Positions 1-64,000 of a DNA stretch of 64,000 nucleotides are shown here, in pieces (positions within the stretch are counted from its first letter, which is position 1; every line of letters starts with the position of its first letter). Origin of the DNA: Colwellia polaris (GTDB lineage Bacteria > Pseudomonadota > Gammaproteobacteria > Enterobacterales > Alteromonadaceae); contig NZ_NBOE01000002.1 in assembly GCF_002104515.1 (NCBI RefSeq), positions 434,001 through 498,000 of the forward strand. The letters run 5' to 3'. The translations under genes were made by a program, and so were the position numbers. The notes under the pieces were generated by a model. That model saw only the letters and a list, made by a program, of their open reading frames with translations. It did no database searches and was not told the origin of the DNA.

Positions 1-1025
1 GGTATTATACCGTTAGCTATTTCGGCCTGCCCAGTATAAACCGCGTCTAAAATAGCTTGCTTGTTAATAGCGTAAGACAATGCTTTACGCACTAACGGGT
101 TGTTAAATGGTGGCTTTGCGGTATTAAAACCTAAGTAGCCAACATTAAAAGCAGTAACAGATTCTAATATTAAATTATCATGTTGTTTTATTTTTTCGTG
201 GGCAATAGGGTAGGCGATAATATCACACTCGCCAGCTAGCAATTTGGTTAGTCTACCGGTGTCTCTTGGCGTAATATCAAAAACCAATTGTTTAATTTTT
301 GATTTGCCTCGCCAATAATTTTCATGCGCTTCATAGCGAATAAATGAGCTAGAACTATACCATTTAAACTTAAATGGCCCTGTTCCAACAGGCAGCATAT
401 CTATCTCTTGCATGGTATTGAGTTGTAAAAGTTGATCAGCATATTCTTTTGATAAAATAACCGCAGAATCACTACCAATGTTCGCCAGAAAAGAGCTGTC
501 AGGGCGAGTTAATTGAAAGCGCACAGTATGCTCATTAATTTTTTCTACGCTACTAATTAACTCTGCTAATTGCGCATTTTGAAAAAAAGGGTATTTACCA
601 CCCGAAACTGGATGATATTCATGGTTTACATCCAACATGCGGCTGAAGCTAAAAATAACATCATCGGCGTTAAGCGCTCGTGTGGGGGTAAAGTATCGAG
701 TTTGGTGAAATTGCACATCTTTGCGAAGATAAAAGGTAATCATTTTACCATCGCGTGTTACATGCCAAGATTTAGCAATTGCCGGAATAATAGTATTGTC
801 TGTAGGGTCAAACTCAAGTAGGCGATTATACAGTTGATTCGAGGTTGCATCGATTGTAGTACCTGAAGAAACCGTTTGAGGGTTAAAGCTTTCTGGCGAG
901 CCTTCACTACAGTAAATAATACTCTCTTTACTTAAAGAGAGCGTTTCATTTGTATCGCAGCCAGCAAGAAAAGCGAGCAAAGACAATGCGAAAAAATTGT
1001 AAAATGTTTGAGTAGAGTAAGCCAT
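1..1025 (-). CDS. sapA: SapA-like peptide ABC transporter substrate-binding lipoprotein (partial)
   Basis: Read directly from the minus strand: an open frame starts with ATG at 1025 and runs off the left edge, so the C-terminus is missing (about 341 residues visible). The N-terminus has a hydrophobic stretch ending in a lipobox, LAFLAGC, so the mature protein should be anchored by an acylated Cys. The body matches the SBP_bac_5 family (dipeptide/antimicrobial peptide binding), with the typical pattern of PVGTGPFKF, then a YWRG motif and VRKALSYAINKQAI. The gene begins 9 bp after the pspF stop on the same strand. In enterics sapA also lies directly beside pspF, which supports the name SapA over a generic DppA/OppA. 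It would deliver peptides to an inner-membrane SapBCDF permease that would lie outside the window. Confidence 0.85.
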   Translation of the reverse strand, partial: MAYSTQTFYNFFALSLLAFLAGCDTNETLSLSKESIIYCSEGSPESFNPQTVSSGTTIDATSNQLYNRLLEFDPTDNTIIPAIAKSWHVTRDGKMITFYLRKDVQFHQTRYFTPTRALNADDVIFSFSRMLDVNHEYHPVSGGKYPFFQNAQLAELISSVEKINEHTVRFQLTRPDSSFLANIGSDSAVILSKEYADQLLQLNTMQEIDMLPVGTGPFKFKWYSSSSFIRYEAHENYWRGKSKIKQLVFDITPRDTGRLTKLLAGECDIIAYPIAHEKIKQHDNLILESVTAFNVGYLGFNTAKPPFNNPLVRKALSYAINKQAILDAVYTGQAEIANGII

Positions 1026-1034
1026 AGCCAATCT

Positions 1035-2138
1035 TTATTCTTCGTCTGCACTACTTGAATCGAGTAGATTATATTTTTTTAAATAGCCTCTTAATTGATG
1101 ATAGGTTAATTCTAAGGCATCTGCGGTTTTCTTTTGATTATATTGGCAATTAGCCAAAGCAGATTTGATCAAATCAACTTCATAATTCTGTGATAGTTCT
1201 TTTAACGACAGTGGAAATTGCAGTGAAGCAGTATTAATTGCTAATGGCTTTACTTCGGCTTTAGTCTGAGGCTTTGACTCTGTGGATGCTTCTGCTACTT
1301 CTACTTGAGGAGCCGTCTTAATTCTATCTTGTGTTTTAATACGTTTTGAAGGGCGATAAGGCGACTCAAAGGGATCAATAATTAATTCATGCACAGGTAA
1401 ATGAGGATTATTGCAACGATAAACACTGCGCTCTACTACATTTTTTAATTCGCGAATATTACCCGGCCAATGGTATTCAAGTAAGGCACGTTTGGCTTTT
1501 TCTGTAAAACCACTAAACAGTTCAAACTCAAGCTCACGAGCCATATTAATGGCGAAATGTTCAGCTAAAACCAAAATGTCGTCTAATCGCTCACGTAATG
1601 GCGGCAGGGTAATAACATCAAAAGCTAACCTATCAAGTAAATCTGCACGAAATTCGCCAGCAGCGGCCATTGAAGGTAAATCTTCATTTGTAGCAGCCAC
1701 TAGGCGAGCATTGGTTTTAATGGTTCTTGAACCACCAACACGTTCAAACTCGCCATATTCTACAACACGCAATAACTTCTCTTGTATTAATCCGGTAGTG
1801 TTAGCTATTTCATCTAGAAACAAAGTGCCGTTATCAGCACGTTCAAAGCGGCCCTCATGGCGCTTGCTTGCACCGGTAAAGGCGCCACTGTCATAACCAA
1901 ATAATTCCGTTTCCAATAAATTTTCATTTAACGCGGCACAATTGAGTTTCAAATAGTTTTGATCCCAACGTTTTGACAGGTAATGTAAACGCGCCGCAAC
2001 GAGTTCTTTACCTGTGCCACGTTCACCAATAATTAGCACGGGTTTACTTAATGGCGCTATTTGTGAAATTTGCTCAAGCACTTCCAAAAAGTTGTTAGAT
2101 TGACCAATGAGATTATCTTGTTGTTTGAAACGTGTCAT
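1035..2138 (-). CDS. pspF: Psp operon sigma-54 activator PspF
   Basis: A 367-aa bacterial enhancer-binding protein consisting of an AAA+ domain and a C-terminal Fis-type helix-turn-helix, with no N-terminal sensor domain, the hallmark of PspF. Visible motifs are Walker A GERGTGKE (about residue 38), the sigma-54 contact loop GAFTGA (about residue 85), Walker B FLDEIA and an HTH near residues 335-360. E. coli PspF is about 325 aa; the extra length is a Lys/Pro/Glu-rich linker before the HTH. It is divergent from pspA, whose upstream region has a sigma-54-type promoter. In the known system PspA binds PspF and silences it until membrane stress titrates PspA away. Confidence 0.95.
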   Translation of the reverse strand: MTRFKQQDNLIGQSNNFLEVLEQISQIAPLSKPVLIIGERGTGKELVAARLHYLSKRWDQNYLKLNCAALNENLLETELFGYDSGAFTGASKRHEGRFERADNGTLFLDEIANTTGLIQEKLLRVVEYGEFERVGGSRTIKTNARLVAATNEDLPSMAAAGEFRADLLDRLAFDVITLPPLRERLDDILVLAEHFAINMARELEFELFSGFTEKAKRALLEYHWPGNIRELKNVVERSVYRCNNPHLPVHELIIDPFESPYRPSKRIKTQDRIKTAPQVEVAEASTESKPQTKAEVKPLAINTASLQFPLSLKELSQNYEVDLIKSALANCQYNQKKTADALELTYHQLRGYLKKYNLLDSSSADEE

Positions 2139-2263
2139 TTACTGACCTAATAATTGGTTTTTTTCACTAACAAATAGTGTATTTTATTACTAGCTTAGAT
2201 AGAAGTCTTTTTTTAATTATTAATAAAGTATTATTAATCAAGATGTTACTTTGATTTTAAAAC

Positions 2264-2280
2264 TTGGCGCAGAACGTGAA
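2264..2280 (+). promoter_or_regulatory. Sigma-54 (-24/-12) promoter of pspABC
   Basis: The sequence TTGGCGCAGAACGTGAA lies about 50 bp before the pspA start and fits the -24 half (TTGGC) closely and the -12 half (TG then A instead of GC) loosely, with 10 bases between the GG and the G of the -12 element. The position downstream of divergent pspF, a sigma-54 activator, is what is expected. The site was matched by eye. Confidence 0.65.
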
Positions 2281-2329
2281 TAGTAAAAGCTAAGACAATT
2301 AAAGTAATTTTTTGAATGAGGAAGTAATT

Positions 2330-3001
2330 ATGGGTGTTTTTTCAAGGTTTACGGATATCATTAATTCTAATATTAACAACTTATTAGACAAAGCAGAAGA
2401 TCCTGCAAAAATGGTACGCTTGATCATACAAGAAATGGAAGATACGTTAGTTGAAGTTCGCTCTTCATCAGCAAAAACTTTAGCAGATAAGAAGGATTTA
2501 GCACGCCAAATAAGTCGATTTGAAACAGATGCTACGCAATGGCAAGAAAAAGCTGAATTAGCTTTAAGCAAAGATCGTGAAGACTTAGCGCGTGCAGCAT
2601 TAATGGAAAAGAAAAAATGTGCTGAAAATGCAGCAGCATTAACTGAAGAATTATCACATGTAGATGAACATATTGCTAAGTTGCAAAGTGAAATTTCACA
2701 GCTTCAAGATAAGCTAGCCGATGCTAAGTCTCGTCAAAAAGCGATTATTATGCGCGAAAAAACAGCTCACTCGCGTTTAAAAGTTAAAAAGAATATTGAT
2801 AGTGATCGTGTGAATGACGCCTTAAGTCGTTTCGACCGTTACGAACGTAAAATTGATGATATAGAAGCACAGGTAGAGTCTTATGATATGGGTAGCAAGT
2901 CTTTAGCCGATGAAATTGCAGATTTAGCATCAGATGATAAAGTTGATGATGAATTAGCGCAATTAAAAGCTAAAATGAAATCAGAGCCTAAAACAAAATA
3001 A
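2330..3001 (+). CDS. pspA: Phage shock protein A (PspA/IM30 family)
   Basis: A 223-aa, almost entirely alpha-helical coiled-coil protein beginning MGVFSRFTDIINSNINNLLD, the signature amphipathic N-terminus of PspA (E. coli PspA is 222 aa). It has the early conserved segment with KMVRLIIQEMED. I place the start at ATG 2330 rather than the upstream in-frame TTG at 2312, because GAGGAAG at 2318-2324 is a well-placed ribosome binding site for 2330 and the protein then matches family length. It is a peripheral inner-membrane effector that stabilises stressed membranes and inhibits PspF. First gene of pspABC. Confidence 0.96.
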   Translation: MGVFSRFTDIINSNINNLLDKAEDPAKMVRLIIQEMEDTLVEVRSSSAKTLADKKDLARQISRFETDATQWQEKAELALSKDREDLARAALMEKKKCAENAAALTEELSHVDEHIAKLQSEISQLQDKLADAKSRQKAIIMREKTAHSRLKVKKNIDSDRVNDALSRFDRYERKIDDIEAQVESYDMGSKSLADEIADLASDDKVDDELAQLKAKMKSEPKTK

Positions 3002-3054
3002 TTAGACGATAGCTATTTATTACCTGCGTCAGACAACATTAAAGGAGAGTTATT

Positions 3055-3282
3055 GTGGATGAGATTATCATCGCCCCAGTTATTATATTTATGGTTGTAG
3101 TAGCGCCTATTTGGTTGATATTACATTATCGAAGTAAACGCCAAATAAGTCAGGGTTTCAGTGAAGAAGAGTATATTCAATTAACTGAGTTATCGACACT
3201 GGCTGACAAAATGGCAGACAGAATTAAAACTCTTGAAGCTATTTTAGATGCTGAAACACCGGAGTGGAGAAATAAATTATGA
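3055..3282 (+). CDS. pspB: Phage shock protein B
   Basis: A 75-aa protein with one N-terminal membrane helix (about residues 5-25, APVIIFMVVVAPIWLIL) followed by a leucine-rich helical tail, as in PspB (74 aa in E. coli). The start is GTG at 3055, supported by AAAGGAGAG at 3041-3049. It overlaps pspC by 4 bp, indicating translational coupling. In the known system PspB and PspC together sense envelope stress and recruit PspA. Confidence 0.93.
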   Translation: MDEIIIAPVIIFMVVVAPIWLILHYRSKRQISQGFSEEEYIQLTELSTLADKMADRIKTLEAILDAETPEWRNKL

Positions 3283-3752
3283 CCAGCAAGCCCCGAGGTG
3301 AGTTATATAGAAATGCGAGCCAAGGAAAATTAGCGGGTGTTTGTGCAGGCATTGCCGATTACTTTGGTTGGGAATCATGGTTAGTGCGCATATTGGTTGT
3401 TTCAGGTGTGTTGCTTGGCATGGAGTGGTTTATTGTTATTTATATTGCTGCTTGGTTTATTCTAGATAAAAAGCCAGCCAATTTTAGTCATGCTCACAAA
3501 GGCAATTTTGCACAAGGGAGCCAATATCAGGCTGAGAATAAAACCGGTTCGCATCATACTAATGATGAAGATGACATAACCAATGAGTCGATTAAAGTGA
3601 AATCTCGTATCTGGCAAGCCGGAGAGCCGCCAAAACAAGCATTTCATGATATTAGACGAAAGTTTCAAACTTTAGAGTTAGAATTACAAGTGATTGAACG
3701 TTATGTGACCTCGCCTGAATTTACCGTTTCTCGAGAAATAAATAAGCTATAA
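3279..3752 (+). CDS. pspC: Phage shock protein C (envelope stress sensor)
   Basis: A 157-aa protein. The N-terminal PspC domain (residues about 7-65) has LYRNASQGKLAGVCAGIADY followed by a hydrophobic membrane segment (LVRILVVSGVLLGMEWFIVIY). The C-terminal part is hydrophilic and ends with a short helical tail, LQVIERYVTSPEF...EINKL. The tail resembles that of the small protein encoded at 53365-53607. It is the last gene of the pspABC unit and is followed by a strong terminator; no pspD is present. Confidence 0.93.
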   Translation: MTSKPRGELYRNASQGKLAGVCAGIADYFGWESWLVRILVVSGVLLGMEWFIVIYIAAWFILDKKPANFSHAHKGNFAQGSQYQAENKTGSHHTNDEDDITNESIKVKSRIWQAGEPPKQAFHDIRRKFQTLELELQVIERYVTSPEFTVSREINKL

Positions 3753-3756
3753 ATTA

Positions 3757-3778
3757 AAGCGGCCTAGCCGCTTTTTTT
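3757..3778 (+). terminator. Rho-independent terminator after pspC
   Basis: AAAGCGGC - CTA - GCCGCTTT followed by a T run, directly after the pspC stop. It separates the psp unit from ycjX. The 290 bp from 3781 to 4074 holds no other gene I can support. Confidence 0.9.
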
Positions 3779-4074
3779 AATACCTAAATTATGAAAACTA
3801 TTAAAATATTGCATGAATTATTACTATATAAGTTACAAGCAGAAGGCTGGTTCAAAACCTTTGTAAAGCTTATATAAGCGATAATATCGACTTATAACAT
3901 AAGTTATTCAAGTCACTTTTTTTAACTATTTATTGCTGCAATGGTTAAAAAAATTATTGTTATTTATATCTAAAAGTAAGTACGCAATTTAAAATATCGC
4001 TTGTCATTTTACTGTGCATCAGTAATTCTTATTCCCTTCAACATATTGAAAAACATAAAAGATAGTAACCAAGC

Positions 4075-5505
4075 ATGGCATTTATTAATAAAGCGAAGTT
4101 AGATAAGTTAAAACAAAAAGCTAGCGACATTGTTAATCGTTCTATCGATCAACATATTACGCTAGCTGTAACAGGGCTTAGCCGGAGCGGTAAAACTGCT
4201 TTCATTACTTCTTTGGTAAATCAGTTATTGAATGAGGGGAATAACTCTCAGTTAAGTTTTTTTAATGTTGTTCATCAGGGGCGTTATATTGCCGCTAAAC
4301 GTGTACCTCAAAAACATTTACATATTCCCCGCTTTGAATATGACGGGGCTTTATCTGCTTTGTGTCAATCACCTTCAAAATGGCCTAAACCCACTAATGG
4401 TATCAGCGAGTTACGACTAGCGGTACGTTATCAACCGAAAGACTCGATCTTAAAGTATGCTACAGAGTCAGCAACACTCTATATTGATATAACAGATTAC
4501 CCAGGAGAATGGTTGCTCGATTTGCCGATGTTATCGCAAACGTTTGAAGAGTGGTCAAAACAAACAACTGCACTGCTAATGCAAGCGCCTAGAAATGAGC
4601 ACGCAAAAGCATTTCTAGATAAATTAGCCGAGTTTGACCCGTTCGCCAGTGTCGAAGAAGCAGTTTTAGCGCAATTATCGCAAGAGTACACTGATTTACT
4701 GTTACTTTTTCGCCATCAACTTGGTTTATCGGTTATTCAACCCGGGCGATTCATTCTTCCAGGCGAGCTTGAAGATGCGCCAATTTTACAGTTCTTTCCT
4801 TTTAGTGGTTTTGATGAAATCGACAGTAATGAATATCAAAATGCTAAAGACGACTGTTATATCGGTATGTTACGTGCAAGATACATTGAATATAAAGAAC
4901 GTGTTGTAAGGCGTTTTTATAAAGAACACTTTGTTAATTTTGACCGCCAAATTGTGCTTGCTGACTGTTTAACGCCACTTAATAAAGGCCCAGAGAGCTT
5001 TGCTGATTTACAAAATGCTATCGCGATGATCATGGAAAGCTTTCAGTATGGTCAATCGAGCTTATTCTCGCGCTTATTTTCGCCAAAGATTGACCGGCTC
5101 CTTTTTGCGGCAACTAAGGCCGATCATGTAACACCTGAGCAGCATGAAAATTTGGTGTCATTACTGAATAAACTTGTTTTTCAAACCAAACAAACGTTAA
5201 GTTTTGATGCCATTAAAATGAAAACATTAGCTATTGCCTCCATTAAGGCGACAAAAGTAGGGAAAAGCCAATATCAAGGACAGAACATTCCAGTGATAAA
5301 AGGGCGACAGTTGAGTAATGACAAAATGCTCACACTATTTCCAGGTACTGTTCCTGCAAGCATTCCCACCCTGGAGTACTGGCAAAAACAAGCTTTTAAC
5401 TATATTGCTTTTGCACCAATAGAGTCGGCGAGTATTGACGAGTGTTTACCGCACCTTCGCATGGATCAAATGTTGCAATTTTTGCTTGGAGATAAATTAA
5501 AATGA
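4075..5505 (+). CDS. ycjX: YcjX family P-loop GTPase-like protein
   Basis: A 476-aa protein of the YcjX (DUF463) family. A Walker A motif GLSRSGKT lies near residue 34 and is followed by ITSLVNQLL. Further family features are YIDITDYPGEWLLDLP (G3-like DxxG position) in the middle and AATKADHV (NKxD-like) near residue 345. E. coli YcjX is 465 aa. It overlaps ycjF by 4 bp (ATGA). In enterics ycjXF belongs to the PspF regulon; here the pair follows pspABC after a terminator, so it has its own promoter or receives readthrough. The molecular role is not established beyond nucleotide binding and membrane-stress association. Confidence 0.9.
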   Translation: MAFINKAKLDKLKQKASDIVNRSIDQHITLAVTGLSRSGKTAFITSLVNQLLNEGNNSQLSFFNVVHQGRYIAAKRVPQKHLHIPRFEYDGALSALCQSPSKWPKPTNGISELRLAVRYQPKDSILKYATESATLYIDITDYPGEWLLDLPMLSQTFEEWSKQTTALLMQAPRNEHAKAFLDKLAEFDPFASVEEAVLAQLSQEYTDLLLLFRHQLGLSVIQPGRFILPGELEDAPILQFFPFSGFDEIDSNEYQNAKDDCYIGMLRARYIEYKERVVRRFYKEHFVNFDRQIVLADCLTPLNKGPESFADLQNAIAMIMESFQYGQSSLFSRLFSPKIDRLLFAATKADHVTPEQHENLVSLLNKLVFQTKQTLSFDAIKMKTLAIASIKATKVGKSQYQGQNIPVIKGRQLSNDKMLTLFPGTVPASIPTLEYWQKQAFNYIAFAPIESASIDECLPHLRMDQMLQFLLGDKLK

Positions 5506-6515
5506 TAGAAAATAAAGAAAAATATCAACAGCAAATACTGTTCGACACACTCGATGTTGATGACAGCGCCATAAAAGAAAATACCCCGCAAATTGTTGTT
5601 AATGAAGAAGACTGGGTAAGTGATGAGCACATAGAAAAAGTAGAAGATACTGTTACAACTGAAATAGAAAAACCAAGCTGGTTATGGCGAACAATTGGAT
5701 TAGTATTTATTACCTTAGTTGGGGTTGAGGCGGTACAGTTTTTCATTAATGGCTTTAGTCAATCACCACTTATTGCTAGCTTATATGCCGTACTTTTGGG
5801 CGGATTATCAGTAGTTTGTGGTCGTACTGCTTGGCGAGAGTATGCAGGGCTCAGACAGTTCAAATATCAGCAGAAGCTTAAAAATAATGCGCAAGAAATT
5901 GTTAATAATGAATCAGACTTAGATGCAAAAACGTTATGTGATAAAATTTCTAAACGCTTACCGGGAGACTTAGCTGAGTTCGATCATAGTTCATGGCATA
6001 AATTGAACCTTGAAGAATATAGCGATGCAGAAATAATGCAGCTATACGAGCGAAATATCTTATCTCAGGTTGACCAAAAAGCATTAAAAGAAATTGCAAA
6101 ATTCTCCTCTGAATCTGTGGTGTTGGTCGCATTAAGTCCTATTGCTATTATTGATATGTTACTGATGCTATGGCGAAACTTGCGGATGATTAATAAAATT
6201 TCTGCCTTGTACGGGCTTAAATTAGGCTACTGGAGTCGCATAAAGTTAATTAAGCAAGTTTTTATAAATATGGCCTATGCTGGCGCGAGTGAGTTAGTGG
6301 CAGATTTAGGAGCAGACTTGTTAGGTGTAGAGTTATTAGGCAAGCTATCAGCGCGCATGGCACAAGGGTTAGGTGCGGGAATGTTAACGGCAAGATTAGG
6401 ACTTAAAGCTATGCATTTATGTCGACCAATTCCTTTTTCAGATGATGCACCTAAATTAGCGCATATACGTCAACAAGTTGTTAGCCAAGTACAATCACTA
6501 GTGAATAAAAAATAA
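5502..6515 (+). CDS. ycjF: YcjF family inner-membrane protein (DUF697)
   Basis: A 337-aa protein with an acidic N-terminal region (residues 1-60), two membrane segments (about 63-82 and 88-108) and a C-terminal DUF697-like region rich in small residues (LVADLGADLLGVELLGKLSARMAQ class sequence). The ycjX-ycjF coupling and the nearby tyrR match the gene order in E. coli. It is probably the membrane partner of YcjX. Its biochemical function is unknown. Confidence 0.88.
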   Translation: MIENKEKYQQQILFDTLDVDDSAIKENTPQIVVNEEDWVSDEHIEKVEDTVTTEIEKPSWLWRTIGLVFITLVGVEAVQFFINGFSQSPLIASLYAVLLGGLSVVCGRTAWREYAGLRQFKYQQKLKNNAQEIVNNESDLDAKTLCDKISKRLPGDLAEFDHSSWHKLNLEEYSDAEIMQLYERNILSQVDQKALKEIAKFSSESVVLVALSPIAIIDMLLMLWRNLRMINKISALYGLKLGYWSRIKLIKQVFINMAYAGASELVADLGADLLGVELLGKLSARMAQGLGAGMLTARLGLKAMHLCRPIPFSDDAPKLAHIRQQVVSQVQSLVNKK

Positions 6516-6563
6516 ATTAGCCATTGAAAATAAAGCAGTTTTTTGTTTTTGTACATTTTCATG

Positions 6564-6581
6564 TAACACAAATTTTACACA
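6564..6581 (+). promoter_or_regulatory. TyrR box upstream of phhA
   Basis: TGTAAC-ACAAAT-TTTACA fits the TyrR consensus TGTAAA-N6-TTTACA with one mismatch. It sits about 140 bp before the phhA start. A weaker overlapping half (TGTACA at 6552) lies just upstream. In Pseudomonas the TyrR homologue PhhR activates phhAB, so activation by the TyrR encoded downstream is the natural inference. Confidence 0.75.
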
Positions 6582-6721
6582 TTTAATGTTCTGGTTGAAA
6601 AGTAGACACTTAGCAAGTAGTGCTTTTTCTACAGATGTTGCCTTACTATTGTGACAACTAAATAGTTTAGATATCAAAATAAAATTAATAATAAATTTGA
6701 TATCAACAAGTAAGGTTAAAA

Positions 6722-7522
6722 ATGGCTAAGGTAACTAAATACGTCTCAAAAGTTGCAGATGAGCATGGCAATATTGCATGGACCGCAACTGAAAACAAAA
6801 TATGGCAAGCATTAATAACGCGTCAGCTTTCTACGGTAAAAGACACCGCTTGTGACGAGTTTAATGAAGGGTTAACTAAACTCAACCTACCGCTTGATAG
6901 AATTCCGCAATTAGCAGAGGTCAGTAAAGTTTTACAAGCAACCACAGGGTGGAGCTGTGAGCCTGTACCCGCTTTGATAGGTTTTGGTGAATTTTTTAGA
7001 TTGCTTTCAGAACGAAAATTCCCGGTTGCTACATTTATTCGCTCGCAAGAAGAGTTCGATTATTTACAAGAGCCTGATATTTTCCATGAAATATACGGTC
7101 ATTGCCCATTATTAACCAATGAATCGTTTGCAAATTATACGCAAGCCTATGGCATGATGGGATTAAATGCCTCAAAAGAAGATCGCGTATTTTTAGCTCG
7201 ACTTTATTGGTTTACAGTAGAGTTTGGTTTATTAGATACCCCTAAAGGTTTACGTGTTTACGGTGGGGGAATTTTGTCTTCACCTAGTGAAACTGAATAC
7301 GCATTAAATGATAAATCAGTAGAAAGAAAACCTCTCGATGTTTTAGATGTGCTTCGCACACAATATCGTATTGATATTATGCAACCAGTTTATTTTATGC
7401 TGACTAAAGTTAGCGACTTAGATGATATACGTAAATTAGAAGTAGAAGACATTATGGCGTTAGTAGAGCAAGCTAAAAAGATTGGTCTACATCCGGCAAA
7501 GTTTGAATTAAAAGCAAGTTAA
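6722..7522 (+). CDS. phhA: Phenylalanine 4-monooxygenase
   Basis: A 266-aa bacterial phenylalanine hydroxylase converting phenylalanine to tyrosine with tetrahydropterin and O2. The Fe(II) facial triad is visible: His122 and His127 in FHEIYGHCP and Glu167 in TVEFGL. The pterin-binding region precedes it (PALIGFGEFFRLLSERKFPV). It has only the catalytic domain, as in other bacterial enzymes. It forms an operon with phhB 9 bp downstream and has a TyrR box upstream. Confidence 0.97.
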   Translation: MAKVTKYVSKVADEHGNIAWTATENKIWQALITRQLSTVKDTACDEFNEGLTKLNLPLDRIPQLAEVSKVLQATTGWSCEPVPALIGFGEFFRLLSERKFPVATFIRSQEEFDYLQEPDIFHEIYGHCPLLTNESFANYTQAYGMMGLNASKEDRVFLARLYWFTVEFGLLDTPKGLRVYGGGILSSPSETEYALNDKSVERKPLDVLDVLRTQYRIDIMQPVYFMLTKVSDLDDIRKLEVEDIMALVEQAKKIGLHPAKFELKAS

Positions 7523-7531
7523 GGAAATATT

Positions 7532-7870
7532 ATGAGTGGCGAATTATCAAATCAACAATGTGAAGCATGTCAGGTCGATGCACCAAAAGTTAGCGACGAC
7601 GAATTAGCAAGTTTATTATCTCAAATACCTGACTGGGTTCCTGAAGTTAATAATGGCGTTATGATGCTTGAACGTGTTTATAAGTTTAAAAACTATAAAT
7701 TAGCGTGGGCTTTTGCAAATAAAGTTTCTGAATTAGCAGAGCAAGAATTTCATCACCCAGCCATTTTATTAGAATGGGGTAAAGTTAAAGTTACCTGGTG
7801 GACCCATGCAATTAAAGGGCTGCACAAGAATGATTTTATTTGTGCGGCAAAAACTGATCAACTTCTGTAA
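7532..7870 (+). CDS. phhB: Pterin-4a-carbinolamine dehydratase
   Basis: A 112-aa protein of the PCD/DCoH family that regenerates the pterin cofactor used by PhhA. It shows the family motif [21 protein letters not shown] class sequence: the paired His at HHP, Trp-containing strand, then TH before GLHKNDFI. An N-terminal [10 protein letters not shown] segment is also typical of proteobacterial PhhB. A GGAAAT ribosome binding site precedes the ATG. Cotranscribed with phhA. Confidence 0.95.
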
Positions 7871-7894
7871 CGTTTACTTACAACAATAATATTA

Positions 7895-7921
7895 AGCCTC
7901 CTATGACAGGGGGCTTTTTTT
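7895..7921 (+). terminator. Terminator after phhAB
   Basis: AGCCTCC - TATGACA - GGGGGCT followed by eight T, 25 bp after phhB. It ends the phhAB transcript just before the TyrR box of tyrR. Confidence 0.85.
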
Positions 7922-7924
7922 TGT

Positions 7925-7942
7925 TGTAAAAATTAGTTTACA
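7925..7942 (+). promoter_or_regulatory. Perfect TyrR box upstream of tyrR
   Basis: TGTAAA-AATTAG-TTTACA is an exact match to TGTAAA-N6-TTTACA, ending 39 bp before the tyrR ATG. The right half TTTACA could also serve as a -35 element, so a bound regulator would block RNA polymerase. This argues for negative autoregulation, as known for E. coli tyrR. Confidence 0.85.
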
Positions 7943-7981
7943 ATAGCGCTATTAGATTTTGATGTTTGCTGAGGTTAATAA

Positions 7982-9532
7982 ATGCGTTTAGAAATTGGTT
8001 GCCATGACCGAGTCGGTATTGCGCAAAGTGTGTTAGCGATATTTGTTGAACGTGGGATTGACCTACGAGGTATCGAGGTTAAAAGACCGGGGAAAATTTT
8101 CATTAACATTCCTGATTTAGAGTTTTCAGAGTTGCAAAGCTTTATGCCTCAGTTACGCTTAATTGACGGTATTATTGATGTTAAAACTACGCCTTATATG
8201 CCATCTGAGCGAGAGCGCAATGAATTTGAAACATTAGTCAAAACTTTCCCTGATCCTTTTATTTCAGTAGACAATAAAGGACAAGTACGGGTAGTAAATA
8301 ACATTGCGGCACAAATAATGTGTGAATCGTTAGAGCATATTATTGGCGAGCATGTTGGCCAATGGCTGAAGGGTTTTAATTTATCGCGATGGCTTGATGG
8401 TGAGGAAGTGTTAGCTCAAACCCGCAGGGTTAAATTCCAAGACGATGATTTTGTAGCTGATATTATCCCAATTCATATTGCTGATGACGATGAAAAACAT
8501 GTACTTGCAGGTGCGGTTATCATATTAAAATCAGAAGCTAGATTAGGTCAGCAAATCAGTGTTTTTAAAAAGGCTAATGAGAATGACTTTAATGGCATTC
8601 AAACTAACAGTAGTGCAATGCGTAAATTAATTCGCGAAGCAAAACGTATGGCCTTACTTGATTCTTCAATGCTGATTGTTGGAGAAACAGGAACAGGTAA
8701 AGAGTTATTGGCTCGGGCCTGCCATGCTGCTAGTGATCGTGCCGATAAACCTTTTATGACCTTAAGTTGTGCAGCATTACCAGACGATGCCGCAGAAACA
8801 GAGTTATTTGGTGCTGGAGCTGCAGGTCAAGCTAATAGCAAGCGCGGTATATTTGAATCAGCTGATGGCGGCACTATATTTTTTGATGAAGTTGGCGAAA
8901 TGTCGGCTAAATTACAAACCAAAGTACTCAGAGTTATTCAAGACGGCACCTTTAGGCGTATTGATGATGAGCAAGAAATTAAAGTAAATGTGCGCATTAT
9001 CGGGTCAACAAATCGTGATTTACTTAATATGGTATCGCTAGGTGAGTTTAGAGAAGATCTGTATTATCGCTTGAATGTTTTAGGTCTTAATATTCCATCA
9101 TTACGTGAACGTCGTGCTGATATTGTGCCTTTAGCGGAACTTTTTGTGGCTAAATTTGGTCAACGTATTGGTAAAACACATATTTCATTTGACGCTGAGT
9201 GTCTTGAGTTTATTGAGCATTACCCATGGCCAGGTAATGTTAGGCAACTTGAAAATGTATTGATACGAGCCGTGTCATTAATAGAAAACAATATTATTAT
9301 GACTTCGCATTTACAGCTGCCTGCCTATACGCGAGAACACGGTTATCTTGAGCAAGATTTTGAAGGAACACTAGACGCGGCAGTGAAAAATTTTGAAGCT
9401 GACTTATTACGTAAACTTTATCCAGCTTACCCAAGCACAAGACAGTTAGCGAAAAAGTTAGGGCTTAGTCATACGGCAATTGCTAATAAATTACGTGACT
9501 ACGATATCAACAAAAAAACCGTTAAAATATAA
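7982..9532 (+). CDS. tyrR: TyrR, regulator of aromatic amino acid metabolism
   Basis: A 516-aa protein with an ACT domain (residues 1-70, beginning MRLEIGCHDRVGIAQ), a PAS-like domain (about 80-190), an AAA+ domain (Walker A GETGTGKE near 237; Walker B FFDEVGE) and a C-terminal HTH (TRQLAKKLGLSHTAIANKL). The sigma-54 contact loop GAFTGA is absent: after ELFG comes AGAAGQA. This is the TyrR condition, which works with sigma-70. Length is as in E. coli TyrR (513 aa). Its neighbours phhAB and maiA are aromatic-catabolic genes, and TyrR boxes lie before phhA and before tyrR itself. Confidence 0.96.
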   Translation: MRLEIGCHDRVGIAQSVLAIFVERGIDLRGIEVKRPGKIFINIPDLEFSELQSFMPQLRLIDGIIDVKTTPYMPSERERNEFETLVKTFPDPFISVDNKGQVRVVNNIAAQIMCESLEHIIGEHVGQWLKGFNLSRWLDGEEVLAQTRRVKFQDDDFVADIIPIHIADDDEKHVLAGAVIILKSEARLGQQISVFKKANENDFNGIQTNSSAMRKLIREAKRMALLDSSMLIVGETGTGKELLARACHAASDRADKPFMTLSCAALPDDAAETELFGAGAAGQANSKRGIFESADGGTIFFDEVGEMSAKLQTKVLRVIQDGTFRRIDDEQEIKVNVRIIGSTNRDLLNMVSLGEFREDLYYRLNVLGLNIPSLRERRADIVPLAELFVAKFGQRIGKTHISFDAECLEFIEHYPWPGNVRQLENVLIRAVSLIENNIIMTSHLQLPAYTREHGYLEQDFEGTLDAAVKNFEADLLRKLYPAYPSTRQLAKKLGLSHTAIANKLRDYDINKKTVKI

Positions 9533-9540
9533 TGTAAATA

Positions 9541-9575
9541 TGCCAATATTGTTCATTAACGTATTGGCGTTTTTT
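9541..9575 (+). terminator. Terminator after tyrR
   Basis: GCCAATA - 13 nt - TATTGGC followed by G and a T run, 10 bp after the tyrR stop and before maiA. Confidence 0.75.
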
Positions 9576-9596
9576 AAAACTACTTGAGTATTATAA

Positions 9597-10238
9597 ATGA
9601 AATTATATGGTTATTGGCGTTCTTCTGCCGCATATAGAGTTAGAATTGCTATGCACCTTAAAGGGCTAGTATTTGAATCGGTTCCAGTACATTTAGTAAA
9701 AGACGGTGGTGAACAACACAAAGATGCTTACACCGATTTGAATCCAACACATTTAGTACCCACGTTAGTTGATGAAGACATTAAGTTGCATCAATCAATT
9801 GCTATTATAGAATATCTAGACGAAAAATTTCCTTCTGTTGCTATTTATCCGGAAAATATCGTGATTAAAGCAAAAGTAAAAGCACTTGCTTTAGATGTAG
9901 CCTGTGAAATGCATCCCGTTAACAATTTGCGAGTACAACAATACTTAGTAAAAAGCTTTTCGTTGCCAGAAAGTGATAAGCTTATTTGGAGCCATCATTG
10001 GATGAATATCGGTTTTACTGCTATTGAGAAACAATTGAAACTTAATGCTGGTCAATATTGTTTCGGCGATAACATTACAATGGCTGATATTTGTTTAGTG
10101 CCGCAAGTATATAATGCCAATCGATTTAACCTTGATATGAGCAAGTTTCCAAATATATGTCGAGTAGTCGACAATTGTAATAAGCACCCAGCCTTTATTG
10201 CGGCACTTCCTGAAAATCAGGAAGATGCACAAAAATAA
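9597..10238 (+). CDS. maiA: Maleylacetoacetate isomerase (zeta-class GST)
   Basis: A 213-aa glutathione S-transferase of zeta class: N-terminal thioredoxin fold with YWRSSAAYRVRIAMHLKGL (active-site Ser in the SSxxxRVRI motif), glutathione-binding LVPTLV and QSIAIIEYLDE, and the C-terminal motif GDNITMADICLVPQVYNA. It isomerises maleylacetoacetate to fumarylacetoacetate in tyrosine breakdown via homogentisate. Other genes of that pathway are not in the window, but the position beside phhAB/tyrR fits. Confidence 0.93.
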   Translation: MKLYGYWRSSAAYRVRIAMHLKGLVFESVPVHLVKDGGEQHKDAYTDLNPTHLVPTLVDEDIKLHQSIAIIEYLDEKFPSVAIYPENIVIKAKVKALALDVACEMHPVNNLRVQQYLVKSFSLPESDKLIWSHHWMNIGFTAIEKQLKLNAGQYCFGDNITMADICLVPQVYNANRFNLDMSKFPNICRVVDNCNKHPAFIAALPENQEDAQK

Positions 10239-10312
10239 AGCAGATATAATTAAACTGTTAACGTTATAAACTTATTATTCTTCATTCACTTTTTCAATAA
10301 ACAAGGGTTATT

Positions 10313-11173
10313 ATGTCAATTCAACATACCGAAGAAAAACAAACACCTTGGGCTGTTATTGCAATAATTATAGCTGCGATTATCGCCTTCGTGATTTACT
10401 ACTATGTTATTTCAGCCGACAAAAGCGATACTATCGAAGCAAACACTACGGCTGTGATCGAAACGGTTGAAGAGCCGATCAAAGTGCCAGAATTACCACC
10501 TGAAATAATTGAGCCTGAGCTCTCTGTAGATCCAACTGAAGAAGATACGGTAGATATTGAGCCAGAAATAATTTTACCTACCTTAGATGAAAGCGATACT
10601 TGGTTTAGTACAAAGTTACCTGAATTGACTTGGCGAAAAGAGTTACTAAAACTGGTAGTAACAGACGATATGATCCGCCGATTTGTAGTGTTTACTGATA
10701 ACTTCAGTCAAGGCACTTTAGCTTACGAGCACACACCGTTAGTTACACCAAACACAAAGTTTACAGCCTTAGAGCAAGAAACTGAACAAGGCACACAATG
10801 GCAATGGGATGAATCTAGTACTCGTCGTTTTAGCATGTACGTTGATCTTCTGCGTTCAATGGACAGTGAAATGCTGGTGCAATGGTATGGTGAATTAAAG
10901 CCGCTAATTGACCAGGCTTATGCCGAGCTAGGCTACCCAGAGGAGGACTTCACCGACAAGCTGCAAAATGCGATAACTAAGGTGTTAGATATGGAAATCC
11001 CTAAAGAACAGCTCGAATTATCACGCCCTAGCGTTATGTATAAATATAAAGATGAGTCATTAGAATCATTAGATGATGCAGAAAAGTTATTATTAAGATT
11101 AGGCAAGGAAAACTTACTTGTGATTAAATCAGTAATGCTTGAGATTAATGAAAAATTAGCTAGATCACGTTAA
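10313..11173 (+). CDS. DUF3014 domain membrane-anchored protein
   Basis: A 286-aa protein with a short cytoplasmic N-terminus, one membrane helix (residues about 13-32, WAVIAIIIAAIIAFVIYYYV) and a long acidic, Pro/Glu-rich linker before a C-terminal domain that begins ELLKLVVTDDMIRRFVVFTD. That segment is the recognisable start of DUF3014, a family of unknown function common in proteobacteria. The topology suggests a periplasmic domain on a single anchor. It is followed after one base by an acyltransferase, so the two are probably cotranscribed. Confidence 0.75.
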   Translation: MSIQHTEEKQTPWAVIAIIIAAIIAFVIYYYVISADKSDTIEANTTAVIETVEEPIKVPELPPEIIEPELSVDPTEEDTVDIEPEIILPTLDESDTWFSTKLPELTWRKELLKLVVTDDMIRRFVVFTDNFSQGTLAYEHTPLVTPNTKFTALEQETEQGTQWQWDESSTRRFSMYVDLLRSMDSEMLVQWYGELKPLIDQAYAELGYPEEDFTDKLQNAITKVLDMEIPKEQLELSRPSVMYKYKDESLESLDDAEKLLLRLGKENLLVIKSVMLEINEKLARSR

Positions 11174-11174
11174 G

Positions 11175-11783
11175 TTGGCAAAGCAACAGATGAAGAAATT
11201 AATATTACCAACCGTACCAGCATGTATTGCAACAAGACATTATGGGGTGTTAAGTAAGCTTGCAAGTCAAATAATGCTGCGCTGTGGTTGGCAAATTAGT
11301 GGCGAGTTACCTCAGCACCCTAAGTTTATTCTTGCGGTAGCACCTCATACTTCAAACTGGGATTTTTTTGTTGGTATTGCTGCAATGTTTACTCTAAATC
11401 TTAAAGTATCATTTTTGGCAAAAGGCAGTATTTTTCGTTGGCCGATAAAGTCATTATTAAACAGCATTGGTGGGATTGGTGTTGATCGAAACCATAGCCA
11501 CGGTGTTGTTGGGCAAATCGTTAATGAATTTGAATCTAATGAGCAATTCATACTAGGTATAGCGCCGGAAGGTACACGTAGTAAAACAGTTGAGTGGAGA
11601 ACTGGTTTTTTACATATTGCTAAACAAGCAAATGTACCAGTAGTGCCGGTGAGTTTTGACTTTGCTAAGAAAGAAGTGAGATTTCATCCAGCAGTAAAAA
11701 TAACCGGTGACATAGCTCAAGAATTAATTGAATTTAAGCAAGTATTTTTAGGTGTTTGTGCAAAAAAACCACAAGCAGTTTAA
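11175..11783 (+). CDS. Lysophospholipid acyltransferase family protein (PlsC-like)
   Basis: A 202-aa acyltransferase with the PlsC-family HX4D motif in APHTSNWDFF (about residue 56) and the downstream APEGTRS motif that binds the phosphate (about residue 132). It should transfer an acyl chain to a glycerolipid or similar acceptor at the inner membrane. The start is uncertain: TTG at 11175 just after the previous stop, or ATG at 11190; neither has a clear ribosome binding site. Short versions of this kind are common and their exact acceptor is unknown. Confidence 0.8.
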   Translation: MAKQQMKKLILPTVPACIATRHYGVLSKLASQIMLRCGWQISGELPQHPKFILAVAPHTSNWDFFVGIAAMFTLNLKVSFLAKGSIFRWPIKSLLNSIGGIGVDRNHSHGVVGQIVNEFESNEQFILGIAPEGTRSKTVEWRTGFLHIAKQANVPVVPVSFDFAKKEVRFHPAVKITGDIAQELIEFKQVFLGVCAKKPQAV

Positions 11784-11799
11784 AATTAGCAACTAGCGC

Positions 11800-11828
11800 T
11801 TGCAACGAAGCGTTTGTTTAGCGATAAT
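11800..11828 (+). promoter_or_regulatory. Sigma-70 promoter of ffs
   Basis: TTGCAA at 11800-11805, 17 bp spacer, GATAAT at 11823-11828. Initiation near 11835 would give a 5' leader of about 30 nt on the 4.5S RNA precursor. In E. coli a 24-nt leader is removed by RNase P, so the geometry fits. Confidence 0.6.
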
Positions 11829-11865
11829 TCGCGCCGCGTTAAAGAGATTTTTTTAGCGCCACTAT

Positions 11866-11980
11866 GGTGACCCTTTTGGTCCCTCCGCAATGATACTCTG
11901 TGAACTCGGCCAGGTCCGGAAGGAAGCAACCGCAGCAGACGACTCATGTGCCGGAGTGTTGGCTATTAGGGTTGCCACCC
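11866..11980 (+). ncRNA. ffs: 4.5S RNA (SRP RNA)
   Basis: The conserved SRP core is present: GGTCCGGAAGGAAGCAACC in the apical region with the GNRA-type GGAA tetraloop, and the matching CAG...GTGCCGG side. The ends pair (GGTGACCC at 11866 with GGGTTGCCACC at 11969-11979), closing a hairpin of about 115 nt, the size of E. coli 4.5S RNA. It acts with Ffh in cotranslational targeting of membrane proteins. End positions are estimated from the terminal helix and could be off by a few bases. Confidence 0.95.
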
Positions 11981-12602
11981 AATTCCTTTCTCCATAGCAA
12001 TACTCTTTAGCAATAGTCTCTATCCCATTCAGCAATATTTATTAAACCTCATTTTTAGGCATGACTAGCTAATATTTAATGCCTTTTTTATTTGCAATTA
12101 ACTTAATTAGGTAACCGACGTTAAATGTAGTAAAAACACTATCGCAATGTGTCATTAAAGATCTAAAATATATACTTTAAAGCATAGCTAGTTTACTAAT
12201 TACATGTAAAGGCTAGGTGACATAAGATTAAACATATATTCTGGCATTATTTCTGGCATTATTTCAACAAAACTGTAGTGGTAACTGAAGACTTAAATTC
12301 AAACCCTTTATCTTAACGTTCATGACTCAAATTTAAATCTGATGATTTAACAATAGGCGGTCGTAGGGATTGCACATAACGTGGAAACTCAGTTGTTAGC
12401 TCGTTGTAAATGCTCAATGAGTTAGTAAAATTGAAACAGGTGTGTGTTATCGATATGTTTAGGGCCGAGAATCTGCTGAGGCTCAAGAGTCATTGGGTTT
12501 TGAAAGCCAAAAATTGAGCGTAAAGGCAAGCGATAAATTAATTATTATGCTTGCCTTCAATATCTATTACGGTAACTATTTTACCGTAAAAATAAACCCT
12601 CG
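11981..12602. other. Intergenic region between ffs and the minus-strand permease
   Basis: No convincing gene in about 620 bp. Near the right end are two hairpins downstream of the permease stop: ACGGTAA/TTACCGT (12569-12587) and AAGGCAAGC/GCTTGCCTT (12523-12557). Read on the minus strand, the second is followed by TTT, so it may be a weak terminator for the permease. The rest is AT-rich sequence with no feature I can name. Confidence 0.4.
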
Positions 12603-14444
12603 TTATAAATACATCCAGCTTAATAATAAAGACAGTGTTACCCACATTAAAAGAATCAATGGAATACCAATACGCATAAAGTCAGAGAACTTATATCCTC
12701 CTGCATTCATTACCAGTAAATTCGTTTTATAAGCCATAGGTGTTGCATAACTTAAGTTAGCACCAAATAAAACCGCTAAAATAAATGGTTCAGGGGAAAG
12801 GTTTAATTGGCTCGCGACAGAAATGGCAATAGGTGTGCCTATTACCGCTGCTGCGTTGTTAGAAACAATATTTGTTAATATGGCTAGTAACAACATTAAT
12901 GACGCTAAAACACCACCTGGAGGCAATCCATATGAAACGGCAACAAAAACTTGTGCAATATATTCTGCTCCACCGGTCATCATCATTGCAGAACCTAAGG
13001 CTAATGAGGCAGCAACAATTAATATTACTTGGGTGCTAAGTGCCGATGAAGCTTCTTGCCAATCTAAACATTTAGTTAACAAAAGTATTAAAACACCACA
13101 AACAGAGCTGATTTCGATGGGTAAAATGCCTAGTGCTGACGATACAACTACCGCCAATAAAGTACCTAAAGCTATAGGGGCTTTACTTGTTTGAGGTAAT
13201 GATTCTGCGCCATCAATAACTAACAAGCCGGGCTTTTCTTTTAATGCGGCTATTTGCTCTATTTCACCTTGAACTAGCAATACATCACCAATTTTTAAAC
13301 GCGTTTTACCAATACCGTTACGTCCTATCTCCATTGCTTTACCTGCTCTGTGCAAAGCTACAACAGTGATCGCGTGTTTATTAATAAAGTTGGCTTCTTG
13401 TAATGTTCTACCCTCAATGCCGGAACCAGCAACAATTACAATTTCAGCTAAAATTTGTTTTTCAGCCTTTAATGGATGATCTTCATCAACTTTATGTTGC
13501 CCAGAGAATAAGGTAGCGCCAAGCACGGTTTCGTATTCTTTAAGTCTATCGGGATAATCATGTACTTTTAATCTATCGCCAACAACGAGTACCGTGTCTG
13601 GCAAAGGTACAATATTACGATTTTCAGGACCGCGTTGGATGCTTTCTATTTTTAATTGGCCATCTGTTAACGCTATAATTTCAGTAATAGTTTTTTCATT
13701 ACTTGTACTTTCTTCATTTATATTAAGGTAGGCACTGAAAATTCTAGGCGAAGTATCAGGCATGGATGGAGAGCGACTTGGCAGTAATTTAGGCGCGATA
13801 ATCCATAAATAAGCAATGGCAACAACAGCGGCAATAAGAGCAGGTTGTGCAAAGTCAAAAAGGCCAAATTCAGCAGCGCCCATATTTTTAGCAATACTTA
13901 CAACCAACAAGTTAGTTGATGTGCCAATAGTCGTTGCCATACCACCAACTAATGTAGCAAGACCCATTGGCAGTAACATCGGGGACGAGTCGGTTTTAGT
14001 ACGCAAAGATACACTAATTAAAATAGGCAGTAACAGCACTACAACCGGCGTGTTATTTATAAAGGCACTTAATGTTCCGGCTAAAACAAGTGTAATTAGC
14101 AGAGACAATGCGGGGCTGATTTTCCACAATTTGGCCAGATATCGTCCTATAGGCTCTAACGCACCTGTGCGTACTATGCCATGGCCAATAATCATCAGTG
14201 AGCAAACCGTAACTAAGGCCTCATGCCCAAAACCAAAAAATAAAGCACTAGGTTCAAAATGTACGCCATCAACAGAAAATGGAAAAACGGCAAACATTAC
14301 CGCTAATATGGCTATTACAGCAAGCGATGAAGTTTCTAGCGGTATATCTTCACGACGGAATAAATAGAGCGCTAAAACGGTTATCAGCAGAACAGCTAAA
14401 GCATGATTGTTAGGGATATCAGGAATATTCAACGTTATGACCAC
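12603..14444 (-). CDS. SLC13-type permease with two RCK_C (TrkA-C) domains
   Basis: A 613-aa polytopic transporter. The N-terminal half (residues 1-210) and C-terminal third (about 420-610) are strongly hydrophobic and show the divalent anion/sodium symporter pattern, for example INNTPVVVLLLPILISV and the mirrored NIVSNNAAAVIGTPIAISV. Between them sit two hydrophilic RCK_C-like domains (about 225-310 and 320-405, with PLPDTVLVVGDRLKV and KTRLKIGDVLLVQGE). Such proteins are annotated as SLC13 family permeases for sulfate, dicarboxylates or other anions; the substrate cannot be told from the sequence. Confidence 0.85.
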   Translation of the reverse strand: MVITLNIPDIPNNHALAVLLITVLALYLFRREDIPLETSSLAVIAILAVMFAVFPFSVDGVHFEPSALFFGFGHEALVTVCSLMIIGHGIVRTGALEPIGRYLAKLWKISPALSLLITLVLAGTLSAFINNTPVVVLLLPILISVSLRTKTDSSPMLLPMGLATLVGGMATTIGTSTNLLVVSIAKNMGAAEFGLFDFAQPALIAAVVAIAYLWIIAPKLLPSRSPSMPDTSPRIFSAYLNINEESTSNEKTITEIIALTDGQLKIESIQRGPENRNIVPLPDTVLVVGDRLKVHDYPDRLKEYETVLGATLFSGQHKVDEDHPLKAEKQILAEIVIVAGSGIEGRTLQEANFINKHAITVVALHRAGKAMEIGRNGIGKTRLKIGDVLLVQGEIEQIAALKEKPGLLVIDGAESLPQTSKAPIALGTLLAVVVSSALGILPIEISSVCGVLILLLTKCLDWQEASSALSTQVILIVAASLALGSAMMMTGGAEYIAQVFVAVSYGLPPGGVLASLMLLLAILTNIVSNNAAAVIGTPIAISVASQLNLSPEPFILAVLFGANLSYATPMAYKTNLLVMNAGGYKFSDFMRIGIPLILLMWVTLSLLLSWMYL

Positions 14445-14510
14445 TTATTTTATATGTTAGGTTATGAAAGCTAGCCGAGAAAGCAACGGCATAACAAAAT
14501 TTAGCATGTA

Positions 14511-14771
14511 CTAATTATGTTCTTTCATGAATGCTAATGCTTTGGAAGCCGCAACTTTAACATTGTTTTCCATCTCAAAACGTTCAGATGCGGGTAAATA
14601 AAAAGCCATGTCAACTTCATGTCGAATGTAGCGTGTGGGCAGTTGATTCAAAACTACACAAACTAAATCTGCTAAAAATTCAGCATCATAGCTATCTTCT
14701 AGTTTCAATGCCGAGAAATGTTGCGAAACTAACTTTTCGTAATAATTATGAATATCGTCGGGAATGTTCAT
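14511..14771 (-). CDS. ComFB-family small protein
   Basis: An 86-aa protein that fits the ComFB (late competence development) family: N-terminal IHNYYEKLV, then DLVCVVLNQLPTRYIRHEVDMAFYL, the family core where CxxxxLNxLPPxY is conserved. ComFB-type domains in other bacteria bind cyclic dinucleotides, so a signalling role is possible. No clear ribosome binding site precedes the ATG. It lies between the permease and priC on the same strand. Confidence 0.75.
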   Translation of the reverse strand: MNIPDDIHNYYEKLVSQHFSALKLEDSYDAEFLADLVCVVLNQLPTRYIRHEVDMAFYLPASERFEMENNVKVAASKALAFMKEHN

Positions 14772-14890
14772 GTTAATAACTTTTTTTGGTGGTTATATTT
14801 TCAAGCCTAATGCTAGTGTAATGAAAACACCAATCTTTTTTTCTTTATGAGCATTAATTTAAATTGTAAAGATTAAATGTTAAACATGTT

Positions 14891-15493
14891 TTAACGTTTT
14901 TCAGCACTCGCTATTTCGCGTTCAAGTTTAGAAATTGCTTGTCGGCATCGACCAAGACGTTGGTGAATAGCAAGCACCTCGTCAGTTAATTGTTTTGATT
15001 TTTTTACAGAGGCCCCATGAAACTGTTTCTCACGAGTTTGTATCATTTCGAGTAAACGTCTTTCGAACTCAACAGTTTCATTGAGCTTTTTATGCAGGTT
15101 ATGACTAGATTGCATTACAGCCTGAGCTGCTTTTTTATAACGTCTAGATTTTATTGCCACAAGCCTTTGTGCTGGCTCTTTATGTAAAGTACTGTTTGCA
15201 TTTAACGCATTTCTTAACGCGGAAATTTGCTGTTCAATAGTAAGTAAGCGCGTATGCGCAAGCGTGTTTTTATTTGCAGCTAAAAGTCTAGCCAATTCAT
15301 TAGTTTTATTTTTTACCTCGTCAACATAAGGTTGAAACAGATCACTGTGAGTAAGAAATAATTTTTCAGAGAAAATATCATTTTCTTGAATTATTTTATG
15401 AGATTTTGAGTGCTTATTTTGTTGATCAACAATGTTGGCCTGCACATTAAGCTGATCGAGAATTGCATGAATTTTATTAATCGCATTGTGCAT
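14891..15493 (-). CDS. priC: Primosomal replication protein PriC
   Basis: A 200-aa, charge-rich helical protein. Family features are the FERRLLEMI motif near residue 143 and the C-terminal LGRCRQAISKLEREIA helix, both matching PriC (E. coli 175 aa). PriC reloads DnaB on abandoned forks that have a gap at the leading strand. The following minus-strand permease gene is unrelated. The call rests on these motifs, since PriC sequences diverge strongly. Confidence 0.82.
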   Translation of the reverse strand: MHNAINKIHAILDQLNVQANIVDQQNKHSKSHKIIQENDIFSEKLFLTHSDLFQPYVDEVKNKTNELARLLAANKNTLAHTRLLTIEQQISALRNALNANSTLHKEPAQRLVAIKSRRYKKAAQAVMQSSHNLHKKLNETVEFERRLLEMIQTREKQFHGASVKKSKQLTDEVLAIHQRLGRCRQAISKLEREIASAEKR

Positions 15494-15504
15494 ACTTAAC
15501 CCTT

Positions 15505-16287
15505 CTAACTAAACCAAGCTTGATAGCCTAAGTTAGCCGACATAAGAATAACCACTGTAATAAAAGTAGGGCGTATAAATTTACTACCCAATTTAATGGC
15601 CCAATTAGCACCGACCCAGGCACCAAGCATGATGAAAAACCCCATTGAAAGGCCTAATACAAAGTTAACGTGGCCTAGGTAAATAAAAGTTAACAAGCTA
15701 AAGAAATTACTGACAAAATTTGTCGAGCGGGCTAACCCTGAACTAAGTAGAATATCGATTTTATATAAGGCATTTGATGAACTTACCCAAAAGGCACCCG
15801 TTCCCGGTCCAGCAACGCCATCATAAAAGCCTAAAATAAGCCCTTGTATTACTTGTTTAATTTTTATAATTCTATTTTTTATCGGTAAGCCTATCACTTT
15901 ACTGGAAACTGAGCGCGATAATAAAGTGTATACAGCGGTTAATACTACAAGCACTGGAATGTACTTATCTAGAAACTCGACAGATAAAAAATTAACAATT
16001 ACAGTACCTAAGATAGCGCCAATAGCAGTGGCGATAATAGCTAGACGCCAATATTTAGGATTAAAAAGTTTTTTTCGATAAAAAGTAAAAGATGCTGTAA
16101 ATGAACCAAAAGAGGCAGCAAGTTTATTCGTACCAAGTGCAACGTGTGGTGGTAAACCAGAGGTTAATAATGTAGGCACGGTAAGCATGCCGCCGCCGCC
16201 AGCAATAGCATCAATTAGCCCAGCAACAAAGCCGACACTACATAAGGTTATCCATAAACTAATGTCTAGGGCAGGATCCATGATCAT
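15505..16287 (-). CDS. yfcA: TSUP (TauE/SafE) family membrane permease, YfcA-like
   Basis: A membrane protein of about 260 aa with seven to eight hydrophobic segments. It carries the YfcA-type signature VGFVAGLIDAIAGGGGMLTV near the N-terminus and the repeated half motif LGFYDGVAGPGTGAFW in the middle. An upstream in-frame ATG at 16338 would add 17 residues that do not fit the family, so I place the start at 16287; neither ATG has a strong ribosome binding site. The TSUP family moves sulfite, sulfonates or related anions; the substrate here is unknown. Confidence 0.85.
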   Translation of the reverse strand: MIMDPALDISLWITLCSVGFVAGLIDAIAGGGGMLTVPTLLTSGLPPHVALGTNKLAASFGSFTASFTFYRKKLFNPKYWRLAIIATAIGAILGTVIVNFLSVEFLDKYIPVLVVLTAVYTLLSRSVSSKVIGLPIKNRIIKIKQVIQGLILGFYDGVAGPGTGAFWVSSSNALYKIDILLSSGLARSTNFVSNFFSLLTFIYLGHVNFVLGLSMGFFIMLGAWVGANWAIKLGSKFIRPTFITVVILMSANLGYQAWFS

Positions 16288-17057
16288 AGAATGTTTTGCA
16301 TAGTAAATTTGCGGGTAACTATACCACAATGCAATCATGAATTTATCTAGATTTCTAACTCAAATTGAGAGTATTTTTCTGCGAAGCAAAGTTTATTTTT
16401 GTGTACTTCTGATTCGAAATTTAACAGCGTATAAAATATTTTTAGATAAATATTCACAAACAGTGTATTTAAATTAAACGGTGAAAGGCCCTAAAATAGG
16501 ATTGTGGGTGAGATAAAATCACTATTTATTGCCAAATTTGAGCTTGGTTACAAAATAAATGAAAATAAATATCAAAAACTGTTTCAATTTGTTTACGTAA
16601 GTTGTTTGTGTGTGTAAGTTATTGTTAATTAGGTTAAATGTTGTTTTTGTCGTTTTTTTTATAAATACCTGAAAAAACTATTTGTTTTTTTGTGCTCATT
16701 CAATAACCCATAAAACATAAAGACCCTATAAGCTGTTGTTTTAAATTCATTTATTTGTGTGTTTTTATTGGCGGTAATCGACTTTAAATACATCGAAGAT
16801 ATGATTTTTAATGAGAAATCGCTTATTTTGTGTACTTTGTTACTTGATTGTTAACATACGTTTTTTGACTGCCTTTTAATGCCATAAGTGAATTATGTAA
16901 ATAAAACGTAACTGTTTGTGTTGACCCATTAACAAGATTAAGTTTAATATCTTAGCTGAAAGATTTGGTTATTAACCGAATTAGTAATTCAACAACAAGA
17001 CAACATAGTCTTGAAATTAAACACTAGTATCACGAAAGTGGTCCAGGGAGTATATCA
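16288..17057. other. Long regulatory region upstream of the TonB-dependent receptor
   Basis: About 770 bp of very AT-rich DNA with no supportable gene. The best promoter is TTGACC at 16921-16926, an 18-bp spacer and TAATAT at 16945-16950, giving a leader of about 100 nt before the receptor ATG at 17058. A TTTACGTAA palindrome lies near 16593. No clear Fur box was found. Confidence 0.45.
16921..16950 (+). promoter_or_regulatory. Candidate promoter of the TonB-dependent receptor
   Basis: TTGACC, 18 bp, TAATAT. Both hexamers are close to the sigma-70 consensus and the element lies about 108 bp before the receptor start. Found by eye in AT-rich DNA, so chance matches are possible. Confidence 0.5.
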
Positions 17058-19903
17058 ATGTATCAAAGTATCAAAGTAACAAGCTTACTAAAGCTGTTCG
17101 TTTAGCTCTTGTAGCTGGCGCAACAACTACTGTTCTAGCTGCACCAAGTGCTATGGCATTCGCTGAAGAAGCTGCAGCAGAAGAAAAAGGTGTTGAACGT
17201 ATCCAGGTAACTGGTTCACGTATTCGTCGTTCAGAATTAACAGCTGTAACACCTATCATCGAAATTAGCGCTCAAGAATTCGCAATTTCAGGTAACCTTA
17301 ACATCGAGCAAAAACTTGCTGAGTTACCTTCTACATTGCCTTCATTTGGTCCTAGCTCAAACAACCCTGGTGACGGTACAGCAACAGTAGATTTACGTGG
17401 TTTAGGTACTTCACGTACGTTAGTTATGGTTAACGGTCGTCGTTGGGTTCCTTCAAACCAATCAGGCGTAGTTGATTTAAACACGATCCCAGCTTCTTTA
17501 ATCGAAAACGTTGAAATCATCACTGGTGGTGCTTCTGCGGTATACGGTTCAGATGCAATCGGTGGTGTTGTTAACTTTAAAATGAAAGATGATTTTGAAG
17601 GTGTTGAAATTTCAACGTTATACGATGTAACGACTGAAGGCGATGCTGAGAAATTTAACTTAGATTTAACCATGGGTGGCAACTTTGCTGATGACCGTGG
17701 TAACGCAGTACTTTACGTTGGTTATTCTAAGCGTGAATCTTTATTCCAAGGCGACCGTGACTTTGCAAGTGTTGCGTTAACTGAAGGCGATGGCGAGTTA
17801 GTTGCTGGTGGTTCTTCAGGCATTCCTGGTACTCGTGTATTTGGTGGTCCAACACTTATTTCTGGCCCAAATGCAGGTTCAAGCTTAGGTCGATTTAACC
17901 AAGACGGCTCAGGTAATACCTTTACTGGCGCTGACCGTTTTAACTATGCACCTGATAACTTTTTACAGTTACCACAAGAACGTTTAACAATGAACGCCTT
18001 CTCTCATTTCTACATTAATGATGAGACTCGTATTTACAGTGAACTTTCTTTCATTCGTAACGAAGTTCCACAAGAATTAGCGCCTACACCAGCATTTACA
18101 ACAATCGAAGTAAATCCTAATAGTGCATTCTTTGGTGCAGACGTTCAAGAAGCTATGTTAGCAAGTGGTGACTTAAATGCCGCTGGCAACTACGAAATGT
18201 TCGTAGGTCGCCGTATGGTAGAAAATGGTTCACGCCAATCTATCGATACACGTGATGCAATGCGTCTTTTAGTTGGTATTGATGGCTACATTAACGACGA
18301 TTGGTCTTACGATGTTTATTACAGTCGTTCACAAATGGATCAATCTAACCTGTTAAACAACGATGTTTCAGCTTCACGTTTTAAACAAGCACTTCTAACA
18401 AATGATGCTGCTACTGAATGTACAGATACTTCAGGTGGCTGTGTACCAATTAATATTTTTGGTGAAGGCAACATCTCTGACGCCGCAGTTAATTTTGTAA
18501 ACGTTGGTGCATCAAACGTTACTACACTTAAACAAGAAGTATTTATGGCTACAGTATCTGGTGCATTACCATTTACTTTTCCAGGTGCTGAAGAGTCTGC
18601 TGGTATCGTATTCGGTTACGAGAAGCGTCAAGACGAATCATCTTTCCGTCCAGATGAATTCTTAGCTGCAGGTGATGTATTAGGCTTTAATGCTGGTTTA
18701 CCAACTGTTGGTAAGTACAGTTCAAGTGAAATTTTCACTGAATTCTCTCTACCTCTTTTAAGTGGCAAAGAATTTGCTGAAGACTTGAGCTTTTGGGGTG
18801 CTGCACGTTATGCAGATTACTCAAACATTGGTGCAGTTTCATCATTCGCAGCAGCGTTGAACTGGGCGCCTACTGATTGGATTAGCACACGTATTGGTTT
18901 CCAATCAGCTGTACGTGCTCCAAATGTTGCTGAATTGTTCCAAGGTTCTGCAAATGGTTTCCCAGGTGCAAGTGATCCATGTTCAGTTGGTGGTTACCAA
19001 GCTGGCGTAACAAGTGATGCATTATGTATTTCTTCAGGCGTTGCAGCTGATCAAGTTGGTGTTTTCACACAAGCTAACTCACAAATTGAAGGTTCATTTG
19101 GTGGTAACTCAGAACTACAAGAAGAAAGTTCTGACACATTTACTGTTGGTATCGTTGTTCAACCTTTTGAAGGTTTAGATTTCACTATTGATTATTTCAG
19201 CATTGAAATTGAAGATGCTATTTCTTCATACGGTGTAAACAATACATTGAATGTTTGTTATAACATTGTAAAAGATGCAGGACATGAAACTTGTCAAAAT
19301 ATCACTCGTCGTGCAGATGGTAACGTTGATATCGTTCAATCATTGAATGCTAACATCGCATCAATTGAAACAGCTGGTGTTGATTTTAACATCACTTACA
19401 ACGCAGAACTTGATTTTGGTTTGTTTGATAGCGGCTCTGACTTAAATATTCAGTTCCGTTCAACTTTCCTAGAAAAGTCTGATTTTGTACCAATTGTTGG
19501 TTTACCAACTGAATACGAATGTGCTGGTTACTACGGTAATACATGTGGCGCGCCACAACCTGATTTCCAAGCAAACACTCGTGTTAACTGGACAAACGGT
19601 GACTTAACGTTATCTGCATTATTCCGTTACATTGGTTCAACTGAAGATGACCAGTTAATGGTTGATAATACTTTAAAGGCTAGTGACTTAGTTGTATCAG
19701 AAATTGACGCAGCGATTTACGTTGATTTAAGTGCTAGCTACTTAGTTAACGAAAATCTGAATGTTAACTTTGGTATTAAAAACGTATTTGATGAAGAGCC
19801 TACTGCTTTAGGTGATTCACAATCTCAAGCTAACACATTCCCAGAAACGTATGACGTTATTGGTCCACGTGTGTTCTTAAGTGCTTCTTACACGTTCAAT
19901 TAA
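17058..19903 (+). CDS. TonB-dependent receptor, reading frame broken near the start by an 8-bp duplication
   Basis: An outer-membrane TonB-dependent receptor. The plug follows EEKGVERIQVTGSRI and includes DLRGLGTSRTLVMVNGRR and VYGSDAIGGVVNFKM; the barrel ends with SASYTFN. The ATG at 17058 has a good ribosome binding site (AGGGAG, 17045-17050) but its frame stops after 15 codons. The receptor frame has no ATG, GTG or TTG upstream of 17153, which would leave no signal peptide. Removing one copy of the tandem TATCAAAG (17061-17076) joins that ATG to the receptor frame and restores a normal signal peptide starting MYQSNKLTKAVRLALVAG and ending near AMAFA. As read the gene is off, or it is switched by copy number, or this is a sequencing artefact. 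It stands before a block of 2OG oxygenases and the TonB2 operon. The substrate is unknown. Confidence 0.9.
17061..17076 (+). repeat. Tandem 8-bp duplication TATCAAAG in the receptor start region
   Basis: Two perfect copies, 17061-17068 and 17069-17076, immediately after the ATG at 17058. One copy gives an intact 948-codon-class receptor frame with a signal peptide; two copies shift the frame and end translation at a TAG after 15 codons. Direct repeats of this size arise and collapse by replication slippage. Confidence 0.9.
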
Positions 19904-19951
19904 TCACTAATTAAAACTAATTTTAGTTTTAATTAAGTGTTAATAAATTAG

Positions 19952-19986
19952 AAAGTGACCAACATTTGTTGGTCACTTTTTTTTTA
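19952..19986 (+). terminator. Terminator of the TonB-dependent receptor
   Basis: AAGTGACCAACA - TT - TGTTGGTCACTT followed by nine or more T. Between it and the stop codon is a second perfect palindrome, AATTAAAACTAA - TT - TTAGTTTTAATT (19909-19934). The strong terminator suggests that the receptor is a single-gene transcript. Confidence 0.92.
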
Positions 19987-20066
19987 ATCTAACGTTAGAT
20001 GGTGTATGGTAATAATATAGATAAAGCGCTGCTAAATTACATTTATAAAAATAGATCCTAAAAAAT

Positions 20067-21902
20067 ATGCAAAATGTTAGCTGTTCAGATGTAACCCTTA
20101 AACTTCAACATCTTTTTTCTTTATTCCAAAAAGGTCAAACCAAACGTGTACTTCAAGAGGTAGAAGTATTATTAACTTCTGTTACCGATAATGCTGATCT
20201 ATTGCATTTGGCGGCTATGGCTTATAAGGCTGAGGGTAACTTTGAAAAAGCAATAAACTATTTCACTAAATCATTAGCGATTAATGATAACCAGCCGCAA
20301 GTTCATAACAATATTGCGAATACTTATAAACAAAAATTGAGCTGGGCTTTGGCCGAAGTTCATTACAACAAGGCAATTAAACTCCAGCCTCAATATATTG
20401 ATGCAATTAAGAATCTTGGTTTATTGTATTTAAATAATCAAAGATATAAAGAAGCAAAAAACAGTTTTCTACAAGTTATAAAACTATCAAAAAGTGATGC
20501 TTCAGCATACACATCATTAGGTAATATATGTAAAGCAGAACAAAACTTTCCTGCTGCTATTAGTTACTATAAACAAGCGCTGAATATTAACCCTCGCTAT
20601 GTAAATGCGTTACATAATTTAGGTATAGCCTATCGTATGACTGGTAATTTCTCTGAGGCTATTAAGTGTTTTAATCAAGCAAAAGCTATTGCGCCCAATA
20701 TAGCTGAAATTGACTTTAATGAAGCTAATACTCAGTTTGACTTAGGTAATTATCTACAAGCAGAGCAGGCTTATTGGAATGCGTTACGAAAAGCACCGGA
20801 TAACTGTGAAATACATGAAACATTAAATGAGTTTTACTGGCAAACCGATAAAAAAAGTGAATTTGGAAAAAGTTTTACTCAAGCGATCAATCATTTGCCA
20901 AATAACTTACCACTTCGTCATTCATATGCAGAAAGTCTGTTTGCTTCAGGAAATAAAGCACAAGCAAGTAAGGTAATAGATGAAGCGCTAAAGCTAGATA
21001 AAACACCAGAACTTCTTCATTTAAAGGGGAAGTTAGTTGCCTCAAAAGGAGAACTTAAACTTGCAATATCGCTAATAGAGTCCTCTTTGAATAATCAATA
21101 CAAGCTCTCTAATGCTCTAGATTTAATTGAGCTATTAATTATTGATATTGATTACAGTAAAGCACTTCATCATATAAGCTATGCTGAAAAAATAGAGCCT
21201 AATAACCAGTTGCTTATCGCTTATAAAAGTATATGTTGGAGACTTACTAGCGATCATAGATACGAATGGTTAATTGATTATCAAACGCATATACGGACCT
21301 ATGAAATTCCCGTTCCTAAAGGTTACAGCTCAAGAGAGATGTTTCTAGATGAATTAGGACCAGCGTTATTGTCAATGCATCAAACGCAGCATGCGCCATT
21401 AAAGCAAACCTTAAAATTTGGCACGCAGACTCCGGGCAGACTTTTTTATCAGCCGGTTAAACCCATTGTTGACTTAAAAAATGCATTTGAAGAAGTTGCT
21501 TTAGAATATATATCTTCATTGCCTGATGATGACAGTCACCCACTTTTATCAAGGAAAACCAAGCAAATTAATTTTGCTGGTTCTTGGTCTGTAAAGCTAA
21601 AGCCTAATGGCTATCATGTAAACCATGTACACCCTAAAGGCTGGATAAGTTCATCATTCTATGTAAGTGTGCCAGAGTTCTCGAATTTCACTCAATCAAA
21701 TGATAACGCAGGTGCGATAAAGTTTGGAGAGAGTTCGATGAATCTAAAAGAACGAGAAAAAATAGCTAGAACGGTGACTCCAAAGAATGGCTTAGTCGCT
21801 TTATTCCCTTCATATGTTTGGCATGGAACGATTCCATTCAATGGGCCTAACGACATAGTGAGATTGACTGCACCATGTGATATAACACCGGGAGAGCGCT
21901 AA
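20067..21902 (+). CDS. TPR protein with C-terminal putative 2OG-Fe(II) oxygenase domain
   Basis: A 611-aa protein. Residues about 10-400 are tetratricopeptide repeats (for example the YKEAKNSFLQVIKL and AAISYYKQALNINPRY units). The C-terminal part (about 440-611) matches the 2OG-FeII_Oxy_5 type: His520 and His522 in NHVHPKGWISSSFYVSVP, His586 in VWHGTIPF and Arg599 in VRLTAP as the probable iron and 2-oxoglutarate ligands. It could hydroxylate a protein or peptide presented by the TPR region. It is the first gene of a run with the methyltransferase (1-bp gap) and the AspH-like gene (4-bp overlap). No signal peptide. Confidence 0.82.
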   Translation: MQNVSCSDVTLKLQHLFSLFQKGQTKRVLQEVEVLLTSVTDNADLLHLAAMAYKAEGNFEKAINYFTKSLAINDNQPQVHNNIANTYKQKLSWALAEVHYNKAIKLQPQYIDAIKNLGLLYLNNQRYKEAKNSFLQVIKLSKSDASAYTSLGNICKAEQNFPAAISYYKQALNINPRYVNALHNLGIAYRMTGNFSEAIKCFNQAKAIAPNIAEIDFNEANTQFDLGNYLQAEQAYWNALRKAPDNCEIHETLNEFYWQTDKKSEFGKSFTQAINHLPNNLPLRHSYAESLFASGNKAQASKVIDEALKLDKTPELLHLKGKLVASKGELKLAISLIESSLNNQYKLSNALDLIELLIIDIDYSKALHHISYAEKIEPNNQLLIAYKSICWRLTSDHRYEWLIDYQTHIRTYEIPVPKGYSSREMFLDELGPALLSMHQTQHAPLKQTLKFGTQTPGRLFYQPVKPIVDLKNAFEEVALEYISSLPDDDSHPLLSRKTKQINFAGSWSVKLKPNGYHVNHVHPKGWISSSFYVSVPEFSNFTQSNDNAGAIKFGESSMNLKEREKIARTVTPKNGLVALFPSYVWHGTIPFNGPNDIVRLTAPCDITPGER

Positions 21903-21903
21903 T

Positions 21904-22815
21904 ATGCAAGATACAGATGCATGGTCATTATATTGGCAGAACAACCATCAAGAAAGTTGCATTACACCGTGCAATGAAACTGACAGCACTATTCTTATTG
22001 ATATTTGGCAAAACTTTGCATTAGATCTAAAACCAAATTTTGAGTTACTAGATTTAGCAACTGGCAATGGCAGTGTTGCAAGGCGCTTAATTAGTTTTAA
22101 TAAACAGCTTAAAGTAACAGCAGTAGACCAAGCAAGTATAGACCCAACAAAATATGTTGATGACAACATCTTGCTAGATAACATTCAATTTGTTGCGGAT
22201 GTAAACATTGAAAAACTGCCATTTGAGCAAAACATATTTGATGCAGTTACTAGCCAATTTGGTTTAGAGTATTCAAACCTGAGTTTATCAATACCAGAGC
22301 TAGTAAGAGTATTGAAGCAAGCAGGGCGATTCTTATTTATTATGCATCATGCAGATAGCGAAGTTGTAGGTCCTGCAAAATTAAAAGTTAAAGAATTTAA
22401 CTTAATTTTTGAAAGCAATTTACTACATGATTTTGAATTGTTTTTATCAAATAATTTAAGCTTAGAAGAATTAAATAAAACAGGTGAAAAGCTGCTAAAT
22501 AACCCTGAGTTAATTAAAAGCAACGCAATCACAGGCCAAATATTTTCTGCCATTGATAAGCTTATAGTACTTAAAAACCAGAATAAAAAACAAAATGCTG
22601 AAGTCTTACTTAATACACTGCAAAATATGACAAACAGAATTGTCGCTGAAAACTCTAGGCTAGAACAATTAATTTCATCATCTTTAACTCAAATAGAAAT
22701 AGAAGCGCTGTGCAATTCACTCAAAAATGAGGGGGCAAAGGCGACATTTAAATCAATTACACTAAGCGATAATCAAAGTGTTATTGGTTGGGAAATTAAA
22801 GGATATAAGCTATGA
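21904..22815 (+). CDS. Class I SAM-dependent methyltransferase
   Basis: A 303-aa protein. Motif I LLDLATGNGSVARRL (about residues 47-61), an acidic residue after the second strand (TAVDQAS) and a DAVTSQFGLEY motif with PELVRVLKQAGRFLF identify a Methyltransf_11-type fold. The C-terminal 120 residues are helical and lysine-rich without a recognisable domain. It is translationally coupled to the next gene (4-bp overlap), so it probably acts with the flanking oxygenase-like proteins. Acceptor unknown. Confidence 0.82.
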   Translation: MQDTDAWSLYWQNNHQESCITPCNETDSTILIDIWQNFALDLKPNFELLDLATGNGSVARRLISFNKQLKVTAVDQASIDPTKYVDDNILLDNIQFVADVNIEKLPFEQNIFDAVTSQFGLEYSNLSLSIPELVRVLKQAGRFLFIMHHADSEVVGPAKLKVKEFNLIFESNLLHDFELFLSNNLSLEELNKTGEKLLNNPELIKSNAITGQIFSAIDKLIVLKNQNKKQNAEVLLNTLQNMTNRIVAENSRLEQLISSSLTQIEIEALCNSLKNEGAKATFKSITLSDNQSVIGWEIKGYKL

Positions 22816-23984
22816 GTACTGAAGTAAGCTTATTAAAACAAGTAGATCGAGCGTTTAGCTGTCAGAAAAATCAACAGGGTTTAGAGCTGCTTAGAGCGTA
22901 TATTGTTAATAATGCTCAAGACACCGAACAACTTTATCGTTTAGCCGTTATTGAAGAACAAATAGGTCTTAAAGAGAATGCGGCAAAGGCTTATTTGCAA
23001 TGTATAAACAGTAATAAGCAAGATATGAAAGCTTATTTATACGGAGGTTACTTTTTCCAACAATGCGGGGAAATGGAACGAGCTTTAGCGCTTTACTCTC
23101 TCGGCGAAAATATCGATGCAAGATTAACTGTGTTACACCAAAATCAGAATGTGTCTTATGAAACAAGGCTTAGGTCGCATTCTGCTAATATTGCACTGAG
23201 AAATCACTTCACAACACTTCACGCCAAAAGTTTAGAGAATTTTGATAACAGCGAAAGAATAGTTAATGCTATATGGCCACAAACACATAATAGTGCAATA
23301 AACTACTTAACGGCTAATCAACACCCACATCTCTTCTATATACCAGAGTTAACAGCTAAGCCTATTCATAGTAGTCATAGTGTTGACTGGTGCAAATTAT
23401 TAGAACAAAGCTTTGATGAACTTACTAGCGAGTTCTCTGAGTTATTGAGTTTAATTGAACGTAACGGTGTGCCTTATTTGGATGACAGCTATAAGGCAAA
23501 AGGCTTTGAGTCGTTAGCGGGTTCAAAAAACTGGACTGCACTCAATATCTTCAAAGATGGTAAAGCTAATGATAATTTGTTGTCTTTAATGCCAAAGACA
23601 GCCGATGTTTTAAATAAACTCCCTTTGTATAAGGTTGATGAACAGCCATTTGAAGTGTTTTTTTCGTTATTAAAGGCAGGGCAACATATTCAGCCACATT
23701 TTGGGCAATCTAACCATAGTTTAACAGTACATTTACCTATTATTGTTCCCAAAGGAGGGTACTTAACGGTAGCGGGCGAAAAACTAGCTTGGCAAAAGGG
23801 TAAAGTTATTATATTCGATGACTCATTTATTCATGAAGCAATTAACCCTTCTGATGAAGATCGTGTGGTGCTTATTTTCTCTATATGGCACCCAGATTTG
23901 TCAGAGGCAGAACAAAAAGCTATTTTAGCGAGTTTTCAAGCTCGCCGTGAATGGCTTGACAGTCGTGATCAGCATTTGTCTTGA
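22812..23984 (+). CDS. TPR protein with aspartyl/asparaginyl beta-hydroxylase-like domain
   Basis: A 390-aa protein: helical TPR-like N-terminus (residues about 1-110) and a C-terminal Asp/Asn beta-hydroxylase (AspH, PF05118) domain. The iron ligands are visible as His296 in IQPHFGQSNHSL and His341 in FDDSFIHEAIN, with Arg351 for 2-oxoglutarate; the AspH family lacks the usual acidic iron ligand, consistent with HFG here. Its 3' end overlaps the convergent sulfotransferase gene by 16 bp. Likely a cytoplasmic protein or peptide hydroxylase. Confidence 0.82.
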   Translation: MSTEVSLLKQVDRAFSCQKNQQGLELLRAYIVNNAQDTEQLYRLAVIEEQIGLKENAAKAYLQCINSNKQDMKAYLYGGYFFQQCGEMERALALYSLGENIDARLTVLHQNQNVSYETRLRSHSANIALRNHFTTLHAKSLENFDNSERIVNAIWPQTHNSAINYLTANQHPHLFYIPELTAKPIHSSHSVDWCKLLEQSFDELTSEFSELLSLIERNGVPYLDDSYKAKGFESLAGSKNWTALNIFKDGKANDNLLSLMPKTADVLNKLPLYKVDEQPFEVFFSLLKAGQHIQPHFGQSNHSLTVHLPIIVPKGGYLTVAGEKLAWQKGKVIIFDDSFIHEAINPSDEDRVVLIFSIWHPDLSEAEQKAILASFQARREWLDSRDQHLS

Positions 23985-25837
23985 GATAACTCATGATAAA
24001 ATTGACTAAATATTGCTAACTCTTGCTGGTAATGACGAGAAAAGTTTTGCTTATTAGTGTTAATTGGCTGCCTAACTTGTAATTCACTGAAAGTGAAACT
24101 GTTAACATGCTCTTTGTGAAAATTTAGATAATCGTCGTTCCAGTCTAAATTACAAAATTTAAATATTAGCTGCGCTTCTTCTTGAGGGGCGTTTGTTAGC
24201 TGATTGTAATTTACATCAATAACTTGTCCTGGAAAGCTATCTCGCCAAAAGTCCATTAATTTGTTTGCTTGGAATATAGCATGAGCAATGTTTTTTAAAT
24301 TAGCGGCATAGTTATGGTGTGGAGCAAAAGGTTGCGAGAAAATTGATAAAGCAAGATCTTCAGGTGCTCTTCTCATTTGAATAACTTTAACTTGCTCGAA
24401 AATAGAAAGTATAGCCCCAACATAACGATAGTTATGCGGCATTTTATCGACAATGATATCTGCGTTTAATGCTGTTTTAGCGCGGTATGAACTGAGAATA
24501 TCTTGTTTGTTTTTGCTGAAGAACTCTTGCCAATTAATCGCTGTATTATTTTTCTGAGCATTAACCTTATTTTCTATGAATAGTGCCAATGCTTCATTTT
24601 CGCCACTACTTTCAATACTCGGGTGCTGAGATAAAATTCGGTCCATCAGTGTTGTACCAGATCTCGGCATGCCAACAATGAAAATATTGCTAGGAGGTAA
24701 TTGCGTTATATCTTTGGAGTAGTTAGTAGAGCTTACTTGAGAAAGAAATTTATGATGGTTATTAGCAGCATCATGGTCATAAGATAAATTACTCTTACTA
24801 ATAATATCTTCTTGTAAAGTGTTTGCTTTAGTAAAACAACGAAAAGCAAGAGGATATTGAGCAAGCTTTTCATAGGCCTTTGCTAAAATAAATAAGTTTT
24901 GCTGGTTTTGGTAATTATTCTCAATTGAGCTCTCTAACAAATGTGAGAGAGAGGCTACTGTTTTTTCATGTTGAGCGCCTATTTCTTGTTTAGCTCCCCA
25001 TGCAATATAGCTTTCAGGGTTTAATGCTAATGCGTTGTCTGCAGCAGCTATTGCAAGTTCTGTTTTATTTTCAAGTCGACAGATGCGTATTTCAATTTCA
25101 TAGCGAGTCAAACTATTATCACTTAACGCTATAGCTTTGTTTAATTGTAGTCGCGCTTGCTTAACATCTCTGGCAAGTAAATATAAATCAGCGAACTTTA
25201 ATAAATTAAGGCTAATAACGGGTGTATGTTCAAGAAACTTTTTAAAAGCACTAATCGCATTATCGTACTGTCTTAATTTTGCGTAACAAATAGATAAACT
25301 TTTTTGAATTACAGACTGTTGATTAGATAACGTATGACTGAGCCTTAACCATATAGCTATAGCTGCAGCCCAGTTTTCACTTTGCATGTTAGCTTGTGCA
25401 ATAATCATATCGGTTTGTGGACTACTCTTTACTGAAGTATTATTTTGATACTTTGTTGCTATCTCTAGTGATAATTTAGGCTGATTAATTTTAAGCGCTA
25501 AATGTGCAAATGAATTTATAATTTGTCTATCGTTTGGTAGCATCTCTTTAATATTATTAATTAATTCATACGCTGCTTCAGCTTTATTTGCTGAGTTTAA
25601 ACACATGGCAAAGTTCAGTGTAATGTCAACGGCATTTGGCTCTTTGGCTAAAGCTTTAGTAAATAAAGAGATTGCACGTTCATATTGTTGTGTCTGAGTA
25701 TATAATGTAGCTAAACCATAGGTTGCGTCATTACTGTCATACTGACTAATCGCTTTTAAATATGCTTGTTCAGCAACTTCATAGTTTTTTTGTTGATGGG
25801 CTAATTCAGCTATGTTTAACGATTCATTTAAAGTCAT
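23969..25837 (-). CDS. TPR-sulfotransferase fusion protein
   Basis: About 622 aa. The N-terminal two thirds is TPR (for example YEVAEQAYLKAISQ and YERAISLFTKALAKEPN); the C-terminal third (from about residue 380) is a PAPS-dependent sulfotransferase with the 5'-phosphosulfate loop IVGMPRSGTTLMDRILSQHP and the later GQVIDVNYNQL segment. I prefer the ATG at 25837 to an in-frame TTG at 25861, since the protein then starts MTLNESLNIAELA like other TPR starts. It is opposite in strand to its neighbours and overlaps the AspH-like gene by 16 bp at the 3' ends. Such fusions often sit near TonB-dependent receptors; the acceptor is unknown. Confidence 0.85.
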   Translation of the reverse strand: MTLNESLNIAELAHQQKNYEVAEQAYLKAISQYDSNDATYGLATLYTQTQQYERAISLFTKALAKEPNAVDITLNFAMCLNSANKAEAAYELINNIKEMLPNDRQIINSFAHLALKINQPKLSLEIATKYQNNTSVKSSPQTDMIIAQANMQSENWAAAIAIWLRLSHTLSNQQSVIQKSLSICYAKLRQYDNAISAFKKFLEHTPVISLNLLKFADLYLLARDVKQARLQLNKAIALSDNSLTRYEIEIRICRLENKTELAIAAADNALALNPESYIAWGAKQEIGAQHEKTVASLSHLLESSIENNYQNQQNLFILAKAYEKLAQYPLAFRCFTKANTLQEDIISKSNLSYDHDAANNHHKFLSQVSSTNYSKDITQLPPSNIFIVGMPRSGTTLMDRILSQHPSIESSGENEALALFIENKVNAQKNNTAINWQEFFSKNKQDILSSYRAKTALNADIIVDKMPHNYRYVGAILSIFEQVKVIQMRRAPEDLALSIFSQPFAPHHNYAANLKNIAHAIFQANKLMDFWRDSFPGQVIDVNYNQLTNAPQEEAQLIFKFCNLDWNDDYLNFHKEHVNSFTFSELQVRQPINTNKQNFSRHYQQELAIFSQFYHELSQDKC

Positions 25838-25968
25838 AAAAGTAATGCTTAGTAGGTGCAAGTCACAAGTGTGACGAACACATAGTGGTTATTTAATATA
25901 TGCATGTGATAATACAGCAAAATTATACGCTAATAAAAGTGTTTAGCAGTGAAACCTTGAGGTGAAAG

Positions 25969-26700
25969 ATGAAATTGTCTTTTAATAAAACTGGTAATAA
26001 AGCAAAAATTAGACAGGATTATTTAAATAATGGTTATGTCAAGTTAGAACATGCTTTAACAAATGAAACTGCCCGTTTTATTCATGAAAAAATATCCAAT
26101 CAAAAACAATGGAATTTAGTATTTAAAAATAAAGGGCTTCATCAAGATTCAAATAGTGCAGACGTTGAAGCTTGGGATGAGGAAAATAAAAAAAATCTCA
26201 CGAAACTCGTGCATAAACAAGCGGAAAATGCATTCCAATATTTTTATGAAACTATTCCCATTTACGATATTTACTATGACAAATTAATGCCAGGGCACTT
26301 TTTTAATGACATTGTTAAATTTTTAAATAGTGAGCCTACTTTAAATTACTTTAGAGAAATACTCGATGCACCTGAAATAAATTTTTTAGACGCGCAAATC
26401 ACTCGATTTAAAGCAGGACATTTCTTGAATTGTCATAATGATGATGTTCATGGTAAAAATAGAGTGGCAGCGTTCGTTATTAATTTAACTAAAGACTGGT
26501 CTGTTGATTGGGGAGGGGCACTGCACATACTAAGCAATAAATCAGAAATTGAAAAAAGCTTCTCGCCTACGTTTAATGAAATTAATATATTTAAAGTGCC
26601 AGTAGACCACCTTGTGGGTTATGTTTCACCTTTTGCAACAGGACAAAGGTTATCTATTACTGGTTGGCTTAGAAGTGGTCAGAATCCAAAGAATTTATAA
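25969..26700 (+). CDS. 2OG-Fe(II) oxygenase (prolyl 4-hydroxylase-like), copy 1
   Basis: A 243-aa protein with the double-stranded beta-helix signature of P4H-type oxygenases: iron ligands His156 and Asp158 in HNDD, His214 in VPVDHLVGYV and Arg227 in QRLSITGWL. The DWGGALHIL segment after the HxD is typical. No signal peptide. It lies 14 bp before a homologous second copy; both end in an ITGW/VTGW-type strand, so the pair looks like a tandem duplication with strong divergence. Confidence 0.87.
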   Translation: MKLSFNKTGNKAKIRQDYLNNGYVKLEHALTNETARFIHEKISNQKQWNLVFKNKGLHQDSNSADVEAWDEENKKNLTKLVHKQAENAFQYFYETIPIYDIYYDKLMPGHFFNDIVKFLNSEPTLNYFREILDAPEINFLDAQITRFKAGHFLNCHNDDVHGKNRVAAFVINLTKDWSVDWGGALHILSNKSEIEKSFSPTFNEINIFKVPVDHLVGYVSPFATGQRLSITGWLRSGQNPKNL

Positions 26701-26714
26701 GCTACAGGTACAAA

Positions 26715-27407
26715 ATGACAATAAAAATAAACAAGATCGCAAATATAACCGAGTTAAAAAACGAGTTCTCTGAAAATGGTATTGTTAGAGTCTTCAATTT
26801 TTTAGAGCAACAAAGCCTAGATACATTAAAAGTATCAATAGAGACTAAAATTAATTTTGATAATGCCTTTTATTTAAATGGCCAGAATCAAGAGGTTAGT
26901 GATGCCGATATAAGGGCATTACCCGCGACAACTCAAAAGCAACTTTATCAAGATATTCATCGGATGGCATCAAACGGCGCAGGGTTCTTATATGGCAGAC
27001 ATAAAATAGATCAGACTTCGTTGGAAGAGGTTTATACGCTACTACAACAGCTTAACACTGAAGATACTCTTAAGATACTTAGGGAAATAACGAATTTCTC
27101 TGATTTAAAATATGCCGATGGACAAGTAACAAGGTATCGCCGTGGGGATTTCCTAACTCGCCATCTAGATAACATTCCAGGTGAAACCAGGCGCATTGCT
27201 TATGTTCTAGGTTTTACTGAAAATTGGCATCCTGATTGGGGAGGTTTATTACAGTTTTTTGAAAAAGACGGCACGCCCATGAGATCTTGGTCCCCAGCAC
27301 TTAATTCTTTAACATTATTTGATGTTGATAAAGTGCATTCAGTAACTTCGGTGGCACAATTTGCTGCGAAAAATAGGTACTCTGTTACTGGGTGGTTTAG
27401 AGCTTAA
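26715..27407 (+). CDS. 2OG-Fe(II) oxygenase (prolyl 4-hydroxylase-like), copy 2
   Basis: A 230-aa paralogue of the preceding protein. Iron ligands are His150 and Asp152 in TRHLDN, distal His208 in KVHSVT and Arg219 in NRYSVTGWFRA; PDWGGLLQFF follows the HxD. It could hydroxylate proline, other residues or a small molecule. Being in the same small unit as copy 1, they may act on successive positions of one substrate or form a heteromer; that is inference only. Confidence 0.87.
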   Translation: MTIKINKIANITELKNEFSENGIVRVFNFLEQQSLDTLKVSIETKINFDNAFYLNGQNQEVSDADIRALPATTQKQLYQDIHRMASNGAGFLYGRHKIDQTSLEEVYTLLQQLNTEDTLKILREITNFSDLKYADGQVTRYRRGDFLTRHLDNIPGETRRIAYVLGFTENWHPDWGGLLQFFEKDGTPMRSWSPALNSLTLFDVDKVHSVTSVAQFAAKNRYSVTGWFRA

Positions 27408-27904
27408 AATAACGGCTAATAAAAGTTAAATCCTCCCTGAAACGGCCGATAAATTGCAGGGTTATTAGGATAGAAACCTCATTTAAACGTAATTTATTTA
27501 TACAGCCCAGATATTAGTTGAGTTTAATTATTGTTCAATTAAGAGTGAAAATAGCGGTAATAAGTACCAATTCACTAATATCGTTTGACTTACTACGAAA
27601 GAGTTAGTAAAACATAGGTAGCACATATTTTTACAATTAAGAGGACTTCTGTAACATTGATAAAATCAATCTTGTTCTTTATTAAATGAATATATTGTTC
27701 TATTCTCGTTACGAAAGGCTTATTTTATCCATTAAAAAATAAAATAAGCAGACTTTTGAATGTACTTAGTTGACAGTTAGGCTGTCGTCTGGGAATATTG
27801 CATGGTTTTATTCTAAACAAATTAAAACTTAAAATGGCAGATTATTAAATTTGCGTTAACAATAAAGTTTGTTATCAAAATTCAATAGCAATTGGTTGGG
27901 AACT
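27408..27904. other. Regulatory region upstream of the TonB2 operon
   Basis: About 500 bp without a supportable gene. A possible promoter is TTGACA at 27770-27775 with a poor -10 (GAATAT, 27793-27798, 17-bp spacing). No Fur-type palindrome was recognised. Confidence 0.35.
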
Positions 27905-28684
27905 ATGTCCAAATTAAGCAAGAAAAGCCTTATCGCATCGACGATAATCGGCGCATTAGCATTTTCAGCAAGCAACTTCGCTGCTGCAGACGCGTTAACA
28001 GATCTACAAAAAGCAGAAGCTCAAATTTTTAAAGCTTCAAGTAAATCACAAAGCAAAATCGACAATATCTATGGTCAAACTCAAGAGCTATTAGCTGAGT
28101 ACCGTAATACAGTTGACGAAGCTGATGTGTTAAAAGGTTATAACGATCACGTTCAACTTATGGTTGACGATCAAAAAGCCAATATTCAATCTTTACAAAA
28201 TCAAATTGCTGGTATTGATAAAACTAAGCAAGGCGTAGTGCCATTGATGTACAAAATGATTGACACATTAGAAAAGTTTGTTGACCTTGATGTTCCTATG
28301 AACATTGATGCACGTAAAGAGCGTATAGCTGGTTTACGTGATGTAATGGGTGACTCAGACGTTTCAGTATCTGAACAATTTCGTTTAGTACTTGAAGCTT
28401 ACGAGATTGAAGCCAGTTACGGCACTATTTTCGGTGTGTATCAAGGTGAGCTTGACTTAGGTGATCGTATGATTACTGCAGATTTTGTTCACATGGGTCG
28501 TATTTCATTTGTTGCTCAATCTCTTGACATGAAAAATGCTTGGGTTTGGAACAATGAAGAGCGTTCATGGGAAGCTTTAGGTGACGAGTACTTGAAACCT
28601 GTAACCGATGCCGTACGTATGGCTCGTAAGCAATTACCACTTGATTTAGCTAAACTACCAGTATTTGCAGCAGGAGCAAAATAA
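27905..28684 (+). CDS. DUF3450 periplasmic protein of the TonB2 cluster
   Basis: A 259-aa exported protein. The signal peptide begins MSKLSKKSLIASTIIGALAF and ends near FAAA; the mature part is a long coiled coil followed by a conserved DUF3450 region (FVDLDVPMNIDARKERI, EASYGTIFGVYQGELDLG). I use ATG 27905 rather than the in-frame codon at 27869, because GGTTGGGA lies just upstream and the signal peptide then has a normal length. In Vibrio and Alteromonadales this family is encoded first in TonB2/TtpC operons. It overlaps ttpC by 1 bp. Exact role unknown. Confidence 0.88.
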   Translation: MSKLSKKSLIASTIIGALAFSASNFAAADALTDLQKAEAQIFKASSKSQSKIDNIYGQTQELLAEYRNTVDEADVLKGYNDHVQLMVDDQKANIQSLQNQIAGIDKTKQGVVPLMYKMIDTLEKFVDLDVPMNIDARKERIAGLRDVMGDSDVSVSEQFRLVLEAYEIEASYGTIFGVYQGELDLGDRMITADFVHMGRISFVAQSLDMKNAWVWNNEERSWEALGDEYLKPVTDAVRMARKQLPLDLAKLPVFAAGAK

Positions 28685-30027
28685 TGAAAAAAGTTATTAA
28701 TTTCGTATTATTTGCTGCTTCAATGACTGTAGCAGCTTCAGCATCAGCAAATCAGTTAGATGACTTGTTAAAGCAAGTTAAAAATGACCGTATTTCTGAA
28801 GCTAAAATTGATAAAAAGCGTGAAGCGGAATTTACTTCTGCACGTGCTGACAAGCAAGCTTTATTGAATAAAGCTAAAAAAGATCTAGCAGACCAACAAG
28901 CTCGTAATAAGCGTTTAACTAAAGAATATGCTGATAACGAAATTACTTTAGCACAGAAAGCTGTAGAGCTTGACAATGCTCAAGGTACATTAGGTGAAAT
29001 GTTCGGTGTAAGTCGTGCAGCTGCAGCTAATGCTTACGGTTCAATCGTAACTTCACTTGTTTCAGCTGAATACCCAGGTCGTGGTGCAACTTTAGATAAA
29101 ATCGCTAACTCTAAAGCAATCCCTGAACTTGAACAACTTGAAGAACTTTGGTTTGCACTTCAAACTGAAATGACTCAATCAGGTGAAATCTCTAAGTTTA
29201 CTACTGAAGTAACTAACTTAGATGGTTCAAAGTCTACTCAGTCAGTAACACGTGTTGGTACGTTCAACTTAGTGTCTGAAGACGGTTACTTAAACTACAA
29301 CGATGAAGTTGGTCAAGTACAACCACTAGCTAAGCAACCTGCGGGTTACATTGCCGGTGCTGCTGCTTCTTTCTTCGGCGAAACTTCAGGTTACTCTCCT
29401 TTATACGTGGATCCTTCACGTGGTGCTATCTTAACGCTAGAAACACGTAAGAAAACACTTATGGAATTCTACCACGAAGGTAAAGAAGTAGGTTATGCAA
29501 TCACAGTATTGTTGTTCTTCGGTGTTCTTATCGCATTAGAACGTATGATTGTTCTTGGTTCTATGAGCTCTAAAATTAAAGCGCAAGAGAAAAACCTTGA
29601 CCAACCAAACGATAACAACCCACTGGGTCGTTTATTAAAAGTTTACTTTGAAAACAAATCAGTTGATGCAGAAACACTTGAACTTAAACTTGATGAAGCC
29701 ATACTTCGCGAAACGCCTAAAGTTGACCGTGGTATTAACTTAATCAAAATGTTCGCTGCAATTGCACCATTAATGGGTCTATTAGGTACGGTAATCGGTA
29801 TGATTATGACCTTCCAAACGATTACATTATTTGGTACAGGTGACCCGAAAATTATGGCGGGTAACATCTCTCTTGCACTTGTAACAACAGCATTAGGTTT
29901 GATTTGTGCATTACCACTAATCTTAATCCACAGCATTGTTGCTGGTAAGAGTAAATCTGTACTACAAAAATTAGACGAGCAAAGCGCTGGCTTAATCGCA
30001 GCGATTGCCGAGAAGGAGTCTAAATAA
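28684..30027 (+). CDS. ttpC: TtpC-type MotA/TolQ/ExbB proton channel protein
   Basis: A 447-aa protein: signal peptide (to about ASASA), a periplasmic coiled-coil region of about 230 residues, then a MotA/TolQ/ExbB domain (about 265-440) with IAPLMGLLGTVIGMIMTFQ and a later LALVTTALGLICALPL helix. The extended N-terminus separates TtpC from ordinary ExbB. In Vibrio, TtpC is needed for energy transfer by the TonB2 system. Overlaps its neighbours by 1 bp on both sides, so the operon is tightly coupled. Confidence 0.9.
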   Translation: MKKVINFVLFAASMTVAASASANQLDDLLKQVKNDRISEAKIDKKREAEFTSARADKQALLNKAKKDLADQQARNKRLTKEYADNEITLAQKAVELDNAQGTLGEMFGVSRAAAANAYGSIVTSLVSAEYPGRGATLDKIANSKAIPELEQLEELWFALQTEMTQSGEISKFTTEVTNLDGSKSTQSVTRVGTFNLVSEDGYLNYNDEVGQVQPLAKQPAGYIAGAAASFFGETSGYSPLYVDPSRGAILTLETRKKTLMEFYHEGKEVGYAITVLLFFGVLIALERMIVLGSMSSKIKAQEKNLDQPNDNNPLGRLLKVYFENKSVDAETLELKLDEAILRETPKVDRGINLIKMFAAIAPLMGLLGTVIGMIMTFQTITLFGTGDPKIMAGNISLALVTTALGLICALPLILIHSIVAGKSKSVLQKLDEQSAGLIAAIAEKESK

Positions 30028-30551
30028 TGTTATTCCTGATAGAGCTTTGGGAATCTGTCAGGAGTTTTATTGCGACTGGCGGTAACGTATTATACGTTGT
30101 TGCCTTCGCACTCTTATTGATGTGGATAATGATGATAGAACGTTATTGGTTCTTATCAAAAGTTTATCCAAAAATGAAAGACGATATCGTCGGACGTTGG
30201 GATGCGAGAGAAGATACTACTTCTTGGTATGCACATCGAATTAGAGATACTTGGATCTCCGAAGCGACAGAACTACTAGAGCAACGCATGCTCACAATTA
30301 GAACCTTGGTGGCAATGTGTCCACTAATTGGTTTACTAGGTACGGTAACCGGCATGATCGGTGTGTTTGAAGTAATGGCACAACAAGGTACTGGTAATCC
30401 GCGTCTGATGGCGTCTGGTATATCAATGGCAACAATTCCGACAATGGCGGGTATGGTTGCTGCATTATCAGGTGTGTTTTTCAGTTCAAGGTTAGACGCT
30501 AAAGTTAAACTAGCAAAGGCTAAACTGGTTGACAGTTTACCTCATCACTAG
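30027..30551 (+). CDS. exbB: ExbB2 proton channel subunit
   Basis: A 174-aa short ExbB: N-terminal membrane helix (VLYVVAFALLLMWIMMI), then the conserved CPLIGLLGTVTGMIGVFEVMA and GISMATIPTMAGMVAALSG helices. It forms the inner-membrane proton channel with ExbD and energises TonB2. It starts at ATG 30027 overlapping the ttpC stop. Confidence 0.93.
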   Translation: MLFLIELWESVRSFIATGGNVLYVVAFALLLMWIMMIERYWFLSKVYPKMKDDIVGRWDAREDTTSWYAHRIRDTWISEATELLEQRMLTIRTLVAMCPLIGLLGTVTGMIGVFEVMAQQGTGNPRLMASGISMATIPTMAGMVAALSGVFFSSRLDAKVKLAKAKLVDSLPHH

Positions 30552-30563
30552 AGAGATATTCGA

Positions 30564-30965
30564 ATGGCACGTAAACGTATTCGTGAAGACGAAGAAGCAG
30601 TAATTGATATGACACCGATGCTTGACATCGTATTCATCATGTTAATCTTCTTTATCGTTACTACTTCTTTTGTAAAAGAAGCTGGTATCGAAGTTAATAA
30701 ACCAAAAGCGGCAAATCAATCTAAACAAAAGTCAGCTAACATCTTTGTAGCAGTTAAAGATAATGGCGAAATTTGGTTAGACAAACGTCGTGTAGATGTT
30801 GAGCGCGTAGCGGCCAATATTGAAAAATTATTGGCTGAGCAACCAACTGATGTTGTAATCATTCAAGCTGACAAAGACGCTAAACATGGTGTTGTTGTTA
30901 AAGTAATGGATGCAATTAAAGAAGCGGGCATAGACAGAATTTCTATCGCTGCAGCTAAGGGGTAG
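30564..30965 (+). CDS. exbD: ExbD2 proton channel subunit
   Basis: A 133-aa ExbD/TolR protein: cytoplasmic N-terminus, one membrane helix with the essential acidic residue in VIDMTPMLDIVFIMLIFFIV (Asp at LDIVF), and a periplasmic domain ending DRISIAAAKG. GAGAGAT upstream is a plausible ribosome binding site. Partner of the preceding ExbB2. Confidence 0.94.
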   Translation: MARKRIREDEEAVIDMTPMLDIVFIMLIFFIVTTSFVKEAGIEVNKPKAANQSKQKSANIFVAVKDNGEIWLDKRRVDVERVAANIEKLLAEQPTDVVIIQADKDAKHGVVVKVMDAIKEAGIDRISIAAAKG

Positions 30966-30968
30966 TTT

Positions 30969-31586
30969 ATGGTTCGCTTTTTAGTATCTATACTACTAGG
31001 CGCGGCAGTAACATTTGCTTTGTTTTCTTTTATGGCCTTTCTTGTTTCTAGCGGTGATAGAACCAAGGAAGAAGCCTTAGAGAATATCATAGTAGAAGTT
31101 AATACGACGCCACCTAAGTCAGCTGCAGAACGCCGTCAACGTGTTCCGCCGCCGCCACCGCCGCCGCCTAAAACGCCACCTAAGCCTCAAGCTCCTGAGC
31201 CTGAGACTAATAACGATACAAGTGGATTAACGTTTAATATGCCTGGTGTTCAATTAGCTGGTGCAAATGCTGGTATGTCTGCTCCTGGCGCTGGTTTTGG
31301 ACGCGATGGCGATGCAACACCAATAGTTCGTATTGAGCCTAAGTACCCAATACAAGCTGCTCGTGATGGTAAAGAAGGTTGGGTTACGCTTTCATTTACT
31401 ATCAACGAAATTGGTGGTGTTGAAGACGTTGATGTTATTGAAGCTGAGCCTAAGCGTATTTTCGACAAAGAAGCTAAACGTGCTTTGCGAAAGTGGAAGT
31501 ACAAACCAAAAGTTGTTGATGGCAAAGCGATGAGACAACCTGGTTTAACTGTACGACTTGACTTTAAAATGGACGGAGGAAATTAA
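30969..31586 (+). CDS. tonB: TonB2 energy transducer
   Basis: A 205-aa TonB: N-terminal membrane anchor (residues about 3-28), a proline-rich stretch with eight consecutive Pro near residue 57, and a C-terminal TonB domain (about 115-205) with EPKYPIQAARDGKEGWV and ALRKWKYKP. The periplasmic spacer is short, as in TonB2-type proteins. It couples the ExbB2/ExbD2/TtpC proton channel to receptors such as the one at 17058. Confidence 0.94.
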   Translation: MVRFLVSILLGAAVTFALFSFMAFLVSSGDRTKEEALENIIVEVNTTPPKSAAERRQRVPPPPPPPPKTPPKPQAPEPETNNDTSGLTFNMPGVQLAGANAGMSAPGAGFGRDGDATPIVRIEPKYPIQAARDGKEGWVTLSFTINEIGGVEDVDVIEAEPKRIFDKEAKRALRKWKYKPKVVDGKAMRQPGLTVRLDFKMDGGN

Positions 31587-31588
31587 TA

Positions 31589-32848
31589 ATGAATAAGATT
31601 TTTTCATCTTTACTGTTAATTATTTCAGTTGTTCTAATTCAATTACCTATTGCTGCAACAGTATCAGCAGCAGGTGCTGAAGATGCAGAAAAGCCAAAGC
31701 GTAAAACACAGTTAGTTGGTCCTAGTGTTGGTAAAAAAGTTGCTAAAGCATTTGAATCTTACTCTGCGGATGATATTCCAGGCGCTTTAGTTATTCTTTT
31801 AGACATTGATGCTAGCAAAGAATATGACAAAGCTTATGTTGCTCGTTTTATTGCCGTTATGTACGCAAGTATGGGTAATGAAGAAGCAAAAGCGATTGAA
31901 TATCTTAAGCTTGCAGTAGAGCCTGATATCCTTAACGAAGGAGATCACGGTGAATCAATCAAGTTATTAGCTGATTTGCAAATGCAAACCAAATCTTATG
32001 AAGAGGCGCTTGTCAATTATAAGGCTTGGATGGATTTTACGGGTAAATCGGATGGTGATACTTGGACTAAAATAGCGAATGCATATTATGCACTGAAGCA
32101 ATTAGATAAAATGATTGTGCCAGCGGATAATGCCATTGCAGCTTATGGTGACAAGCAAAACAAAAACCCTTACATTTTGAAAGTTACATCTTATTATGAA
32201 ACTAAGAAATTTAAGGAAGCTGTTAAAACGCTTGAAACTGTAGTTCAAATCTTCCCAGAAGATAAAACTTGGTGGACTCAACTTGGCATGTTTTATTTGC
32301 TAGTTGAAGATTATCAGAAAGGTCTGGAAACATTAGATCTTGCTTATAAACAAGGTTTTCTTGAAAAAGAATCTGAAATCAAAACACTTGCAAGTTTATA
32401 TTCGCAAAATTCAGTACCATACAAAGCAGCTTTACTGTTAGAGAAGCATATTGATTCAGGCCTAGTAACTCGTGATGATAAGAACTTATCGTCATTAGCG
32501 AATGCTTGGCATGCAGCTCAACATATTGATAAAGCAGCGAGCTATTACGGCGAACTAGCTAAAATGACTAACCTTTCTAAGCATTACAGCAAGCAAGGTA
32601 TGTTATTAAAGCAAGATGAGCAGTTTAAAGCCGCTATTGTAGCGTTAAACAAAGCTTTAGAACTTGGTGTTTCAAATAAAGGTAGACTGTATATGAGTAT
32701 TGCAGAATCTCACTTTTATTTAGAAGAATATAAACAAGCTTATAAAGCAATTAATTTAGCCATGAAAGATCCTAAGACTCGTAAGTCTGCTAAGGGTTGG
32801 GTAGGTTTTATTAAAGACACTGCGCAACGTAAAAATGTTGCAATCTAA
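31589..32848 (+). CDS. Exported TPR protein, last gene of the TonB2 operon
   Basis: A 419-aa protein with a signal peptide (MNKIFSSLLLIISVVLIQLP to about VSA) and then TPR-like helical pairs throughout (for example YEEALVNYKAWMD, FKEAVKTLETVVQIFPED, YQKGLETLDLAYKQG). A TPR gene closes TonB2/TtpC operons in related bacteria, and here it starts 2 bp after tonB. A periplasmic adaptor role is likely but not shown. Terminator follows. Confidence 0.87.
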   Translation: MNKIFSSLLLIISVVLIQLPIAATVSAAGAEDAEKPKRKTQLVGPSVGKKVAKAFESYSADDIPGALVILLDIDASKEYDKAYVARFIAVMYASMGNEEAKAIEYLKLAVEPDILNEGDHGESIKLLADLQMQTKSYEEALVNYKAWMDFTGKSDGDTWTKIANAYYALKQLDKMIVPADNAIAAYGDKQNKNPYILKVTSYYETKKFKEAVKTLETVVQIFPEDKTWWTQLGMFYLLVEDYQKGLETLDLAYKQGFLEKESEIKTLASLYSQNSVPYKAALLLEKHIDSGLVTRDDKNLSSLANAWHAAQHIDKAASYYGELAKMTNLSKHYSKQGMLLKQDEQFKAAIVALNKALELGVSNKGRLYMSIAESHFYLEEYKQAYKAINLAMKDPKTRKSAKGWVGFIKDTAQRKNVAI

Positions 32849-32870
32849 GTTTGCTACTTAGTTCCAATAA

Positions 32871-32899
32871 AAAACCAGCCAAATAGGCTGGTTTTTTTT
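32871..32899 (+). terminator. Terminator of the TonB2 operon
   Basis: AACCAGCC - AAATA - GGCTGGTT followed by a run of T, 25 bp after the last gene of the operon. Confidence 0.92.
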
Positions 32900-33394
32900 G
32901 TTTAAAAAAAAGGCTATGTATAATAGCAAACTGATTATTTTATTAACCATCCGAAAATAATTGCTTATGCAAAATAGACGTTATGATAAATATCGACTAT
33001 TAATAACCAACTATCAATTAGTCATTCTCACTTGCTTCATCCCTTAAAAGAAATATATAAATAAGAGACCATTTAAGCTCTGAAATTGGAAGTTTATTTT
33101 AGGCAAATGCAGGCAGTATTTAGCCTGGCAATTTCTATTAGCTAGCTTTATATTTACATGTTGTTTAAACGATTGTTTGCTTTTGCTAGGGTTACTTTTA
33201 AAAAATATTACCGTAATTATTTATAATGAGTAATGAACTCATCACTATAAGTATTAACGATTTTATCGCTAATACTTGGTTATAAATATCCCGTTCAAAT
33301 TTATTAATATAAAAATACGAGACTAAATAAGACTACCTTTTATAGGCACTTTGATTTACAATGCGCGCCGATTAATCAACCTAATGGTATTTTT
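32900..33394. other. Intergenic region after the TonB2 operon
   Basis: About 495 bp of AT-rich DNA. I see no gene, RNA or repeat that I can support up to the small ORF at 33395. Confidence 0.3.
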
Positions 33395-33517
33395 ATGTCA
33401 AAAGAAAACTTCAAAGATAGCACCTCAATTCTCCATATATTTACAGCTGTTTTGGTTATGTTTGCAGCGCCGCTTTTACCCATGTTAGCTGGTTGGTTCA
33501 CGTTATTATCAAATTAG
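33395..33517 (+). CDS. Possible 40-aa single-pass membrane protein
   Basis: Too short for usual gene finders. ATG at 33395 opens 40 codons ending TAG at 33515: a polar start (MSKENFKDSTSI) then one hydrophobic helix, FTAVLVMFAAPLLPMLAGW, and a short tail. The composition is that of small inner-membrane proteins. The ribosome binding site is weak, and I do not recognise a family. It lies 21 bp before the response regulator gene, so the two may be cotranscribed. Confidence 0.4.
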   Translation: MSKENFKDSTSILHIFTAVLVMFAAPLLPMLAGWFTLLSN

Positions 33518-33538
33518 TCAAAGGCGTTAATATTTAGG

Positions 33539-33922
33539 ATGAATATACTCGTTGTAGACGACAATTCGATCATATTAAATAACCTTACTGTGCTGTTATC
33601 GGCGCACGGGTATTTTGTAAATACGGCTTGTCATGGTTTAGATGCTTCAGAAGCATTAGTAAATAATAATTTTGATTTGGTTATAATTGACCATTTAATG
33701 CCAATTATGAATGGTATCCAATTAACCAAATATATAAGGCAGCATGAAATATTAGCAGGTATTCCTGTGATATTCATGACTACACAAGGCAAAAGCGCTG
33801 TGCCTTATCTTTGTGATATTAAAATGTTTGATGCAATTATTGATAAACCTATAGAAGAGCAAAGTTTTATCAATTTAGTAAATGAACTACTAATACCAAA
33901 TTCTCGCAGTCAGTCACTATAA
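33539..33922 (+). CDS. Single-domain response regulator (CheY-like)
   Basis: A 127-aa receiver domain without an output domain. The conserved residues are visible: acidic pair in VVDDNS (residues 6-7), phosphoacceptor Asp51 in VIIDHLMPIMNG, Thr in FMTTQG and Lys in IIDKP. No histidine kinase is nearby, so the partner is unknown. It may act by protein-protein contact, as CheY-type proteins do. Confidence 0.9.
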   Translation: MNILVVDDNSIILNNLTVLLSAHGYFVNTACHGLDASEALVNNNFDLVIIDHLMPIMNGIQLTKYIRQHEILAGIPVIFMTTQGKSAVPYLCDIKMFDAIIDKPIEEQSFINLVNELLIPNSRSQSL

Positions 33923-33976
33923 TTTTTCATAGAATTGCTTTATTCTGTAGCTAAAATATCTTTTGACTTATAGAAC

Positions 33977-34522
33977 ATGACTGAATCACAAATCAATATA
34001 CTTAAATCTGCAATTCATACCATTCCTGATTATCCTAAGCCCGGTATTCTCTTTAGAGATGTTACTGGGATTTTAGATGATGCTGAAGCGCTTCAATTAA
34101 CTATTAATATTTTAGCTGAAAAGTTTAAAGGTGGCGGATTTACTAAAATTGTTGGAACTGAAGCTCGCGGCTTCCTCTTTGGTGCTCCTTTAGCTGTTGC
34201 AATGGGCGTTGGATTTATTCCTGTACGTAAGCCAGGTAAACTGCCAAGAGCAACATTTAAGCAAGATTACGAGTTGGAATATGGCCAAGACACTTTAGAA
34301 ATTCACCAAGATGCTTTAAGTTCAAATGACAATGTTTTAATTATTGATGATTTACTTGCAACAGGTGGCACAATCGAAGCGACAACAAAATTAATTCGAC
34401 GACTGGGTGCTAAAGTAACCGATGCTGCTTTTGTTATCTCGTTGCCCGACTTAGGCGGTGAAGAAAAACTTAAAGGCATGGATTTATCTGTGTTCTCTTT
34501 ATTACAATATGCTGGTGATTAA
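33977..34522 (+). CDS. apt: Adenine phosphoribosyltransferase
   Basis: A 181-aa type I phosphoribosyltransferase converting adenine and PRPP to AMP. The PRPP-binding loop [13 protein letters not shown] (about residues 119-131), the N-terminal [18 protein letters not shown] and the FLFGAPLA segment are diagnostic. The apt-dnaX-ybaB order is a common gammaproteobacterial arrangement. Starts 9 bp before dnaX. Confidence 0.97.
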
Positions 34523-34531
34523 GGCCGAAAA

Positions 34532-36847
34532 ATGAGCTATCAGGTTTTAGCAAGAAAATGGCGTCCAAAATCCTTTAGTGAGCTTATGGGACAAGAACAT
34601 ATCGTAACTGTTCTTGTTAACGCATTGACTCAGCAAAGGCTTCATCACGCGTACTTATTTACTGGTACCCGTGGTGTTGGTAAAACAACTATCGCCAGAA
34701 TTTTTGCTAAAAGCTTAAATTGCGATACAGGTATTACTGCAACACCTTGTGGTGTTTGTGATGCTTGTGTTGATATTGATCAGGGTAAATTTGTTGATTT
34801 ACTCGAGATTGATGCGGCTTCACGTACAAAAGTAGATGACACCCGTGAAATTCTAGACAACGTACAATATGCCCCTACAAGAGGGCGCTATAAAGTCTAC
34901 TTAATTGATGAAGTTCACATGCTTTCTAAGAGCAGTTTTAATGCCTTATTAAAGACATTAGAAGAACCGCCTGAACATGTTAAATTTATTTTAGCGACTA
35001 CTGATCCTCAAAAGTTACCTGTTACTGTGCTTTCACGTTGTTTACAGTTCCATTTAAAAGCACTGTCAATTAAACAAATCAGCGATAAAACAACGGAAAT
35101 ATTAACTAAAGAAAGTGTAACCTTCGATCTTGAAGCTATTGCTCTGCTTGCTAAAGCTGCACGTGGCAGTATGCGAGATTGTTTGAGCTTAACAGACCAA
35201 TGTATTGCCCAAGGTAACGGTAATATTACTCGGCACGACGTACAACAAATGTTGGGTGGTGTTGATCGTGATTGGGTATTTAAAATTCTTATCGCGTTGC
35301 TGAAACAAGATGCAGAAGCGCTAATGAAATTATCGCTATCAATCGCATCATATGCCCCCAGTTATAGTCGTTTATCGGCTGAATTAATTCAGTTGTTACA
35401 TCAAGTTGCAATGACACAAGTGGTAGAATCTAATTTTAGCTTACCTGCAGAACATCAGCAGATGTTGATGCGATTTTGCCAATTAATGTCTCCTGAAGAT
35501 GTACAGCTTTATTATCAAATAGTACTAACCGCTCGAAAAGACTTACCCTATGCTGATGATGAGCAAGCAGCGTTTGATATGATGCTATTGCGTCTACTTG
35601 CCTTTAAACCAGTGATTAATAACCAAGAGTTACCCACTGCTGAAAAAAGTAAAGTAGAGGCTGCTAAAATTCAGCAGGCTGCAGATAAGCAACTTGATGA
35701 ATTGACTTTTGAACAACCTTCAACTGCATCAGCTTCAGCTGTTTCATCCTCGGCTGCTGAGATAACTAACACACTTGAGCATGCTTCAGTTGAAGAAACT
35801 TCGCTATTAAAAAAGCAAGAAGATAACATGCCTGCGGCAGAGGCAGAGGCAGAGGCAGAGGCAGAGGCAGAAAAGCTTTCTCCTTTGGTAGAAGAACATA
35901 ACAGTAGCAACACTTCTACTCTTGACGTTATTTCAGTAGCTAGTCAAACAGATTATGTTCAGGAAGAACAAGATCAAGAGATAAACATCGAGAATAATGA
36001 TGAATTGATTAGTCAGAAAAATGAAGCATTAAACCAAGAGATGTCAGCAATAGAACAACAAGCCAGCACTCTAATTGACAATAACTCTGATGAAGAGCTT
36101 ACCAGCCATGTTGATTCATCTTATGGTACTCTAGAAAACTTGCCTGCTGATACACAAGAGACTGATAGTATTAGCCAGCAAGAGTTAAGTAATGAAAAAC
36201 AAGGTTTTGCATCTAACGTAACGGCAGCTATTCACACACGAAACATGCTCAGAAGTCGAAAAAAATCGATGGAGGAGGGCGGAAAAAAGCCTAATGGCGC
36301 AGGCATGCGTCTAACAGCTGATGCCGTTAATACATCTGGGGAAATACCTGACGTACCCACTCAAAGTAAAGTGGAAAGCACGCCGAATGTTCCTGATTTA
36401 GCAACTTTACCTGAACAGCCTTATACTGAAGATATTATTAATCCAGCAACGATTAAATTAGCTAATCAAGTTGATAAGTGGGCACACATGATCGACAGTA
36501 TGTCGTTAATTGCTCGTTTAAGGCAATTAGCTATTCATGCAACAATTGATGAAAGTTCTACTGATGATCTATTGATACTGCAATTAGATAAATCGATCAG
36601 GCATTTAAATAGTGATGCGGCCCATAAACAATTAGAAGTGCATATATCTGAATACTTGCAACGTAAAGTTACTGTTGAATTAAATATTGTAGAGAAAACC
36701 GTTGCTGATCCTTATCAAATTCAATCAGATATCAATGCAAAGCGCTATGAATATGCAAAACAAGTATTAGCCGAAGATGAAATTGTTATCGCATTAAAGC
36801 AAGAATTTCAAGCTGAACTTGATGAAGAAACTGTTGTAGCGCGTTAA
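34532..36847 (+). CDS. dnaX: DNA polymerase III tau/gamma subunit
   Basis: A 771-aa clamp-loader ATPase. Domain I has Walker A GTRGVGKTT (about residue 45), a four-Cys zinc site (C64, then CGVCDAC) and Walker B LIDEVHML; domains II-III run to about residue 370. A long acidic linker (370-600), including a run of Ala-Glu repeats, precedes the C-terminal tau domain (about 630-771) that contacts polymerase alpha. At 644-771 residues compared with 643 in E. coli, the excess is all in the linker. A slippery heptamer at 36283 should also produce the short gamma form. Confidence 0.96.
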   Translation: MSYQVLARKWRPKSFSELMGQEHIVTVLVNALTQQRLHHAYLFTGTRGVGKTTIARIFAKSLNCDTGITATPCGVCDACVDIDQGKFVDLLEIDAASRTKVDDTREILDNVQYAPTRGRYKVYLIDEVHMLSKSSFNALLKTLEEPPEHVKFILATTDPQKLPVTVLSRCLQFHLKALSIKQISDKTTEILTKESVTFDLEAIALLAKAARGSMRDCLSLTDQCIAQGNGNITRHDVQQMLGGVDRDWVFKILIALLKQDAEALMKLSLSIASYAPSYSRLSAELIQLLHQVAMTQVVESNFSLPAEHQQMLMRFCQLMSPEDVQLYYQIVLTARKDLPYADDEQAAFDMMLLRLLAFKPVINNQELPTAEKSKVEAAKIQQAADKQLDELTFEQPSTASASAVSSSAAEITNTLEHASVEETSLLKKQEDNMPAAEAEAEAEAEAEKLSPLVEEHNSSNTSTLDVISVASQTDYVQEEQDQEINIENNDELISQKNEALNQEMSAIEQQASTLIDNNSDEELTSHVDSSYGTLENLPADTQETDSISQQELSNEKQGFASNVTAAIHTRNMLRSRKKSMEEGGKKPNGAGMRLTADAVNTSGEIPDVPTQSKVESTPNVPDLATLPEQPYTEDIINPATIKLANQVDKWAHMIDSMSLIARLRQLAIHATIDESSTDDLLILQLDKSIRHLNSDAAHKQLEVHISEYLQRKVTVELNIVEKTVADPYQIQSDINAKRYEYAKQVLAEDEIVIALKQEFQAELDEETVVAR
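35837..35872 (+). repeat. Hexanucleotide repeat (GCAGAG) in the dnaX linker
   Basis: Five perfect GCAGAG copies plus GCAGAA, encoding alternating Ala-Glu. Being a multiple of three, copy-number change would alter linker length without a frameshift. Confidence 0.9.
36283..36289 (+). promoter_or_regulatory. dnaX programmed -1 frameshift site (gamma subunit)
   Basis: The heptamer A AAA AAG is in the correct register (codons 584-586 GGA AAA AAG). A -1 slip reads GCC and then stops at TAA (36292-36294), giving a product of about 587 aa. A purine-rich Shine-Dalgarno-like GGAGGAGGG lies at 36271-36279, and GGCAT/ATGCC could pair downstream. E. coli dnaX has the same heptamer, an upstream Shine-Dalgarno-like element, and a stop one codon after the slip. 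A second slippery run, A AAA AAA, is at 36259-36265 and leads to the same stop. Confidence 0.75.
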
Positions 36848-36912
36848 TCGCTACTTGAAATTTTAGCCGTTAAGCACTATCTTTGGCGGCATATAACTTT
36901 GGAGTGAAAATT

Positions 36913-37239
36913 ATGATGAAAGGTGGCATGGGCAATCTAATGAAACAAGCCCAACAAATGCAAGCTAAAATGGCTAAAGCTCAAGAAGAGTTAGCCAATA
37001 TGGAAGTTACCGGCGAAGCGGGTGCCGGCATGGTTAAAGTAACTATGACAGGCAACCATAATGTTCGTCGTGTTGCTATTGACGATAGCTTAATGGAAGA
37101 CGATAAAGAAATGCTTGAAGACCTTGTTGCCGCGGCAATGAATGACGCTGTGCGTCGTGTTGAAGAGCAAAACAAAGAAAAAATGGGTTCGCTAACTGGC
37201 GGTATGCAAATGCCTCCAGGGATGAAAATGCCGTTTTAG
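36913..37239 (+). CDS. ybaB: YbaB/EbfC nucleoid-associated protein
   Basis: A 108-aa YbaB family DNA-binding protein: [20 protein letters not shown] helix, then the [20 protein letters not shown] strand region and [17 protein letters not shown] place the start at ATG 36913 (GGAG 12 bp upstream) rather than the in-frame TTG at 36883, matching the usual 105-110 aa length. Its last codons (PGMKMPF and stop) form the attachment site of the island that follows. recR, the usual next gene, is not found on either side of the island. Confidence 0.95.
37217..37235 (+). repeat. attL: 19-bp direct repeat at the 3' end of ybaB
   Basis: CAGGGATGAAAATGCCGTT, inside the last codons of ybaB. An identical copy is at 49612-49630. 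The reading frame stays intact: the island supplies TTTTAG in place of the original TTCTAA. Confidence 0.92.
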
Positions 37240-37253
37240 TTCTTAACTCTTTG

Positions 37254-37282
37254 AAAAAGCCGACTTTTATGTCGGCTTTTTT
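37254..37282 (+). terminator. Terminator supplied by the island after ybaB
   Basis: AAAGCCGAC - TTTTAT - GTCGGCTTTTTT, just inside attL. The presumed original ybaB terminator was displaced to 49674-49707 beyond attR. Confidence 0.9.
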
Positions 37283-37286
37283 AGTT

Positions 37287-37308
37287 GGGACTACAGAGGA
37301 ACTATTTT
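37287..37308 (+). repeat. Left copy of a 21-bp near-identical island end repeat
   Basis: GGACTACAGAGGAACTATTTT (from 37288). The right copy at 49492-49512 differs by one base (GGACTACAGAGGGACTATTTT). Same orientation, 50-100 bp inside each att core, a position typical of integrase arm-binding sites. Confidence 0.75.
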
Positions 37309-38564
37309 CCCTCATACTCTTGACCTAATTTTTGGGCTAGTTCTTTAATATAATTAGGAGATTCATCTTCAATCCATTTCCCATAAACGGTTTGAATATG
37401 CCCCCAATTTTTATGCCCCATTTGTTTAGCTAACCACGTTAACTCTGCTTTAAGAATTAACATTTGACTAGCAAATGTATGTCTTAGTTGATACGGAGGT
37501 CTGTAAGTTATACCTGCTTCTTTTATCCAATCATTCCATTGATTTTGTTTTGTTGTAATTTCAGGACGCATAAAAGGCAGTTTACCTCTGCTTAGGAATA
37601 CCCTTCTTCTAGAAACTTGTTTTGTTCGAAAGTTTTTGAAGTGAGCTGTTTCAACAATTATTTTTTCATCGTAAGAATACTTCATTTGTTCTTTCAATAG
37701 TTTTACCATATCAGGTAGTAAAGAAACTGTTCTAACACTTGAGGGCGTTTTTGGCGGTTTTAAAGTACCTTTTCGATCGATACTATAACGTACCTTCAAA
37801 CAGTTGTTGTGAAAGTCAATATCTTCCCAAGCTAAGGCTTTAACTTCCCCATGCCTTAATCCTGTCCAAGCTAAAAATTCAACAAGTCGTTTAGTTTGTG
37901 GAATATGTATAACATTTAAAAGTTTTTTTAGTTCACTTTTAGAAAATGGGGTAATGAATTCATCTTCAACATCAAATTCATCTTTTGGTAACTTCCTTAC
38001 ACGATCAAAAGGATCTTTAGTAATTATTTCGTCAGTAATAGCAATACTTATAACTTGTCGCAAAAGTTGACTATATTCTTTAACCGTTACACTTTTTCTT
38101 TTTCTTAATGAGTTTTTTCTCATGGCATTAAGATCTGCGGTCGTAATATCTATAATCGGTTTATTATAAAGTCCGTATTCTTTTACCCAATTTTTACATG
38201 TTTTAAGTTTACTTAATATTGAGTAACCTAATTCATGCTCTCTATCTTCTTCATATTTTGCAAATAAGTCAGACAATAAAGTAATTTTTTGAGCTGTTTG
38301 TGCCTGTTTTGATAACGGAAAATGCTTAAGCCAAAAGTGGTCAGGATCTCTATCATAAATACCAAGCTCAATATCAGTTTTGATTTTAATTAGCTTACTA
38401 CTAGCAATTGGAATGTTAGCTATAGTGGTATCAAGACCTGTTGATCTCCGTATAGTGTATGGCTTATCAGGTAACTTTATTTGGATATTTAATTTACCAT
38501 TTCGATCAGAAACATTTTTAGTGTTTGAAAGTATTTCTTCACCGTTTGTTGTTAATACTGCCAT
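37302..38564 (-). CDS. int: Tyrosine site-specific integrase of the island
   Basis: A 420-aa tyrosine recombinase. The catalytic residues are visible: Arg in TGLRHGEVKALAW, the HxxR box as YQLRHTFASQM, a later His in MGHKNWGHIQ, and the nucleophile Tyr in QTVYGKWIED. The N-terminal half has a SAM-like core-binding domain (about 100-190). I use ATG 38564, preceded by GGGGAG, rather than an upstream in-frame start at 38630. The stop codon of the xis-like gene overlaps this ATG (TAATG), so the two are coupled. The gene lies next to attL, reading towards it. Confidence 0.95.
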   Translation of the reverse strand: MAVLTTNGEEILSNTKNVSDRNGKLNIQIKLPDKPYTIRRSTGLDTTIANIPIASSKLIKIKTDIELGIYDRDPDHFWLKHFPLSKQAQTAQKITLLSDLFAKYEEDREHELGYSILSKLKTCKNWVKEYGLYNKPIIDITTADLNAMRKNSLRKRKSVTVKEYSQLLRQVISIAITDEIITKDPFDRVRKLPKDEFDVEDEFITPFSKSELKKLLNVIHIPQTKRLVEFLAWTGLRHGEVKALAWEDIDFHNNCLKVRYSIDRKGTLKPPKTPSSVRTVSLLPDMVKLLKEQMKYSYDEKIIVETAHFKNFRTKQVSRRRVFLSRGKLPFMRPEITTKQNQWNDWIKEAGITYRPPYQLRHTFASQMLILKAELTWLAKQMGHKNWGHIQTVYGKWIEDESPNYIKELAQKLGQEYEGK

Positions 38565-38857
38565 TATAAATACTCCCCGATAGTTGCCATGTTGATAGAG
38601 ATTCTTCCTGTTATTTCTTTTTGTCGCCATACAATATTCTCAGGATATTGATGCCGCTTGATCCTTTGTCTTAATGCTGAAGGTGAGATGCCTATATCTT
38701 TAGCTGCTTTTTTCAATACAACCCAGTTGCAGATTTTATTTTTTAGATCTAAAGAATATTGGATAGATGCAACCTTATTTTCGAGCTTATTTAGTACATC
38801 TTCCAATAATGTAGCTCTATCAATAAGTGTAAATAGTGAATTTAGCTCTTCGCGCAT
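38564..38857 (-). CDS. Excisionase-like helix-turn-helix protein
   Basis: A 97-aa protein. The C-terminal half has an AlpA/Xis-type winged-helix look: WVVLKKAAKDIGISPSALRQ, RIKRHQYPENIVWRQKE. The N-terminal half is a leucine-rich helix, perhaps for dimerisation. A strong GGAGGTGA ribosome binding site precedes ATG 38857. Its coupling to int supports a role as recombination directionality factor, though I do not recognise a named family. Confidence 0.7.
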   Translation of the reverse strand: MREELNSLFTLIDRATLLEDVLNKLENKVASIQYSLDLKNKICNWVVLKKAAKDIGISPSALRQRIKRHQYPENIVWRQKEITGRISINMATIGEYL

Positions 38858-39030
38858 GAAATCACCTCCGAAATGAAAAACAGACCTGTAGTACTGAGTG
38901 CCTTAATGACATTAAGTATACATGACTTTTCTTTAAGTGTTTGATTTTGTCCAGGTTTGTTGTTTTTTGGATACATTGAAATAGCTAATAAGTAGCTAGT
39001 TTTATAGTTTTTTTCTTTAAATTTTTTCAT
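38842..39030 (-). CDS. Small unknown island protein (62 aa)
   Basis: ATG at 39030 with AGAGGA upstream; the 3' end overlaps the excisionase-like gene by 16 bp. The product is basic (starts MKKFKEKNYKTSYLLAISM) with no known motif. The ribosome binding site, spacing and overlap argue for a gene, but the sequence alone is weak evidence. Confidence 0.45.
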   Translation of the reverse strand: MKKFKEKNYKTSYLLAISMYPKNNKPGQNQTLKEKSCILNVIKALSTTGLFFISEVISCAKS

Positions 39031-39229
39031 TTTCTAATCCTCTAATATTAAAATTTTAATAAAGGAGGGCTTAGAGCAATGAACTGGTCGTTTGCCCTCC
39101 GATATAACGATTTTTTTGTTGTTTCAAAACTTTCATTTTTAAAGTTCTTTTTTGTGTGTAATAAATATGTGTGTGAGTGTTTTTATATTTATTTACATTT
39201 CTAATACCTCCGATTATTTAAAATTATTT

Positions 39230-39508
39230 TTAATCAATTACTGTTGGTGTTTTTACTAACCATCCATTGTCATCTAGCCATATCAGCATTTCATCTTGTG
39301 CTGCATTAGAGAAATCTGGTTCTTTAGTTATATTTAGTAATCTCAGTACTATTTGTTTATTACTATAATCAAGACCTGCACTGATACGCAGTAAACTAAC
39401 CCCATACTTTTGACTACAAGCTGCGGCTGCTGCATGCGCTAAAGTTCCTGTAGATTTTGCATAACCACCTTGAGCTATAATATTTTTCAATTCATTGAAT
39501 AAGTTCAT
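39230..39508 (-). CDS. Unknown island protein (92 aa)
   Basis: ATG at 39508 preceded by AAGGAAG. A small helical protein, starting MNLFNELKNIIAQGGYAKST and including ALAHAAAAACSQKYG-type Ala-rich helix and a WLDDNGWLV segment. No family recognised. It follows the 105-aa gene by 9 bp on the same strand, so the two are probably cotranscribed. Confidence 0.65.
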   Translation of the reverse strand: MNLFNELKNIIAQGGYAKSTGTLAHAAAAACSQKYGVSLLRISAGLDYSNKQIVLRLLNITKEPDFSNAAQDEMLIWLDDNGWLVKTPTVID

Positions 39509-39517
39509 TTTTCTTCC

Positions 39518-39835
39518 TTATTTGGAATTCATATAAAGTTGAAAGAAATGAAGAGAGATTAATAAATTTTCTTTATTACCATCAAACGTACATTTCAAGG
39601 AATCATGAAAGCTTGTTAATTTGATATTTCCAAAAACACTGCATTCAATAATGAGAACTATGTCGGAAGGGAATTGTAAAACAGCCTGAATAGCACCATC
39701 GTTTGCCATATGTAGGCCGATTAAGTTTACTCTTAATAAGTTAATAAACTCATCAGTCGGGCTTTCGTCAAATAATGAATAAAGGTTGATAATTTCTTGC
39801 TCAACGGTGTTGTATTTTTGTAAATCTAAATTCAT
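39518..39835 (-). CDS. Unknown island protein (105 aa)
   Basis: ATG at 39835 preceded by AGGAGAT, a good ribosome binding site. The protein is soluble, acidic at the N-terminus and has a QFPSDIVLIIECSVFGNIKL strand region. The fold and length recall small type III chaperone-like proteins, but that is only an impression. First gene of the minus-strand set int-xis-small genes. Confidence 0.6.
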   Translation of the reverse strand: MNLDLQKYNTVEQEIINLYSLFDESPTDEFINLLRVNLIGLHMANDGAIQAVLQFPSDIVLIIECSVFGNIKLTSFHDSLKCTFDGNKENLLISLHFFQLYMNSK

Positions 39836-39921
39836 GGTAAATCTCCTAATAATATTTTTAAGGTGATAGGAGGCCTGACCAAAATTAGATCATATTTTTA
39901 CCTTCTATCAAATTTTCTTCT

Positions 39922-39968
39922 GTGAACAATTTCACGTTTTTTGCCTAACTTACTCCCTATAAATAGGG
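39922..39968. promoter_or_regulatory. Two palindromes in the divergent island control region
   Basis: GTGAACAATTTCAC (39922-39935) and CCCTATAAATAGGG (39955-39968) lie between the minus-strand small genes and the plus-strand LRR gene. Both are perfect palindromes and are candidate operators for an island regulator. No regulator other than the excisionase-like protein was identified. Confidence 0.45.
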
Positions 39969-40072
39969 ATATTATTCAAGCATTGCTGCCAACGAATGAT
40001 CATATAATAAACGATCTTCATAAATGTTTCAATCATTATTTAAATAAACTTGTTTAAAAACAGTAACTTAGC

Positions 40073-40101
40073 TTGACAAAATTACAAATTAATGGTATTT
40101 T
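40073..40101 (+). promoter_or_regulatory. Sigma-70 promoter of the LRR-HEAT unit
   Basis: TTGACA at 40073-40078, 17-bp spacer, TATTTT at 40096-40101. The -35 hexamer is perfect. Start of transcription would be about 100 bp before the LRR gene. Confidence 0.65.
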
Positions 40102-40208
40102 TTTTGTAAGGTAAGTTATTGTTTTTATGCCTATATTTATGTGAAGATAGTTGACAGAATAGAAATCAAAGTCATTAGAAAATAAATAGAAGAAAGGCTG
40201 TACTTATA

Positions 40209-41228
40209 GTGAATGGAATCCCTGAAAGAATAAATAATCCAACTTTATTAGATTTTGATCACCTTCAAAATTTAATCAATGAAGGAAAGAATCCGATAAT
40301 TCAGTTTGTTGAACCTTCTTATGATGAAACGTTGCTTAAAACTTTGGACAAGGCATGCTTACATTTTGGCGAGCAACTGGAAGTTCGGTTTTATGGCTAT
40401 TATGGGGATGTTTTTGATGCTTCTTGTCTAAAGCTCTTACCAAACGTTAAAAACTTGTCTGTCGATTGTTTAACTGAAATAGTTAATGAAGATGAAATTT
40501 TATATTTAGATCACTTAATTCATTTAAGGCTAGGAATCTATAATTTTGATAAAACTGATTTCCTATCTCGTTTAAATAAACAGAACTATTTAACACTTAC
40601 CATCAGTGATAATGATAAAAATAATTTAGATCTTTCATCGCTGAATGAGTTTCAAAGTTTACGAGAGCTTTGTATTGTCGGTCATACTAAAAATATTGAA
40701 GTGATCGGTGAACTAATTAATCTTGAATCATTAACATTGAGCAAAATATCGAAGAAACAATCGTTAGACTTTGTTAATGACCTTAAAAACTTAAAACATT
40801 TACGAATCATTTTAGGTGGAAGGGAATCAATAGAAGAAATAGATAATCCAGCAATAGAAAACATTGAAATAATTAGGGTTAGAGGACTTGCTGAACTTGG
40901 TGATTTAGCCCGATTTCCCAAGCTTAGATCTTTACATATTGAAGATCAAATCAAGTTGAAACATATTAATTTAATGCCTGAACTTAAATATTTAAATGAA
41001 ATAAAAATATTAAATTGCAAAAAATTGGTGCTCATTGATGGACTTACAAAATTATCTAATTTAGAGCATTTAAGGATTTATGGAACATCATTAGATGATA
41101 GTTCGTTTATAGACCAACAGTTACCATCTTCACTTAATATTTTTGCTTTTTACACAGGTAAAAATAAGAAAGATAAAGTCATTCGTCAGAAATTAGACGG
41201 ATTGGGTTATATAGAATATTCGGATTAA
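40209..41228 (+). CDS. Leucine-rich-repeat protein of the island
   Basis: A 339-aa cytoplasmic protein starting at GTG 40209. Most of it (residues about 75-320) is irregular leucine-rich repeats, for example LINLESLTLSKIS, LKNLKHLRIILG, FPKLRSLHIED and LSNLEHLRIYGT, spaced about 22-24 residues apart. The N-terminal 70 residues have no recognised domain. LRR domains bind proteins; no catalytic motif is visible. The HEAT gene starts 7 bp after its stop, so the two are cotranscribed. Confidence 0.75.
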   Translation: MNGIPERINNPTLLDFDHLQNLINEGKNPIIQFVEPSYDETLLKTLDKACLHFGEQLEVRFYGYYGDVFDASCLKLLPNVKNLSVDCLTEIVNEDEILYLDHLIHLRLGIYNFDKTDFLSRLNKQNYLTLTISDNDKNNLDLSSLNEFQSLRELCIVGHTKNIEVIGELINLESLTLSKISKKQSLDFVNDLKNLKHLRIILGGRESIEEIDNPAIENIEIIRVRGLAELGDLARFPKLRSLHIEDQIKLKHINLMPELKYLNEIKILNCKKLVLIDGLTKLSNLEHLRIYGTSLDDSSFIDQQLPSSLNIFAFYTGKNKKDKVIRQKLDGLGYIEYSD

Positions 41229-41235
41229 AAAATTA

Positions 41236-43014
41236 ATGAAATTATTAAAAATTTTTATAACTATCTCTATTTTAGTATTAACAAATTCAGCATGGGCATG
41301 TGAAACTTTAGATAATTGTATGACTGAATTTACTCAAGTTGCTGGTGATGGTTTAGGTACGACAAAAGTAGAGGGTGAATTTGCGGCTAGATTAGCAAAG
41401 TTTGGTGACGATGCTGTTGTAGAGCTTCTTCCGCTATTATTAAGTGAAAATGAAGGGTATAGAAACTTAGCAAGTTATACATTACTTAAAATTACCCCTA
41501 TTAATGCCAGACATTTAGATGCGTTAAATGATGGCTTGCAAAAAGATCGTGGCTGGTTACCAAGTGTCATTGCAAGAATAGGTACAGATAAAGCTAAAAA
41601 TTATTTAGTCAGAGATTTTATCAGAAAACCTGAGTCTGGTGGACAAATGGGATTTGCATTTAAGCTGCTAGGTGAAAAAGTTACAGGTGATCTTATTAAT
41701 TTGTATCATTGTAAAAGTGGCTGTGACCGTTTCTTTTTATCGGATCTTAGGAACGTATTTGGAAATATAAAAAATTTTAGTCAGAAAGATATTCAATTAA
41801 TAGTAGAAATTGCTAAAAATAACTCCATTCAAACCGAAGCAAGGCATGGTGTTCTTGAAGTATTAGTTGGCAAAGACAACCTTACTAGTGAAAAGTTAGA
41901 TGAACTGGTTGCCCTTAAAGAAATTGAACCATCATTTTCAAAAACAGTTAATCAGATCTTAATTGATAATGGTTCGATAAACTCTAAAGAGTTAATTATA
42001 GAATTAATAAAGCAAGACACTCGTTGGGACAACTATGTCAGTGAAGCTTATATAAACTTAACCAAAATGGGGAAAGGTGGCTCGTTTGCATTACCTGCGT
42101 TATATGAGATTGCGGTAAAACAAGAGAGTGATTATAAATTACGTGCAATAAGAACTATTGGTTTTGTAGGTGATAAAAGTTCTGTGCAATTTTTATCTAA
42201 TATGCTTGATGAAAAGGTTGATTGGCAAGTTGTTTATGTGGCTATTAATGCACTTTCACAATTAAATGCCACTTCTGAGTTTAACAAATTGAAAAACTTG
42301 TCAGAAAAACATTGGTATAAAGTTATTAGGGATTCTGCCGCAGCAGTTATTAATAGATTTGAAATGAATGACAAATATCAATCTACTTTCTACCTAGATA
42401 AGTATGCAGCTCAGTTACCAGATAAAGATCATCGGGAAGGTTTAGAATCTCTTTATGGTAACTTTTGGGTACCATCGTTAGCTGTATGTGATAAAAATTC
42501 ATTCAGGGTTATAAATGAATCGTCTGATATTAAAAAGTACCGTGATCATAAAGCTCCAAATTCATTTAAAGAATTCTCATATTTATCATCCATTCTCCAT
42601 GATGGCTATTTCCCTGATGAACATCGTATTTTTCCTCACTCAGCACTCAAAGTTGATAATGGTTGGCTTCTAGGTGCCAATAGGGGAGAGTTCGGTGGTG
42701 AATTAACTTTTATGAATGATAAAAAGGAAATTGAAGTATTATTAAACGCCAATGTAGAAGATATATTCGAAATGAGTTTTGGCTACATTGCTGTTACTGG
42801 ACTTGCTCACATGAGTTTTGACTCTGGCGCTATCTTCTTAATATCAAAGTCACATGATGGTAAGTGGACAACTAAAAAATGGTTATCTTTACCAGGAGCA
42901 GCAAGAAGCTCTTGGTTAATCAAAGGTGATAAATTACTGATTAACACTACCAAAGCAAGTATTGCTGTTGATCACTCTGGAAATATTCAAACAATGGAGT
43001 GTAGCAGTAGCTAA
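41236..43014 (+). CDS. Exported HEAT-repeat protein
   Basis: A 592-aa protein with a signal peptide (MKLLKIFITISILVLTNSAW, cleavage near AWA-C). Residues about 40-370 show HEAT-like helical pairs (GDDAVVELLPLLLSENEGYR, KAKNYLVRDFIRKP, SVQFLSNMLDEKVDWQVVYV). The C-terminal 200 residues are beta-rich (GGELTFMNDKKEIEVLL, FGYIAVTGLAHMSFD) and may form a small propeller-like domain. Paired Cys (YHCKSGCDRF) suit a periplasmic setting. Unknown function. Transcribed with the LRR gene, and the same island holds a KAP NTPase with membrane segments. Confidence 0.75.
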   Translation: MKLLKIFITISILVLTNSAWACETLDNCMTEFTQVAGDGLGTTKVEGEFAARLAKFGDDAVVELLPLLLSENEGYRNLASYTLLKITPINARHLDALNDGLQKDRGWLPSVIARIGTDKAKNYLVRDFIRKPESGGQMGFAFKLLGEKVTGDLINLYHCKSGCDRFFLSDLRNVFGNIKNFSQKDIQLIVEIAKNNSIQTEARHGVLEVLVGKDNLTSEKLDELVALKEIEPSFSKTVNQILIDNGSINSKELIIELIKQDTRWDNYVSEAYINLTKMGKGGSFALPALYEIAVKQESDYKLRAIRTIGFVGDKSSVQFLSNMLDEKVDWQVVYVAINALSQLNATSEFNKLKNLSEKHWYKVIRDSAAAVINRFEMNDKYQSTFYLDKYAAQLPDKDHREGLESLYGNFWVPSLAVCDKNSFRVINESSDIKKYRDHKAPNSFKEFSYLSSILHDGYFPDEHRIFPHSALKVDNGWLLGANRGEFGGELTFMNDKKEIEVLLNANVEDIFEMSFGYIAVTGLAHMSFDSGAIFLISKSHDGKWTTKKWLSLPGAARSSWLIKGDKLLINTTKASIAVDHSGNIQTMECSSS

Positions 43015-43088
43015 TTTCATTGTTTGGATTTCAGTATTTTCTATATTTTCAAGGTGCCTTTCTCCAACCTTGACCCATGCTTCACGAA

Positions 43089-43116
43089 GTGATGCTCTAA
43101 TGGGCTAAAGCATCAC
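43089..43116 (+). repeat. Perfect 8-bp hairpin before the relaxase gene (candidate oriT element)
   Basis: GTGATGCT - 12-nt loop - AGCATCAC, about 107 bp upstream of the relaxase ATG. It lacks a T run, so it is not a simple terminator. MobV relaxases nick next to hairpins in the short region before their own gene, so this is the best oriT candidate. Confidence 0.5.
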
Positions 43117-43222
43117 AGAAATAATGCATTATCTTATGTATTATTTTTCCCCTCTCTCTATTGCTCTTGAAAACTCTTAATTCCTATGTAAAAACTAATA
43201 CTATAACAACGAGATTATAGTA

Positions 43223-44137
43223 ATGGTGAAGAACAAAAATTACGTGTCATTTAACGCAAAGTATTGGAAGCACTCGAAAGCCCTAGCTCTGTTAGGGCAT
43301 TCAGAAAGATTATTCCAAAAGAATAAAAATGTCATATCACCAGAATTATCTAAGTTAAATTTTGGCTCGAAGAATTTATCCCAATCCTATTTAGATATTC
43401 ATCAGCAACGACAAGACATTAAAAAAGCTAGAGTAGATGCCAATACTTTGATTGAAGGAGTCTTAGCTTTTTCAAATGATAGATTTGTTGAACTAGAGCA
43501 AAAATTATCAGAAGAAGAATTAAGAGAACAATTCAATAAACAAATAATTGTTTTTGCCAAAAAAGTAGAAAAAAAATATAAATTAAAGTTCATTTCTTAT
43601 GTTCAGCATAGAGATGAAGGTCATACAGATGAAAATGGAAAATTGAAGATTAATCATCATGCACACCTATTTTTCTACAATTATGACTTTGAAACAAAAA
43701 CGTCACCACTAAGAACTATGAAGCGTAAAGATTGGTCAGTGATTCAAGATTTAGCTGGGATTTCCTTTAGAACCCTGAACTTTATAAGAGGAAAAAATAA
43801 AAAGAAAACAGGTAAAGAACATCTAGAAAAAGATGACTTTATTAAACAAAAACATAATGCAGCGTCTGATATAACATCGAACATTTCGAATACTTTTAAA
43901 AAGCTTGTTAAATCGGTATTCACACTTAATAAAAACGACTACAAACAAGGAATAAAGAAGTTTAGATATTATCTTCAAGAACTCAAAAATATTGATGAAC
44001 AAGCTTTTGAAGAGGTTTCATCGTTAACAGAGAAAATAATTTCAAAACCAAAACCAAAACCAAAGACAAGGAGTGTCAACAATGCAAAACCACAATATAA
44101 ACCCAAATTTCAACCCAGCGACAGAAAAGCAACTTGA
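43223..44137 (+). CDS. Divergent MobV/Mob_Pre-type relaxase
   Basis: A 304-aa protein. Near the N-terminus LLGHSERLFQKNKNVISPEL resembles the MobV motif I of MobM (HNERxF...N-I-P-S-LN), which holds the catalytic His. The metal-binding HUH motif appears as HRDEGH...NHHAHLFFYN (about residues 131-155), compared with HxDExxPHxH in MobM, with an insertion between the halves. The C-terminus is lysine/proline-rich. Relaxases nick oriT and lead DNA transfer. At 304 aa it is smaller than MobM (about 490 aa), with the extra C-terminal region missing. A replication initiator of HUH type is the alternative. Confidence 0.65.
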   Translation: MVKNKNYVSFNAKYWKHSKALALLGHSERLFQKNKNVISPELSKLNFGSKNLSQSYLDIHQQRQDIKKARVDANTLIEGVLAFSNDRFVELEQKLSEEELREQFNKQIIVFAKKVEKKYKLKFISYVQHRDEGHTDENGKLKINHHAHLFFYNYDFETKTSPLRTMKRKDWSVIQDLAGISFRTLNFIRGKNKKKTGKEHLEKDDFIKQKHNAASDITSNISNTFKKLVKSVFTLNKNDYKQGIKKFRYYLQELKNIDEQAFEEVSSLTEKIISKPKPKPKTRSVNNAKPQYKPKFQPSDRKAT

Positions 44138-44543
44138 TCATGTTGAACAGATTTCAAATGACTTACTATCATGTGAACAGAGAATACAGGTAGGTAGGCT
44201 CATTAATTCATGTTCTGGGCTGTTTAAATTTATAGTAAGTCATGTACCACCACTATCTGTATTTGAAGCAATAGATTTATACTTTACGAAGTTTCAAAAA
44301 AAGAAATCACCAATACGAAGAAAGCAACAATTTGGTGATTATGAAAATCAAATGTTTTTTGTACTCATGTACATGTTTCTAGGATCTACTTTTAAAGATG
44401 CAGTAAATGAAATTGAAGAACTAAAAGAAACGTATACTGATGGAAAAATTGAAAGTTTTACGTCATTTGATTATCACTATCATAATAATGAAAATTTTAG
44501 AAGTTTGGTAAATAAGGATAAAAAATCTAAATTTAAAAAATAA
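44082..44543 (+). CDS. Unknown island protein (153 aa) overlapping the relaxase gene
   Basis: Starts at ATG 44082, 8 bp after AAGGAG (44068-44073), and overlaps the end of the relaxase gene by 56 bp in another frame. This makes translational coupling likely. The product is helical and charged with a Tyr/Phe-rich middle (YENQMFFVLMYMFLGSTF) and a lysine-rich end. It may be a relaxase accessory protein. No family recognised. Confidence 0.65.
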   Translation: MQNHNINPNFNPATEKQLDHVEQISNDLLSCEQRIQVGRLINSCSGLFKFIVSHVPPLSVFEAIDLYFTKFQKKKSPIRRKQQFGDYENQMFFVLMYMFLGSTFKDAVNEIEELKETYTDGKIESFTSFDYHYHNNENFRSLVNKDKKSKFKK

Positions 44544-44570
44544 AAATAAAAATAAAAATAAAAATAAAAA
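44541..44570 (+). repeat. (TAAAAA)5 microsatellite at the stop codon of the 153-aa gene
   Basis: Five TAAAAA units, the first of which provides the stop codon TAA (44541-44543). A T and then GGGGTGG follow. It cannot change the reading frame of the gene. Confidence 0.85.
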
Positions 44571-45234
44571 TGGGGTGGTTGGAATTTACACCCTTTTCTT
44601 TTTGTTGTGTTAGTCTTTTTTAATAATTGCCAGCAAACCAAGCTCCTACCATATTAATAGGTATAACTGGCTAACTGGCAGAACTATATGCTTGCCGTGG
44701 CTACTCTTGTTTTGTGTCTAACAATTTCGCAGAGAACTTTTCAACACCCATATACACATGATGCCCTTCGTACCCAGTTCTCATAGTTTTATAAGTTATA
44801 TACTTTTGCCCTGCCTGTTTTTTATCGCGTGGTTGCTGGTTGGTTTGCCCGTACTCCACAAATTTTGTATATAACCCACATTACTATCCTTTAGCGGGCT
44901 TGACCTTACGATTTAACCTTGTAGGCCATTGGCTAACTTCCTCCACAACATCTTTAATCCAAGGGAAGTTAGGCTTTATTATTTTTTAGTATCAAATTCA
45001 ATTATTAGGTATCAGATTAAAACCAACATTGATCAAAATAAATGTTACCTAATATAGTTTTACCACATTTTTTAAAACGATCAATAGAGAATGATATTTT
45101 TTTATTTAATAAAAACATATCATTTGAATCAATGATTAATGTATACATTTGTGGCAATATTATACGATAAAATATTTTATATTAGTTATGGACACATTAT
45201 TAAGCAGATAATGTAGATGAGGGAACATGTATAT
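44571..45234. other. Gene-poor island stretch with possible decayed ORFs on the minus strand
   Basis: About 660 bp before the KAP gene. On the minus strand two fragments share one frame: 44884-44990 (about 32 codons, KPNFPWIKDVVEEVSQWP) and 44701-44859 (52 codons from GTG, with YKTMRTGYEGHHVYMGVEKF), separated by TAG TAA. The amino acid composition looks like real protein, so this is probably a broken gene. I do not recognise it. The remainder is AT-rich. Confidence 0.4.
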
Positions 45235-48200
45235 ATGAAAGACCAATCAAAAGCTCACTGGCAGATTAAGACAGTACCAATAACAAACGCAGGTGACGAT
45301 AAGCTATCACACGATTCAATAGCTGAACTATTAGATGAAAAAATCAATTATTTATTTAAAGAAGATAATGTACCTAGTTGTATTTGTCTTAATGGTGAAT
45401 ATGGTAGCGGTAAATCAACGATAATAAATCTCTTATTTGATAAATGGAAGTTGGCTACTAATAAAAAAGTAGTTCATTTTAATATTTGGCGGCATAAAGA
45501 AGAGAATACTTACTATGCCTTATTCCGTAATATTTTTTATGCATTAAAGAATAAAAACAAAAATGATTTCAGACAAAGTGATTTTCTAGAAAGTATTACT
45601 GAAAATGATGAGATTTTGGACTTAGACTCTGAGTTTAGTGAGCTTGTTTATGCCAGTTTTTCGAAGAAAAGAACAGACCAAGTTGAATTAAATAAAGGTG
45701 TTTCTGAATTTGTAAAAGAATTGCCAAAATATACTTTATTGCTCACAAAAGGTCTGTTTAAAACTGTTTTTTTGGGAAGTGCCTTAGCTGCTATTATCGC
45801 AGGTTTAATTGATTTTGCTATTGAGATGGATGCTATAGAAAGTACTTTGTTTGCTTTAAAGATGTTTTTAATATTTATAACGTCAACAGGTATATTTTCA
45901 ATATTATCCAAAAATATATTTAAGAACTTACCAACATTGTTTAAATTCCATGTGCAACCTGCTGAGCACTCAATATCTCTACCTTCTATAACCAATACTG
46001 AACAATTACAATGTGTCTTCAGAAACATACTTAGTTCGCACAATCGAAATAACGGCAACGATAAGTTGTTGATAGTTATTGAAGATGTTGATAGGAAACA
46101 TAATGATGAAATAATTGAGACTTTAAATGAATTGAGAACATTTATTGATCTTGGAAAAGCTATTTTTATAATACCTTGCGATCTAAATAATATAGAGCGA
46201 GCATTTTATGATTCAGCAATAGATAAATCTAATGATATAGACGAGCAATATATACGTTGGAAGGCTAAAGATTTTTGTAGTAAAATTTTTTCTCATACAA
46301 TTAGTCTTCCACCACAAGGTCAGCAAGACTTACGCCAGTTCTTAGTTAATAAAATAACTTCAGAAAGTCCTAATAATCCATTAAAATTACTTCTTAAGCA
46401 AAATGGTGATTTTGAGCAATTAATTGATGTTTTACTTGCTAACGCTATAAAAACTCCAAGAGAAGCGATAAATATATACAACAGATTCACTTTACAAATA
46501 GAGCATGCCTTAAAGTTAGAAAAAAACAGCTCAAGATTAAAAAAAGGGACGATCTCAAACAACATCTTACCGTATGCTCGCGTATATATGCTTTCTACTT
46601 TTTACGGATTGGAACAGCACCTTTTAAAATATCCTGAGTTGCCTAGTTGGATCATAGATAACTTTAGAAGTAGACCTGAGCATTATTACTTGAGAGGTGT
46701 TGACGAGACTAACTCAGAGATTAAGTTAAGTGAAGAAATTCCTAAGTATGCACAAAGGTATTTTAGAGATTTAATAAAAACAGGTGTTATTAGTCTTGAT
46801 GTTGAAGAATTTGTTAGTAGAACAGAGGCTTATGATTCGCAACTCACTAAGGCATTTATTCATTTGGATGAAGTTTCTTACTCGGGAGAATTAGGAAGTG
46901 CTATATATGGGGATGTAGTTAGAAGTTTAAAATCTAGAAATATTCAAATGGTAACTGAATTACTTGAGAATGATCCTAAAGAAATTTCAATTGTTATAAG
47001 TAAAGTCTTAGCTAACATAAATTATAGCTCAGACTTTCAGTCTTATGTCCCAAGTTTAATTGATATTATTTTAAATGTTGATCCTAGTAAAAGAAAAAAT
47101 ATTGCTGATTTTGCACTAGAGCATTTTGATCGAGTGACAAATAGTATTTTGTATGCTTTTCCCGCTAACAATATTGAAACTATATTTTCTTTAGGAAGCT
47201 CCATTCAATCAAGAAATGCTAAGAAAACATATTTTAGTATCCTACATAAAGACCGAGCTTCGGTAACCGAGTATTGCACAGAGGAAAAAGTCTTTGAAAT
47301 TGTTTTGATGTTGATTGGAGCAATAAATAAAGACAACAAATATGTTGATTCAGATATAAAAAGCCTTCTAATAGATATATCAAGTGTACCTGCATCTGAC
47401 ACAAATGAATTTGAACAAAGACGTCAGTTACTTGAAGTAATTAGGGGGATGGATGAAAAAACAATAATAGAGTTGTTTTCTACAGAAACATTAAACAGGT
47501 TCATTACGGACTTAGATGACTTTTATAATGAAAGTGAAGACTTTAGTTTTATAAAAGAAGATATTAATAGACTAATTTCAATTTTTATTAAAATTGAAAA
47601 GGCTAATACTCTAGACATTATTAACTTAATATCGGGTCATAAAATAAATGAACTTGATAATTGGTTTATCCAACTAGCTGGGTTATATGAAGAATACCTA
47701 TACGAAAAAGTTGAACTAAATAAGATACACCAATCTATCAAAAGTAATATTATTGCTAATTATTTAACAGAAGATAATTATAGTAAAAATAGCGAATTAA
47801 TTAATGACGCTATAGCCTTATTTGCAAAACTTGATGGCTATGGATTTACTAAATTTGAATCTAAAAATACAGAATCATTTCATGAATTAACTAAATTGTA
47901 TAAAGAACTGATAACTTCTGATGTAGAAAGTGATTTCTTAACATTCATATATAGACTAATAGATAAACATGAAGAAGTTTCAAAATATACTTTTACTCAT
48001 ACTCTAATTGATTCTATTCAAGGTTTATTAGAAACGAACTTAGATAATAAGTATGAATCGCCAGAATTTTCTCGTTGTAAAGTTACCGCAGAATTCTTGA
48101 GTAGAAACGGGCGAGTATCTCGAATTAAAGATGAAAAACAGGCTGTGATGAAGGACTTTTTATTTCCTAAATTACAACGTCACTTAAGTCAAAATAAAGC

Positions 48201-49344
48201 TAATACAGATGTTTCAAAAGCTCTTTTCAGCTTTATAGAAACTCTTAATTATGATCCTAAGTTTGGTGATATCTTGGCTGGCTGGATAAATGATACTCAG
48301 TACCCTTTAGCGGCTAATGTCCCGTTTAGTCATTTCAGAGATTACTTAAGCGTCTTAAATTTAGTTATTAACAAAATATCGAAGGATTATTTAGAGTCAA
48401 TTTTGAGACAGTGTTATAGCATGGTTACTAGTTATCCTAGCAATGAATCTCACACCCTTGACGTTTGGGACTGGATAAATAAAATAGCTCAAGTTAATCA
48501 GGAGTTACCACTGTTTGAAAATAGTATTATACCTTTCCTTATATCCAATTATGATAATAAAGAAAGTTACTTTTCAGGAAAAACAACTGAGTACGTCATA
48601 AGCTTTTTATCCCTATACTCTCCTTTTAAAGATGCAACAGAACAAAAAACGTTCAATAATTTTTTACTATGGGCTATGGACGAAGAGCCTAAATATTCGA
48701 GGTATTTAGAAAGTAATTTTGAGTATTTTGATATGAATCAGAAGCTTGAATGCACTTTGAAGGTCCATTCACTTAATAAATGGGAAGATATAGTCTCTTC
48801 ATTAATAAATAATAGTACTAATACACAAGAGTTTATAAAATCACTAATTGTAGATGAAAATAACTATGAACTTGTAAAAACAATTTATTCGAAAACTTCG
48901 GATAAAATAGATTGGAATAAAATATCAGTCGAAGCAGTTAAAGATATTTCCGAATCTTTGAATTTTTCAGCAGGCGAGTTTATCAATACATTAGACAATG
49001 AGATTATCGCTCAGTTTGATGTTTCAGATATATTAGAAACGTTTGATAATTATTTAATTGAGTTATTAAAAGATAACCTCCCTAGAAAATTTTTAGCACT
49101 AGATTTAATTGATAAATTTGATGTGATTTTGGTTCCTAAATCAAAACTTGTGTATGCAATTAAACAGGAGTTTGTTGATACATGTGATATAAATAATAGT
49201 GTTGAAGAACTATCTAAAATTAGACGTTGGCTTAAAAAGCACGATTTAACGAAATATACAGGGATTTTAGCAAAGCTTAAATCAATAAAAAGTATCTCGG
49301 AACCTGATTTTGCTAGAAAGTTGGACTCGATTATTAAGTATTGA
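45235..49344 (+). CDS. KAP-family P-loop NTPase with membrane segments
   Basis: A 1369-aa protein. Walker A NGEYGSGKSTIINLLF lies near residue 60; FNIWRHKEENTYYALFRNIF is the KAP signature after it. Two hydrophobic segments (about 165-195 and 200-230) interrupt the ATPase, as in KAP proteins, and Walker B follows as LLIVIEDVDRKHNDEI. Residues about 420-1369 are helical, with no domain recognised. I prefer ATG 45235 (GAGGGA upstream) to ATG 45217. Known KAP members include PifA, the phage-exclusion protein of plasmid F, so a defence role is plausible, but nothing here proves it. Low GC and island position indicate transfer. Confidence 0.85.
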   Translation: MKDQSKAHWQIKTVPITNAGDDKLSHDSIAELLDEKINYLFKEDNVPSCICLNGEYGSGKSTIINLLFDKWKLATNKKVVHFNIWRHKEENTYYALFRNIFYALKNKNKNDFRQSDFLESITENDEILDLDSEFSELVYASFSKKRTDQVELNKGVSEFVKELPKYTLLLTKGLFKTVFLGSALAAIIAGLIDFAIEMDAIESTLFALKMFLIFITSTGIFSILSKNIFKNLPTLFKFHVQPAEHSISLPSITNTEQLQCVFRNILSSHNRNNGNDKLLIVIEDVDRKHNDEIIETLNELRTFIDLGKAIFIIPCDLNNIERAFYDSAIDKSNDIDEQYIRWKAKDFCSKIFSHTISLPPQGQQDLRQFLVNKITSESPNNPLKLLLKQNGDFEQLIDVLLANAIKTPREAINIYNRFTLQIEHALKLEKNSSRLKKGTISNNILPYARVYMLSTFYGLEQHLLKYPELPSWIIDNFRSRPEHYYLRGVDETNSEIKLSEEIPKYAQRYFRDLIKTGVISLDVEEFVSRTEAYDSQLTKAFIHLDEVSYSGELGSAIYGDVVRSLKSRNIQMVTELLENDPKEISIVISKVLANINYSSDFQSYVPSLIDIILNVDPSKRKNIADFALEHFDRVTNSILYAFPANNIETIFSLGSSIQSRNAKKTYFSILHKDRASVTEYCTEEKVFEIVLMLIGAINKDNKYVDSDIKSLLIDISSVPASDTNEFEQRRQLLEVIRGMDEKTIIELFSTETLNRFITDLDDFYNESEDFSFIKEDINRLISIFIKIEKANTLDIINLISGHKINELDNWFIQLAGLYEEYLYEKVELNKIHQSIKSNIIANYLTEDNYSKNSELINDAIALFAKLDGYGFTKFESKNTESFHELTKLYKELITSDVESDFLTFIYRLIDKHEEVSKYTFTHTLIDSIQGLLETNLDNKYESPEFSRCKVTAEFLSRNGRVSRIKDEKQAVMKDFLFPKLQRHLSQNKANTDVSKALFSFIETLNYDPKFGDILAGWINDTQYPLAANVPFSHFRDYLSVLNLVINKISKDYLESILRQCYSMVTSYPSNESHTLDVWDWINKIAQVNQELPLFENSIIPFLISNYDNKESYFSGKTTEYVISFLSLYSPFKDATEQKTFNNFLLWAMDEEPKYSRYLESNFEYFDMNQKLECTLKVHSLNKWEDIVSSLINNSTNTQEFIKSLIVDENNYELVKTIYSKTSDKIDWNKISVEAVKDISESLNFSAGEFINTLDNEIIAQFDVSDILETFDNYLIELLKDNLPRKFLALDLIDKFDVILVPKSKLVYAIKQEFVDTCDINNSVEELSKIRRWLKKHDLTKYTGILAKLKSIKSISEPDFARKLDSIIKY

Positions 49345-49611
49345 TCAAAATATATTAGGTTGACTGTATCATTATACAAGCCGTATTATGTGGGAATAGT
49401 GTGGAATCAAATTTTTAAAAATAACATTCGAATCTAAGGTCAATTTCTGTAGTACTATTTACCGTAATAGCCCAACCTTAAATAGTATTAAGGACTACAG
49501 AGGGACTATTTTTTGATAACTTATGAGTAATTATGAGAACCTTTGTTTTTATAACTATATAATAATAAAGACGTTATTGAAGATGATAACTTATGAGTAT
49601 GCCTGATTCTT
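49345..49611. other. Right end of the island: inverted and direct repeats near attR
   Basis: No gene. CTGTAGTACTATTTA at 49447 pairs imperfectly with TAAATAGTATT...ACTACAG ending at 49500. GGACTACAGAGGGACTATTTT at 49492-49512 repeats the left end. TGATAACTTATGAGTA occurs at 49514-49529 and again at 49584-49599. This dense cluster of short repeats near attR is typical of integrase and accessory-protein arm sites. Confidence 0.6.
49492..49512 (+). repeat. Right copy of the 21-bp island end repeat
   Basis: GGACTACAGAGGGACTATTTT; one base different from the left copy starting at 37288. Confidence 0.75.
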
Positions 49612-49630
49612 CAGGGATGAAAATGCCGTT
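49612..49630 (+). repeat. attR: second copy of the 19-bp direct repeat
   Basis: CAGGGATGAAAATGCCGTT followed by CTAA, which is what remains of the original 3' end of ybaB (codes for PGMKMPF and stop). Confidence 0.92.
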
Positions 49631-49673
49631 CTAAAATAACGCTGCATTAGCTGTACTAGCGCAATTTATTCAT

Positions 49674-49707
49674 AAAAGCTTAAGTTTGTAACTTAAGCTT
49701 TTTTTAT
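49674..49707 (+). terminator. Displaced original terminator of ybaB
   Basis: AAAGCTTAAGTT - TGT - AACTTAAGCTTTTTTT. It lies about 45 bp after attR, the same kind of distance as the island-supplied terminator after attL, so it is probably the pre-insertion ybaB terminator. Confidence 0.8.
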
Positions 49708-49744
49708 TTGAGCAGTATTATTGATTAGCTTGCAGCGCTAATTC

Positions 49745-50521
49745 TTATCTTTGACTTACCCATATACTGTCTTTCATTTCGTTGAGTGATTTTTTATTAC
49801 ATGCAACATTTTGATCACAGGTAATATTTGGCAATCTTGTGCCGGTAGAGGTAATACGCTTTCTATAGCTAGCGAGCATTGCATCTAAAGATGTATTTCT
49901 ATGCAGGCCGTTTACAGTGACAACTTCAATGTTGTGAGATGCAGCTGATTTGAGTATGTTAAAAGTTTCAAGCGGCGTCTCTTCAATTGCTACATGTAAA
50001 CTGGGTAAGTTATTTTTATCAAATGCTTGGTCTTGCTGTGCCTCGCTAATCCAGCGAACAATTTTTGTAGGGTGAGCTTTATAAACTAAAGTTAGCCAAG
50101 TATCTGCTTCTTGATAACGTTGTTTAGCAAGGTAGGTTCTGCCTAATAAAAAAGCTGCATTGGGTTGTCCTTTCCTCGCTGCTCGTTTTAACCACTTAAT
50201 ACCGTCATCTAAGTCATAAAGCTCTTCTTCTGTTAATAATAGCATGCCAGCTTTATATTCAGCCTCTCGTACCCCTTTAATGCCTGCTCTTTTATAAAAT
50301 TTTAATGCCCTTGCTTTGTCTACCTCCGTACCAAAGCCAAAGTGATAAAACTTTGCTAACGTGTATGTAGCATTTCTATGACCGCGATTTGACGCTTTTT
50401 TAAAAGACTTGAAATAAGTAACGCACTCATCAGTCTTACATTCAGTTATTTGTAATGCGGACGTGTTAAACGCTAAAGTCAGTGAGGCTAAAGCTATTAT
50501 TTTCCCTATGCTTTTTAACAT
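49745..50521 (-). CDS. Exported SEL1-repeat protein
   Basis: A 258-aa protein. Signal peptide MLKSIGKIIALASLTLAFNT to about SALQ, then SEL1-type repeats (ATYTLAKFYHFGFGTEVDKARA, AEYKAGMLLLTEEELYDLDDG in shortened form, AAFLLGRTYLAKQRY). I start at ATG 50521, preceded by AAGGGAAC, rather than at 50557. SEL1 repeats mediate protein contacts. Unknown role. First chromosomal gene beyond the island. Confidence 0.85.
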   Translation of the reverse strand: MLKSIGKIIALASLTLAFNTSALQITECKTDECVTYFKSFKKASNRGHRNATYTLAKFYHFGFGTEVDKARALKFYKRAGIKGVREAEYKAGMLLLTEEELYDLDDGIKWLKRAARKGQPNAAFLLGRTYLAKQRYQEADTWLTLVYKAHPTKIVRWISEAQQDQAFDKNNLPSLHVAIEETPLETFNILKSAASHNIEVVTVNGLHRNTSLDAMLASYRKRITSTGTRLPNITCDQNVACNKKSLNEMKDSIWVSQR

Positions 50522-50678
50522 GTAGTTCCCTTTAAAATAAGTTAATATTATATGCATATTTATAGCATAACCTAAATAAGTACTTAATGCATAGGCTGTT
50601 TTTTATGCGGTATGTGTAGAGTGAAAAATAAAATATCTTTGTGATAACTGACATTTTTAGAAAGTGGAAGAAGTAAAA

Positions 50679-51287
50679 ATGAATTCAACTCTAGTTTATA
50701 TTTATGATCCCATGTGTAGTTGGTGTTGGGGATATGCACCAATCTGGATTAAGTTAAAAGATTCGCTACCATTGCATATTGAGATTATGTATGGACTAGG
50801 CGGATTAGCGCCTGATAGTAATGAACCTATGCCGGCAGCAATGCAACAATTTTTACAACAAACTTGGCAAAATATTGCTCAGCAACTCGGTAGCCAATTT
50901 AATTTTGATTTTTGGACAAAATGCCAGCCAAGACGTTCTACTTATCCAGCATGTCGTGCCGCATTAATTGCAAGAGCTAGTGGTAAAGAGCAAGAAATGC
51001 TCTCGGCCATTCAACAAGCTTATTATTTACAAGCAAAAAATCCTTCTGATATCGACACATTGCACGAACTCGCTATTAGTATTGGCTTAGATGGCGATGA
51101 GTTTTTACAGCAAATAAACAGTCAAGGTATTGATGACTTGTTAAAAATAGAGATTGCCAAAATGCGACAGCTGCCTATTAATGGCTTCCCTTCCTTAGTG
51201 TTAATTAAAGGTAACCGCCACATTCCTATCCCTATTGATTATAAAAATTGGCGCAACACCTTTGAGTTAATATCTTCTGAGGTTTAG
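50679..51287 (+). CDS. DsbA-family (FrnE-like) thioredoxin-fold protein
   Basis: A 202-aa cytoplasmic protein with the active site YDPMCSWCWGYAP (CxxC = CSWC) close to the N-terminus and a helical insert, then a cis-Pro region (LPINGFPSLVLIKG). No signal peptide is present, which separates it from periplasmic DsbA. Family members are oxidoreductases or isomerases of the FrnE/HCCA type. The start is ATG 50679 (GGAAGAAG just upstream). Confidence 0.87.
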   Translation: MNSTLVYIYDPMCSWCWGYAPIWIKLKDSLPLHIEIMYGLGGLAPDSNEPMPAAMQQFLQQTWQNIAQQLGSQFNFDFWTKCQPRRSTYPACRAALIARASGKEQEMLSAIQQAYYLQAKNPSDIDTLHELAISIGLDGDEFLQQINSQGIDDLLKIEIAKMRQLPINGFPSLVLIKGNRHIPIPIDYKNWRNTFELISSEV

Positions 51288-51428
51288 CAAATGCAGTATC
51301 TGCACTAAATATAGAAGGTATAGTCAGTAAAACTGCTCTAAAAAAGAATATTTTTGTAGTATCATACGGCTATAAAAATAGATTGTTTTTACTTGTTTAC
51401 GTAAAAGCAAAAATAAATAAGGTTAACT

Positions 51429-52499
51429 ATGACATACGCAGCAATTACTGGTTGGGGCAAGTGCTTACCACCCGCTATTCTTAGCAACGATGATTTAGCC
51501 ACTTTTCTGGAAACAGATGATGAGTGGATCACCTCTAGAACTGGCATGAAAGAGCGAAGAATTTCTCATGTTACTGTAAGCGAATTAGCGTATGTTGCCT
51601 GTGCTCGTGCATTAGCAGCTGCGGGTAAAACAGCTGAAGATGTAGATTTAATCGTATTTGGTAGTACAACCTTTGACCAGCTTTGTCCTAATGCAGCCTC
51701 TAATGTACAGCGTTTATTAGGCGCTGAAAATGCCGCGTGTATGGATGTAAGTACAGCATGTACAGGCGGTATGTATAGTTTAAGTGTCGCCACATCGATG
51801 ATCAAAAGTGGCGTGGTAAAATCTGCACTGATTATCGGCGCTGAAACTATTTCACCGATTATGGACTGGAATAATCGTGACGTTGCGGTATTATTTGGTG
51901 ACGGTGCTGCGGCACTGTACTTAGAAGAAACTACTGAAGAAACCGGTGTTATTACCCAAGCTTTAGGGTGTTACGGTGAGTCTCGTGATATTTTATCGGT
52001 AGAAGGTTGGGGTATGAAGTATGCCAACAAAGGCCGAGTACTTGGGCAATCTAACTGGGCATTCTTAGGGCAAGAAATATTTAAGAAAGCAGTTGCAGGT
52101 ATGGCACAAGCTTGTGAGAAGGCTATATCACAAGCACAGTTAAACGCAGAGCAAATTTCGAGTGTTGTACCTCATCAAGCAAACTTACGTATAATAGACA
52201 CCTTAGTAAAACGCTTAAAAGTGGATAAAGATAAGGTGTTTGTTAATATTCATAAATACGGCAACATGTCTGCCGCTACAACTTTGGTTGCCTTTGTAGA
52301 AGCAATTGAAGAAGGCTTTATTGCGAAGCAATCTTATGTGCTTCTTCCTGCCTTTGGTGGCGGTCTAACTTGGAGCGCACATGTTGTAAAATGGGGTGAC
52401 AGAGCACATGCCCTAGCTACAACAGATATCGACTTACCTGAATGTAATAAGTCTGGCTTAGAATTAGTTCAAGACATTATTGCTTCAAAGTCACAATAA
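51429..52499 (+). CDS. 3-oxoacyl-ACP synthase III family protein (FabH-like)
   Basis: A 356-aa ketosynthase III. The catalytic triad is visible: Cys111 in VSTACTGGMYS, His249 in VVPHQANLRI and Asn279 in HKYGNMSAAT. It also has a clear GGGLTWSAHVVKW end. Slightly longer than E. coli FabH (317 aa). It may start fatty-acid chains or serve another acyl condensation. A thioesterase gene follows after 65 bp, hinting at a shared acyl-thioester role. Ribosome binding site AAGG upstream. Confidence 0.87.
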   Translation: MTYAAITGWGKCLPPAILSNDDLATFLETDDEWITSRTGMKERRISHVTVSELAYVACARALAAAGKTAEDVDLIVFGSTTFDQLCPNAASNVQRLLGAENAACMDVSTACTGGMYSLSVATSMIKSGVVKSALIIGAETISPIMDWNNRDVAVLFGDGAAALYLEETTEETGVITQALGCYGESRDILSVEGWGMKYANKGRVLGQSNWAFLGQEIFKKAVAGMAQACEKAISQAQLNAEQISSVVPHQANLRIIDTLVKRLKVDKDKVFVNIHKYGNMSAATTLVAFVEAIEEGFIAKQSYVLLPAFGGGLTWSAHVVKWGDRAHALATTDIDLPECNKSGLELVQDIIASKSQ

Positions 52500-52564
52500 A
52501 CAAGTATTTCATTAATCTGCCGATACTTTGGTGTGTCGGTTAATCTCTTTATATAAGGATCTTT

Positions 52565-52954
52565 ATGCGCTTTTTATCGCGTCGACTAATTTTGCCAAAT
52601 GATTTAAATTATGCCAACTCATTATTTGGTGGCAGAGCATTAGAGTGGATAGACGAAGAAGCGGCGATCTATGCTATTTGTCAACTTGAAACCAATTGCC
52701 TAGTTACTAAGCATATTGGGGCGATTAATTTTGAATCTCCTGCTCAACAAGGTGATGTAGTTGAATTCGGTTTATCAACTAAATCAGTAGGTAAAACTTC
52801 AATTACCATTACATGCATGATGCGCAACAAAGTCACTAAAAAAACGATTTGTTTAGCTGATGATATTGTTTTTGTACAAGTTGACCCTATTACTAAAGAG
52901 CCTATTCCACATGGAAAAACCTTAGCTTCATTAACGGATCCATTTGCAGAATAG
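52565..52954 (+). CDS. Acyl-CoA thioesterase (hotdog fold, YciA-like)
   Basis: A 129-aa hotdog-fold thioesterase. NDLNYANSLFGGRALEWIDE contains the family N/D catalytic pattern (NxxGxxFGGxxLxWxD), followed by FESPAQQGDVVEF. It hydrolyses acyl-CoA or related thioesters. Follows the FabH-like gene on the same strand. Confidence 0.87.
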   Translation: MRFLSRRLILPNDLNYANSLFGGRALEWIDEEAAIYAICQLETNCLVTKHIGAINFESPAQQGDVVEFGLSTKSVGKTSITITCMMRNKVTKKTICLADDIVFVQVDPITKEPIPHGKTLASLTDPFAE

Positions 52955-52968
52955 TTTATTCGCATAAC

Positions 52969-53020
52969 CCTTAGCACAAGATATTTTTCGATAAATATGG
53001 ATCTTGATCAAGTGCTAAGG
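52969..53020. repeat. Long interrupted inverted repeat between convergent genes
   Basis: CCTTAGCAC (52969-52977) pairs with GTGCTAAGG (53012-53020); an inner AAGAT/ATCTT and ATATTT/AAATAT allow further pairing. There is no T run on either strand, so it is not a standard terminator, but it could end transcription in both directions between convergent genes. Confidence 0.55.
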
Positions 53021-53030
53021 TGTGTGGTTG

Positions 53031-53234
53031 TTACTCAGGAAGTTCGATTATAAATTCTGTATAGCCGGTGATAGCAAAATAGCGAATTGATTTTTTTAAG
53101 GTTATTTTTTTAGCGATAAGCTGCGAATCGCGATATATTTTTACTGTTTGCTTTTCACCATTTTTGTCACTTTCATAGCCATGAAGTGGATTTTTTCTAA
53201 GGTTATCAAACTCAGTTTTCATTATTAATTTCAT
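53031..53234 (-). CDS. Small unknown protein (67 aa)
   Basis: A 67-aa basic protein, with KTEFDNLRKNPLHGYESDKN and a beta-rich end (SIRYFAITGYTEFIIELPE). ATG at 53234 or in-frame ATG at 53222 may be the start; no strong ribosome binding site. Its composition is that of a real small protein. No family recognised. Confidence 0.5.
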   Translation of the reverse strand: MKLIMKTEFDNLRKNPLHGYESDKNGEKQTVKIYRDSQLIAKKITLKKSIRYFAITGYTEFIIELPE

Positions 53235-53270
53235 ATTAATGCTTGTGCTTTTACCTTAAGTTTGAAGCTT

Positions 53271-53353
53271 TAAGCTATCAGTTTAAAGATAGAATTTAGT
53301 TGAGAGCTTGCTATTGTTTTTGTTTTGTCTGAAAGCTTAAAACTGACAGCTTA
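53271..53353. repeat. REP-like inverted repeat pair
   Basis: TAAGCTATCAGTTTAAAG (53271-53288) and CTTAAAACTGACAGCTTA (53336-53353) are inverted copies, 16 of 18 positions matching. The arms lie 47 bp apart. They resemble repetitive extragenic palindromes; copies elsewhere in the genome would settle this. Confidence 0.5.
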
Positions 53354-53364
53354 CCGCTGCTCTT

Positions 53365-53607
53365 TTATAGTTTATTAATCTCTTTTTTTACGTCATAGCC
53401 TTCATCAGTAACAATTTTTTCAAGTACTTGCATACGCTCTTCAAGTGTTTGAACTTGTTTCATCATAGCGATAGCTTGTTCTTTAGTTTGGCTGTTATTA
53501 TTTAATGTTTTTTCTTTAAACTCTAAATGTTTTTTGTACATGTCGAACATGACGCCAAAACCAACAGATATAAAAACAATTGCAACAACCATTGCTGTGC
53601 CAGACAT
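53365..53607 (-). CDS. Small membrane protein with a PspC-like C-terminal helix
   Basis: An 80-aa protein: membrane helix MVVAIVFISVGFGVMFDMY, a charged coiled coil, then VLEKIVTDEGYDVKKEINKL. The end is clearly similar to the end of PspC (VIERYVTSPEF...REINKL). AAGGAG precedes the ATG at 53607. Unknown function; perhaps a Psp-type envelope stress protein outside the main operon. Confidence 0.7.
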   Translation of the reverse strand: MSGTAMVVAIVFISVGFGVMFDMYKKHLEFKEKTLNNNSQTKEQAIAMMKQVQTLEERMQVLEKIVTDEGYDVKKEINKL

Positions 53608-53688
53608 AAATAAACTCCTTTCAAAATATTAAAACACATAATTTAAGCATAGCGTATCTATACATAAAAAAGCGGTAATTAACTTATT

Positions 53689-53857
53689 ATACAAATTGAT
53701 ATAAACAATCGATCATTCTAAAGCGGTTTAAATATCCAGTATCTACGTTGCTTTCAATCCCAATAGCCTGCTATTGCTCTAAGAATCAATCAAGCGCCTT
53801 GCTACTGAAAATTTATCCTCGTTTAAAATTGATCGATTCATTAAGTCAATTGGTATT
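53689..53857. repeat. MITE-like element with 32-bp imperfect terminal inverted repeats
   Basis: The left end (ATACAAATTGATATAAACAA, then TCGATCATTC) and the right end read in reverse complement (ATACCAATTGACTTAATGAA, then TCGATCAATTT) match at about 24 of 32 positions. The element is about 169 bp, has no gene, and lies alone between two minus-strand genes. A family of nonautonomous repeats would be typical; other genome copies were not checkable. Confidence 0.6.
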
Positions 53858-53902
53858 AGCTATGATGTTATAGATTGCCAATAGCTAATAAGTAATGAAA
53901 TA

Positions 53903-54880
53903 TTAATCATTAAAGAGACCATTGAGCTCCTGTTTAGCTAAATAATTATCCATAGTTGAACGCAATAGTTTATAAAGTAAGATTGAACCATCAATTTCTT
54001 CTTTTCGATTGGTTAAACTTTCAATATTTAGCCCTAAAGGTAATTTGTAGGGTAATACTGCGTCTAATATTTGCACTAAAGTATTACTGCAAATTCTTAT
54101 AGATTCATACAATGGGCGCTCTGCATTTAAAATACGTAAACTTGTTGCTTCAGGTACGCTAACACCTAACCATTCAATAAACTCTAAGGTTTTCTTACTG
54201 CCACAAGGTGAAAATGTTAAAATTATTCGTTGAGGTTTTAAACCTTGTTGCTGACACTCAATAGCGTAGCGCGTTAGCATATCAATGGTTGCTTGCGGAT
54301 TATAAATGGCTTGCGAGATAAAAAAATTACAGCCTTGCTGGTGTTTTTCAATTAGCTTAGCGTGTTCATTACCTTTATTGGCATGACGCTCGGCAATGGT
54401 TATACCGCCAATAAAAAAATCATTTTCATTCGCCACTAAAGTTTCATACGCTTTAGTTAAAGGTAAGCTAATATTATTTTGTCGCGAAGGGCTACCAACC
54501 AGCACAATGTCGCGAATACCATACTCTTGCCAGGCCTCATTTGCCCATTGATTAAAATCATCTCCGTTCGATTGCACAACACTTTTATAAGTGATCACCG
54601 GTCGGTTTGACTTCTGTTGCAGTAGAGAAGAGTAAAGTCTTGGATCATGTGTTGACTTGAATGGAAAAGGGCGTGGCTTTGAAGTACGAGAATCTTCATT
54701 TTGAATGTCGTAAACAATTAAACCGTCAAAGTCGATATCGTTAACACGTTCGAGTAATTTATCCGCTATGGTAGAAACTTGATCTATCGGGGTATCATTT
54801 TTGGGTGGTGTAGTACCAATAAAGTACACACCTCGATTAATGTCGTTATATCGTGCTCTTAACTCTGAACCGTTTTTCAC
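53903..54880 (-). CDS. Methylenetetrahydrofolate reductase-like protein
   Basis: A 325-aa TIM-barrel protein of the MTHFR superfamily: GVYFIGTTPPKND near the N-terminus (the PPK motif), LIVYDIQNEDSRT, FFIGGITIAERHANKGNEH and QGCNFFISQAIYNP. It is longer and divergent from E. coli MetF (296 aa), so it may not be the main MetF, but probably binds FAD and a folate or similar compound. Confidence 0.72.
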   Translation of the reverse strand: MKNGSELRARYNDINRGVYFIGTTPPKNDTPIDQVSTIADKLLERVNDIDFDGLIVYDIQNEDSRTSKPRPFPFKSTHDPRLYSSLLQQKSNRPVITYKSVVQSNGDDFNQWANEAWQEYGIRDIVLVGSPSRQNNISLPLTKAYETLVANENDFFIGGITIAERHANKGNEHAKLIEKHQQGCNFFISQAIYNPQATIDMLTRYAIECQQQGLKPQRIILTFSPCGSKKTLEFIEWLGVSVPEATSLRILNAERPLYESIRICSNTLVQILDAVLPYKLPLGLNIESLTNRKEEIDGSILLYKLLRSTMDNYLAKQELNGLFND

Positions 54881-55027
54881 TGCGTTGCTTCTTATATAGG
54901 GAGAATAAATTGTCTTTTAGGCTATTAATACTACCTTGTTAGATAATAAAAATCTTCGCTACACTAATAATTATTTTCTTAAATTTATAGCATTTTCTCA
55001 TAAGGGGATTAATGAAGTTAATAAGGT

Positions 55028-55993
55028 TTATATCGACGACACACGATCTATCTGTTCGAGAATATCTTCTTTATTTTTTAACAGTTTTATCGCATTAAAT
55101 AAATTATTTGCTTGCGGATAACATAGTTTTAAATACCGCAACCACTGCTTTAAACGGCTTGAAAAATAGAAACTTTTATCACCTTGCAGCTCTAATTCAC
55201 TATAGCGTTTTAATAAGTTACTTAGTTCAGACCATGCCATAGGATCTTCATTAAATTTAATAACATTAGCTAAGTTTGGTAACGCTAATGCGCCTCTGCC
55301 TAACATTAGGTTTGGGGTTTGGCTTTGTCTGATGCAATTATCGGCATCTGTTTTATTCCAAACTTCGCCATTAGCAAATATTTCTATATCGTATTTTTTT
55401 CTAATATCTGCAATAAAGTGCCAATAAGCAGGAGGGCGGTAACCATCTTGTTTAGTGCGGGCATGAATGGTTAATTGGTCAACATTTGCTGATTGCACTG
55501 CACTAACAATTTCATCTAATTTAGAAGCATCAGTAAAACCAAGTCTTATTTTCGCTGATAACGTAGGGCTATTGCCAATTGCGTCTCTTATCTTCGTCAT
55601 TATTTGATGAATTTTTTCAGGCTCATTCAATAATACTGCGCCACCTTTACTTTTATTAACTGCTTTAGCGGGGCAACCAAAGTTTACATCGATACCATGC
55701 GAGCCCAATGAAAGTGCTCTAACGGCATTTTCAGCCATCCAATCTGGTTCTTGCCCGAGTAATTGCATTCTTAAAGGTGTGCCACTTTTTGTTTTGCAGC
55801 CGTAGTCTAATTCGGGACAAATTTTTCTAAAAACATGCTTAGGTACTAATGAATCGACCACACGAACAAACTCGGTAATACAAAAGTCATAATTATTTAA
55901 AGATGTTAATAAATGTCGCATTAACTCGTCGGCTACGCCTTCCATAGGTGCGAGGATAATTTTTTTTACGTGAGAATGATCTGAGCTAGGCAT
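55028..55993 (-). CDS. dusC: tRNA-dihydrouridine(16) synthase DusC
   Basis: A 321-aa FMN enzyme reducing U16 in tRNA. LAPMEGVADELMRHLLTSL, ITEFVRVVDSLVP and RMQLLGQEPDWMAENAVRAL match DusC, and catalytic Cys lies in VNFGCPAKAVNKSKGGA. Substrate and FMN contacts follow in LTIHARTKQDGYRPP and EIFANGEVW. DusC rather than DusA/B is indicated by the ITEFVRVV signature and overall length. Confidence 0.93.
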   Translation of the reverse strand: MPSSDHSHVKKIILAPMEGVADELMRHLLTSLNNYDFCITEFVRVVDSLVPKHVFRKICPELDYGCKTKSGTPLRMQLLGQEPDWMAENAVRALSLGSHGIDVNFGCPAKAVNKSKGGAVLLNEPEKIHQIMTKIRDAIGNSPTLSAKIRLGFTDASKLDEIVSAVQSANVDQLTIHARTKQDGYRPPAYWHFIADIRKKYDIEIFANGEVWNKTDADNCIRQSQTPNLMLGRGALALPNLANVIKFNEDPMAWSELSNLLKRYSELELQGDKSFYFSSRLKQWLRYLKLCYPQANNLFNAIKLLKNKEDILEQIDRVSSI

Positions 55994-56345
55994 AAGTTAA
56001 CGGTTGTCGTGTTTCTGATAGTTGATTGGAAATTATGTGCAATAACTTTAAAAGTTAATCGTAATGTTTTTATAAATAGTGACTAGGAAAACGGTGATAG
56101 TAGCGATTAACATTTAATGCTAATTTGCTGAATATCTTCATGTGGTCATTCAAGAGTGAGATAAGGTGAAAATAATGTTGGAGTCAAGGGTCGACTATTA
56201 GTCATTAGCAACAAGTTATCAGCTACTCGAAATCAATTATTTATAAAAGCTGTAGCGGGTATGATAACAACTAAAAATAAGAAGAGTACTTATTTTATCT
56301 TCTTATTTTTAGCTGTAGATAGGTATTTGTAGATAGGTATTTGTG
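55994..56345. other. Intergenic region with an AT-rich 15-bp hairpin and a tandem 14-bp repeat
   Basis: No gene in about 350 bp. CTAAAAATAAGAAGA (56271-56285) and TCTTCTTATTTTTAG (56298-56312) form a perfect 15-bp stem, probably the terminator of the minus-strand peptidase. TAGATAGGTATTTG is repeated in tandem at 56316-56343, directly after the peptidase stop. Confidence 0.6.
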
Positions 56346-58268
56346 TTAAATATTTTTATTTAAAAAGTTAACGACGTTTTTCATGTATTCTGCATGGTTT
56401 TCAGGGTCAAAAAAGCCATGACTTTCACGACGAAACTTGTGCCAAGTGTAAGGTTTATTTGCATCATCTAAAGCAGATTTTAATCTTACTGAATGTTCAA
56501 AGGGTACTTGTTCATCTTGTTCGCCATGAGCTATAAATATAGGGATTTCGATACGACTAACGTTATACACAGGAGACATTTCTCTGTGGATTGCAGGGTC
56601 GGTACCTAAAGTATCTTCTAAATAAGCCTTACCTCGATAAAGTTTTTTAATATTACCTTCATCAAACATTAAGGGTAAGTCATATACACCGGCATAACCA
56701 ATGGCACAGCGATAAGTATTAGGATATTTAATGGCACTTTGTAATGCTGAATATGCGCCAAAGCTCCCACCCATGATACAAGCCTTATCTTTGTTCGCGA
56801 GTCCAGCACTAATGGCCCATTGATAAGCCTCAAAGATGTCTTGCTGAATAGTATCTCCCCAGTGTTTAAAGCCAGCATGATAAAATTTTGCGCCATAGCC
56901 TGTAGAGCCACGAAAATTAACTTGTAAAACCGAATAACCATTTAAGGCTAAATATTGCACTTCATCGGAATACTCCCAATCATCTTTAGAATGCGGCCCA
57001 CCGTGAACTAAAACTACTAGAGGCGCTATTGTGTCAGCTGATTTTGTTTTTGCTTGAGTAAAGTAACCTCTTATTTTAAAACCGTCAGATGACATAAATT
57101 CAATCGGGTCAGTGTAAGCGAGTTGCTGCGGCGATACATTTGGATAAAACTTAAACAAGCCAGAAAGTTTATTATTGGCTAAATCAAAGATATAAAACTG
57201 ACCTGCTTCAATATCTGAAGATACACGCACAATATAAACATCACCTTTTTCCGTACGACTAGTAATATCAATTCTTTGATCTGGAAATGAAGCGACTAGC
57301 TGCTTGAATACTTGTGCTTCTTTTAATTCATTATTGATTAGGTGATAAGTTGGAAATCCATCTTCTGAAGCAACGGCGTAAACATTTTTTTCATCAGAGG
57401 TTACTTTTACCTGACTGACATCAACGCCACCGGGGGTAAAAATAGCGCTCATATTACCATCGCTTAAATTTAACTTAAAAAGTCCTGACTTATCTTGCTG
57501 AAAATTATCTACAACAAATAAGTTTTCACCAGACTCATCAAATGTTAATGGATAAAAATTATTACCAAATTTTTCAGAGGCTAATTCATGCCACTCATCA
57601 CCTTTACGAATATGAACTTCAATTTCATTTTGTTTGTTAATCCCTGTAACTAGCTTTGCATCGCCTTGTGCATTCGTGACGAATTTTGCATTGGCAACAG
57701 GAGTTCCTATAACTTGTTTTTTCGAACGACCATTATAAATGTTGAGTTTATATAAACCGGCAAAATTACTTCCCCACGGAGTAGAGCTAATTAGAATGTT
57801 CTTTTCATCATCTGGCAGCATATCAACGATATTTGCCCAGCCCTTTATTTGCTTCTTCTTTTTAGTGCGAGTGCCAAGGGTATTATCAACATTACGATAC
57901 CCATAAATTAACTCGGCGCTGCTGCCATCAATATTTACAGCAAATAATTCGCCATAGTAACTAAGCTCTTCCTGCCAAGGCTCACGTTGAAATATTTTAA
58001 ATACTACGCGTTCGTTATTTGCCCAATGATAAGTGCCTACTTCATTTTTACCAGGTAATTTAGAAGCACCCACCATTTTCATTGTACTGCGTGAAATAAA
58101 TATGAGCGCCCGTTTGCCATCAGAGTCCATGGCAACAGCTAAGTGTTTGCCATCAGGCGATATTTTTACATCTTGATACTTTGCTCGTTGAAATAAGTGT
58201 TCCCAACCTTGTGCGTGTGCAGCAGCCATTGTTAGGCATAACACTATGGGTAAAAAGATAGCTTTCAT
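56346..58268 (-). CDS. Exported S9-family prolyl oligopeptidase
   Basis: A 640-aa protein. Signal peptide MKAIFLPIVLCLTMAAAHAQ, a beta-propeller-like region (about 20-370), and an alpha/beta-hydrolase domain with the nucleophile in GGSFGAYSALQSA, Asp in AHGEQDEQVPFEH, and His near the end in RESHGF. The oxyanion region is LVVLVHGGPHSKDDWEY. It cleaves small peptides in the periplasm or on the cell surface. Other S9 subtypes (acylaminoacyl or dipeptidyl peptidase-like) cannot be separated from this sequence alone. Confidence 0.9.
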   Translation of the reverse strand: MKAIFLPIVLCLTMAAAHAQGWEHLFQRAKYQDVKISPDGKHLAVAMDSDGKRALIFISRSTMKMVGASKLPGKNEVGTYHWANNERVVFKIFQREPWQEELSYYGELFAVNIDGSSAELIYGYRNVDNTLGTRTKKKKQIKGWANIVDMLPDDEKNILISSTPWGSNFAGLYKLNIYNGRSKKQVIGTPVANAKFVTNAQGDAKLVTGINKQNEIEVHIRKGDEWHELASEKFGNNFYPLTFDESGENLFVVDNFQQDKSGLFKLNLSDGNMSAIFTPGGVDVSQVKVTSDEKNVYAVASEDGFPTYHLINNELKEAQVFKQLVASFPDQRIDITSRTEKGDVYIVRVSSDIEAGQFYIFDLANNKLSGLFKFYPNVSPQQLAYTDPIEFMSSDGFKIRGYFTQAKTKSADTIAPLVVLVHGGPHSKDDWEYSDEVQYLALNGYSVLQVNFRGSTGYGAKFYHAGFKHWGDTIQQDIFEAYQWAISAGLANKDKACIMGGSFGAYSALQSAIKYPNTYRCAIGYAGVYDLPLMFDEGNIKKLYRGKAYLEDTLGTDPAIHREMSPVYNVSRIEIPIFIAHGEQDEQVPFEHSVRLKSALDDANKPYTWHKFRRESHGFFDPENHAEYMKNVVNFLNKNI

Positions 58269-58670
58269 TTTAAAATCCCTGTTTTTATTTATTATGTTGT
58301 ACTGATCATTCCTATGTTAAAAATAGGTTAACAAGTTATTGTTCTTTCAGCAAATAATTGGGTAATTTTCAATAGATAAAATTTGATGGAATATGCTAAG
58401 GAAATACGAGTAAATATTTCCTTAGCATATTTTTAGCGCTTATGTAGTGTAAGGTCAGCACCTTTTATTACTTGTGGTTCTATGAAGATAAAGTTAACCT
58501 GAATAAAATTGAACATGTAACTTTATGTAAAGAAACTCCGTATAAATATAAAAAAAACAGAGTAAAGTGTTAAAAAATTGAAATTTATTTTCGTCGTGTA
58601 TGGTCTGTGTAATTAGCTATACTTATTTATGTAGTGTTAAACCAATAAAATAATATAAAAGGAATACAGT
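58269..58670. other. Divergent intergenic region with a 17-bp hairpin
   Basis: About 400 bp between the S9 peptidase (minus) and the HvfA-like gene (plus). It contains the perfect 17-bp hairpin at 58390-58431. A TATACT at about 58620 could be the -10 of the downstream gene, but no good -35 is visible. No gene. Confidence 0.45.
58390..58431 (+). repeat. Perfect 17-bp hairpin, possibly a terminator
   Basis: AATATGCTAAGGAAATA (58390-58406), 8-nt loop, TATTTCCTTAGCATATT (58415-58431), followed by TTTAGC. It has the form of an AT-rich terminator, but both neighbouring genes are divergent, so there is no obvious transcript for it to end. Confidence 0.65.
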
Positions 58671-59159
58671 ATGAAATTAATTAAAAAATCATCAATAGCA
58701 GCTTTATTAGGTATATTTGCGTTAACTGTAGCAGCAACGATGCCAGCTAAAGCTGAAACAAACCCATTTGCAGTGCAAGATGTAATGACTATTGTTTCTG
58801 CCGATGACCACGAAAAAGGTAAATGTGGTGAAGGCAAATGTGGCGAAAGCAAAATGAAAGACGCAGCCAAAGGTAAGTGCGGCGAAGGCAAATGTGGCGA
58901 AAGCAAAATGAAAGGCGCAGCCAAAGGTAAGTGTGGCGAAGGCAAATGTGGCGAAAGCAAAATGAAAGACGCAGCCAAAGGTAAGTGCGGTGAAGGTAAA
59001 TGTGGCGAAAGTAAAATGAAAGCTAAAGCCAAAGGTAAATGTGGCGAAGGCAAATGTGGCGAAAGTAAAATGAAAGCTAAAGCCAAAGGTAAGTGCGGCG
59101 AAGGTAAATGCGGTGAAGGTAAAGCTAAAGGCGCAAAAGAAGGCAAGTGTGGCGAATAA
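58671..59159 (+). CDS. HvfA-like RiPP metallophore precursor, repeat-rich exported protein
   Basis: A 162-aa protein. The signal peptide is MKLIKKSSIAALLGIFALTV to about PAKA. From residue 50 it has six 18-aa repeats of the form GKCGEGKCGESKMKDAAK and a final GKCGE, giving 13 Cys and seven EGKCG motifs. EGKCG is the motif modified to oxazolone/thioamide pairs in HvfA (Haemophilus), by an MNIO enzyme HvfB with HvfC, making a copper-binding product. No hvfB (DUF692), hvfC or DoxX-type gene lies next to this gene. An AAGGAA ribosome binding site precedes the ATG. A simple low-complexity metal-binding protein is the alternative. Confidence 0.8.
   Translation: MKLIKKSSIAALLGIFALTVAATMPAKAETNPFAVQDVMTIVSADDHEKGKCGEGKCGESKMKDAAKGKCGEGKCGESKMKGAAKGKCGEGKCGESKMKDAAKGKCGEGKCGESKMKAKAKGKCGEGKCGESKMKAKAKGKCGEGKCGEGKAKGAKEGKCGE
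58818..59141 (+). repeat. Six 54-bp tandem coding repeats
   Basis: Six units of 54 bp encoding the 18-aa GKCGEGKCGESKMK-type repeat; unit 6 is the most diverged (GKCGEGKCGEGKAKGAKE). The DNA is highly similar from unit to unit. A partial copy (GKCGE) follows. Confidence 0.92.
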
Positions 59160-59190
59160 GCTCATCACTAAATAAGCTTAGTAAAATAAT

Positions 59191-59219
59191 AAAAACCACT
59201 TCATTCGAAGTGGTTTTTT
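59191..59219 (+). terminator. Terminator of the HvfA-like gene
   Basis: AAAAACCACTTC - ATTC - GAAGTGGTTTTTT, about 30 bp after the stop. The gene is therefore a single-gene transcript with no maturation genes downstream. Confidence 0.92.
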
Positions 59220-59262
59220 AGTTTTAATAGTAGGTAAATCCATAATCTTAAGGAAGTATAAA

Positions 59263-59928
59263 ATGAGCAATAATGTTGTGATCACCGGCGCTAATCGAGG
59301 AATAGGCCTCGCTATGTGTATGCACTTTAAAGCACAAGGAGATAAGGTTTTTGCCTTATGTCGTAACTCGTCAACCGACTTAGAAGAGCTTAATGTAAAT
59401 GTTATTGAAGGCATTGACGTAGCCAGCGATATTGGGGTTGAAAATATGGTTGCAGCATTAAGTAATGTTGATATTGACGTACTTGTGTGCAATGCCGGTA
59501 TTTTAAGAGATGAAAGCTTATCTCAGCTAAACGTAGATACTATTCGCGAACAGTTTGAAATTAATGCCTTAGCACCGTTAAGGGTTGTTGCTACCTTACA
59601 AGCAAATTTAAATGAAGGGGCAAAGGTTGCACTTATTACTTCTAGAATGGGCTCTATTAGTGATAATACCTCAGGTGGGCGTTACGGCTATAGAATGTCG
59701 AAGGCAGCATTAAATGCAGCCGCTATGTCGTTGAGTCATGATCTTGCAAGTAAAAAAATTGCTGTTGGCATTTATCACCCCGGTTATGTACAAACCGAAA
59801 TGGTGAATTATGGTGGCGACATAAGTGCAAGTGATTCTGCTAAAAAATTGGTGGGGTTAATTAATCAACTTACTCAAGATCAAAGCGGGGTGTTTAAACA
59901 CTCAAATGGCAGTGTTTTACCTTGGTAA
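59263..59928 (+). CDS. Short-chain dehydrogenase/reductase
   Basis: A 221-aa SDR: NAD(P)-binding TGANRGIGLAM at the N-terminus, LVCNAGILRD, the catalytic Ser in LITSRMGSIS and the YGYRMSKAALN motif (Y-x3-K). Classic oxidoreductase of unknown substrate, cytoplasmic. Overlaps the next gene slightly (59922), so the two may be coupled. Confidence 0.9.
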   Translation: MSNNVVITGANRGIGLAMCMHFKAQGDKVFALCRNSSTDLEELNVNVIEGIDVASDIGVENMVAALSNVDIDVLVCNAGILRDESLSQLNVDTIREQFEINALAPLRVVATLQANLNEGAKVALITSRMGSISDNTSGGRYGYRMSKAALNAAAMSLSHDLASKKIAVGIYHPGYVQTEMVNYGGDISASDSAKKLVGLINQLTQDQSGVFKHSNGSVLPW

Positions 59929-60314
59929 TATTGACTAAGAGTGCAGCTAACGCAACAAAGCTTTTTAATGCTAATCATATAAAAATATGGCAAACCGTTC
60001 AGGCAATTCCCCTTGGAAAAGTGGCTAGTTATGGACAAATTGCTGATTTAGCTGGTTTGCCTGGACGTGCACGTTTGGTTGGTAAAGCACTGGGCGCAGT
60101 TCCCAAGAACGGTTGGCGTGGGCGTGAGGTGCCTTGGTATAGAGTGATTAATTCACAAGGTAAAATTTCTTTTGCACCAGGGAGTGATCATTTTGATCGA
60201 CAACGTAACTTATTACAAGATGAGCAAGTGGTGGTTCTCGGCGCTCGTGTGCATTTAAAAACCTTTCAATGGGTGCCTGATTTAGCCGAGTTACTATTTA
60301 CGCTAGATACGTAA
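59922..60314 (+). CDS. Alkyltransferase-like protein (Atl/MGMT-like DNA-binding domain)
   Basis: A protein of about 130 aa with the DNA-binding fold of O6-alkylguanine-DNA alkyltransferase (IPLGKVASYGQIADLAGLPG, RLVGKALGAVPKNG). The active-site motif PCHR is replaced by PWYR in EVPWYRVINSQGKIS; E. coli Atl has PWHR. It therefore lacks the alkyl-accepting Cys and should only bind damaged bases and hand them to repair. Start uncertain: TTG at 59922 or TTG at 59931, no ATG. Confidence 0.85.
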   Translation: MVILTKSAANATKLFNANHIKIWQTVQAIPLGKVASYGQIADLAGLPGRARLVGKALGAVPKNGWRGREVPWYRVINSQGKISFAPGSDHFDRQRNLLQDEQVVVLGARVHLKTFQWVPDLAELLFTLDT

Positions 60315-60731
60315 GTTAATTAAGCGATATTTGTAGTTAAAAAAATCATATACCCGAGGTTCATAAATCAAGAAGTGAGCAAGGTTATTAAAAGATATTC
60401 ATTAAATGCAGAATTACCGTTCTAATAGGCTTATAGCTAACCAATGTGGCGAGGATTTGTTCGTGTGCTATTTGGGCTAGTTATAGGCGTTTTTTGATTT
60501 AACCTTAATCTGAGAAAGTATGAAAACAGGTCAGTTAGCTTGCCGTATTTGTTGTTTAACGAAATTAGAAGACATTAGCTATTAGCCTAGGTAGAGTAAG
60601 TTAATCTATTTTTTTCGTGATGATCCCCAAGGGATCAACGTTTAAATTTCATTTACAATCAAATGTATACTGCTATTTTTTTAGAATATATCGCTACTTT
60701 GATTACCCTTTGACTTTATTTGGAGCTAAAC
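60315..60731. other. Intergenic region before the amidohydrolase
   Basis: About 415 bp without a supportable gene or structure. A TGGAG ribosome binding site at 60721-60725 serves the next gene. Confidence 0.3.
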
Positions 60732-62069
60732 ATGAACCGTAAATTACTATCCTTTTTGATTTCATCAGCGCTTAGTGTCTCGGCTTTTACGACCGGTAAT
60801 GTGCTGGCATTTGAGCAAAATACGACAGACGCTATTGCCAAAGATTACCAACAGCATTTAGCCCCATTATGGGATCATTTCCACCGTAATCCTGAGCTGT
60901 CATTAATGGAAACTAAAACAGCAAAACGTTTGGCTCAAGAGTTAAGTGCAGTAGGATACGAAGTAACACAAGGGGTTGGTGGCACAGGGATTGTCGCCAT
61001 GTTGAAAAATGGCGCCGGTCCAATGGTGATGGTAAGGGCTGATATGGACGGCTTGCCTGTTGTAGAGCAATCAGGTTTAGCTAATGCTTCAACCGTGAAG
61101 ATGAAAGATTGGAACAATGAATTAGTTGGCGTTATGCATGCCTGTGGTCATGATGTTCATATTACGAGTTTAGTAGGAACGGCGCGCTACATGGCTGAAA
61201 ATAAAGATAAATGGTCAGGCACGTTAATGTTAATAGGACAACCAGCGGAAGAAAAAGGTCCAGGAGCTTCTGCAATGATGGCAGACAATTTATGGCAACG
61301 TTTTGGCCAGCCTGATTACGCTTTTGCATTTCATGTAAGTGCCAACTCAGAGGCGGGTAAAGTTATTGTTGATGAAGGCTCACCTTACGCGGGCGCAGAT
61401 ACGGTTGATATTACTGTGCACGGTATTGGTGCTCATGGTGCTTCACCGCATCAAGGTAAAGACCCTATCGTTATTGGGGCGCAAATTGTTAACAACCTGC
61501 AAACCATTATTAGCCGTGAATTAGCACCTCGATACGCTGGTGTAATAACGGTTGGGGCGTTTCATGCCGGCACTAAGCATAATATTATTTCTGATGAAGC
61601 TAAGTTACAGTTAACTGTGCGTAGCTTAACGCCTGAAGTGCGTGAACAACTGCTTAGTGCAATTAAACGAATCGCTATCGGCACAGCACGAACTGCAGGT
61701 ATGCCTGAAGATAAGTTGCCAGAAGTGGTGGTGAGTGAATTCGCTTTTCCGCCAACCTTTAATGATCAAAAGCTAGCTAAGCGCTTAAAGGGAGTACTGA
61801 CTGAGAAAATGGGCGCTGATGCATTGCTCGAACCTGCTGAAACGGGTATGGGAGCAGAAGATTTTGGTTTCTTTACCACAGAGCCTTATATCCCGAGTGT
61901 GTACTTTAAAGTCGGTGGTACGCCAAAAGCAGATTTTGAACGTGCGGCTAACGGTGGCGCGCCTGTGCCAAGTCATCACAGTCCACAATTTAAAATAACC
62001 CCAGAGCCTGCAATTAAGTCGGGCGTTGAGGCAACAGTACACGCATTGCTTGATGTTATGGCAAAGTAG
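60732..62069 (+). CDS. Exported M20 family amidohydrolase
   Basis: A 445-aa metal-dependent amidohydrolase. Signal peptide MNRKLLSFLISSALSVSAFT to about VLAF. HACGHDVHITSLVG is the zinc-site motif (M20D type), GAHGASPHQGKDPI covers the catalytic dimerisation-domain His, and GMGAEDFGFF is the third zinc-binding region. These enzymes hydrolyse N-acyl amino acids or peptides. Preferred start ATG 60732 (TGGAG upstream), not TTG 60720. Confidence 0.92.
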   Translation: MNRKLLSFLISSALSVSAFTTGNVLAFEQNTTDAIAKDYQQHLAPLWDHFHRNPELSLMETKTAKRLAQELSAVGYEVTQGVGGTGIVAMLKNGAGPMVMVRADMDGLPVVEQSGLANASTVKMKDWNNELVGVMHACGHDVHITSLVGTARYMAENKDKWSGTLMLIGQPAEEKGPGASAMMADNLWQRFGQPDYAFAFHVSANSEAGKVIVDEGSPYAGADTVDITVHGIGAHGASPHQGKDPIVIGAQIVNNLQTIISRELAPRYAGVITVGAFHAGTKHNIISDEAKLQLTVRSLTPEVREQLLSAIKRIAIGTARTAGMPEDKLPEVVVSEFAFPPTFNDQKLAKRLKGVLTEKMGADALLEPAETGMGAEDFGFFTTEPYIPSVYFKVGGTPKADFERAANGGAPVPSHHSPQFKITPEPAIKSGVEATVHALLDVMAK

Positions 62070-62099
62070 TCACTGATAAAGCTTGGTAACAACAGTAAT

Positions 62100-62130
62100 A
62101 ACAGTAACATCAAGTTGTTACTGTTGTTTT
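62100..62130 (+). terminator. Terminator after the M20 gene
   Basis: AACAGTAAC - ATCAAGTT - GTTACTGTT followed by GTTTTT. Confidence 0.85.
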
Positions 62131-62134
62131 TACA

Positions 62135-62160
62135 TAAAAAAGCCCAGTCAAAAACTGGGC
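62135..62160 (-). terminator. Terminator of ibpA
   Basis: GCCCAGT - CAAAA - ACTGGGC; on the minus strand it is followed by TTTTTT, about 30 bp after the ibpA stop. Confidence 0.85.
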
Positions 62161-62190
62161 AAAATAGGGAGAAATCTTGTAAATCAAAAA

Positions 62191-62658
62191 TTAACTTTTA
62201 TCTATTACCTGGCCTTGTTGTAATAAACTTTTACCGTTAATCGCAATTTTTCTTGGCTTTAACGCTTCTGGTATTTCTCTTTCTAAATCTATATGTAATA
62301 AGCCATGCTCGATAAATGCACCGATAACTTTAACGTGGTCACCTAATTGAAACTTACGTTCAAAGCTTCTATCGGCAATACCTTGATGAAGAAACTTGCG
62401 TTCAGCATTACTGGTGTTTCCCGTTTTTGTTCCGGTAACCACTAGCGTGTTTTGTTTGGATTCAATATCAAGCTCTTGCTCTGCAAAGCCGGCTATCGCC
62501 ATAGTAATGCGGTATTGATCTTCTGCAAGTAACTCAACGTTATACGGAGGGTAAGAAGATTGTTTGTCTGCTCTTGATGCTTTGTCGATTAAACCAGCTA
62601 AGTGATCGAATCCGATAAATGAGCGGTAAAGTGGGCTGAAATCTGTAGTTGTACGCAT
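62191..62658 (-). CDS. ibpA: Small heat shock protein, IbpA-type (Hsp20)
   Basis: A 155-aa Hsp20: N-terminal FSPLYRSFIGFDHLAGLID as in IbpA/B, alpha-crystallin domain (about 38-130) with YRITMAIAGFAEQEL and the IADRSFERKFQLGDHVKV end; the GLLHIDLEREIPE motif follows. Holdase for unfolding proteins. The 5' end carries a sigma-32 type promoter and a ROSE-like thermometer (see those entries), as for enteric ibp genes. Confidence 0.94.
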   Translation of the reverse strand: MRTTTDFSPLYRSFIGFDHLAGLIDKASRADKQSSYPPYNVELLAEDQYRITMAIAGFAEQELDIESKQNTLVVTGTKTGNTSNAERKFLHQGIADRSFERKFQLGDHVKVIGAFIEHGLLHIDLEREIPEALKPRKIAINGKSLLQQGQVIDKS

Positions 62659-62662
62659 AATT

Positions 62663-62689
62663 CATATCCTATCTAAGTTTAGCAATATG
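62663..62689 (-). promoter_or_regulatory. ROSE-like RNA thermometer at the ibpA ribosome binding site
   Basis: In the mRNA, CAUAUUGCUA (at 62689-62680) pairs with UAGGAUAUG (62671-62663), which holds the Shine-Dalgarno AGGA just before the ATG. The pairing is CAUAU/AUAUG, then U-G and G-G pairs with a C bulge, and U-A/A-U. UUGCU opposite the Shine-Dalgarno with a G-G pair is the conserved signature of ROSE thermometers. Melting on heating would expose the site. Confidence 0.65.
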
Positions 62690-62835
62690 TTGTCTCTGTC
62701 AATTTTTTTCGGATGCTAAAACCAGCTAATGCTGCGGATTAATACACCTGAAATTTAATCTTTCAGAGTTTAATTGTGCCTTTCAATATTGAACAGGCGG
62801 TTAATGTAGACCCTATCGGCGACTACATTATTAAA

Positions 62836-62862
62836 GATGGGATTAATGAATATTATTTCAAG
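62836..62862 (-). promoter_or_regulatory. Sigma-32 promoter of ibpA
   Basis: On the minus strand: CTTGAAA, 14 bp, then CCCATCT, close to the consensus CTTGAAA-N(11-16)-CCCCATnT. It lies about 180 bp before the ibpA start, leaving a leader long enough for the thermometer. Confidence 0.7.
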
Positions 62863-63065
62863 AGTAAGTTTGATTATTTTTTAAATAAAATTATTTTAAA
62901 ATAAACGGGCTTGCATTAAGTTATTGATACTTAATAGATAAGTTGGATTGTTTTTTTACTATTATTTTTAAATAATATTAAGACGTTATAATAGCGGTTA
63001 AGAGAAGTCATAGTAAGGGAATGGCAAATTATGACGACCCTTACTATTTTATTCTTAAAAAATTG

Positions 63066-63713
63066 CTACTCTGAATTTGCGTTTGTTGTAAGTTCAGCTG
63101 GCTTAACAGCTTGGCTTATGGATTTTAATTTAGTGAGTGCAGTTTCATAATCTGGGTGTTGAGAAATATTCGCGACTAATTCTTTGTAGGCTAATTTACC
63201 TTCGGTATCAATAATAATAATGGCACGGGTTAGCAGCCCCATATCTTTAATCAGTAAGCCATAGTTATGACCAAAATCACGCCAAACTGAGTCAGACAAA
63301 ACCCTGATATGATCTACCTTCTCTGTTTTGCAAAAACGCTTTTGTGCAAAAGGTAGATCATTGCTTATGGTTAGCATTACAACATCTTTTGGTAAGTTTT
63401 CTACTTCGTCATTAAAACGTTTGGTTTGTATTGAACAGACACCAGTATCTAAACTAGGCACCACAGAGATCAATACTGACTTGCCCTTGAATTCACTTAA
63501 TGTTACTGGCGAAAATGACTCGGTGACGACTTTAAAGTCAGGAGCTTTATCACCCACTTTTATTTGGTTGCCCAACAAAGTTACGTACTTATTACCTGCC
63601 ATCACTAAATTTGTTGTTTCAGTTAATTCCACATGAGATGTTTCGGCAGCAGCTGAAAATGCAAATACGGAGCTGAGTAAGGCAATTGTTGGTAATGTTA
63701 AAATTTTCATCAT
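63066..63713 (-). CDS. tpx: Exported thiol peroxidase (Tpx-type peroxiredoxin)
   Basis: A 215-aa protein: signal peptide MMKILTLPTIALLSSVFAFS to about AAAE, then the Tpx motif SLDTGVCSIQTKRF with the peroxidatic Cys and a probable resolving Cys in AQKRFCKTE. Reduces hydroperoxides with thioredoxin-type donors. The signal peptide is unusual, since the common E. coli Tpx lacks a cleaved one. The 3' flank is an AT-rich stretch up to the ibpA promoter. Confidence 0.92.
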   Translation of the reverse strand: MMKILTLPTIALLSSVFAFSAAAETSHVELTETTNLVMAGNKYVTLLGNQIKVGDKAPDFKVVTESFSPVTLSEFKGKSVLISVVPSLDTGVCSIQTKRFNDEVENLPKDVVMLTISNDLPFAQKRFCKTEKVDHIRVLSDSVWRDFGHNYGLLIKDMGLLTRAIIIIDTEGKLAYKELVANISQHPDYETALTKLKSISQAVKPAELTTNANSE

Positions 63714-63932
63714 TCGATTATTAACTTAGGGTAAAATAGAAATCAAGCTTACCTATGTGATGGAAAAAATGCGAATTAATCGTGTTTTATTTTTAATATC
63801 CAACTATGGTTTAAAGTAGTGGTGCGAGCTGAAATGGATTATTGAGTGACTAATTTTCCCTCAATTCTTTACTCAAAAGGGCTTACGCGTAGTTTTTTGT
63901 TTTTTTCTTTAGCAATCTTGGGTTTTTCCGTT

Positions 63933-64000
63933 ATGACAACTTCATTATTGATTTGTGACGACTCTACTGTAGCGCGCAAGCAAGTTGCACGTTCTCTGCC
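63933..64000 (+). CDS. Response regulator (N-terminal fragment, cut by the window edge)
   Basis: ATG at 63933 followed by TSLLICDDSTVARKQVARSL, the beginning of a receiver domain with the acidic pair DD at residues 9-10. The rest lies outside the window. Nothing can be said about the output domain. Confidence 0.7.
   Translation, partial: MTTSLLICDDSTVARKQVARSL

Follow-up and report, generated by a model that had tools for sequence, protein, structure and literature searches.

Loci that vary through simple sequence repeats mostly carry shorter units in longer tracts than the repeat considered here. In pneumococcal capsule genes, Waite et al. reportedly described switching by tandem duplication in 2001 and 2003, cap3A presumably being the name of the gene at the type 3 locus. 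The behaviour of these capsule genes appears to be the closest yet described to that of a TonB-dependent receptor gene of Colwellia polaris that lies in the 64-kb stretch of DNA analysed here (the window). There the type 3 locus, cap8E and tts undergo spontaneous tandem-duplication switching, and an insertion of nine bp or less is expected to revert at about 1e-5 at most (PMC4022640). As in those genes, a short direct duplication breaks an open reading frame, reversion is expected and no long tract is needed, whereas the Colwellia gene encodes a surface receptor and not a capsule enzyme, carries its duplication at the start codon and is at most a putative switch. Simple-sequence-repeat phase variation in Haemophilus influenzae (PMC2651432) and Neisseria (PMC5084427) offers a second comparison, in which the repeat unit is likewise indivisible by three and lies among the opening codons of a gene for a surface protein. 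The H. influenzae repeats described there are tetranucleotides (PMC2651432); unlike the loci of either organism, the Colwellia gene has just a pair of perfect octamers, and its sister receptors show nothing similar. A further likeness is to the E. coli K96 capsule gene kpsC, in which rare slipped-strand frameshifts are proposed as a slow revertible switch of a surface structure (PMC13410964). The frameshift is spontaneous in both, but the homopolymer tract and the reversion demonstrated by passage belong to kpsC.

The receptor body comprises 916 residues and matches the Pfam models Plug and TonB_dep_Rec_b-barrel above their curated cut-offs, as TonB-dependent receptors do; the allele departs from these receptors in that no start codon shares the frame of its signal peptide. 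All matches to NCBIfam models fell below cut-off, and no substrate assignment came from them. Directly after the ATG at 17058-17060, the octamer TATCAAAG occurs twice in immediate succession, and the exact period-8 match extends over 19 bp from 17060 as GTATCAAA GTATCAAA GTA. This is an 8-bp frame-changing unit of the kind found at simple-sequence-repeat loci, set in an array that Tandem Repeats Finder resolves into 3.8 degenerate octamer units; a long multi-copy tract is not present. Fifteen sense codons on, the frame opened by the ATG meets a TAG (17103-17105). From 17021 to 19903 the receptor frame stays open, and its first ATG, GTG or TTG is the ATG at 17153, which falls beyond the hydrophobic signal stretch. 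Because no such codon occurs earlier, the ORF finder places the receptor start there (MAFAEEAAAEE...). The duplication puts the start codon out of frame with the receptor, and a signal peptide in frame with the start codon, as judged by hydropathy only, is absent in this allele and present in the orthologues. The features of the region are collected in Table 1.

Table 1. Features at and around the receptor start, in window coordinates.
Feature	Position	Strand	Basis
Promoter-like site TTGACC, 18-nt spacer, TAATAT	16921..16950	+	consensus scan; both hexamers identical in four aligned orthologues
Leader hairpin 1, CAAGAC / GTCTTG, 6-nt loop	16996..17013	+	RNA fold, leader alignment
Leader hairpin 2, ATCAC / GTGGT, GAAA loop, just before ribosome binding site	17029..17042	+	RNA fold, leader alignment
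Shine-Dalgarno-like AGGGAG	17045..17050	+	7-nt gap to ATG; invariant in 17 aligned leaders
Degenerate octamer array TATCAATG TATCAAAG TATCAAAG TAACAA	17053..17082	+	Tandem Repeats Finder, repeat-family search (D1)
Truncated ORF, 15 codons and stop, now opened by the normal start codon	17058..17105	+	frame analysis
Two perfect tandem TATCAAAG copies (17061-17068 and 17069-17076)	17061..17076	+	sequence; single octamer in 12 close orthologues
Signal-peptide coding stretch, receptor frame, head without start codon	17069..17164 (end approximate)	+	orthologue alignment
Intact TonB-dependent receptor body (Plug and beta-barrel)	17153..19903	+	ORF, domain scan
TPR / 2OG-Fe(II) oxygenase gene, conserved neighbour	20067..21902	+	domain scan, locus comparison
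Methyltransferase gene, neighbour in G007 and G008, no match in G003	21904..22815	+	domain scan, locus comparison
Aspartyl/asparaginyl beta-hydroxylase gene, conserved neighbour	22812..23984	+	domain scan, locus comparison
TPR / sulfotransferase gene, conserved neighbour	23969..25861	-	domain scan, locus comparison

Comparison with relatives identifies the two-copy form as the exception. Within the genus, a receptor of 88% identity (E<=1e-100) is present in three of the 16 other genomes (G003, G007 and G008), the remaining matches at this threshold being only 34-37% identical. When the window is aligned with these three orthologues the 8-bp insertion is the sole gap between the ribosome binding site and the aligned coding end, and the other gaps of the four-sequence alignment sit upstream of the ribosome binding site. 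A scan of 395 family genomes, in which two candidates per genome were scored, returned a homologue at E<=1e-200 in 29, the window's own included, and in all 28 others an ATG stands in frame at least 78 nt ahead of the point where the match begins (query residue 1 to 8). Every one of the 12 close orthologues, at 74-88% identity, begins ATG TAT CAA with one octamer, TATCAAAG in seven and TATCAAAA in five; the same holds for loci L019-L022 (Colwellia DT_19 and three Thalassotalea), which probably coincide in part with genomes of the family scan. An order-wide pattern scan of little power matched seven of 295 genomes, six without the duplication and the window alone with it; its pattern ended in TAACAAR, which orthologues with TAATAAG do not match, and G003, G007 and G008 lay outside its sample. 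On the evidence of these alignments, the 8-bp duplication is a derived lesion. The earlier note had described a tandem octamer following an ATG with a good ribosome binding site, a two-copy frame that ends after 15 codons, and a receptor frame without a start codon that includes the signal peptide, all of which the present analysis confirms. Its expectation that a one-copy form would yield a normal N-terminus is borne out by G003, G007 and G008, which carry the predicted MYQSNKLTKAVRLALVAG in frame. Between species, the octamer count is two in the window against one in every close orthologue, and the family-wide second start that it had named as potentially refuting was not found among the 28 homologues, none of which needs one.

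The bare repeat pattern is not beyond chance frequency: the window holds two perfect period-8 duplications, against a mean of 1.6 expected under a first-order Markov model (60 runs, maximum 5). Chance as the whole explanation was nevertheless rejected, since the single copy in the orthologues reveals the duplication as a real event. We also examined the starts of all 36 Plug-domain genes of the window's genome, taking as a signal segment a 10-residue stretch of mean hydropathy at least 1.6 after an in-frame start, a measure of hydropathy only. By this measure 34 of the 36 pass, some of them only by way of GTG or TTG (among them L058, L078 and L085), and L060 is borderline at 1.39 and by eye resembles a signal peptide. 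The window's receptor, at -0.04, is alone among the 36 without a hydrophobic segment after an in-frame start; L085 was rejected as a second such receptor, an upstream TTG start supplying its signal peptide. None of the other 35 genes has a perfect tandem repeat of at least 7 bp within -40 to +90 of an in-frame start. A set of repeat-switched receptors was accordingly rejected, and similar repeats at other surface genes were not found among these Plug-domain genes, the only ones examined. A close paralogue as a stand-in for the receptor was likewise rejected, the next best relative in the genome being 30% identical.

The coding sequence beyond the lesion appears to have been maintained. By the Nei-Gojobori method, dN/dS is 0.098-0.132 when the window is compared with the three orthologues and 0.099-0.130 among the orthologues themselves. 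Codon changes unique to the window's lineage number 52 synonymous and 6 nonsynonymous, compared with 195 and 35 for the other three together (Fisher p 0.41); as a rough bound, the count being limited to codons at which the other three agree, the unconstrained share of the window's branch is at most 1.7-2.7% (taking neutral N:S as 2 to 3, against an opportunity of 3.2 in the gene itself). No second lesion was found in the 916 codons, and the relaxed constraint and further lesions of a decayed pseudogene are not seen. Since the body is intact and constrained as in the orthologues, the lesion is either very recent, perhaps having arisen in culture, or repeatedly reversed.

The receptor gene sits in a largely conserved setting. 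The order TauE, receptor, TPR-2OG oxygenase, Asp-hydroxylase is kept in G003, G007 and G008, and the TPR-sulfotransferase gene comes next wherever the compared stretches extend far enough, there being cut by the stretch ends. The promoter consensus scan found five sites in the region against 3.7 expected from shuffles, which makes the promoter-like site weak when taken alone. Ahead of the ribosome binding site, window 16990-17060, lies a two-hairpin leader that is common to the orthologues and to other receptor-like genes. Its single-sequence fold is unremarkable (z -1.42, with 18 of 200 shuffles as good; for L004, z -1.93 and 6 of 200), both folds including the start of the coding region. Across 17 aligned sequences (15 distinct), 92.1% of cells are paired, against at most 31.5% in slid controls; for hairpin 1 the figure is 86.7%, and five of the 15 distinct leaders have a both-side change (GC to AU) at one pair; for hairpin 2 it is 98.7%, and two leaders have both-side changes at one pair. 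Letter shuffles reach the level of leader pairing in 2 of 500 cases and the covariation score in 1 of 500; they reach the observed two pairs with both-side changes in 152 of 500, and the number of further pair types in 494 of 500.

A covariance model of the leader that includes the start codon finds matches at 26 places in 23 of 59 family genomes, three of which (G000, which is the window's own, G042 and G045) supplied sequences for building it. At 24 of these places the model's end leads into an ORF start. In 23 of them the frame stays open for as far as the locus was retrieved (about 500 codons), and in the window the start opens the 15-codon frame. By eye, 20 of the 23 ORFs begin like TonB-dependent receptors, with an M(Y/F)..(N/S).K N-terminus; the other three ORFs (L106, L116, L120) are of another type, and L114 and L121 are weak matches without such an ORF. 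No Rfam family matched the leader at its gathering cut-off, and three sub-threshold matches were set aside, the highest-scoring being STnc130 at 20.1 bits against a cut-off of 55. The modest structural evidence is consistent with the leader being a candidate cis-regulatory RNA. A leader of this kind may have been described earlier; a paper on Shewanella leaders mentions receptor genes at two points, in connection with TPP and cobalamin riboswitches (PMC2659441).

Elsewhere in the window, positions 11874-11971 match the Bacterial small SRP RNA (Rfam RF00169, 70.7 bits). Six perfect GGCAGA units at 35836-35871 encode Ala-Glu repeats within the ORF at 34532-36847, which we take to be DnaX-like; as the units are hexamers, length variation would leave the frame unshifted. 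Six perfect AAAAAT units at 44536-44571 span the very end of the ORF at 44073-44543 and the sequence just beyond, and changes in copy number might alter its C-terminus. A 162-aa ORF at 58671-59159, its N-terminus signal-like by eye, contains many GKCGEGKCGE repeats in 54-bp tandem units and is reminiscent of EGKCG-type bufferin peptides (PMC12452194). It has no Pfam match, and a scan of three ORFs downstream of it turned up no DUF692-type enzyme.

We consider it likely that a recent chance duplication at the start of the chromosomal receptor gene produced a largely null but potentially revertible allele. The probable origin of the duplication is slippage during replication from one GTA triplet to another 8 bp away, within an older near-octamer repeat. 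In G003, G007 and G008 a GTA stands on either side of the octamer, which gives a 3-bp microhomology at the 8-bp spacing that slippage needs, and G003 and G007, with their single copy, already have the near-repeat TATCAATG-TATCAAAG. This microhomology is a simpler account than a transposon footprint, in which the octamers would be an 8-bp target-site duplication left by an element now gone. Ribosomes would still initiate at the normal ATG, make a 15-residue peptide and stop, and with this premature stop there would be little or no receptor with a signal peptide; we infer a loss of that protein from the arrangement of the frames. Because the remainder of the gene is intact, the allele would be revertible in principle, and by analogy with the capsule genes loss of one copy could restore the frame at low frequency. 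What is observed is what an off allele would look like: an exact short duplication, an ORF otherwise intact and a single copy in relatives. In sum, the duplication is probably real, recent, inactivating and potentially revertible, seen in one genome and ordinary in kind.

The earlier note had raised two possibilities, that the receptor is phase variable or that it is newly inactivated, and the intact, constrained coding sequence fits the latter. A true contingency locus, in which octamer copy number shifts so frequently that the receptor is turned on and off in the population, under selection for switching, seems unlikely. A unit that is not a multiple of three at the very start of a surface-protein gene, the near-octamer array around the start codon, and an intact, constrained receptor body would all suit it, but the perfect copies number just two, each of the 12 close orthologues has a single octamer, comparable repeats are missing from the 35 sister receptors, and the order-wide scan, for what little power it has, encountered the duplication nowhere else. 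The note's phase variation is therefore not supported, and the duplication is weak evidence for it; a literature search returned no paper with both Colwellia and phase variation in the title. Also doubtful is a related idea that the near-octamer straddling the start, TATCAATG-TATCAAAG-TAACAAG in the window, G003 and G007, is a slippage hot spot and that the sequenced clone was caught in the off state of a low-frequency switch, kept because having the receptor can at times be a disadvantage, for instance by giving phages an entry point. A decayed gene already on its way to loss would account for a start codon disconnected by a lesion; with constraint as in the orthologues, no further lesion and long, open neighbouring ORFs, we disfavour this reading as highly improbable.

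Two other alternatives concern whether the lesion exists and whether it matters. That the duplication is an assembly or sequencing artefact, the real genome being one-copy, is quite unlikely. The orthologues are single-copy and the 4.43-Mb genome is a draft of 28 contigs, but it is rated 100% complete and 0.21% contaminated, and a 19-bp repeat fits inside any ordinary read; assemblers rarely duplicate repeats shorter than a read. Non-standard ATC starts and minus-1 slips are rare, and A_AAG is a slip-prone tetranucleotide. An ATC at 17054 lies in the receptor frame beside the Shine-Dalgarno sequence, and an A_AAG (of CTA-AAG) precedes the stop of the 15-codon frame, so that a low-level leak by either route is possible. 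That the receptor is still made in this way, the duplication serving to tune its expression, we regard as very unlikely. The frame is open back to 17021, yet that stretch has no ATG, GTG or TTG, the ATC is spaced only 3 nt from the Shine-Dalgarno sequence, and the homologues use an ATG start.

In practice, mechanical ORF calling misplaces the start at 17153, and the receptor is listed without a signal peptide. If the duplication is real in the living strain, a conserved marine receptor would have here an allele that is clean, datable and largely null. It would also allow a test of how frequently duplications of the minimal, two-copy kind serve environmental bacteria as reversible switches.
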